In this document: positions 1 through 33,570 of the stretch, one piece after another | Layout: every line of letters begins with the position of its first letter | Numbering within the stretch: the first letter of the stretch is position 1 | Assembly (NCBI GenBank): GCA_021296135.1 | Contig: JAGWAZ010000039.1 | Span: forward strand, 1-33,570 | DNA: 33,570 nt | Source: Chlorobiota bacterium | GTDB lineage: Bacteria; Bacteroidota; Ignavibacteria; OLB7 | Direction: 5' to 3' | Position numbers and translations under genes: made by a program | Notes under the pieces: generated by a model | What the model was told of the DNA's origin: nothing | The model's database searches: none | What the model saw: the letters and a program-made list of their open reading frames with translations, nothing else

Positions 1-147
1 TCTTCCGCCTTCAGGCCGATTTTCCGTTGCCTTATGACTCCTCCAGCAACCGTTGCACTTCAGAGTTGAATTCGGGAGTGATTGCAATCGTTCAGGAATT
101 GATATTGATCGAATTTTTGTAGATTTTCAATACGTTTAAAGATTAGC

Positions 148-1176
148 ATGCAGACTTTATTAGTGACAGGTGGGGCAGGGTTTATAGGATCAAATTTTAT
201 CCATTATTGGTCAGAGAGATATCCTAATGACACTATTGTCAATGTAGATAAGTTGACTTATGCAGGTGATTTGCGTAATCTTGACGGGGTAGCTAATGAC
301 AAAGAAAAAAAATATTTTTTTGAAAAGGCTGATATATGTGATAAGTCTGCTATGGTGTGTATTTTTAGAAAATATAAGCCAGCAATAGTCGTAAACTTCG
401 CTGCTGAATCGCATAATAGTAGGGCTATTATTTTTCCCGCAATCTTTTTTCAAACAAATGTTATTGGAACTCAGACTCTTTTGGATGTCGCTGTTGAATT
501 TGGTGTACATCGATTCCATCATGTATCCACATGTGAGGTTTTTGGAGATTTAGAATTAGATTCCACAGAGATCTTCCATGAAGGGTCACCTTTAGATCCA
601 CGAACCCCGTATAGTGCGTCCAAGGCTGCAGCTGATCATGCTGTTATTGCATATAACAGGACGTATAATCTCCCCATAACAATATCTAACTGTGCAAATA
701 ATTACGGGCCACGACAGTTTATTGAGAAAGTAATTCCACTTTTCATTACTAGAGCATTGAAGAGTGAGCCAATACCAGTCTATGTGAATGCTAATTATAA
801 GAGAGAATGGATTTATGTTGAAGATCATTGTAGAGCTATAGATATGATTCTACGCTCAGGCAAAATTGGAGAGACATATAATGTTGGGACGGGAGAGGAA
901 TTAGAAGTTGGTGAACTCGCAAATCTTGTAGTTAAGGCCACAAAAAGAAGTCAAGAGTTGATTATTTCCGTAACTGATCGACCTTCACATGATAAACGAT
1001 ACTTGCTAGATAGTACAAAGATACAATCAACACTTGGTTGGGAACCTAGCGTTACCTTTAAAGAGGGGCTTGTAAAGACTGTTAAGTGGTATACGCTTAA
1101 TCAAGAATGGCGGGAAGGTCAAGAGCAAAGACTTGAAATTGATGAATCACAATGGGAGAAATATACGCATAAGTGA
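148..1176 (+). CDS. dTDP-glucose 4,6-dehydratase-like protein (RmlB family, altered active site)
   Basis: Extended short-chain dehydrogenase of the RmlB family, which normally makes dTDP-4-keto-6-deoxyglucose for surface polysaccharide in the cytoplasm. At 342 residues it has normal family length. The NAD-binding motif TGGAGFIGSNF lies at residues 7-17, AAESH at 85-89, the catalytic YSASK at 155-159, NNYGP at 184-188 and the EDHCRAID segment near 225-232. The family motif STDEVYGD reads STCEVFGD at 127-134. The Asp that protonates the leaving hydroxyl during dehydration is therefore Cys129, while the neighbouring Glu130 is kept. The usual GDG.N.RDW segment is also changed, to VNANYKREW (213-221). 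The gene is visibly more AT-rich than everything to its right and is followed by a transposase remnant, which suggests horizontal origin at the edge of a polysaccharide locus. It could be a related 4,6-dehydratase with another substrate, or an inactive copy. The fold assignment is secure; the activity is not. Confidence 0.85.
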   Translation: MQTLLVTGGAGFIGSNFIHYWSERYPNDTIVNVDKLTYAGDLRNLDGVANDKEKKYFFEKADICDKSAMVCIFRKYKPAIVVNFAAESHNSRAIIFPAIFFQTNVIGTQTLLDVAVEFGVHRFHHVSTCEVFGDLELDSTEIFHEGSPLDPRTPYSASKAAADHAVIAYNRTYNLPITISNCANNYGPRQFIEKVIPLFITRALKSEPIPVYVNANYKREWIYVEDHCRAIDMILRSGKIGETYNVGTGEELEVGELANLVVKATKRSQELIISVTDRPSHDKRYLLDSTKIQSTLGWEPSVTFKEGLVKTVKWYTLNQEWREGQEQRLEIDESQWEKYTHK

Positions 1177-1378
1177 TGAAATCATTGTGAACCCCTAATG
1201 GGTATTGATGTTTCGTGGCGTTACTGTACGAACAATATCGATTTCAATTCCAAAATCCAAAACTACAGATTCTTACTCGATATTGTGTCAAAGTATATCT
1301 TGGGTCAGGAGATTAAATTTCGTTCGATCGTTTATGCAACGAGTAGTAGCTCAAAAGAGTTGATTAGCCTTTTAATGA

Positions 1379-1674
1379 GGCCATGTGGTAGATAACTACG
1401 GCACGCACAAGCACGAAAAAGTCAAACGCTGGATCGCAGCGCGACCTCGATACCACGTTGACTATAGACCGACCTACGCCTTTTGGCTAAACCAGGTGGA
1501 TATCTGGTTCGGGATCATCACACAGAAAGCGATCCGACGTGGGATCTTCAAGAAGGTGAAAACCTGATCGCGAACATTCAGGAATTCGCCGACCAGTATA
1601 ACTCAACATCACGACCGTTTGTGTGGACGGCGACGGCAGAATCGATCCTCAGCAAAGGTCACCAGATTTTTTGA
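1379..1674 (+). pseudogene. IS630-family transposase, C-terminal remnant with frameshift
   Basis: Only the C-terminal part of an IS630/Tc1-mariner-like DDE transposase remains. Frame 1 (from about 1379) gives VVDNYGTHKHEKVKRW, then YRPTYAFWLNQVD. From about 1560 the match continues in another frame with LIANIQEFADQYN and PFVWTATAESIL to the stop at 1674. The switch falls in GTGAAAACCTG. One extra A would restore the family reading KVKNLIANI, so a single-base loss in an A run is the simplest cause. The catalytic Glu of the family motif WLNQVE is Asp here, another sign of decay. The N-terminal two thirds are missing: 1177-1378 upstream is AT-rich with no recognisable transposase sequence. From 1675 to 1891 I see no gene and no clear terminal inverted repeat. 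Confidence 0.85.
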
Positions 1675-1891
1675 ATTTATTCCTGGGACAGAACACTAGC
1701 AGTCCGTTGGCTTTGTCATGGGACGACCGCCCGGAACTTCTAGGCTCAGGACTAAATGATCTGACTCGAAGCGTGCGTTCTCTTCCATCATGAAAAGGAC
1801 TCGTTGTCTTATTGCTGTTCGATAACGTTTCCATGCAATAAAAAGTTAGCCGGATTCATTTGTTGCAACAGCATTACCATAAATTCATTCT

Positions 1892-4162
1892 TTAGCCACC
1901 CGCCTCCCATGTCTCATTCACCGTAATTGCAGCCATATTAACAATATCCTGTACATCACTCGATGTCTGAAGTACATGTACAGGTTTGTTCATACCCATC
2001 AGAATTGGGCCGATTGCCTCGCAGGAACCGATGCGCATTAAAAGTTTGTAAGCGATGTTCCCAGCATCTATGTTGGGAAAGATAAGAACGTTCGCTCTCT
2101 CTCCTCCAAGCCGGTTAAAGGGATAATGCTCTTGCAGGAGATTCCCAACTACCGCTGTATCAGCCTGCATTTCACCATCAATCAACAAGTTCGGTGCCGC
2201 TTCACGCACTAATTCCGTTGCGCGACGCATCTTTTCAGCATTCGGATGACGTGAGTCACCGAAGTTCGAGAACGACAACATGGCCACACGAGGAAGAACA
2301 CCAAATCGACGGACAGTTTCGGCTGACATCTGGGCAATGTGGGCAAGATCCTCAGCATCAGGCTCAATGTTGACCGTTGCATCGGCCAGGAAAAAGCGCT
2401 TTCCCTCCTTGGTGATTATCACATAGAGTCCGGCCACACGCGAATAGCGAGGGTTTCGTCCAATAGTCTGCAACGCCGGCCTTATCACATCGGCATACGA
2501 CATGGAGACCCCTGCCACCAATCCGTCAGCCTCCCCCTGACGTACCATCATCATGCCAAACCAACGGGTTCTGAAAAGAAATCGCCGTGCAGCGGTTTCG
2601 GTCATTCCCTTTCGAGCACGAGCTTGAAAAAGCTCCTTCCGATAGGCAAACCTGCGTTTGTCTTCCAGCGGATTGACAACCTCAATTCCGTTGAGATCAA
2701 CGTTTATCTCCTTGGCTACCCTGTAAATCGACTCTGGATTTCCGAGCAGGATAGGCCGACATATACGCTCCTCAACAAGCCGTTGCGCAGCACGAAGAAT
2801 CGGCCCTTCATCCCCCTCGGGAAAGGCAATTCTCTTTAACGGACGGCGCACCTGAGCACGATTGACAATCGGAATCATAAACCCACGCGATTGACCAAGG
2901 CGAGCCTCAAGATCATCACAATAGGCATCCCAGTCCGCAATTGCCTTGCGAGCAACATCGGTCTTGATAGCAGCCTTGGCAACTGCCGGACAGACCCAGA
3001 GAAGGACTCGATCATCAAACGGCTTCGGGATAATATACTTGGGGCCATAACTGATCGGTTCATCACCATAGCTTCGAATAACCGAATCAGGCACGTCTTC
3101 TCTGGCAAGTTCTGCGAGAGCTCGGGCAGCAGCCAATTTCATCTCATCATTGATCGCTCGAGCACGCACATCCAGAGCACCCCGAAAAATGAAGGGAAAG
3201 CCGAGCACGTTGTTCACCTGGTTAGGATAATCACTCCGTCCGGTGGCCATGATAATGTCATCACGAATCGAGGTCGCATCCTCCCACGTAATCTCAGGGT
3301 CAGGGTTTGCCAGCGCGAAAACAATTGGCCGCTTTCCCATTGAGGCAACCATCTCTTTCGAGACAACACCAGCTGCGGAAAGGCCAATCAGGACATCGGC
3401 ACCTTTTATCACATCAGATAGAGTTGCAGGTTTGTCACCATTGGCAAATTCTCTTTTGTAGGGATCAAGATCACGTCCCAACCAAACAAGCCCATTACGA
3501 TCACACATGAAGATGTTTTTGTGCCGCGCTCCAAGGAGCACATAGAAGCGGGAGCAACTGATAGCCGCAGCCCCTGCTCCAGAAACAACAATTTTGACAT
3601 CTTCGATCTTCTTCTCCTGCAAATCGAGAGCATTGATAAGGGCCGCACCTGAGATTATCGCTGTGCCATGCTGGTCATCATGAAAGACCGGAATGTTCAT
3701 TTTCTCTTTCAATGCTGACTCAATCTCGAAACATTCGGGTGCCTTTATATCCTCGAGATTGATCCCACCGAATGTTGGCTCGAGTGCGACAATTGTCTCA
3801 ATCAACTGATTCGGATCCTTACGGTTCAACTCGATGTCAAAGACGTCGATGTCTGCAAACTTCTTGAAGAGGATCCCCTTCCCTTCCATTACCGGCTTGC
3901 CGGCCTCCGGGCCAATATCTCCAAGGCCAAGGACGGCAGTCCCGTTTGTGACGACCGCCACGAGATTTCCCTTCGCGGTGTAATCGTAGACCTTCTCCAC
4001 ATCCTCAGCAATATCACGACAAGGCTCAGCCACACCAGGCGTGTAAGCAAGAGACAGATCATACTGTGTGGAGACTGACTTGGTAGGAATAACTCCGATT
4101 TTCCCGGGCCGTCCCTCCCTATGATATCGTAGCGCGTCATCGCGCCGTATTCTAATAGCCAT
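1892..4162 (-). CDS. maeB: NADP-dependent malic enzyme with C-terminal phosphotransacetylase-like domain
   Basis: Oxidatively decarboxylates malate to pyruvate and makes NADPH, linking the TCA cycle to pyruvate and biosynthesis. The 756-residue length fits the large bacterial MaeB type. Residues 1 to about 420 are the malic-enzyme part: SLAYTPGVA with the catalytic Tyr40, [18 protein letters not shown] with the catalytic Lys95, the metal-binding acidic residues in NLEDIKAPE (135-143), DDQHGTAI (162-169), and the Rossmann motif SGAGAAA (194-200). From about 430 to the end is the phosphotransacetylase-like domain, which is usually regulatory (acetyl-CoA control) and not catalytic. The ATG at 4162 gives the canonical family N-terminus; no Shine-Dalgarno sequence precedes it. 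It starts 48 bases after the stop of dapF on the same strand, so the two are probably cotranscribed although the pathways differ. Confidence 0.96.
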
Positions 4163-4210
4163 TCAATAGATAGTGGTTATAGATACATTGATAGCCGAAC
4201 CGAAACCGTC

Positions 4211-5074
4211 TTACGATTGGACAAATGGCAGAGTGGCAAGTGAAAGCTTCCCTTCCATCAGAACTTCGGCTCCTCCCTCAAGCCCAAGGTTATGGAGGGC
4301 ACCCTCTTCATCACGATCGAAGTGCACCTGTAATAGCGAGCCACTTGTTGGAATTACGTTTACTGGCGATGACCATCCGTGCAGAAGTGAAGAGGCGATG
4401 CCGGAGGCAATTGCTCCGGTTCCACATGCTCCGGTCTCCCCCTCTACACCCCGTTCAAACGTGCGCAATCGAATTCCCTTCTCTTCAGGCAAAACTTCTA
4501 TGAAATTGGCATTGGCTCCTTCGGGCCTTACCAAGGGATGATTTCGGACTGCTGGCCCCCACCGTTTCATCTCAAGGTCTGCAAGAGCATCAACCTCAAG
4601 AACGTCCTTGAAGAGAATTAGGTGAGGGGTCCCAACATCTGCATAGTGGCAGATACGTTGCGTGCCAAGGATATTGAGATTAAGATGAAGTTGAATCTTG
4701 GGTGGATCGGGGAAGCTGATGCGAACGTTCTTTCCCGTCATCTCTGCACTATAGACAACGCCTGCATTGATAAACATGATCGATGTCGTCGAAGAGGTAT
4801 AGCCATGAGCTACGGCAAACTGTACAGCACACCGACCTCCATTACCACACATCATTCCGGTTGAACCATCTCTGTTATAATAGTGCATGGCAAAATCATG
4901 CGTATCAGAATGATCGAGAACAATCAACCCGTCCGCCCCGCCATGTTCGTGCTCATTGCTGCATGAAGCTTGTGTCAGAGATGGAAGATCTGTTCCTTGA
5001 GGAATGTCTTTTCCCTCAACCACAATAAATGTGTTTCCTGCTCCGGAGAGCTTCTGATATGAAAATGAAATCAT
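4211..5074 (-). CDS. dapF: diaminopimelate epimerase
   Basis: Interconverts LL- and meso-diaminopimelate in the cytoplasm, the penultimate step of lysine synthesis and the source of meso-DAP for peptidoglycan. At 287 residues it is of normal size. The N-terminal GAGNTFIVVE (11-20) corresponds to the family GxGNDF motif, here with Thr in place of Asp. The two catalytic cysteines of the cofactor-independent racemase mechanism are visible: Cys76 in MMCGNGGRC and Cys217 in GETGACGTGA. The segment FERGVEGET (206-214) is also typical. The ATG at 5074 gives a standard N-terminus. A GAGGG lies immediately upstream but is too close to be a good ribosome site. It is first in a probable dapF-maeB pair and diverges from the secreted-protein gene at 5168. 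Confidence 0.95.
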   Translation of the reverse strand: MISFSYQKLSGAGNTFIVVEGKDIPQGTDLPSLTQASCSNEHEHGGADGLIVLDHSDTHDFAMHYYNRDGSTGMMCGNGGRCAVQFAVAHGYTSSTTSIMFINAGVVYSAEMTGKNVRISFPDPPKIQLHLNLNILGTQRICHYADVGTPHLILFKDVLEVDALADLEMKRWGPAVRNHPLVRPEGANANFIEVLPEEKGIRLRTFERGVEGETGACGTGAIASGIASSLLHGWSSPVNVIPTSGSLLQVHFDRDEEGALHNLGLEGGAEVLMEGKLSLATLPFVQS

Positions 5075-5129
5075 ACCCTCAAGATAACGAGGTTACTCTG
5101 TTCAAGAGTGGTCATGACTACCGGAAGGT

Positions 5130-5160
5130 TTTGCTTTATGGTTAGAGATTCCTTTTTTTG
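5130..5160 (+). promoter_or_regulatory. possible Bacteroidota-type promoter for the TonB-C-like gene
   Basis: TTTG at 5130-5133, then 19 bases, then TTTTTTTG at 5153-5160, which misses the TAnnTTTG consensus at one base. The ATG at 5168 is only seven bases further on, so the transcript would be nearly leaderless. That makes the call weak; the real start codon or promoter may differ. Confidence 0.25.
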
Positions 5161-5167
5161 CATATAG

Positions 5168-6049
5168 ATGCGCATTCGCCTACATCATACTGTGTTGGTT
5201 CTCTTGACGGGGCTGATAGTCCTGTCACTCGACCTGCAAGCGCAAGAGGCTCCTACTGAACAGGAGACATCTTCCGATTCTCTCCTGCTCGATGCTACCT
5301 GGATACCGTGCAGTGATTCAACTGAATCCCTCCATATCCTACGCAACGGCGAAACGATTTATGCCTGTGCAAACAGTGGTGTCTCATTTACTATCGGGCA
5401 GGCTACCCTGAAGGGCTTGATTGAGGTTATTGACGCTATGAAGTCAGTCACGGATACGGCAGTCCTCGACAGTTGTACGACCATCGGAGTCATCCTTGCC
5501 GGCCCTCGTTATCTTCTTCTGAACTCATCGAGCCCTACCGAAATCACACGTTCTCTCTGTAATGAGCTGGCTATGCTGCGGAAGTACGCGAAACGACGTA
5601 TCGAACGTGACATTGAAAGGACGCTTGAATATATTGAGCAACGACCCAATACAGGTGTCAAGACAGATCCGGCACTTGATCCTGAAACGCTGAATCGTTC
5701 CCTCTACAACTCACCAATTGCTTCCACGTGGCGATGTCGTGGCAGCGTGAGGGTTACAGCGCAGATTGATGCCCGAGGAAATGTTCGGCGTGCTTTCGTT
5801 CAGAATGCCGATGTTGATGGAAAGTGCGCCTCTCTTTTGGTTATGACATCACTCCGTGCGGTTACCCTTTCCTCATTCGAACCAGCCGTTAAGATCGAAG
5901 GGAACAGCGGAGCGGCATGGATGAACATCGTCGTTAGTTTCGGACGGAGATCGGTAACAAGTATGGAACAGTCCATGAGCCAGATCGAAGAGCCACAACC
6001 TCCGGAAAATGAGAGTTCATCACCTGAGGCAGGAAGTCCTGAAGAATAG
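5168..6049 (+). CDS. secreted protein with TonB C-terminal-like domain
   Basis: A 293-residue exported protein. Residues 1-25 form a signal peptide (basic MRIRLHH, hydrophobic VLVLLTGLIVLSL, likely cleavage after LQAQ). The middle, about 40-180, contains several Cys residues and matches nothing I know. Residues about 190-260 resemble the TonB C-terminal domain: a strand RGSVRVTAQID, the turn ARGNVRRAFV, a helix with SLRAVTLSSFEPAV, then WMNIVVSF. This matches the family pattern of ...G.V...V..DG.V....V...., ..A...W.F.PA and a final hydrophobic strand. The last 30 residues are rich in Glu, Pro and Ser. Unlike true TonB there is no N-terminal anchor plus Pro-rich spacer; the protein appears soluble in the periplasm or secreted. 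The function is unknown; such domains in Bacteroidota often mediate periplasmic protein contacts. It stands alone between divergent dapF and convergent sbcC. Confidence 0.8.
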   Translation: MRIRLHHTVLVLLTGLIVLSLDLQAQEAPTEQETSSDSLLLDATWIPCSDSTESLHILRNGETIYACANSGVSFTIGQATLKGLIEVIDAMKSVTDTAVLDSCTTIGVILAGPRYLLLNSSSPTEITRSLCNELAMLRKYAKRRIERDIERTLEYIEQRPNTGVKTDPALDPETLNRSLYNSPIASTWRCRGSVRVTAQIDARGNVRRAFVQNADVDGKCASLLVMTSLRAVTLSSFEPAVKIEGNSGAAWMNIVVSFGRRSVTSMEQSMSQIEEPQPPENESSSPEAGSPEE

Positions 6050-6157
6050 GCTCGACTGCCGAATAGAGCAGCCATCTCTACTCACCTGATAAAGAGATCT
6101 CCTGTACGCATCACGGGATCACTTGCTTGTTTATCGCATTCACAATTCTCACTAATC

Positions 6158-9100
6158 CTACCCTTCCACCCGCACATCCGACCCCCGCTCGGCTGTCGCC
6201 GGACTTATGATGAGCTTGCGCGAGATGCGCTCTCGGAGACTCTCAACGTGGGAGATGATACCAATTGCACGACGAGAGTTTGCGCGGAGTCGATCAAGGG
6301 TATCGATTACCGTTTCGAGCAGATCGCTGTCCAATGTACCAAAGCCTTCATCCAGGAAGAAAAACTCAAGGGGGGCTCCACGCAACTGTAATGACTCGGA
6401 AAGGGCTAATGCAAGCGAGAGAGAGACAAGGAAGGTTTCACCACCGGAAAGAGAGCTGGCTGCACGCTCGATACCGCCATTGCCGAAATCGCGTACGACA
6501 AAACCTTCATTCGTTCGTGTATCAATCTCCAACCGCCCCCTTGTCAGGAGGTGAAGTTGGGTTGATGCGGTACGGCATATAGAACGGAGTTGTTCATCAG
6601 CCAAATAGTTGATAAAAGCATTCCCTTTGAGATACTTGTCCAGTTGATCAAGAGCTGCTTTCTCCTTTCTTGACTTCTCACTCCTTTTTTGCGCTTCCTT
6701 CCACTCGTGGTTTCCGCGTCTGCAATCCTCTAAGGCTCCTTCGGATTTACCGAACGCGGTTCGCGCAGTATCATGGCGTTTGGAAGCACCTTCAGCTTTA
6801 CTTCGCTTCTCCTCAAGCTCTGCATCGGTTATCTTCTGGTCCCCGATTTTCTCATTTATCTCCCGTAACCGCTCCTCTCTCCTGTTCTGAAGATCTCGTA
6901 TCTCCTGAATCCTCACACGTAACTCCTCACGGTTTTCCGGAGATAGAAAGGCTTTGCTCCAATCATCGAGTGAGGCAAATCCTTTCTCCCGGAACTGCCG
7001 ATCACGTTCTCCCCTGAATTTATCTCTTAGCTTCTCTTCTTCCCCCAACAAGGCAACCGACTCACCATACTTCAACGATGCCTTGCCAAGTTCCTCCTTT
7101 GACGTCGTGTAATCGTGTTCAATCGACTCAATCTTTTTCTTCAACCGTTTCAATCGCTCTTTCCTCTTCGTCAACTCAGCCTCTGCCTTTCCGACCTCAA
7201 TAGCAATACTTGTCTTTGACAGGTAATCACGTCGTTTCTTCTCTTCTGCATCACGCTCCTTTTGCTCACGGTCACGTTCATCTTCCATCGATCGTATAGT
7301 TGCCTCAAGCTCAGCCTGCTTTTTATTCTGCTTCATCAGTATCTCACCCGTTGTACTCAAGCTTGATTCAAGTCCGGCAAGACGCTCGTTTTTCTCCTTC
7401 CGCTCCGACTTTCCTGCCTCAAGCCGTTCCTTTACTTTCTTCTTCCCTTTTTGAACTGTAAGGCTATCAGTCTCTCTTCTATACCACTCTGTCTCCGCAA
7501 CCATCTGTGTGACCTCTTCGACGGCTGATTGGAAGTCCGTTTCCAACTCCTCTCTACGTTTTCGAGCATCTTCAACTGAAGCCATAAGGTTTGCCTCCTT
7601 ATTTTCACAAGAGTGAAGCCTGTCGGTCGTATTCTTCAACTCCTTCTCAGCGGCATCCAGATGTTCCTTCAGCTTTGTCAGATCACCCCTTTCAGCATGT
7701 TTATGCGGATGAGGATGATCTATCGCACCACAAAGAGGACATGGCTCCCCTTCTTTCAACAAAGATGAGATTTCCCCAAGTGCATTGTTCTGTCTGGCAT
7801 TCTCAAACTCTCTTTCGGCCTTATCCCGGTGAAGAGTTCTTTTTTTCTCCTCCTCTCTGCAGTTTTCAAGGTCTGTTTTCAGTTCTTTGAGTCGTTCACG
7901 TATCTCGTTTTCCTCTTGAGTGCGCTTCCGTAGCCCTTGCTCTTTTTCATCTCGCACACATACCAATCGTTCCAGCTTCTCAAAAAAATGAGAATAGTTG
8001 ATCAAATCCTCCACTGTTTTATCCAGACTCTTTATCTCCTGTTGAAGCTTCTCACGTTCCTCCCCGACACTTTTCTCTTTCTCGGCAGCCTTTTCAAGTC
8101 TCTGCTGATTCTCCTTTTTCGTCTGCTCCAATTCACTAATCTTCTTTTTGCGTTCTTTGAGGGAACCGTCCAGAGCGGTGATCCTGTTATCCGCTTCGGC
8201 AACGTTCTTCAAAGCATCCAGTTCATCCTCTGATTGCGGAAGCTCATTTTCTCTCCACTCATCGGCTTTCTGCTTCCGTCCCGTCAATCTCTTAACATCC
8301 TCTTCAGCCTTCTCTTTTTCCTTCTTTGCCTGCTCATAATTTTCCGAAGCATTCTGCGATCGCTTCTCGGCATCCTTTACTCTCTCTATAATCGCCTCCA
8401 ATTCTAAAGCACGCTCAGCTGACTTCAATCTGCTCCGCAACCCTTCAAGATCGGCACGTTCTCTTGCCCTTCCCTCTTCATCTCCCACCAATTGATTACG
8501 CTCCAGGTTCAACTCATAGATCTGTTCTGATTCCTTCAATTCTTTTTCGGTCTCCTCTGCAATCTTCCTGCTTGCTTTGACCTCTTTCTCTGCCTCTTGA
8601 AATTCTTCCCTACGAGCAGCAAGAATTTCATCGTTGTACTCACTCAGAATTGTGAGTCGCTCCTCAAGCCCCTCTCGTTCTATATCGTACTTCCGTCGCC
8701 GTTCCTTGAGACGGCTGTTGACATGGGTTCCGAGTTCTTCAAGTCCGAAGATGCGCTGCAACATTTTCCCCCGATCGCTTCCCCCCATCCTCAGGAATTC
8801 AGCGAAGGCTCCCTGTGGAAGAACTACTGCATGGGAAAAATCATCGTAGTTGATTCCAATGATCTTGTTCAGCTCTTCCGCTACCTCCGATGCTTTATCG
8901 GCAAGAGGGGTTGGAGGATCATCCGACTCGCGGATTAACCGGGCATTCGACTTCATTCCGGATTTGCGAAGCTTGTACGAACGCTCTACCAGGTAACGTT
9001 CTCGTTCCCCATTTGCGTTAATCTCAAACCGGAAGGAGACGGTACATTCGGTCGTTACAGAGTTAATTGCGCTGGCTATGGAACTTCCCTTCGTTCGCTT

Positions 9101-9268
9101 AACCTCTCCAAACAATGCAAGAGTGATTGCATCGAGAATCGTTGATTTACCACTCCCTGTTGGACCGAAAATGCCAAAGAGGTTATCACACAGAAGAGGC
9201 TCAAAGTCAATAACACGGAGTTCGCGGAAAGACTGAAGGCCAGCTATTTCGAGAGCGAGAGGTCGCAT
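6158..9268 (-). CDS. sbcC: SbcC: exonuclease SbcCD ATPase subunit
   Basis: Rad50-like ATPase subunit of the SbcCD nuclease, which opens and trims DNA hairpins and protein-blocked ends. It has 1036 residues, close to the usual size. The N-terminal ABC head has the P-loop GPTGSGKST at 35-43. Two very long Glu/Lys/Arg-rich coiled coils follow, separated near residue 508 by the zinc hook CPLCG (CxxC), followed by a His-rich stretch. The C-terminal head has the ABC signature [10 protein letters not shown] near 937 and the Walker [13 protein letters not shown] near 968. The ATG at 9268 gives the canonical N-terminus (IAGLQSFRE). Its partner sbcD lies upstream on the same strand but is separated by a 590-residue membrane-protein gene, whereas the two normally abut or overlap. 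The gene converges with the one ending at 6049; I see no clear terminator in the 108-base gap. Confidence 0.95.
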
Positions 9269-9412
9269 GAACGAGAGAATAGTTTAGGAATAGTTTAGAT
9301 AGTAGAAGATATTCCTGACTATCAGGGATGTAAACGTATCGATCTTACTAGTTTGTTATTATTTGTATCCATCGACTCTTCTCTTCCTTATTAAGATTCT
9401 GAGATCTGATGT

Positions 9413-11185
9413 CTATTCTCTTTTCCTCATGTATAACCAGATCAAGGCAAGAATTGCAAATGAAGCCAGACTGATGATGTTTCCGAGATGTTCTGTTGGT
9501 GTCGCAGCCATGCGGAGACGCATCGTATGATCTCCCGAAGGAACCTGCACTCGCAACAATCCTTCCTGAGGTGAAGGTGAAAGGATTACCGAATCTATCT
9601 CGTCCTCAGATTCCCACCCGGGATAATAGAACCGATGCAAGTCAAGTACGATACCTGAATCGCTCTTCACGTTCAGTATGTAGCCACGACTCCCGTTCCT
9701 TTCCGCCTCGACATACCCGTCTCCCTCTTCAATTGTAAATCCCTGCTTTGCATGATACTTCTCCCGAACGAGTTGTTGGATTTCATGGTAATCTCTCTCA
9801 ATGGCACGTTTGCACCATCGCGGTACATATTCGAAAGCATCGACTGCAATCGCAAGCTGCTCATGCGTTTCCGGAGCGTTATGATGTTCCTTTGCTACCG
9901 AGTAAAAGCCCCATCCATACTTGACCGTGAAAATCACGGTCAGGACAACGGCAACTCCAAAAGAAATTCGTCCCCAGGTGCGTAGAGAAGAAGTGGGGGT
10001 TGATTTCTCGCTCGTTCTCTTTCCTATTAGCAGAGATGGCAGAAGGAGAGCAAGAGAGAGAGAAAGAAGCACCAGGAATCGATGTGGAAACTGTACCTTC
10101 GGTAAAAGAGGAATATATTCCCAAAGAGGCATGCTTAGTGGAGTTATCATAAAAAGAGAGACAAGTATGACTCCCATTGCGAACCGATTGAGTTGCCGAA
10201 CTCTACGTGTTTCTAATGGCTGATCTTCCTGCATAGTACTCCGCTGACTGCTCCACCACGCAAAGAGACTTGCTCCTGAAAAAGAAAGGATCAACCATGC
10301 CACCTGATTTGAATACGTAAAGCTGAACAGATCGGTTGTCACCAGCCAGTGACGGGAGTATTCAAACACTCCGACAAACATCGTGCTCATATTGACATAA
10401 TCCTGATGCGTTACCGCCGTCATCAGATACGTCGCTGAGAGTCCTACGCCGAGCGCCATGCTTCCAATCGTGATGGCAAGGGAGCGGATTCGATCTTTTG
10501 GTTTTGCAAGCAGAAGCACATAGAGGGGAATAAAGGGAGAGAAGAGAAGTGTCGTTGGCGCATGGGTAAGGATCAATGCTCCGTATGAGAGACTCAGCCC
10601 TACAGGAGCAAAACGCCCCTTGATTGTGATGCGCCAGGCCCCAAGAAGAATCAAAGGAAGCCAGACATAGGCACAGACCTGGGCGAGTGCCGAGCGAATC
10701 AGAAGGTCAATCGAGTAATGAAAGGGTATCAGCATATAGATCAAAGCTCCGATGAGAGCGTAACGTCGATCGTGAAATTCCTTCAACCACTTATAAGCTG
10801 TTAATCCCGATACCACTATCATGAACGAAGCAGCCAAAGCAAGCTGATACAGTCCATACGGATCGATCGGCTTGAGAAAAGCAAAGAGTGATGCCGTATA
10901 GCTCATCATTGGAGGATAAAAGAAATAGGCGGGACTACCCAGTCCGCCATTCACATCCATCATCCAACGAGGATAGAGTTCACCATTGAAGAGTTGCTGC
11001 GAGAACGTGGCATACCACTGCGTGTGAAAGAAGGCATCGTGAGTTTGAAGGGAAAGACCGATGATGATAACCGGAAGGGAGAAAATGATTCCGATAACGA
11101 CAATAAGAAACCCGGGAGAGCGCATAAGCAGAGAGAGTCGATTTGTCCCGTCCGATTGATTGATCTGCCTTGTTGTTCTTTTCAC
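9413..11185 (-). CDS. polytopic membrane protein, PTPS-related / GT-C-like family
   Basis: A 590-residue inner-membrane protein with about ten or more hydrophobic segments, a large periplasmic loop near 425-560 and a final membrane helix followed by a basic tail (LYMRKRE). The first loop contains THDAFFHTQWYATFSQQ (48-64), then GELYPRWMMDVNGGLGSPA and FFYPPM. This is the hallmark of the membrane family named after a '6-pyruvoyl-tetrahydropterin synthase-related' domain, whose Asp-containing first loop resembles GT-C glycosyltransferases that use lipid-linked sugars. Glycosyl transfer is therefore plausible but unproven. The frame opens with GTG at 11185, giving a basic cytoplasmic N-terminus; an ATG at 11122 is an alternative. 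It lies between sbcD and sbcC on their strand, 69 bases after sbcD and 144 bases before sbcC, with no obvious functional link. Confidence 0.8.
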   Translation of the reverse strand: MKRTTRQINQSDGTNRLSLLMRSPGFLIVVIGIIFSLPVIIIGLSLQTHDAFFHTQWYATFSQQLFNGELYPRWMMDVNGGLGSPAYFFYPPMMSYTASLFAFLKPIDPYGLYQLALAASFMIVVSGLTAYKWLKEFHDRRYALIGALIYMLIPFHYSIDLLIRSALAQVCAYVWLPLILLGAWRITIKGRFAPVGLSLSYGALILTHAPTTLLFSPFIPLYVLLLAKPKDRIRSLAITIGSMALGVGLSATYLMTAVTHQDYVNMSTMFVGVFEYSRHWLVTTDLFSFTYSNQVAWLILSFSGASLFAWWSSQRSTMQEDQPLETRRVRQLNRFAMGVILVSLFMITPLSMPLWEYIPLLPKVQFPHRFLVLLSLSLALLLPSLLIGKRTSEKSTPTSSLRTWGRISFGVAVVLTVIFTVKYGWGFYSVAKEHHNAPETHEQLAIAVDAFEYVPRWCKRAIERDYHEIQQLVREKYHAKQGFTIEEGDGYVEAERNGSRGYILNVKSDSGIVLDLHRFYYPGWESEDEIDSVILSPSPQEGLLRVQVPSGDHTMRLRMAATPTEHLGNIISLASFAILALIWLYMRKRE

Positions 11186-11254
11186 TATTCAGTTTGTCAA
11201 TTCTCTCTTTCCTTTCGGCCTGAGAAATGAATACTGTGTATAATTATCACCAGA

Positions 11255-12463
11255 TCAGCCTTCATCTTGTACTATTTCCATAAACATCTCGACGATCTCA
11301 TCGTTCGGTTCCTCCCCTCGCGAGCGGACATAGCGACGAAACTGTTCATCCAGAGGAAGAGCCCTGAGTGATTCCTTCTCTTCATTCTCTCCCGTGCTTA
11401 CATCATGGCGAAAAATTGGATCAAGAATTCGAGGATGCTGCTTCAGAATTTCTTCAACTGCACCAATCTCCAATGCCTCACTGAGCAGAACACTAAACGT
11501 CACCCATGCTTCCGGATCAGCCTTGTCAAGAAATTCATCCAACTCCTCCCTGCCTTTTAGTCCTTCTCTCTTTACCAACTGACGACCTGAGCGCAAGGGG
11601 ACTGTGCGATGCGAACATTCTGATCCATCAAACTCCAGGATAGTCACGCTCTTTTCCTGCTCTGCTTCACTGAAGCTGTACTGTAATGGCGACCCGGCAT
11701 AGCGAATTGGCAAACCGTTTGGCCCTTCAAAATTCTGTGGTCGATGAAGATGCCCGAGTGCAACGTAGCTTGCTTCTGCTGGAAAGCTCATCGTATCAAC
11801 AGAGTAGGCACCTCCTACCTGGATTGGTCGTTCCGAGTCAGTCTCTTGACCACCGGCAACAAAGAGATGACTCATCACCAGACTTGGTTCATCCTTCCTG
11901 AAATTCAGAGCGGCATCGGTCATAAACTGATGAAGGTACCTGTTGTAGTTTGCTTGTCCTTCCCTGTCGTCAATATGAGCGGTCAGCACCTTGCGCAAAC
12001 GGGATTCCGAAGGATACGGAAGAGCTAACACTCCGATAGTCTCATCATTGCGAAGACGAAGTCGTAGAAAGGATGTGGCCGACTCGATACATGCCACGCG
12101 ACCTGAGCCTCGATCAAACAATTTAGGCTCATCATGCGGAAAGCCGAGCGTGATCACACCGAGCGCACGACCATACGGATCACTCGCCTTCAAGCGTTCA
12201 GGGTTGTCATGATTTCCCGCGATGACCACAACAGCCCGTCGCCCACCATCACTCAACCTTGCCACCGTCTCATAGTAAAGCTTCTCAGCTTCAGCAGGGG
12301 GATTAAATGCATCGTAGACGTCACCAGCTAACAGGATACCATCAACATCCTCAGCTTCGGCAATCTGACAGATTTCATCCACCACATCTCTTTGTTCGTC
12401 AATGCGGTCACGTCCTTCCAGTTTGCGTCCAAGATGCCAGTCGGCTGTATGTAAAAGCTTCAT
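11255..12463 (-). CDS. sbcD: SbcD: exonuclease SbcCD nuclease subunit
   Basis: Mre11-like metallophosphoesterase subunit of SbcCD, giving Mn-dependent nuclease activity to the SbcC ATPase. Metal-binding motifs are all present: HTADWHLG (5-12), LLAGDVYD (44-51), AGNHDNPE (82-89), MSHLFVAGG and ALGHLHRPQNFEG. It has 402 residues, the normal family size. I start it at the ATG at 12463 (MKLLHTADWHLG), the universal N-terminus. The frame stays open to 12640, but that extra stretch only translates the AGACAGGG octamer repeat into a low-complexity Ser/Pro/Cys/Leu peptide and is not credible coding. It heads the minus-strand group sbcD / membrane protein / sbcC. The tandem repeat just upstream of the start probably contains or abuts its promoter region. 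Confidence 0.95.
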   Translation of the reverse strand: MKLLHTADWHLGRKLEGRDRIDEQRDVVDEICQIAEAEDVDGILLAGDVYDAFNPPAEAEKLYYETVARLSDGGRRAVVVIAGNHDNPERLKASDPYGRALGVITLGFPHDEPKLFDRGSGRVACIESATSFLRLRLRNDETIGVLALPYPSESRLRKVLTAHIDDREGQANYNRYLHQFMTDAALNFRKDEPSLVMSHLFVAGGQETDSERPIQVGGAYSVDTMSFPAEASYVALGHLHRPQNFEGPNGLPIRYAGSPLQYSFSEAEQEKSVTILEFDGSECSHRTVPLRSGRQLVKREGLKGREELDEFLDKADPEAWVTFSVLLSEALEIGAVEEILKQHPRILDPIFRHDVSTGENEEKESLRALPLDEQFRRYVRSRGEEPNDEIVEMFMEIVQDEG

Positions 12464-12500
12464 ATCTGTCAAGCTTTCAGTATCAATAGCAAGAAAATAA

Positions 12501-12613
12501 GGAGAGGGGGAGAAAAGGGGAGACAAGGAGACAGGGAGACAGGGAGACAGGGAGACAAGGAGACAGAGAGACAAGAGACAGGGAGACAAGGAAACAAGGA
12601 GACAGGGAGAGAG
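12501..12613. repeat. octamer tandem repeat (AGACAGGG)n
   Basis: About eleven degenerate copies of an 8-base unit, AGACAGGG or AGACAAGG, between 12521 and 12613, preceded by purine-rich sequence from 12501. It ends just before the FecCD remnant and begins about 40 bases upstream of the sbcD start. The same unit recurs on the opposite strand at 33277-33330. Because 24 bases equal eight codons, one minus-strand frame runs through it without stops and gives a misleading extension of sbcD. Confidence 0.95.
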
Positions 12614-12650
12614 TGGGCAGTGGAGGCTAATCCCCTTCACTGCTCACGGC

Positions 12651-12818
12651 TCAATGCTTGCTCTCCCTCCTCTTTGTCAAGAGCCGGATAAAGAGAGGAG
12701 CGCCAACCAGGGCTGTCACAGCTCCGACAGGGGGCTCCCCTCCGCTTGCGCCGGTTGCCGGAAGGAACGACCGGGCTGCCGTATCGTAGAGGAGAAGGAA
12801 TATCCCTACTGTAAGAAG
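12651..12818 (-). pseudogene. FecCD-family iron ABC-transporter permease, C-terminal remnant
   Basis: Read on the minus strand between stops at 12819-12821 and 12651-12653, the sequence encodes about 55 residues including LLLYDTAARSFL, then GGEPPVGAVTALVGAPLFIR and LLTKRR. This is the typical C-terminus of FecCD/BtuC-type permeases, which carry Fe-siderophore, haem or cobalamin through the inner membrane (family pattern D..AR...GE.PVG.VTALIGAP.F..LL.RR). There is no start codon or upstream domain, and the sequence further upstream gives no match in any frame. I read it as the surviving tail of a deleted transporter gene. No other part of an iron-uptake operon is in the window. Confidence 0.75.
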
Positions 12819-12880
12819 TCAACTATCCAAGCTGTCAGGTTAGCAGACCACTTTCTTGGCTGGCAAAGCCAACACTCGAC

Positions 12881-12912
12881 TTGCATAGTCGTCCTCGAAC
12901 GGGCTATACTTG
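12881..12912 (+). promoter_or_regulatory. possible Bacteroidota-type promoter for the BNR/T9SS gene
   Basis: TTGC at 12881-12884 and TATACTTG at 12905-12912 (one mismatch to TAnnTTTG), 20 bases apart. The ATG at 12944 is about 31 bases downstream, a normal leader length. No Shine-Dalgarno sequence is obvious. Confidence 0.4.
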
Positions 12913-12943
12913 TGGTTCTCTAATCATCAACCGTCGAGATGCC

Positions 12944-15757
12944 ATGAATCGTCGATACGTTCTTTCGGTAACGCTGGCATGCAGTTTTCTGCTGATTGCC
13001 GGCCTCCTTCTTTCTACCCAGCACCGGCAAAGCCCGGTGATTATCTCTGATGCAGGACCGAAAATGTCTTCGGAACGCATTCGTTGGGAATGGGAACGAC
13101 TGCGTGATCCGGCAACAGGACGTATACCAGCCGATATTCGTCGCCGGGAGATCGCTTTTGCCATGACCCATCCAACAGGAGAGTTCAATGTTCCATTCTT
13201 GAAAGCAGTGGGAATTGCCGAATATGACTGGACGCATCGCGGACCCTGGAATGTTGGAGGACGAACGCGAGGTGTTGTCCTCGACATTGCCAATGAGGAG
13301 ATTCTTTTGGCAGGAGGTGTTAGTGGTGGTATGTGGAAATCGACCGATGGTGGCGTAAACTGGCGTATGGTGACACGCTCAGATCAACTCCCAAGCGTAA
13401 CGACAATTGCACAGGACAGACGCCCCGGAAAGACAAACGTCTGGTACTTTGGATCGGGAGAACTCTGGGGAAACAGTGCGAGTGGTGGCAGAGCTTTCTG
13501 GCACGGGGACGGTATCTTCAAATCGACCGACAACGGCGAGACCTGGTTTTCGCTTGAATCGACTTCCTCGGGCACACCACAGTTCTTTAATGTGTTTGAT
13601 AATGTCTGGCGCATCGAAACCGATCCATCCAATCTCGAAGAGGATGAGGTGTACGCTGCGATCTACAGTAGAATTATTCGCTCTATCGACGGAGGTGAAT
13701 CGTGGAGAGAAGTTATCCGGCCAAGCATTTTTCAGGATCCCAGCTACTTCACGGACGTTGCCGTTACCAGCGCTGGCGTCGTTTATGCAACGCTCAGCAG
13801 TGATGGGGGCAAACGGGGGATCTATCGGTCTGAAGATGGCGTCTCCTTCGAAAAGATCACACCGGAGGATATGCCGGATGATTACAACAGGATTGTGATC
13901 GGCATTGCTTCGTCGAACGAAAACATCGTCTACTTTCTTGGTGAGACTCCCGGTTCCGGCTTTTTGGGAAGAAACTTTCGCGGCGATTCTTCCTGGCAAT
14001 CGTTGTGGAGATATACCTACATCTCAGGTGATGGTTCCGGGGAAGGTGGTATTTGGGAGAACCGTTCGGAACATCTTCCCGGCTTCGGGACCGCAACAGC
14101 AAGAAATGGCGATCTATACTCGCAGAGAGGCTATGACCTACATGTTCGCGTAAAGCCTGATAACGCCGATGTCGTCTTTCTCGGTGGTACAAACCTTTAC
14201 CGGTCCACCGATGGTTTTGCAACAAACGAAAATACCTCCTGGATTGGAGGTTATGGCAACTGGAAGCCGGACAGCAACGTTATTGAGTATTATTCCTATC
14301 CCGAACATCATCCCGATCAGCATGATGTGATATTCTCTCCTTCCAATCCACGCATCATGTATACGGCCAGCGATGGAGGCGTCCACAAAACACTTAATTG
14401 CCTTGCGGATTCGATCTCCTGGATTTCTCTTAACAGCGGCTACCTGACTACCCAATTCTACACGGTTGCTGTCGACCGCGGAACGCCTGGAGATCAGACA
14501 ATCATGGGCGGAATGCAGGACAACGGAACGTGGAGAACGATATCTACTGACGGCACTACCCCCTGGGTTCGAACCGGGAGCGGCGATGGCGCTTATTGTG
14601 CAATTTCGAACGGCAGCGACTATCTCTATGTCAGCAAGCAGCTTGGGCGCATCTATCGCGTGGAACTCGATGAATTCGGAAATGAAACAGGCTCCACAAG
14701 AATAGATCCTGCTGATGTAAGTGGTTATCGGTTCATCAATCCTTTTGTGCTTGATCCAAACGATTCCCGGGTCATGTATTTGCCAATAGGACGGAGCCTT
14801 AGAAGAAACAAGAACGTGACTGCGATACCACTCGGCAACACAGCTCCAACGAGTCTCGGCTGGGATTCGCTTGTTGGTGGTTTTGTCGATGAGGGGGCAA
14901 TCACAACGATCGACGTCTCTGACGAAAACCCGTCACACCGACTTTGGTACGGAACAAATGGTGGTCGAATCTATCGAATGGATGATGCTCTCGGCGAAAA
15001 CCCTGTTGCCGTTGAAGTGACCGGAACCAACATGCCGCAAGAAGCTTTCCTCTCTTCAATCGCAGTCGATCCTGAGAACGGAGAACGTGCAATCGTCGCC
15101 TTCTCGAACTACAGCGTGATCAGCCTCTACGAAACAACAGATGCCGGAGAAACCTGGCAGAGCATAAGTGGCAACCTTGAAGAGAACCCGAATGGGACCG
15201 GGGCAGGGCCATCTGTCCGCTGGATTACAATCCTCCACCGAGGGAAGGGAACTGTATACCTTGCCGGAACAAGCACAGGACTCTATTCAACAACATTCCT
15301 GAACGGTGATGAGACGATGTGGGTGAAAGAAGGGGCAGAGACTATTGGAAACGTTGTTGTTGATATGATTGACGCTCGGCAATCTGACGGATTTGTTGCC
15401 GTGGGCACGCATGGAAATGGTGTCTACAGTACAACAATTGGTCCACTCAGTATAGAATCAGAGGAAACGTCAGTTGCTGGACTTCGCCTTGAGCAAAGCA
15501 GACCGAATCCGATGAGTGAGTCCGCAACGATTTCATTCACAATCCCGAACGGGAACCCTCTTCCGGTAACGCTACGGCTGTTCAACACAGAAGGACGACT
15601 CATAGCGACATTAGTGGAAGAAAGATTTGAACCGGGACGTCATTCAGTTCAGGTCAATCGCGAGGTTGTGCCTGGGGTTCGTTTGCAATCGGGAACATAT
15701 TTTTATCAATTGCAGGCCGGAGAGATGACTGAATCACACGCAATGCATGTGAGGTAG
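12944..15757 (+). CDS. secreted BNR/sortilin-like repeat protein with T9SS type-A sorting domain
   Basis: A 937-residue exported protein. The ATG at 12944 gives MNRRYVLSVTLACSF and a hydrophobic stretch, a standard signal peptide. The upstream in-frame codons to 12881 add nothing credible. The bulk is a beta-propeller of the BNR/Asp-box, sortilin-like kind: WKSTDGGVNW, FKSTDNGETW, RSIDGGESW, RSEDGVSF, YRSTDGFAT and ETTDAGETW each carry the S.D.G..W motif or a close variant. Such domains occur in extracellular glycan-active and adhesive proteins, but no catalytic residues can be assigned. The last roughly 85 residues are a type-A C-terminal sorting domain: LEQSRPNPMSESATISF, VTLRLFNTEGRLIATL, SGTYFYQL and a terminal basic MHVR. 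It should therefore leave the cell or be anchored at the surface through the type IX secretion system. It is transcribed alone and converges with arfB. Confidence 0.85.
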   Translation: MNRRYVLSVTLACSFLLIAGLLLSTQHRQSPVIISDAGPKMSSERIRWEWERLRDPATGRIPADIRRREIAFAMTHPTGEFNVPFLKAVGIAEYDWTHRGPWNVGGRTRGVVLDIANEEILLAGGVSGGMWKSTDGGVNWRMVTRSDQLPSVTTIAQDRRPGKTNVWYFGSGELWGNSASGGRAFWHGDGIFKSTDNGETWFSLESTSSGTPQFFNVFDNVWRIETDPSNLEEDEVYAAIYSRIIRSIDGGESWREVIRPSIFQDPSYFTDVAVTSAGVVYATLSSDGGKRGIYRSEDGVSFEKITPEDMPDDYNRIVIGIASSNENIVYFLGETPGSGFLGRNFRGDSSWQSLWRYTYISGDGSGEGGIWENRSEHLPGFGTATARNGDLYSQRGYDLHVRVKPDNADVVFLGGTNLYRSTDGFATNENTSWIGGYGNWKPDSNVIEYYSYPEHHPDQHDVIFSPSNPRIMYTASDGGVHKTLNCLADSISWISLNSGYLTTQFYTVAVDRGTPGDQTIMGGMQDNGTWRTISTDGTTPWVRTGSGDGAYCAISNGSDYLYVSKQLGRIYRVELDEFGNETGSTRIDPADVSGYRFINPFVLDPNDSRVMYLPIGRSLRRNKNVTAIPLGNTAPTSLGWDSLVGGFVDEGAITTIDVSDENPSHRLWYGTNGGRIYRMDDALGENPVAVEVTGTNMPQEAFLSSIAVDPENGERAIVAFSNYSVISLYETTDAGETWQSISGNLEENPNGTGAGPSVRWITILHRGKGTVYLAGTSTGLYSTTFLNGDETMWVKEGAETIGNVVVDMIDARQSDGFVAVGTHGNGVYSTTIGPLSIESEETSVAGLRLEQSRPNPMSESATISFTIPNGNPLPVTLRLFNTEGRLIATLVEERFEPGRHSVQVNREVVPGVRLQSGTYFYQLQAGEMTESHAMHVR

Positions 15758-15802
15758 GGGTAAGGCAGTTTTTCTTCTTAATGTATGCTCTGTTCTCAAA
15801 CT

Positions 15803-15855
15803 GATGACTCGTAGGATAATCCGCCGTAGCGGACATCGTTATCCTATGAGTCGTC
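15803..15855. terminator. nested hairpin between convergent BNR and arfB genes, overlapping the arfB stop
   Basis: The arm 15803-15819 (GATGACTCGTAGGATAA) pairs with 15839-15855 (TTATCCTATGAGTCGTC) over 17 positions with only two G-U wobbles. The loop itself contains a small hairpin, TCCGC-CGTA-GCGGA. The right arm includes the arfB stop codon at 15844-15846 and its last codons. No long T run follows on either strand, so it is either a bidirectional terminator or 3'-end stabiliser, or a palindromic repeat that landed on the end of arfB. Confidence 0.65.
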
Positions 15856-16278
15856 TCTCCATTTTCTCCTCTCTTTCTTCTCGCTCTGTCGTTTCTTCGC
15901 CTCAAGTCTGCGTCTCTTCACCTCCTGACTCGGTTTGGTTGGAATTCGTCTTTTCCGGGGCTTAAGAGCAACATTCAGCAAGTTTCCCAACTTCCGAATC
16001 GCCTCTTCTCTGTTAACATGTTGCGATCGGCCCGCAGCCGCAACCACACGAAGATTTCCCTCCTTGTCGAGTCTTTTTCCGAGCCGTTCGAGCAATCTTT
16101 CACTTGTCTTCCGGCTTAACTCAGGTCGTTCACTCAAATTCAGCTTTGCCTCAACACGGGTCTCCACTTTGTTCACGTGTTGTCCTCCCGGTCCACCACT
16201 TCTGCTCGTGCTGAAAACTACGGCCGAGAGAGGAATTTGTTCTCCGGTTCGGAGTATGATATTCCCTGGTAAACTCAT
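15844..16278 (-). CDS. arfB: ribosome-rescue peptidyl-tRNA hydrolase ArfB
   Basis: Releases peptides from ribosomes stalled without a stop codon, working as a release-factor-like hydrolase in the cytoplasm. It has 144 residues, the right size. The catalytic GGQ is in SGGPGGQHVNKVET, and RSQHVNREEA is also conserved. The C-terminal tail is strongly basic (PRKRRIPTKPSQEVKRRR... KKRQSEKKERRKW), as expected for the part that enters the empty mRNA channel. I chose the ATG at 16278 (MSLPGNIILRTGEQIPLS); an upstream in-frame TTG at 16314 would add 12 atypical residues. The stop codon lies inside a strong hairpin shared with the convergent gene. It appears monocistronic. Confidence 0.92.
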   Translation of the reverse strand: MSLPGNIILRTGEQIPLSAVVFSTSRSGGPGGQHVNKVETRVEAKLNLSERPELSRKTSERLLERLGKRLDKEGNLRVVAAAGRSQHVNREEAIRKLGNLLNVALKPRKRRIPTKPSQEVKRRRLEAKKRQSEKKERRKWRDDS

Positions 16279-16480
16279 CAGATGGCAAAACAACTCAAAA
16301 AAGCGTTGGAACAAAGATTTTTCTACAGAGTCTAACGAAAGAGAAATTTTTGCACAAAACCAGAGTTCGCATCGTCTTCAAACTGCAACCTTAAGGTTCT
16401 CAATGGCTCCCTGAGATGTGCTTCCTGGAAATACTTCTTTGAAGAAAGGTAATGACGGGTTACCCTGACTTCAAAGAAAC

Positions 16481-16508
16481 TGCCCGGATTCCAAAAGGAG
16501 TCCGGGCA
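16481..16508 (+). terminator. GC-rich hairpin followed by T-rich stretch
   Basis: TGCCCGGATTC at 16481-16491 pairs with GAGTCCGGGCA at 16498-16508 around a six-base loop, then TTGTTTTGCCC. It looks like an intrinsic terminator on the plus strand, but no plus-strand gene lies directly upstream, so it may end an unannotated transcript or be another intergenic repeat hairpin. Confidence 0.5.
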
Positions 16509-16604
16509 TTGTTTTGCCCATCCCCCTCTCAGCATTGTTGTGAATATCCCCCTCAGAGAGAATATGTCAAGGAGCAGAGTATGCTGATTTCATTTTGAAC
16601 TTTT

Positions 16605-16830
16605 ACCGTACTGTCATCGAGTGACCAGTAAAAATAGATTGTGAGAGGGACTGCACTCCCCATGCCAGTGCAGTCCCTTTTCGTTCTCTCTGAGTACAAC
16701 CACTGTAAACAGAGAGAACCGTATGACGTTTCGATGATCCAAATAAAAGTATAGAACGGGGCTGCGCCCCCATGCGTCCGCAACCCCGTTTAGCTCCCCC
16801 GTGCTGTAGAACCACGTCTCCTTAATCAAC
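16605..16830. repeat. two diverged tandem copies of a ~113-bp hairpin-bearing intergenic element
   Basis: Copy 1 (16605-16717) and copy 2 (16718-16830) both begin ACCGTA and have a CCA followed by a TAAAA-containing AT stretch. Each then carries a GC-rich hairpin with CCCCATGC in the loop region, a short T run, and ACAACCAC or AGAACCAC near the end. In copy 1 GGGACTGCACT (16647-16657) pairs with AGTGCAGTCCC (16667-16677). In copy 2 AACGGGG and TGCG (16755-16766) pair with CGCA and CCCCGTT (16779-16790). The arms differ in sequence but remain complementary, so the structure is what is conserved. No credible coding frame runs through them. They could be structured RNAs ending in terminators, or a REP-like element. 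Confidence 0.6.
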
Positions 16831-17114
16831 CACTCCAGAACAGGCTTGGGGTCGGTTATGGCTGGGTTACGCAGGCTGTCGCGTCTTCGTCCGATCCTGA
16901 TAATCCTGGAAGATGTTCATCTGTTTGTCCAGGATGCTGCGAATGAGTTTGCTCAATTGCAGAACGATCCCGCAACGTTAACTATTCAACGACTCTCGAC
17001 TATTTTGCTCTAGGAACCCTCCCCCTTATCGCCTCTCCGCTACGCTCCGAGACGATGCCCGGCAAGATGCCGGGGCTCCGAACCCTTCGACCCTCGACTC
17101 TTTGACCTTCGACC
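16831..17114. other. intergenic stretch with small ORF and low-complexity repeats
   Basis: Between the hairpin repeats and nth. It holds one small plus-strand frame, 16858-17013 (51 codons from ATG), with no relatives I recognise. Next is CCCGGCA-AGA-TGCCGGG (17058-17074), a perfect 7-base stem of a kind often seen in dispersed repeats. A degenerate run of TTCGACC / TCGACTC motifs up to about 17115 follows. I do not consider any of it a supported gene. Confidence 0.5.
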
Positions 17115-17882
17115 CTATATCCCTTCGGTTATCAAAAAATCCCCGCTCACTGCTTTCGGGCCCTGCTTTTTCGCCGCTGCATGTTCTTTCTTCGCTTCCC
17201 ACTCGCACAGATCGAACAGAGGACACTCAAAACAGTGAGGTAATCGGGCTTTGCAAATCTCTCGTCCAAAGTGGATCAGACTCACGTGAAGTTCACGCGC
17301 TCGCCCTTTCGGGATAAGGGGACGAAGATCACGAAACGTTTTGTCAGGGCTTGATGCGTTAACGATACCAAGTCGATTGAGGATACGATGCAGATGTGTG
17401 TCAACAGCACATAGATCGCGGTCGAGCGCAAACATCATCGCGCAGGATGCGCTCTTCAGCCCTACTCCCTTGATGCTCGTCAGGAATTCCAGCAACTCAT
17501 CGTCGGGAACATCCTCGATACCACGCAGCTTAAAATCTCCCCATTGTTCTTGAAAAGCTCTGAGCGTATTCTGAATCCCTCTCGCTTTCTGATCGGCCAG
17601 TCCGCCTATCCGTATCGTCTCGGCCAGTTCATCCAAGTCAGCATCTGCAGCGTCTTCCCACCGTGGCCAGGCAACTCGCAACGCTTGATAGGCCTTATGA
17701 CTGTTGACATCACTGGTATTTTGCGAAAGGATAATTGCCGTCAATGCGTCAACAAAAGGAACATCTCCACCACTCCGGTTCTTCTTTGGAAAATGATTCT
17801 TCAGTCGATTGCCAATCTGCCGAACAAGTTTTTTGCGCTCACTCTTTCCCTCCGTACTGCTCCGACTTTTTAACTGTGCCAT
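17115..17882 (-). CDS. nth: endonuclease III-like DNA glycosylase
   Basis: Base-excision-repair glycosylase/AP lyase of the HhH-GPD family, with 255 residues from the ATG at 17882. The helix-hairpin-helix SIKGVGLKSASCAMM carries the catalytic Lys143, and AVDTHLHRI carries the catalytic Asp161. The C-terminal 4Fe-4S loop C-x6-C-x2-C-x5-C is intact (Cys210, 217, 220, 226). DALTAIILSQNTSD (45-58) matches the conserved DNA-intercalating region. The frame is open to a TTG at 17906, but the ATG is preferable; an AGGA lies about 13 bases before it. The sequence is somewhat unlike E. coli Nth, with a basic N-terminal extension and a Lys/Ala-rich tail, so it may belong to a distinct endonuclease-III subfamily. 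It is monocistronic between two intergenic regions that carry copies of the same hairpin repeat. Confidence 0.9.
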   Translation of the reverse strand: MAQLKSRSSTEGKSERKKLVRQIGNRLKNHFPKKNRSGGDVPFVDALTAIILSQNTSDVNSHKAYQALRVAWPRWEDAADADLDELAETIRIGGLADQKARGIQNTLRAFQEQWGDFKLRGIEDVPDDELLEFLTSIKGVGLKSASCAMMFALDRDLCAVDTHLHRILNRLGIVNASSPDKTFRDLRPLIPKGRARELHVSLIHFGREICKARLPHCFECPLFDLCEWEAKKEHAAAKKQGPKAVSGDFLITEGI

Positions 17883-18013
17883 AGATGTTCTTGATTCCTG
17901 TAACAACCCTCTGGAATCTACAGGGGAATATCATTGCAACCAAACGGCACGGATAGCAGTAAGGCAAAGGCTATCATTACCTTTAGTCGTTTTCTTCTCT
18001 TGTAATCCTTTCC

Positions 18014-18066
18014 AAAATCAAAGGGGACGTCCCCATGCAAATATCCCTCTCTTTAACAACCACCAT
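18014..18066. repeat. third, partial copy of the intergenic hairpin element
   Basis: CCAAAATC, then the perfect palindrome GGGGACGTCCCC (18023-18034), running directly into ATGC, then ATCCC-TCTCTTT and AACAACCACC. Order and spacing match the elements at 16605-16830 (CCA, A-rich, GGGG...CCCCATGC, CCC, T run, AACCAC), but the distal arm no longer pairs over its full length. The rest of the 435-base gap 17883-18317 holds no gene I can support. Near its right end is a strong GGAGG (18244-18248) that precedes no ATG-initiated gene at normal distance. Confidence 0.5.
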
Positions 18067-18278
18067 ACTAACCGAATACAATCATCCGACAGCAATGCTT
18101 TACTTCTCCGACCAACAACTCGCAACTATACATACCCGTTGCCAACGACAACACATTCAACTCATACTGGTGATTGCCATTGTTTCGGAACTCTAAGCGC
18201 TCTTCCAGCACAATACATCCTTTTATTCATATAGCCGACTGAAGGAGGATTTATCTGGGTCGATGTAGCGTCGGTTAC

Positions 18279-18286
18279 TATCTTTC
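18279..18286 (+). promoter_or_regulatory. possible -7 element for the enoyl-CoA hydratase gene
   Basis: TATCTTTC matches TAnnTTTG at seven of eight positions and ends 31 bases before the ATG at 18318. No good TTTG lies 19-20 bases upstream, so the call is weak. Confidence 0.25.
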
Positions 18287-18317
18287 GCCCTTCACAAGCA
18301 TATCAACAATTAAGTAT

Positions 18318-19100
18318 ATGGAATACGCCACACTGAGCGTCGAGCGGAAAGACGCATACGTTATCATCAGACTGAACAGACCTGAAGCACTGAACGCATT
18401 GAGCATAGAGCTGCTCGAAGATTTGCGACGGGTGATTGCCGAAGTGGAACGGGATGACTCAATCCTGGGTGCGATTATCACCGGTACCGGAGAGAAAGCT
18501 TTTGCTGCCGGAGCAGACATCGAAGAGCTTCACGAACTCGATGGTTACACCGGAGAGGAATACTCCGAGCTGGGACAGGGAGTCTTCTCGATGATTGAGA
18601 ATCTGGACAAACCGATCATCGCTGCTGTCAACGGATTTGCACTTGGTGGTGGCTGCGAACTGGCAATGGCCTGTCATATTCGCCTGGCGAGCGAAAAGGC
18701 AAAGTTTGGCCAGCCTGAAGTGAACCTCGGCATCATTCCAGGCTTTGGCGGCACACAACGTCTTTCACGACTGATTGGCGTCGGTCGCGCTATTGAGTAT
18801 AACCTGACTGGTGCTCTGATCGATGCAGAAAGGGCTGAACAGATCGGCCTTGCAAACCACGTCTACCATGCCGATGAACTCCTTACGAAGGCTGAGGAGA
18901 TGATGGAAACAATCCTTGCCAAAGGTCCGATCGCTATGCAGAATACTCTCAGAGCAACTGCCTCTTCTGTCAACTTGACCACCGAAAAAGGAATGGAGTA
19001 TGAAGCAAAGCTCTTTGGAGAGACATGCGGCACAACTGACTTCAAGGAGGGGACAAAGGCTTTTCTGGAGAAGAGGAAGGCGAAGTTTGTTGGAGAGTGA
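18318..19100 (+). CDS. enoyl-CoA hydratase (crotonase family)
   Basis: Hydrates trans-2-enoyl-CoA in beta-oxidation or short-chain acyl-CoA metabolism; cytoplasmic. It has 260 residues, typical for the family. The oxyanion-hole segments AFAAGADIEEL (61-71) and FALGGGCELAMACH (107-120) are present. The two catalytic glutamates are Glu114 (GGGCELA) and Glu134 (FGQPEVNLGIIPGFGGTQRL). Both catalytic Glu argue for a true hydratase and not a dehydratase-only or isomerase relative. The natural substrate (crotonyl-CoA or longer) cannot be told from sequence. The ATG at 18318 matches the family N-terminus but lacks a ribosome site; a GGAGG 70 bases upstream sits six bases before an in-frame CTG. No other fatty-acid gene is adjacent. 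The 332 bases after it (19101-19432) contain no gene, only short imperfect inverted repeats. Confidence 0.93.
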   Translation: MEYATLSVERKDAYVIIRLNRPEALNALSIELLEDLRRVIAEVERDDSILGAIITGTGEKAFAAGADIEELHELDGYTGEEYSELGQGVFSMIENLDKPIIAAVNGFALGGGCELAMACHIRLASEKAKFGQPEVNLGIIPGFGGTQRLSRLIGVGRAIEYNLTGALIDAERAEQIGLANHVYHADELLTKAEEMMETILAKGPIAMQNTLRATASSVNLTTEKGMEYEAKLFGETCGTTDFKEGTKAFLEKRKAKFVGE

Positions 19101-19392
19101 GAGGACAGGGAGAAGAGATAAAGGCAGAAAGGAGAGTGCCGGGATGAGAATTGAAGTTACGCATCTGCCCGACTCAGCGATAACGGTCGAGTCTGTTCAG
19201 ACTTCTGTGTCATTAAACATAACAACGGTCTACTAAATTTCAATAGCTTCCTTGGTGCTGGCTCTTTATACACGCTTCAGATCGGCCATGAACGCCTTTT
19301 GATGCTTTGAGCCACCATGCAGTTTTTTCGTTTTTGAGTTGAAGGCGCTCTCAATTCTCCGCTAAAGGAAATTTTATCTCCTCTCGAGTGTT

Positions 19393-19426
19393 TATATTTC
19401 CAGTCGGTAACAACACTAGCAAGGAG
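19393..19426 (+). promoter_or_regulatory. possible promoter -7 box and clear Shine-Dalgarno for the first sugar dehydrogenase
   Basis: TATATTTC at 19393-19400 is one base off TAnnTTTG, with a T-rich TTTT 18 bases upstream. AAGGAG at 19421-19426 is six bases before the ATG at 19433. This strong ribosome site fixes the start there and rejects the in-frame start at 19388. Confidence 0.5.
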
Positions 19427-19432
19427 ATAGCT

Positions 19433-20722
19433 ATGCATATTCTGTCAACTTCCTTTGGACTCCTGACTATTATTACTCTGATTATTTCCTCCTGTGCCTC
19501 AAACGCCCAAACAATTTCACTTGAGGTTGTTGAGGCATTTCCCAATCTCTCCTTCGGACAACCGACTGACATACAGAATGCCGGAGATGGATCGAATCGT
19601 CTCTTTGTTTGCGATAAGAGAGGGCGTATCCACGTCTTTGATAATGATCCCGAGGCGACTGAATCTTCAGTCTTTCTTGACATCAGGGACAGGGTGGTTA
19701 CAACATCTGAAATGGGATTGCTCGGACTTGCCTTCCATCCCAACTATGAAGAGAATGGCTATTTCTACATGAATTACAACGTGCGTCGTGGGAATTCCCT
19801 CTTCACTATCATTTCTCGCATGAGTGTCGACGACGAAGACCCTGACCGGGCTAACCCTTCTTCCGAGCTTATACTCATGGAGTTCATCCAACCTTTCGTT
19901 AACCATGATGGAGGACAGATTGCGTTTGGACCGGATGATGGCTATCTCTACATAGCAACCGGCGATGGTGGTTCAGGGGGTGATCCGCTTAATGCCGGTC
20001 AGGACTTACGTTCACTTCTAGGAAAAATTCTCCGGATCGATGTCGATGATCCTGACGATGGAATGAACTATGGTATCCCGGAAACAAATCCCTTTGCGGG
20101 GAACTCCCACTACGCCCAGGAAATATGGGCCTGGGGATTGCGTAATCCCTGGCGTTTCAGCTTCGATCCCCCGACCGGAAGACTCTGGGCAGCCGATGTT
20201 GGGCAAGATTTGTATGAGGAAGTGAGCATCATCGAGAAAGGTGGGAACTATGGATGGCGCATTACTGAGGGTTGGCATTGTTTCAATCCATCGAACAATT
20301 GCGACTCAATTGGATTGATCGGCCCTGTCTGGGAGTACGGACGGAGCGAGGGTGCCTCGATTACCGGAGGCTTCGTTTATCGTGGCTCGAATACTCCTGA
20401 ATTAGAAGGGATGTACGTTTACAGCGATTTTGTGTCGGGGCGAGTCTGGGCGCTCGATTATAAGAGTGGCGATGACGTCACCAACATCCTCATAGAGAAT
20501 ACAGATCTTGCGATATCGACGTTGGGAATTGATGAGGATAATGAACTGTATCTGGGAGAATTCAATGATGGTAGGCTCTATAAGCTTGCAGACCCACCAG
20601 GCTCTGTTGATGACCACGAGAAGGCAGGAGCAACACTCCATTCCGCAATACCGAACCCTGCAACCGACCGAATCACTATCCCTTACGAGATGAACGCCCG
20701 CACCGATTGGGGGAAGAGATAG
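19433..20722 (+). CDS. PQQ-dependent sugar dehydrogenase (GSDH family), copy A, sorting domain frameshifted
   Basis: Exported six-bladed beta-propeller of the glucose/sorbosone dehydrogenase family, which oxidises aldose sugars with PQQ and calcium outside the cytoplasm. The start is fixed by AAGGAG six bases before the ATG. Residues 1-24 are a signal peptide ending SNAQ; the ISSC within it also fits a lipobox, though copy B lacks that Cys. Family motifs: FPNLSFGQPTDIQ, LLGLAFHPNY, the catalytic-His segment NHDGGQIAFGP, LYIATGDGGSGGDP, GKILRIDVDDP, AWGLRNPWRFSFD, DVGQDLYEEV and GGNYGWRITEG. After the propeller a T9SS type-A domain begins (LHSAIPNPATDRITIPYEM) but the frame ends at 20722. Its second half continues in the -1 frame at 20707-20862. 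The enzyme domain looks complete; type IX export should fail. A paralogue follows. Confidence 0.85.
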   Translation: MHILSTSFGLLTIITLIISSCASNAQTISLEVVEAFPNLSFGQPTDIQNAGDGSNRLFVCDKRGRIHVFDNDPEATESSVFLDIRDRVVTTSEMGLLGLAFHPNYEENGYFYMNYNVRRGNSLFTIISRMSVDDEDPDRANPSSELILMEFIQPFVNHDGGQIAFGPDDGYLYIATGDGGSGGDPLNAGQDLRSLLGKILRIDVDDPDDGMNYGIPETNPFAGNSHYAQEIWAWGLRNPWRFSFDPPTGRLWAADVGQDLYEEVSIIEKGGNYGWRITEGWHCFNPSNNCDSIGLIGPVWEYGRSEGASITGGFVYRGSNTPELEGMYVYSDFVSGRVWALDYKSGDDVTNILIENTDLAISTLGIDEDNELYLGEFNDGRLYKLADPPGSVDDHEKAGATLHSAIPNPATDRITIPYEMNARTDWGKR

Positions 20723-20862
20723 CACAACTGGTAGAGGGTGTTAAGGAAAAAGGAAAACACCATGTTGAGTTTGATACCACTGAGGTTCCCGCTGGGGTCT
20801 ATTACGCCAGACTCACAACAAACCATGGGCAGGTCTCACGGAAGGTCACGGTTGTGCGATGA
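20707..20862 (+). pseudogene. out-of-frame second half of the T9SS sorting domain of dehydrogenase copy A
   Basis: In the -1 frame relative to copy A the DNA reads LGEEIAQLVEGV, HHVEFDTTEVPAGVYYARLT and a final basic TVVR before TGA, the exact continuation expected of a type-A sorting domain. The intact domain of the 12944 gene has about eight residues (VTLRLFNT) between its first and second halves. Here they are missing, so a short deletion whose length is not a multiple of three joined GCACCGAT to TGGGGGAAGAG. Confidence 0.85.
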
Positions 20863-20968
20863 CCCCTGGATGATTTGCGATTGAAGCGCTGGGTTCCTGT
20901 CTCTTGTCTCATATCAAGCCCTCGATCGATACTCTACCTCAAACATAGGCAGCCTTTTACGTGAACCA

Positions 20969-20998
20969 AGATCGAGCCATTTCATGGTGGCTCGATCT
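20969..20998. terminator. hairpin between the two dehydrogenase genes
   Basis: AGATCGAGCCA (20969-20979) is the perfect complement of TGGCTCGATCT (20988-20998) around an 8-base loop. No T run follows. It may separate transcription of copy A from copy B. The rest of 20863-21102 holds nothing I recognise. Confidence 0.5.
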
Positions 20999-21102
20999 GA
21001 CACTTTATCTGCTATTAAGCCTCCCATCCTCTCCGAGTGAGATCTTATTTCCCCTGAATTGTGTATCTTCTGACAGACTACATCACTGTTTTATACACCA
21101 TT

Positions 21103-22380
21103 ATGAACATTCTAACTGCTGCATTTCTCCTTTCAACCTTTGCCGGCCTCATTAGCATGTCTGCCGTTTCCAATGCTCAAGTACCTTCACTTAAGGTTAT
21201 CGAGGCCTTCCCGAACCTCACTTTTGACAAACCAACGGATATTCAGAATGCCGGTGATGCATCGCATCGTCTTTTTGTCGCTGAAAAGCCGGGTCGGATT
21301 CATGTTTTCGATACAGATGCTGAAATCCCTGAATCTTCAGTATTTCTTGATATCAGCCACCAGGTTGCTTCTGGTTGGGAGGAAGGACTTCTTGGTTTTA
21401 CGTTCCATCCAAAATATACAGAGAACGGCTATTTCTATGTGAACTACATAACACAACGGGGGACCAAATACTATACACGTATATCACGTTTTACCGTCAG
21501 TGCAGAGAATCGCGACAAAGCCGATCCGGAAACTGAAGTTCTTCTGCTTGAAATTGAACAACCGACCACTATTCACAATGGTGGACAGCTTGCTTTTGGA
21601 CCTGATGGATATCTCTATATTTCTCAGGGAGATGGAGGACCTAGTCGCGATCCGTTAAACAACGGGCAGAACTTGCGTTCTCTACATGGCAAAATTCTAC
21701 GCATTGATGTTGACAATCTGGATAACGGAATGAACTATGGTATTCCCGAAACAAATCCGTTTGCCGGGAACACCCATTACCAAAATGAAATCTATGCGTG
21801 GGGTTTACGTAATCCCTGGCGTTTCAGCATTGATTGGCCGACCGGGCGTATCTGGGCAGGAGATGTTGGGCAAGATCTCTATGAGGAAGTAAACATCATC
21901 GAGAAAGGTGGAAACTATGGATGGCGCATTACTGAGGGTCGGCATTGTTTCAATCCATCGAACAATTGCGACTCAATTGGATTGATCGGCCCTGTCTGGG
22001 AGTATCGACATATGGATAGTAATGCCTCAATTACCGGAGGCCACGTCTATAGAGGGTCGGACATACCGGAACTGAAGGGAATGTATGTTTATGGCGACTT
22101 CGGTTCCGGCCGTGTCTGGGCACTCGATTATCAAGGAGAGAACAACATCACAAATACTCTCATAGAAGACACTCCCCTTAACATTGTAGCATTCGGGACC
22201 GATGAAGCGAATGAACTCTATATTGTAGGACTCTATGGCAGGCTCTATAAGCTTGCAGACCCACCAGGCTCTGTTGATGACCACGAGAAGGCAGAAGCAA
22301 CACTCCATTCCGCAATACCGAACCCTGCAACCGACCGAATCACTATCCCTTACGAGATGAACGCCCGCACCGATAGATAG
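21103..22380 (+). CDS. PQQ-dependent sugar dehydrogenase (GSDH family), copy B, sorting domain frameshifted
   Basis: Paralogue of the preceding gene with the same architecture, 425 residues from the ATG at 21103. An in-frame GTG at 21061 would put polar residues before the signal peptide. The signal peptide is MNILTAAFLLSTFAGL... ending SNAQ. Motifs: LLGFTFHPKY, IHNGGQLAFGP with the catalytic His, LYISQGDGGPSRDP, GKILRIDVDN, AWGLRNPWRFSID, DVGQDLYEEV and GGNYGWRITEG. Most of the gene differs clearly from copy A at DNA level. Two patches are almost identical, though: 21894-22004, and 22241 to about 22460. The second patch contains the sorting domain, and copy B ends at a TAG in the same place and frame as copy A, lacking nine further bases. 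The out-of-frame remainder is 22377-22520. The substrate is unknown. Confidence 0.85.
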   Translation: MNILTAAFLLSTFAGLISMSAVSNAQVPSLKVIEAFPNLTFDKPTDIQNAGDASHRLFVAEKPGRIHVFDTDAEIPESSVFLDISHQVASGWEEGLLGFTFHPKYTENGYFYVNYITQRGTKYYTRISRFTVSAENRDKADPETEVLLLEIEQPTTIHNGGQLAFGPDGYLYISQGDGGPSRDPLNNGQNLRSLHGKILRIDVDNLDNGMNYGIPETNPFAGNTHYQNEIYAWGLRNPWRFSIDWPTGRIWAGDVGQDLYEEVNIIEKGGNYGWRITEGRHCFNPSNNCDSIGLIGPVWEYRHMDSNASITGGHVYRGSDIPELKGMYVYGDFGSGRVWALDYQGENNITNTLIEDTPLNIVAFGTDEANELYIVGLYGRLYKLADPPGSVDDHEKAEATLHSAIPNPATDRITIPYEMNARTDR

Positions 22381-22520
22381 CACAACTGGTAGAGGGTGTT
22401 AAGGAAAAAGGCAAACACCGTGTTGAGTTTGATACCACTGAGGTTCCCGCTGGGGTCTATTATGTCCGACTGACAACGGATCAGACACAGATTTTACGGA
22501 AGTTAACGGTGACTCATTGA
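22377..22520 (+). pseudogene. out-of-frame second half of the T9SS sorting domain of dehydrogenase copy B
   Basis: Reads IAQLVEGV, KHRVEFDTTEVPAGVYYVRL and a terminal LTVTH before TGA at 22518-22520, again in the -1 frame. Relative to copy A the nine bases TGGGGGAAG after GCACCGAT are absent, so the frame relation is unchanged. The original stop is four bases before the DinB-family start at 22525, so the intact ancestral gene would have been tightly coupled to it. Confidence 0.85.
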
Positions 22521-22524
22521 TCTG

Positions 22525-23037
22525 ATGAATCTTGAACGTTTATCACAACAGTTGCTCGCAACAATTCCAACGCTTCAGAGCATGCTTACGCCAATCAACA
22601 AAGATCAAGTCCGATGGCGTCCTGCACCTGAGAAGTGGTCTATCCTCGACGTAATCAACCATCTTGCCGATGAAGAACGGGTTGATTTCCGTCAACGCCT
22701 CGATCTAACACTTCATCATCCTGAGCAAGACTGGCCGGGAATCAATCCCGATGTCGCTGTGAAAGATCCACGTTATAAAAATCGTTCGCTTCAGGAAGCG
22801 CTTGATGACTTTATTGCCGAGCGGCATCGCTCGCTGCAATGGCTGGACTCTCTTGGATCTCCTGACTGGAATCAGGCCCATGTCCATGCACGCTTTGGTT
22901 TAATGTGTGCCGGAGAATTGATGGCAGCCTGGGTTGCACATGATCTGCTCCACCTTCGCCAACTGATACGACTGAAGTGGGAGTATCTTGCTACGCAGAC
23001 TGAACCGTTCGGGCTTGACTATGCCGGGAGTTGGTAA
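22525..23037 (+). CDS. DinB/YfiT-fold protein
   Basis: A 170-residue four-helix-bundle protein of the DinB superfamily (not DNA polymerase IV). The three metal-ligand histidines of the fold are in place: His46 in DVINHLADEE, and His139 and His143 in WVAHDLLHLRQL. The segment RWRPAPEKWSILDVINHL is typical of this family. Members bind a divalent metal; some are thiol-dependent S-transferases, most have no known role. There is no signal peptide, so it is cytoplasmic. It starts four bases after the ancestral stop of dehydrogenase copy B and is probably on the same transcript; the PPC-domain gene follows after 44 bases. Confidence 0.85.
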   Translation: MNLERLSQQLLATIPTLQSMLTPINKDQVRWRPAPEKWSILDVINHLADEERVDFRQRLDLTLHHPEQDWPGINPDVAVKDPRYKNRSLQEALDDFIAERHRSLQWLDSLGSPDWNQAHVHARFGLMCAGELMAAWVAHDLLHLRQLIRLKWEYLATQTEPFGLDYAGSW

Positions 23038-23081
23038 CGTTTTCTTCAGAGTTTACCCAATGCAATCAGCAGCCACGCATC

Positions 23082-23516
23082 ATGCGCTATAAACTGATTG
23101 ATGAATCACATGGCTGGCGAACATTCATGGTGGTCTTCGACAAAGGTGATGCCGCCATGAAGAAGCTTCTGGAGTTTGTGACTGCACAGGAGATAACGGC
23201 TGCAAGTTTCGTCGGGCTTGGTGCCTTCAGCGAAGCAAGGCTGGCTTTCTATGACCGCACGACAAAGGAGTATACACCAATCCCCGTTGATGAGCAGACG
23301 GAAGTGCTGAACATAACTGGCAACGTTGCTCTCTATAACGGTGAGCCCCGACTTCATGCTCATGCTATGCTTAGCAGACCGGATAGCTCCACGATTGGTG
23401 GGCATTTGGTTGAAGGGATCGTCTGGCCGACGCTGGAAATTACTCTGGTTGCCTCTCCTGATCAGCTTGAACGTGATCTCGACGAGGAGACCGGATTGCC
23501 GCTGTTGAGACCATAA
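23082..23516 (+). CDS. PPC (DUF296)-domain protein
   Basis: A 144-residue single-domain PPC/DUF296 protein, a trimer-forming fold also fused to AT-hooks in plant DNA-binding proteins. Bacterial stand-alone versions bind a metal. Likely ligands are His92 and His94 (LHAHAMLSR) and His108 (IGGHLVEGIVWPTLEI); AASFVGLGAFSEARLAFYD is the conserved core. I use the ATG at 23082 (MRYKLIDESHGW), which gives the standard N-terminus. The frame is open to 23031, but that would overlap the DinB-fold gene and add atypical residues. DNA binding is not certain because there is no AT-hook. It probably ends the transcript that includes the DinB-fold gene; an inverted repeat follows the stop at once. Confidence 0.85.
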   Translation: MRYKLIDESHGWRTFMVVFDKGDAAMKKLLEFVTAQEITAASFVGLGAFSEARLAFYDRTTKEYTPIPVDEQTEVLNITGNVALYNGEPRLHAHAMLSRPDSSTIGGHLVEGIVWPTLEITLVASPDQLERDLDEETGLPLLRP

Positions 23517-23600
23517 CACTTTGCGCTTCTTCGCGTTCTTAGCGGATAACTCTCTACGAACAGCGAAGAGAAGCCACCAAGGGTGCAAAGAACGCAAAAG
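23517..23600. repeat. imperfect inverted repeat with CTTTGCG-TTCTT arms, copy 1
   Basis: Left arm begins CACTTTGCGCTTCTTCGCG (23517-23535); right arm ends GCAAAGAACGCAAAAG (23585-23600). The arms are imperfect reverse complements. It starts directly at the stop of the PPC-domain gene and may act as its terminator. The motif family (CTTTGCGTTCTTTGCGG) is a widely dispersed intergenic repeat in many genomes. Between this copy and copy 2 (23601-23890) I find no gene; the open frame through 23521-23727 starts in the repeat and looks spurious. Confidence 0.6.
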
Positions 23601-23890
23601 GCTTCCGATTATGCCACGCGCAAAGGTTCGTGCCGATGATTCACCTGAGAATCTCACTTTCGATAGTATAGTTTCGGGAACCGGAACAGCCGAGGCGATA
23701 AACAGAAGATCAAGACGTGGGATTTAACAGAACTGACATCTCGCATAGATCTCAGCGTAGTAGCTCAGGGATTCTATCTGGCTCGGCTTGTAGTTGATAG
23801 AACGGTAGTTGGGATAGAACGGATTATACGATAATTACGAGTGCAAGTCTCCTAAGGCTCCTGCCGACACCTCATTTCCATAATCACTGT

Positions 23891-23969
23891 TTTCCTTTGC
23901 GTTCTTCGAGATTTTCTTTTCTTGCATGAAAGAGAGGAACCGCAAAGAACGCCAAGGGACGCGAAAGTG
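23891..23969. repeat. imperfect inverted repeat with CTTTGCG-TTCTT arms, copy 2
   Basis: Left arm TTTCCTTTGCGTTCTTCGAG (23891-23910); right arm CGCAAAGAACGCCAAGG (23941-23957) followed by GACGCGAAAGTG. It has the same arm motif and almost the same length as copy 1, 290 bases downstream. Confidence 0.6.
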
Positions 23970-24005
23970 ATGCGCCTATTCATGCAACACATTGTTTGAT
24001 CAGAT

Positions 24006-24037
24006 TCTGGATCACATCTACCGAATTATTATTTTTG
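24006..24037 (+). promoter_or_regulatory. probable Bacteroidota-type promoter for the 24073 lipoprotein gene
   Basis: TATTTTTG at 24030-24037 matches TAnnTTTG fully. TCTG at 24006-24009, 20 bases upstream, matches TTTG at three of four. The ATG at 24073 is 35 bases downstream. Confidence 0.5.
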
Positions 24038-24072
24038 AACGAGTCCCGAAATTAAAGATACCACCGATAGAT

Positions 24073-24660
24073 ATGTTGCGCCGATTCACTTTCAACATCA
24101 CGACGCTTCTGCTGACATGCGGTCTTCTCTCATGCGATTTCCGCAATCCGGATGAGGGATATGACTCGGACTGGGAGCCCGATCATTCAGCAACTCATGA
24201 AGATGGGGACGCCCAGCACCCAACTGATGAGAATGAAACACCCAACGCCACAGGTTCCCTCCCTAAGGAGACCGATGCGGCTCCATACAGGCGACCGAAC
24301 GACATCGTTGCTGATACTGCTACGATGCAGGCAACCGCTGGAGAGTGGAGTGAGATGAACGAGAGCCTGAAGACAAGCTATAACGTCTATCGAGAGGATG
24401 GGAAGATTGCCATGATTGTTGAAAAGACCGACGCCTCGACACGTAGCTACTATTATAATGATGGAATTTTTTTCTATTTCAATGAATCTGCCGATGATGG
24501 CTCGTGGAAACTTACTGTAGAGTTTGATGAGTATGGTGACGTCCGGGGTTCACGCAAACAGGTCAATGGAGAACGTACACGAATAGATGGAGATCGGCTT
24601 TCAGAGATTGTTGAGCATGCCGTTGAACTGAGACTGGCAAGTGAGGAGATTGCAGAGTAA
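24073..24660 (+). CDS. lipoprotein of unknown function
   Basis: A 195-residue predicted lipoprotein. From the ATG at 24073 it has MLRRF, a hydrophobic stretch and the lipobox GLLSC with the acylated Cys21; Asp follows at +2. Longer in-frame starts back to 23992 would bury the signal and cross the promoter-like TATTTTTG. Residues about 22-95 are acidic, Pro/Thr/Asp-rich and probably disordered. Residues about 95-195 form an ordered region with TSYNVYREDGKIAMIVEKTDASTR-type strands, YYYNDGIFFYFNES, a GSRKQVNGERTRI turn and a final Glu-rich helix. The alternating strands suggest a small beta-sheet sensor-like domain, but I do not recognise a family. The CHAD gene follows after 91 bases on the same strand and may share the transcript. 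Confidence 0.75.
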   Translation: MLRRFTFNITTLLLTCGLLSCDFRNPDEGYDSDWEPDHSATHEDGDAQHPTDENETPNATGSLPKETDAAPYRRPNDIVADTATMQATAGEWSEMNESLKTSYNVYREDGKIAMIVEKTDASTRSYYYNDGIFFYFNESADDGSWKLTVEFDEYGDVRGSRKQVNGERTRIDGDRLSEIVEHAVELRLASEEIAE

Positions 24661-24751
24661 GTATCCACCTTACTATTGATTTATTAACTCTACACAGAAA
24701 CTCGCTTGACTCATCAAAGAGTTGTACTTTTCAGGCTGAAAGTCTTCGGCC

Positions 24752-25711
24752 ATGAACAACGTACTGAATCAATCTCCGTTGATACATGACCATCTTGCAG
24801 TGAATCCCTCCGAGCTATTGCAGGATGAGATTCGGCGTCTTGCCCGGGATCTGATCAGGGCAGGGCATGAACATGTGAGCGAAATCGGACAAAACCCGGT
24901 TGTGTCCGTCCACCAGACCCGCAAACGGCTAAAAGAACTGCGTGCGCTCCTTCGCATGGTTCGCGACAGTCTTGGACATCAATTCTATCGTACAGAAAAC
25001 ATCAGGCTTAGGGATGCGGGGCGCCTTCTTTCTCATGCCCGAGACTGTGCTGTTCTTATCGCTCTGTTTGATGAGCACTTCACTCGATTCGGAAGAGACT
25101 ATTCCACCTATGCTTTGAAGGCTGTTCGGGAAGGGCTATACAAGGAACATCAAGAAGCGGTCGAGGCTGTTGTCAAAGGAAACGCCATTCAGGAAGTCCA
25201 GAATGCACTTCAGCAAACCGAAGAAAGAATTGCGATGTGGCCTCTCCATCGAAAAGATTTCTCATTGCTCATGGATGGTATCTGGCGTGTATACCGTCGC
25301 GGACTTGGCAGGCTGCACAAGACACGAATCAATCCAACTGACGAAAGACTGCATGAATGGCGTAAGCAAGTCAAGTATCTCTGGTACCACACCCGGATGA
25401 TAGCTCCTGCCTGGCCACCTCTGCTGAGTGGTCTTGCCAAAGCGCTCCATAATCTTTCCGAAACTCTCGGTGACGATCACGATCTCTCGGTCCTGACCCA
25501 TAAGCTCCATGAAGCATCTTCAATTCCTTCAGACTTACTGTTAAGCCAGCTTTACTGGGCCCGTCAACAACAGGAACGACTGCGACGCGAAGCCTGGTCA
25601 CTTGGAGCACGACTCTACACCGAAAGCCCGAAGGCATTTTCTGCGAGAATGAAAACCTATTGGGTGTCTGCTGCCCGACCTTCCAAGCCTCAACAGACTC
25701 CACAACGATAG
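24752..25711 (+). CDS. CHAD domain protein (likely polyphosphate-binding)
   Basis: A 319-residue cytoplasmic protein made almost wholly of a CHAD domain, an alpha-helical bundle lined with conserved His, Lys and Arg that binds inorganic polyphosphate. The two repeat-like signatures are VHQTRKRLKELRALLRMVR (53-71, His54) and, in the second half, LHEWRKQVKYLWYHTRM. ARDCAVLIALFDEH and LSETLGDDHDLSVL are the matching acidic helices (the R-D pattern of the family). There is no CYTH/triphosphatase domain, and no ppk or ppx gene lies nearby. The role is inferred from the family only. A strong terminator follows at 25758. Confidence 0.88.
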   Translation: MNNVLNQSPLIHDHLAVNPSELLQDEIRRLARDLIRAGHEHVSEIGQNPVVSVHQTRKRLKELRALLRMVRDSLGHQFYRTENIRLRDAGRLLSHARDCAVLIALFDEHFTRFGRDYSTYALKAVREGLYKEHQEAVEAVVKGNAIQEVQNALQQTEERIAMWPLHRKDFSLLMDGIWRVYRRGLGRLHKTRINPTDERLHEWRKQVKYLWYHTRMIAPAWPPLLSGLAKALHNLSETLGDDHDLSVLTHKLHEASSIPSDLLLSQLYWARQQQERLRREAWSLGARLYTESPKAFSARMKTYWVSAARPSKPQQTPQR

Positions 25712-25757
25712 AAGAAATGGGCATCTCTCGTTTGTCTCTATAGATAAAGAGTAAGAG

Positions 25758-25800
25758 AACGAAGAAGGGCAAGTCACGATGACCTGCCCTTCTTCGTTTT
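25758..25800 (+). terminator. intrinsic terminator after the CHAD gene
   Basis: AACGAAGAAGGGC (25758-25770) pairs with GCCCTTCTTCGTT (25786-25798). Further pairing of AGTCA with TGACC-like bases inside gives a long stem, followed by TTTT. It ends the CHAD transcript on the plus strand and could also stop the tRNA transcript from the other side. Confidence 0.85.
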
Positions 25801-25816
25801 ATCAAACCGATTGGTG

Positions 25817-25900
25817 TGCCCGAAGCAGGAGTTGAACCTGCACGTCCATAAGGACACTACACCCTGAATGTAGCGCGTCTGCCAATTCCGCCATTCGGGC
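25817..25900 (-). tRNA. tRNA-Leu (anticodon CAG)
   Basis: 84-base class II tRNA on the minus strand. The acceptor stem GCCCGAA pairs with TTCGGGC, followed by discriminator A. The D arm is GGCGGAATTGGCAGACGC. The anticodon stem is CTACA/TGTAG with loop TTCAGGG, so the anticodon is CAG. The long variable arm is TGTCCTTATGGACG, and the T arm is GCAGG-TTCAACT-CCTGC. The 3' CCA is not encoded (CAC follows). A near-consensus promoter lies 23 bases upstream. Confidence 0.97.
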
Positions 25901-25922
25901 GAACTTTACTTGAAGTGGATCG

Positions 25923-25953
25923 CAAATATAGCCTGAGAGGGAAAAAAGGCAAA
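25923..25953 (-). promoter_or_regulatory. Bacteroidota-type promoter for tRNA-Leu
   Basis: On the minus strand TTTG (25953-25950), exactly 19 bases, then TATATTTG (25930-25923), a full match to the TTTG-N19-TAnnTTTG consensus of the Bacteroidota primary sigma factor. The mature tRNA begins 23 bases further on. It overlaps the T run of the prc terminator. Confidence 0.75.
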
Positions 25954-25979
25954 AGAAAAAGGAGAATGGACCGTTCTCC
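25951..25979 (-). terminator. intrinsic terminator after prc
   Basis: On the minus strand GGAGAACGGTCCATTCTCC (25979-25961) folds into a hairpin with a 6-7 base stem, followed directly by TTTTTCTTTTG. It lies 23 bases after the prc stop and just before the tRNA promoter. Confidence 0.8.
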
Positions 25980-26001
25980 CGACATCCTACACCAATGATC
26001 G

Positions 26002-28179
26002 TTACTCTGAATCCTTCACTTTAGGCCCAGCTCCTTCATTAAACGACCAGCCATACTCAAGAGAAAGGGTATGCATGTCGTTCAGGATGGAAAGTGCTTC
26101 GTCAACATAGACATCTTTCTTCAGCGATTTCAGGAACTCCTCTATAATGGCTTTGCGAGCTTCACTTTCAGAATCACCCGGCAACGCCTCTATGCTCAGA
26201 TGTGTGAGTTCCGACGTCGCCTCCTCCATCCGTTCAGCCTCTTCACCCAGTTTCCTCTGCTCCGCTAAGGCCTCTTTCCAGTTCAGACTGCGGGTCGCCC
26301 GCTTCTGCTCGGCTTGCATCATGTTTGCCCGCTCACCGACCAGCTTGAAGTACTCGGTTGCTTCAATACGATTCTGACTTGATCGAGCCAGTGATTCAGT
26401 CGGGATGTCACGATCAAGCCATTTATTGTAGCGAGCTGAAGCGATAGTGTCATTCGGCAAAGCGTGGTCAAGGCTCCGCTCACCTATCTTACGCGCACCA
26501 AAAATATCGGGCAGAACAACATCCGGCTCTACACCATTGAACTGGGTAGAGACACCACTTACCCGATAGAATTTCTGTGTGGTAATCTTCACTGATCCAA
26601 GCGGCGTAAAATCACTGTAACGACGATTAACGTAATCATCAAGATCATAGAAGCGTTGCACTGTCCCCTTGCCGAATGTCGTCGGCGCCCCAACTACAAC
26701 CGCACGATCGTAATCCTGAAGCATTGCCGAAAGAATTTCGGAGGCTGAGGCACTGAACAAGTTGACCATGACAACAAGGTCTCCCTTCCAGGCAATCTCA
26801 TCGTTGTGATCTGAAAGTACCTGTCGGTTATCATTACGATCAAGCACCTGGACAACCGGTCCGGTCTCGATAAAAAGTCCGGCAATCTCGACAGCCTCCT
26901 GTAAAGATCCGCCACCATTGTTTCGTAAATCGAGAACCACGCCGTCAACGCCAGCTTCGCTAAACTCCCCGAGAAGGCGACGAATATCGTTAGAAGCTTT
27001 CGGCGCTCCCGTTCGTGTAAAATCGGTATAGAATTTCGGCAAGTCGATGTATCCGAACTTTCGTTCCTTGGTAGTAGAACTTCCTGTCCTGGACTGATCT
27101 ATCTTGATGATTGCTCCCTTTGCATAGGTCTCTTCCAGGACGACAACATCGCGAACGATTCCTATTGTTTTGATCCTTCCGTCCGGCTTTTTGACCGTCA
27201 GATTCACTTTAGTCCCTTTCGGCCCACGGATTAACTTTACCGCCTCATCAATCGAAGCTCCGACAATATCGACCGGCTCTTCATCGGCCTGAGCAACCTT
27301 CAGGATCAGATCTTCCGCCTCAAGTTCCTTGCCACGCCATGAAGCGCTACCGGGCACGATGTTCATAACCTTTATGTAGCCATCCTCTTCACGCAACTGT
27401 GCTCCGATTCCTTCAAGCTGTCCGGTAATGCCAATATCAAAGTTCTCTTTCTCAAGAGGTGGATAGTATTCCGTATGTGGGTCAAAGACGTTGACCAATG
27501 CGTTTAGGGAACGAGCAAGATGATCTTCACGATCAAGCTTCAGAACGCGATCGAGCCAACGCCTGGTATTTTTTGTCACTTGCTCGCGTGCCTTCTCCTC
27601 AAGATCGGGATGGAAAACGTTCTCATTCAGCTCTTCGGAATCAAGCATGTTCAAATAGCGAAGAAGGGTTGAATACTTGAGCGATTTCCGCCAGCGTTCC
27701 CGCATCTCGACCTCGCTTGTAGCATAACCAAGTGAGTCGGTATTGGTGATGATTGATTCGTTCAATGTAAAGTCGAAAGGTTCGGCAAGCAACTCCTCGT
27801 AGAATCCCTGCGCGGTGCGAGCACGCTCTTCAAGAATCTCGACTGCCCTGTTCAGCAGTTTATAATCACCCCCACTTACGGCATGAACCATTCGGTCTGC
27901 CACACTGGTTAACTCATTGACATCGGATAGAAGAAGGAATTGTTTGGAGGGGTCGATGCGATCCAGATAAAGCTTGAACGCTTCGGTTGAAAGGTCTCCA
28001 TCAAAACGGAGGGGACTGTAATGCTCACGGTCAAGCATAGCAGCGATAATGCCACTGATAATCCGTTCTCTTTCGGGATCCGGCTCCTTTTCCTGGGCAA
28101 GGAGCGAGGGGAGGGTAATCAACCCAAAAAGGAGATATAAAAGAACGGTACTTATGTGGCTACGGAGTTGTCTCTTCAT
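26002..28179 (-). CDS. prc: periplasmic C-terminal processing protease Prc/Tsp (S41)
   Basis: A 725-residue exported serine protease of the Tsp/Prc type, which degrades or trims periplasmic and lipoprotein substrates from the C-terminus. The signal peptide is MKRQLRSHISTVLLYLLFGLITL... with cleavage near LLAQ. The N-terminal helical domain has YLDRIDPSKQFLLLSDV. A PDZ domain is at about 245-335 (FDIGITGQLEGIGAQL, IVPGSASWRG, EDLILKVA). The protease core has GVVLDLRNNGGGSLQEAVEIAGLF, the nucleophile Ser in NLFSASASEIL near residue 477 and the general-base Lys in TTFGKGTVQRF about 26 residues later. A C-terminal helical extension (about 590-725), typical of Tsp and not of the shorter CtpA, is present. 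The ATG at 28179 is standard, without a ribosome site. Monocistronic with its own terminator; diverges from icd. Confidence 0.95.
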   Translation of the reverse strand: MKRQLRSHISTVLLYLLFGLITLPSLLAQEKEPDPERERIISGIIAAMLDREHYSPLRFDGDLSTEAFKLYLDRIDPSKQFLLLSDVNELTSVADRMVHAVSGGDYKLLNRAVEILEERARTAQGFYEELLAEPFDFTLNESIITNTDSLGYATSEVEMRERWRKSLKYSTLLRYLNMLDSEELNENVFHPDLEEKAREQVTKNTRRWLDRVLKLDREDHLARSLNALVNVFDPHTEYYPPLEKENFDIGITGQLEGIGAQLREEDGYIKVMNIVPGSASWRGKELEAEDLILKVAQADEEPVDIVGASIDEAVKLIRGPKGTKVNLTVKKPDGRIKTIGIVRDVVVLEETYAKGAIIKIDQSRTGSSTTKERKFGYIDLPKFYTDFTRTGAPKASNDIRRLLGEFSEAGVDGVVLDLRNNGGGSLQEAVEIAGLFIETGPVVQVLDRNDNRQVLSDHNDEIAWKGDLVVMVNLFSASASEILSAMLQDYDRAVVVGAPTTFGKGTVQRFYDLDDYVNRRYSDFTPLGSVKITTQKFYRVSGVSTQFNGVEPDVVLPDIFGARKIGERSLDHALPNDTIASARYNKWLDRDIPTESLARSSQNRIEATEYFKLVGERANMMQAEQKRATRSLNWKEALAEQRKLGEEAERMEEATSELTHLSIEALPGDSESEARKAIIEEFLKSLKKDVYVDEALSILNDMHTLSLEYGWSFNEGAGPKVKDSE

Positions 28180-28504
28180 TATACTTCGATCCTCTGCGAT
28201 CTATGGAATGTGATTCATATTTGTTAGGACGATAACGCTATCGTCAGATGTTCTCTTTAACGACGAGAATATCCTTCGCCTATTTCCTGACATAGATGTT
28301 AACGATAGGCCAACCCCGCAATTTAACCCCCACCGAGCTATCCCATTCTTCTCGCTATCTGTGTTCATCGCACGTCTCGCTATCCGTGTTTAGATGATCA
28401 TCTCAGAATGACACTATTCAAATTCAGCTCTCTCTCCGTCGGATTCCCTATCTTTGCCCCTTCTTTGACTACAATATCTATCAACTACTAATCACTATCT
28501 ACTT
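28180..28504. other. divergent prc-icd intergenic region with palindrome and direct repeat
   Basis: 325 bases with no gene. ACGATAACGCTATCGT (28229-28244) is a 6-base inverted repeat around ACGC, 50 bases upstream of prc and possibly an operator. CTCGCTATCTGTGTT (28351-28365) is repeated with one mismatch at 28376-28390, a 25-base period. The right end carries a promoter-like TATCTTTG for icd. Confidence 0.45.
28449..28456 (+). promoter_or_regulatory. possible -7 element of the icd promoter
   Basis: TATCTTTG matches TAnnTTTG at all fixed positions and ends 48 bases before the icd ATG. No TTTG is found 19-20 bases upstream, so the promoter call rests on this box alone. Confidence 0.35.
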
Positions 28505-29836
28505 ATGTCTTTTTCCCTTCAACCGCCTACAATTGGCAAGAAGATTACCATGGGGAACGGACGCCTTAACGTCCCTGAGAATCCAATTCTGCCGTTCATC
28601 GAAGGTGATGGAACCGGATCAGATATCTGGGCTGCAGCACAACGTGTTATTGATGCAGCGGTTGAGAAAGCGTATGGCCATACAAGAAAGATCGCCTGGT
28701 ATGAGGTTTATGCCGGAGAAAAGGCAAACGATCTCTACGGAGAACACGTGTGGTTGCCAGATGAGACTGTTAAAGTCTTTGGCGAGTATCTTATTGGCAT
28801 CAAGGGACCGCTGACAACACCTGTCGGAGGTGGTATCAGAAGTTTGAACGTTGCGTTGCGCCAGAGGCTCGATCTGTACGTCTGTCTTCGTCCTGTGCGC
28901 TGGTTTCAGGGAGTTCCATCCCCGGTCGTTCGTCCGGGGGATATAGACATGGTGATCTTCCGTGAGAACACTGAGGATATATATGCCGGTATTGAATTTG
29001 TCGGCGGAAGTGACGAAGCTGCGAAGGTCATTGCGTTTCTGGGAGAGCAGTTTCCCGTCCGGGCAGAAAAAATTCGTTTCGGAACAGAAGAGAAAGTCGG
29101 CAAATGGAACGAACAGCTTGAGGGAATTGGCATACAGGAACGCAGAGCAGAGGTTCAAGTCGGGATCGGCCTGAAGCCGGTCAGCTATCATGGTACAGAG
29201 CGACTTGTTCACAGCGCTATCAGTTATGCTATGGAGAACAACCGGAAGAACGTAACGCTGGTGCACAAGGGAAACATCATGAAGTTCACAGAAGGATCTT
29301 TCCGAGATTGGGGGTATCAGGTAGCAAAGAATTTCTTTGGCGCTCAGGAGATCGACGGCGGACCGTGGTGTCAGATACCTGAAGGAAAACCAGGGGCTGG
29401 ACTTGTCATCAAAGATGTCATCGCCGATGCGTTTCTGCAGCAGATTCTGACACGGCCGGCCGAATACGACGTGGTTGCAACGCTCAACCTGAACGGCGAT
29501 TACGTATCGGATGCACTGGCTGCGCAGGTGGGTGGTATAGGGATTGCACCGGGCGCCAACATCAATTACGTAACCGGTCATGCAATTTTCGAGGCCACAC
29601 ATGGAACAGCCCCCAAATACACCGGCCAGGACAAGGTCAATCCCGGTTCGGTTATTCTCTCCGGAGAGATGATGCTCCGCTACATGGACTGGACTGAAGC
29701 AGCCGATCTCGTCATCAAAGGAATGGAGGGCGCAATCAGCGCAAAAATCGTCACGTATGATTTCCATCGCATGATGGAAGGAGCCACACTTGCAAAGACG
29801 TCGGAGTTTGGCGACGCAGTGATCAGCAAGATGTAA
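28505..29836 (+). CDS. icd: NADP-dependent isocitrate dehydrogenase
   Basis: Oxidatively decarboxylates isocitrate to 2-oxoglutarate with NADPH formation in the TCA cycle. It has 443 residues, slightly longer than E. coli Icd (416). The substrate-binding residues fall at the same numbers as in E. coli: Ser113 and Asn115 in [13 protein letters not shown], Arg119, Arg129, Arg153 and Tyr160 ([15 protein letters not shown]). [25 protein letters not shown] carries the metal-binding Asp residues. [12 protein letters not shown] has the Lys-Tyr pair that recognises the 2'-phosphate of NADP, so NADP use is supported. Ser113 is the residue phosphorylated by AceK in enterics; no aceK is seen here. The ATG at 28505 is preferred by the long conserved N-terminus. 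It is followed within about 40 bases by an IS3 remnant. Confidence 0.96.
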
Positions 29837-29873
29837 TCTCTCACACTATTGAAAGGGGCGAAGAGCACAAAAA

Positions 29874-30126
29874 TTCATCGAGGATTTCCTTAGCCATCTG
29901 GTGATCTAAGGCCAGCTCGGCATACATCGAGCTTGCGGTTTTCTTCTTCCAGTGCTTTGAGTCGCTTTAGCTCTGAGGCTTCCATGCCTCCATAGCGCTT
30001 CGGCCAGTTGTAAAGAGTCTTCTTGCTGATCTTGTACTCACGTACAATCTCTTCTGAACTCTTGCCTTCCGAATACTCCTTCAAGATCCGGAGAATCTGA
30101 TTGGGGGTAAATCTGCTTTTTCTCAT
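29874..30126 (-). pseudogene. IS3-family transposase OrfA remnant, frameshifted and truncated
   Basis: The N-terminus is a helix-turn-helix OrfA: MRKSRFTPNQILRILKEY, then SEEIVREYKISKKTLYNW and GGMEASELKRLKALEEENRKL. After NRKL the family match (MYAELALDHQMAKEILDE) continues only in another frame, so a short deletion (two or five bases would fit) lies at the codons after Leu; the open frame instead ends at 29890. The match stops near 29874, 37 bases after icd; the rest of OrfA and all of OrfB are gone. The element cannot transpose. Confidence 0.85.
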
Positions 30127-30168
30127 AATCGACAGTCTAAATATATCCTCTTTTTCACATATTTATCC

Positions 30169-30193
30169 TGTCCAGTTTTCGGGGTAGCTTACA
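30169..30193 (-). repeat. left terminal inverted repeat of the IS3 remnant
   Basis: On the minus strand TGTAAGCTACCCCGAAAACT followed by GGACA, 43 bases upstream of the OrfA start. The TG start and the CCCCGAAAACTGGACA core are typical of IS3-family ends. No matching right end is visible by icd, consistent with a truncated insertion. From 30194 to 30296 the sequence is a low-complexity run of ACCACTC / AACTC motifs. Confidence 0.7.
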
Positions 30194-30296
30194 CAACCGA
30201 TTATGGGGCTATACCACTCTACCAACCACTCAACCATTGAACTCTTAAACCACTCTTCCCGACTCTTCAACTCAATTAACCCATAACTCTATACAC

Positions 30297-30713
30297 TTAG
30301 CCTCCCCCAACAATCTCCCCTCCCGATGTCTTCCATTCTTCCACCATCCTTATCTCATCAATTGTTACTGAATCGAATCCTCTCAACTCTGGACTCCATG
30401 ACGCAAAGAGCTGACGTGACATTGGAAAATGCTCATATGAGGGCAACTCTCCTGATTTTACTCTCCAGTGCAAGGTATCGGAGACGATTGTGTCGGGCCG
30501 AAAAGCCAGCCTGTTACTATAGAGTCTCAGGTGCACAACCGCACTGTCAAACCGAATCATCTTTGCAGGGCGAAATCCGCCACGCCCATCCTCAACGACA
30601 TACAACCCTCCTGCTTGCATTGGAGGTTCAGCCACACGGCCACAGGCTATCAGTAGAAAACTCAGAAATCCTGGTATCCATCCGAATAATGTTTGGTATT
30701 GCTTCTCCCACAT
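30297..30713 (-). CDS. small lipoprotein of unknown function
   Basis: A 138-residue predicted lipoprotein: a hydrophobic stretch GWIPGFLSFLLIAC with lipobox LIAC (Cys24). The mature part reads GGLYVVEDGRGGFRPAKMIRFDSAVVHLRLYSNRLAFRP, then a later PMSRQLFASWSPEL and a C-terminal EEWKTSGGEI. The strand pattern (YVVED...F...KMI..D..VVHLRLYSNR) suggests a small beta-barrel-like domain of the kind found in uncharacterised envelope proteins; I do not know its role. Its ATG overlaps the nhaA stop by one base (TAATG), so translation is probably coupled and the gene belongs to the exchanger/antiporter transcript. Confidence 0.65.
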   Translation of the reverse strand: MWEKQYQTLFGWIPGFLSFLLIACGRVAEPPMQAGGLYVVEDGRGGFRPAKMIRFDSAVVHLRLYSNRLAFRPDTIVSDTLHWRVKSGELPSYEHFPMSRQLFASWSPELRGFDSVTIDEIRMVEEWKTSGGEIVGGG

Positions 30714-32125
30714 TACGCAGAGCTTGGCACCGGTTGCAGGTTATCCTCTTCACTGACCTCTTCATCACTCTTCATGGGAGGAGGGGGGATTTTTCTCAAA
30801 ATCAAGTATCCGATTACGCCCGCTATTAACGATGCTGTGAGAATACCAATTTTCGATTCCTCGCCGAGAGAACTCTCACTAAACGCAAGGTTGGCAACGA
30901 AGAGGGACATTGTAAACCCAATACCAGCAAGCCAGGCAGTCCCATAAATATGCTTCCAGGTCACTCCCGATGGGAGTGCAGCAAAACCGAACTTGACCGA
31001 AATCCACGAGAAGAGAGTGATGCCGATCTGTTTGCCAAACACAAGGCCGCAGATTACACCGAGGCCAATAGGGCTTGTGATATCTTCAATTAATCTTCCA
31101 CCAACCGCCACACCTGCGTTTGCCAGAGCAAAGACTGGCATAATGATGTACGCAACCCAGGTTTGTAAACTATGTTCATAACGTTGCAGCGGTGTCATTA
31201 CGTGTTCAACTGAATTCTCCAACGTCTGCATAATCTCCATCTGTTTATTTGTGGAGAAAGCAGAGGTTTCGATGTTCTTTGCCTTCTTGAGCCGATTGAG
31301 CAGATACTGTCCAAAGTCGATAAAACGGCGCAGGTTAATCCTCTGCTTTGCAGGAACAGCCATTGCCATCAGGACGCCGGAAATTGTTGCATGAACCCCG
31401 GACTCCAGAAAAGCCAACCATGCTACGGCCCCTATAACGCTGTATGTAATCGGGTTTCGCGCTCCCATGACGTTGGCGATTACTGCAACAATGAAGGCTC
31501 CCAGCCCGATCAGCAAATACCCAAGAGAAAGTTTTGACGTATAGAAGATGGCAATCACCAGGACTGCACCGATGTCATCAGCTATGGCAAGGGCAGCCAG
31601 AAAGACGACGAGGCTTGGAGGCACGCGCTTACCGAGCAGAGCCAACACACCGAGAGCAAAGGCAATATCTGTCGCCATCGGAATACCCCAGCCGCGGGAT
31701 GCCTCCGAGCCGGTGCCGTTGATGATAACGTAGATCAATGCAGGAAAGACCATTCCACCGAGAGCAGCCATCAGAGGCAGAGCCGATTTCTTGAGAGAAG
31801 CAAGCTCTCCAACGAGGACTTCACGCTTGATCTCCAGACCGACCATGAAGAAGAAGATGCTCATCAGACCATCATCGATCCAATGAACAAGGGATTTGCT
31901 TAAGACGAGATCACCGAGTTGAAATGTCATCTCGGTATGCCAGAAATGCTCGTAGTGCTCGGCCCCGATCACGTTTGCCCAGAACAACGCCGCAGCGGTA
32001 CAGATCAGGAGGATAATACCACTTGATCCTTCAACCTGCCTAAATCGTTTAAGGGGCCGAATTAACTTGTCGACTGTCCTTGGATGTGGCTTTCCTATCT
32101 CCGGTGGCGGCTCAATAGCACTCAT
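30713..32125 (-). CDS. nhaA: Na+/H+ antiporter NhaA
   Basis: Inner-membrane antiporter exporting Na+ in exchange for protons, for sodium and pH homeostasis. I start at the ATG at 32125 (MSAIEPPPEIGKPHPR), with AAGAG a few bases upstream, giving 470 residues; the frame is open to 32191 but the added residues are not family-like. About twelve membrane segments are visible. The ion-binding pair is Asp183-Asp184 in ALAIADDIGAVLV, and Asp153 in MATDIAFALG matches the conserved Asp of TM IV. FMVGLEIKREVLVGEL (93-108) is the pH-sensing region. A hydrophilic insert of about 50 residues (LKKAKNIETSAF... to HVMTPLQRYEHSLQ) precedes the last helices, as in many non-enteric NhaA. It follows the CaCA exchanger by 140 bases and overlaps the lipoprotein gene. 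Confidence 0.95.
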   Translation of the reverse strand: MSAIEPPPEIGKPHPRTVDKLIRPLKRFRQVEGSSGIILLICTAAALFWANVIGAEHYEHFWHTEMTFQLGDLVLSKSLVHWIDDGLMSIFFFMVGLEIKREVLVGELASLKKSALPLMAALGGMVFPALIYVIINGTGSEASRGWGIPMATDIAFALGVLALLGKRVPPSLVVFLAALAIADDIGAVLVIAIFYTSKLSLGYLLIGLGAFIVAVIANVMGARNPITYSVIGAVAWLAFLESGVHATISGVLMAMAVPAKQRINLRRFIDFGQYLLNRLKKAKNIETSAFSTNKQMEIMQTLENSVEHVMTPLQRYEHSLQTWVAYIIMPVFALANAGVAVGGRLIEDITSPIGLGVICGLVFGKQIGITLFSWISVKFGFAALPSGVTWKHIYGTAWLAGIGFTMSLFVANLAFSESSLGEESKIGILTASLIAGVIGYLILRKIPPPPMKSDEEVSEEDNLQPVPSSA

Positions 32126-32265
32126 ATCTCTTGTTACTGCGAATGAACAATTCCCTCTGAAAATCAGGAAAGAGCAAAAATACGACCCCACAACGTAGCG
32201 AAGGCCACAAGAAGTTCAGGTTCACATAATGAAAAGGAGACGGGTGGAGAGAGGACTGCGCCTTT

Positions 32266-33204
32266 TTAACCAGGTCCACGCACATCAAAAAACCAGCGAA
32301 TAAGGTTGACTATAACAAGAAATGCCCCTTCAGCTCGCGAGACTTTCCAACCTGAACGCATCATGATAACAACAATGAAGACAAGGGCACAGAGCATGTA
32401 AAGACTACTTTGTGATTCAGGATCGACCTGCATTGGGTTGATTGTTCCGGCAAGACCGAGCACTCCCAACATGTTAAAGAGATCACTCCCTATAAGATTG
32501 CCGGCTGAGAGTCCGTATCGTCCCCTGAAAGCAGCAACGAGAGAAGTGGCAAACTCCGGGGCTGAAGTTCCGGCAGCCACAATAGTCACGCCAATTGCCC
32601 ATTCTGACATTCCAAGCAGACGTGCAAGATCGACCGCTGCTTCGACAAAAAAATGTCCCCCTACCATAATCAGACCAAGCCCGCCGACCAGTTTTGCTAT
32701 GTCAACCCAACCGAAGTCTCCTTCAGGAACTTCATCAGCTAACTCGTCATCCTTGCGAAAGATCAGGAAGGAGAGATACACCACAAGAAAGGCTATCATT
32801 ACAATTCCTTCCCAGCGCTGGAAAGAGAGATCACCTATAAAGAAGAGAAGCAGGAGTGTGGTCGCAAAGAGAACCACACCATCCCGATAGACAAGATTTC
32901 TTGAAGTGCTGATCCCCCGCACAAGAGCAACTCCCCCCAGAATGAACCCAAGATTGAAAATATTGGATCCAACAACGTTTCCAACAGAAATGTTCGGTTG
33001 GTCATTCACCGCCGCAATAAGCGTAACGGCAAACTCCGGTGCAGACGTACCAAACGACACAACTGTCAAGCCAATCACAAGCTGCGATACACCAAACCGC
33101 TTTGCAATGTGGGCCGAAGATTCAACAATCAGCTCGGCCCCCTTCCACAAGGCGAAGACCGTCGCGATCAGGATTCCAACATCTAACAGGGTCTGTCCTA
33201 CCAT
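32266..33204 (-). CDS. Na+/Ca2+ exchanger, CaCA family (YrbG-like)
   Basis: A 312-residue inner-membrane cation exchanger. The two inverted alpha-repeats that form the ion site are clear: alpha-1 VVSFGTSAPEFAVTLIAA (48-65) with VGNVVGSNIFNLG (74-86), and alpha-2 VAAGTSAPEFATSLVAA with AGNLIGSDLFNMLG near 210-245. The acidic Glu of each GTSAPE is present. About ten membrane segments and a short cytoplasmic loop (FRKDDELADEVPEGDFG) between the halves fit YrbG-type proteins. The likely activity is Ca2+ export against Na+; K+ dependence cannot be judged. Its position just upstream of nhaA on the same strand suggests a joint role, with NhaA restoring the Na+ gradient that the exchanger uses. Confidence 0.93.
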   Translation of the reverse strand: MVGQTLLDVGILIATVFALWKGAELIVESSAHIAKRFGVSQLVIGLTVVSFGTSAPEFAVTLIAAVNDQPNISVGNVVGSNIFNLGFILGGVALVRGISTSRNLVYRDGVVLFATTLLLLFFIGDLSFQRWEGIVMIAFLVVYLSFLIFRKDDELADEVPEGDFGWVDIAKLVGGLGLIMVGGHFFVEAAVDLARLLGMSEWAIGVTIVAAGTSAPEFATSLVAAFRGRYGLSAGNLIGSDLFNMLGVLGLAGTINPMQVDPESQSSLYMLCALVFIVVIMMRSGWKVSRAEGAFLVIVNLIRWFFDVRGPG

Positions 33205-33241
33205 GGGATAATGATACGGAAAGTTCCGGTCAATGAAACCC

Positions 33242-33264
33242 CATCCTTCGATAAGCTCAGGATG
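33242..33264. repeat. REP-like palindrome CATCCTTCGAT...AGGATG
   Basis: CATCCTTCGA, TAAGC, TCAGGATG: an imperfect palindrome with CATCCT and AGGATG arms. The motif ATCCTGAGCTTATCGAAGGAT on the minus strand is a commonly dispersed intergenic sequence in many bacterial genomes. It lies 38 bases upstream of the CaCA exchanger start. Confidence 0.6.
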
Positions 33265-33276
33265 ACGTCCTCTCTT

Positions 33277-33330
33277 CTCCCTGTCCCCTTGTCTCCCTTC
33301 TCCCTGTCTCCCTGTCTCCTTGTCTCCCTT
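33277..33330. repeat. octamer tandem repeat, opposite orientation
   Basis: About six to seven degenerate copies of CCCTGTCT / CCCTTGTCT, the reverse complement of the AGACAGGG unit upstream of sbcD. It lies between the REP-like palindrome and the stop of the partial gene at the right edge. Confidence 0.9.
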
Positions 33331-33342
33331 CTGATTGTCCCT

Positions 33343-33570
33343 TTACGCCGGGGTTGAAGAGTCGATCCAATCACAATCCCCCCAGCCGTAAGAGGTCGTA
33401 TTGCTGGGTTGGTTGGTGCAATTACATTCCCACATCTTCCACACATCATCTACTGTCAACACTTCCTGCTCGAGAATATCGGTGATGCGAATTATCGCCT
33501 TGTCCTTCTCACGACTGTTGAATCCCTGTCGGGCTTCGCCTCCACTGCTCAGTATACCACCGAACGGCTT
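33343..33570 (-). CDS. C-terminal part of an unidentified protein (cut by window edge)
   Basis: A minus-strand frame enters at 33570 and stays open for 75 codons to a TAA at 33343-33345. It includes GGEARQGFNSREKDKAII, then ITDILEQEVLTVDDVWKMW, ECNCTNQPSN and a final GWGDCDWIDSS. The mix of charged residues, two close Cys (ECNC) and a Trp/Asp-rich end looks like coding sequence, and the repeats begin only after the stop. I do not recognise the family; the clustered Cys could bind a metal. No function is proposed. Confidence 0.5.
   Translation of the reverse strand, partial: KPFGGILSSGGEARQGFNSREKDKAIIRITDILEQEVLTVDDVWKMWECNCTNQPSNTTSYGWGDCDWIDSSTPA

Follow-up and report, generated by a model that had tools for sequence, protein, structure and literature searches.

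Tandem terminator-like hairpins between nth and arfB in a Chlorobiota genome, and an uncatalogued RNA linked to nth in its relatives

The stretch of DNA analysed here (the window) covers 33,570 nucleotides of a Chlorobiota bacterium (contig JAGWAZ010000039.1 of assembly GCA_021296135.1) and carries two similar hairpins, one directly behind the other, in the spacer between nth and an arfB-like gene. What are these hairpins, and do they belong to an element that has spread? An initial annotation, made from the sequence alone, described an intergenic element of about 113 bp, dispersed and present on both sides of nth, whose stem changes in sequence while it keeps its pairing, and suggested a structured RNA or a mobile REP-like hairpin. 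We examined the similarity, folding and copy number of the units, and compared them with the terminators and repeats of the genome and with an RNA found near nth in related genomes.

Two similar units in the nth-arfB spacer

The two units repeat with a period of exactly 113 bp in the nth-arfB spacer and have in common ACCGTA, then a stretch rich in A, a hairpin whose loop contains CCCCATGC, and AACCAC (Table 1). Without gaps, 37 of 113 positions are identical between copies 1 and 2; with gaps, 56 of 101 columns. Their local alignment score of 188 exceeds that of every one of the 6612 other tiles, the highest of which is 133. In a separate local alignment none of 1000 shuffles reached the score of the pair. 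The two tandem copies of the initial annotation are borne out. Left flanks and hairpins both contribute to the similarity: the left flanks of the two units are matched as well by 2 and 3 of 6636 tiles and the hairpins by 1 and 0 of 6636, and the right flanks alone are unremarkable (163 of 6640 and 78 of 6644 tiles as good). A plain repeat finder did not list the units in the window. An open reading frame check of the spacer returned short frames and overlaps and nothing more. Searched against Rfam 15 at gathering scores, the window yielded a tRNA alone; at E<=10 the spacer drew five eukaryotic families, each far under its threshold.

Table 1 Positions of the features discussed (window coordinates, except for the class RNA examples).
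Feature	Position	Strand	Evidence
arfB-like release-factor (RF-1) domain protein, PF00472	15844-16278	-	Pfam match
Hairpin resembling an intrinsic terminator; same spacer, different sequence	16481-16508	+	terminator scan
Copy 1 of the tandem unit (ACCGTA ... hairpin, CCCCATGC loop ... AACCAC)	16605-16717		alignments and tile comparison
Copy 1 main hairpin, 15 pairs (arms 16643-16657 / 16667-16681, loop 16658-16666)	16643-16681		folding
Second hairpin, spanning the junction of the copies; loop ACCAC on + / GTGGT on -	16683-16719		inverted-repeat search and folding
Copy 2 of the tandem unit	16718-16830		alignments and tile comparison
Copy 2 main hairpin; - strand AACGGGG...CCCCGTT CTATACTTTTAT	16754-16791		folding and hairpin survey
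nth, HhH-GPD base-excision repair protein, PF00730	17115-17906	-	Pfam match
Claimed third copy, upstream of nth; CCCCATGC and AACCAC present, stem not preserved	18014-18066		
Class RNA examples	L291:1551-1637; L314:1552-1633; L316:1546-1625		

Elsewhere in the window, the proteins encoded at 19388-20722 and 21061-22380 have nearly identical C-terminal ends; we take them to be tandem paralogues that look like secreted PQQ-type sugar dehydrogenases. The best named matches of the window's MaeB protein, at 59-60%, are in Ignavibacteria, Kapaibacterium and Kryptonia, and equally in an Acidobacteriota MAG; together with the promoters of the class (below), they point to a bacterium of the Bacteroidota group and to no narrower placement.

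The main hairpin of copy 1 ends T-rich on the + strand and shows GGCATGGGG as its loop on the - strand. That of copy 2 has 12 pairs and one mismatch on the + strand and 12 unbroken pairs on the - strand. Folding gave z-scores of -6.5 for the unit of copy 1 and -5.1 for its hairpin alone; the whole unit of copy 2 is little above shuffles (-1.64), and its hairpin alone reaches -3.3.

The stem arms of the two full copies differ and still pair, as had first been noticed. Three of the 13 pairs shared by the copies are changed on both sides, one is changed on one side and one is broken (C-A) in copy 2, and on the + strand 25 of the 26 pair cells across the two copies show standard pairing. When the partner is shifted by 1-3 columns no double changes are seen, against three in the true register; a shuffle control on the double changes, which has little power with two sequences, reached the observed value in 66 of 500 cases. 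On the - strand, copy 2 gains a G-U wobble in place of its C-A, but A-C mismatches arise at pair 39-77 in both copies and at pair 41-75 in copy 1. As mismatches occur on either strand reading, the pairing does not tell the strand.

A partial third copy had also been proposed, at 18014-18066. In folding, this piece does not stand out from shuffles (z -0.24 on the + strand, 0.29 on the - strand), and the stem score around its octamer, 3.4, lies within the background of the other CCCCATGC sites, of which the best after copies 1 and 2 has 4.8. Its local similarity is matched by 1 of 6632 tiles against copy 1 and 73 of 6632 against copy 2, with 24 and 85 of 1000 shuffles aligning as well, respectively; such a local match is about the best expected by chance in 33 kb. 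Global alignment is favourable with copy 1 (0 of 500 shuffles as good; 13 of 500 with copy 2). With its hairpin lost and its local similarity at chance level, we do not count this piece as an established copy. Both established copies are downstream of nth.

A DNA search of the genome (2.86 Mb in 132 contigs) found the window itself as the sole match at E below 0.5. A covariance model, the check that the initial annotation had proposed, was built from the two tandem copies (R1) and detected these two adjacent copies and no others in the genome, and none in four family genomes; its searches begin with a fast prefilter, with stricter filters above 40 genomes, so that weak copies could be lost. 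These searches do not support the dispersal that had been claimed. Among 390 other genomes of the class, R1 gave three weak matches under the stricter filters (G016, G102 and G328; E 0.02-0.3 per genome), which we took as chance. The best of them (L118) was aligned as a GC-rich hairpin ending CCCCGTTTTTTT, with the appearance of an ordinary terminator. Searched at the DNA level, 60 relatives returned short matches and nothing longer (best 28 bases, E 0.003), and a search of a plasmid collection with the spacer returned none.

Repeats, small RNA genes and terminators as explanations

We consider it highly improbable that the hairpins are a REP/MITE-like palindrome that a RAYT transposase has mobilised. 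According to a passage of PMC2817692, REP/RAYT elements have many dispersed copies, usually more than 100 per genome, whereas the tandem hairpins number two, side by side, with none found elsewhere. They do resemble REP/BIME elements with a RAYT (Y1) in being intergenic hairpins in a genome with Y1_Tnp matches. Four such matches (L121-L124) score over the cut-off, one of them with an internal stop; they may be RAYT or IS200-type enzymes. The REP-type transposase that the initial annotation proposed to look for has candidates in the genome, none of them on the window's contig. Of the two options originally put forward, a structured element is a fair description of the tandem pair, and a mobile element is not supported, there being two adjacent copies.

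The genome also has a REP-like family that shares the octamer. CCCCATGC is enriched, with 87 sites compared to 24 of the reversed pattern. At least 39 of these sites are close to an arm (CTACCCCATGCTTCCGCATGGGGCTATC...GAGCGTCGCTACGCGACT) that belongs to an unrelated, REP-like repeat, and 16 of the 87 have their own inverse across a short loop, each palindrome being counted on both strands. This family could speak for a mobile origin, but it is built differently, with its GTCGC/GCGAC arm close by. When all 87 sites were checked, a strong surrounding stem was found in copies 1 and 2 and in no others. The palindromic repeats of this family have the form CCCCATGC-TTCC-GCATGGGG with a GTCGC-TAC-GCGAC arm and occur on contigs of the window's genome (G000), for example at L018:1501-1508, L037, L074 and L109.

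The units could instead be two small-RNA genes whose shared, exposed loop pairs with target RNAs. The loop is indeed kept in both copies, unit 1 folds well (z -6.5) and the similarity extends past the hairpin. However, unit 2 as a whole folds barely better than shuffles (z -1.64, though -3.3 for its hairpin alone), and copies in relatives were not found. A scan for the sigma-70 consensus only found no promoter site inside 16600-16830; the nearest site, 16570-16543 on the - strand, faces away from the units. We therefore regard this explanation as very unlikely.

On balance, we think it slightly more likely than not that the tandem hairpins are an ordinary terminator-type module of the genome, doubled in the nth-arfB spacer; plain terminators, which the initial annotation had named as the outcome that would speak against its proposal, are in our judgement the likeliest one. 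In copy 1 on the + strand and in copy 2 on the - strand, a GC-rich stem runs directly into a T-rich tail, the mark of an intrinsic terminator; the loops measure 9 and 12 bases, and on these strands 4 of the 8 bases past each stem are T. Copy 1 on the + strand ends TTTTCGTT. Copy 2 on the - strand reads AAACGGGG...CCCCGTT CTATACTTTTAT, a form common to some other T-tailed hairpins of the genome: 263 kb of the same genome (overlaps included) contain 80 T-tailed strong hairpins, and among the 60 of these 80 that were listed at least three (L025, L014 and L123) have copy 2's AACGG...CCGTT base. A stricter terminator scan (at least 5 T in 8, loop of at most 8) left the full stems of both copies, whose loops exceed the limit of 8, unflagged, and marked shorter, alternative hairpins within copy 2 as terminator-like on the - strand. 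The spacer holds other terminator-like hairpins too. Its part before arfB (16300-16570) contains an inverted repeat (16435-16449/16464-16478) and the strong terminator-like hairpin listed in Table 1.

Given the similarity of the units, the paired stems, the tails and the absence of a further copy in the searches made, we infer that the pair probably arose by tandem duplication of a terminator-type hairpin module, about 100 bp long, in the nth-arfB spacer, and that the duplicates may since have drifted while their stems were kept paired. The probable function of the hairpins at the RNA level is to terminate transcripts or to shield their 3' ends. The T-rich tail of copy 2 is on the - strand, as are nth and arfB, so that this copy would block transcription running on from nth; in copy 1 the T-rich end is on the + strand.

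The comparison with intrinsic (rho-independent) terminators, in tandem or bidirectional, rests on GC-rich hairpins, T-rich tails and intergenic place; the tandem hairpins differ from them in the 113-bp spacing of the units, the similarity outside the stem and the loop octamer kept in both. Three observations stand against the terminator explanation and are left unexplained by it. The hairpin of copy 2 lies 324 bases past the nth stop, a long distance for a terminator; the copies are direct repeats and yet have their T tails on opposite strands; and the similarity extends past the hairpins, which a terminator alone does not need. The hairpin of copy 1 is 365 bases from the arfB-like gene.

An uncatalogued RNA in the family and the class

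In each of four genomes of the family (G001-G004), a conserved RNA is located upstream of nth. The stem of its 5' hairpin varies yet pairs, and the loop reads GCATGGGGAC, GTATGGGGAC or GTATGGAGAC; in G001, bshC (PF10079) comes after nth. Genome contigs were also searched for named relatives of nth, and none were found. A covariance model built from the four RNAs (R2) was searched in 391 genomes of the class, the window's own included, and matched in 48 genomes at E<=0.01 and in 52 below 0.1. A second match was present in four genomes (G003, G205, G275 and G374), always weak (E 0.17-0.52), and that of G374 overlies the first on the opposite strand. The set analysed as class RNA consists of 50 loci (L290-L339), each from a different genome and each with an E value under 0.02.

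The core of the class RNA, about 80 nt long, has two hairpins, the second being terminator-like: a CCTTTC-GTTGTGGTGGT-GAAAGG hairpin is followed by GGGGAGTGCCCC...GAGTGGTGAC...GGGGCATCTCAC and a T run. In an alignment of 30 loci (27 distinct), 9 of the 12 pairs of the terminal, main hairpin show double-sided changes. The whole structure has 34 doubly changed cells compared to 7.3 in shuffles, none of 500 being as high; the pair types are not above shuffles (19 vs 19.1), and two smaller helices, 93.3 and 87.4% paired, show no double change. A model from the 30 aligned loci with the window's genome left out (R3) recovered 20 of 20 left-out loci at 40.9-71.4 bits, which is a test of the model and not an independent discovery, since these loci had been found via R2.

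A Bacteroidota-type promoter, for which we assumed the motif TTG, 16-23 bases, TAnnTTT[GC], occurs 60-260 bases before the RNA end in 25 of the 50 loci, against 1 of 50 in reversed sequence. Seven downstream proteins were put to Pfam and proved to be four amidohydrolases, one S9 peptidase, one Obg and one cytochrome c assembly protein; nth matches were found in 4 of the 50 loci. As the neighbouring genes vary, we think it most likely that the class RNA is either an independent small RNA gene or a leader common to different genes. A leader-peptide reading was dropped by eye, the frame being broken in some members.

The RNA, in itself a solid finding, is uncatalogued in the 19 loci tested: no Rfam 15 family overlapped it at E<=5 in four family loci or at E<=1 in 15 class loci. 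Plasmid and phage collections gave matches of 24 and 28 bases and nothing longer (E 0.6-0.7). In a viral collection, a loose hairpin pattern drew 55 stretches; of 55 viral stretches with the class-RNA core, R2 found the short seed alone in 17, and nothing in the rest. A narrow literature search for such an RNA, with all terms jointly required, found no paper. In one family genome, two near-threshold matches to the Acido-Lenti-1 RNA (L066:1260-1304 and 1079-1123; 35.4 and 31.8 bits, cut-off 37) sit between the nth-linked RNA and nth.

Could the tandem hairpins be this genome's diverged version of the nth-linked RNA of G001-G004? They would then be read on the - strand, in the order hairpin loop GYAUGGRGA, hairpin loop GUGGU and terminator hairpin, a proposal, layout included, that we consider unlikely. 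The likeness consists of the place beside nth, a hairpin loop GCATGGGG(A) and a GTGGT motif on the same strand. On the - strand, the loops of copies 1 and 2 contain or adjoin GCATGGGGA and GCATGGGGG, and the family RNAs have an additional 5' hairpin with the loop GYATGGRGA. Scored against this 9-position consensus, three of the 234 hairpins of the window reach at least 8, namely copy 1 (9/9) and copy 2 (8/9), both on the - strand, and 15408-15420 (+); among 1719 hairpins of class loci two reach 8 and none 9. For the relatives' own hairpin, the scan is successful in 3 of 4 cases. The consensus was, however, picked after the likeness had been noticed. The genome has 122 GYATGGRGA sites, and in the 92 distinct ones checked, from 100 listed, there are besides copy 1 one strong, terminator-like hairpin (L346) and a weaker one (L404). 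L346, with the loop ATGGAGA and a T-rich tail, is 27 bases past a stop codon.

The best window match of R3 is 16717-16637 on the - strand (16.3 bits, E 0.011; next 10.3), and the second-best of R2 is 16787-16675 on the - strand (9.0 bits, E 0.61). In a control with 94.7 kb of other sequence from the same genome (overlaps included), however, R3 reached 17.6 bits on a terminator-like hairpin, and R2 reached 12.9 bits against the 9.0 at copies 2/1. The window scores are therefore within the background, since an ordinary terminator-like hairpin of the genome scores at least as high as the tandem hairpins. The R3 match at copy 1 had looked decisive before this control, which lowered our estimate of a relationship with the class RNA. 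A sequence profile of the relatives' RNA misses the tandem region, and in pairwise comparison with the relatives' hairpins over 11176 tiles, copy 1 ranks 152nd and copy 2 277th by maximum, and 58th and 46th by sum. Copies 1 and 2 are also downstream of nth, where the relatives' RNA is upstream. The piece at 18014-18066 does lie upstream of nth, as the family RNA does, and shows no statistical link to it (rank 893 of 11176 tiles by maximum, 1004th by sum). The class-RNA core TGTGGTGGTGAAA has no exact match in the genome; it has five one-mismatch places, against four for the reversed pattern, and none in the window. No clear copy of the class RNA was found in the window's genome.

It is doubtful that the hairpins, perhaps with the degenerate upstream piece, are a fast-evolving, locally duplicated offshoot, on the - strand, of the uncatalogued small RNA that goes with nth in this family and with other genes across the class, in which the AUGGRGA loop would be the lasting contact point. 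As terminators, the tandem hairpins would be a neat example of a terminator-like hairpin that was doubled and drifted in a compensatory way, and of modest interest. The lead to the class RNA outweighs them in importance: this RNA combines strong covariation, one strong copy per genome examined and a terminator-like end, it is present in many families of the class, and its role is directly testable.
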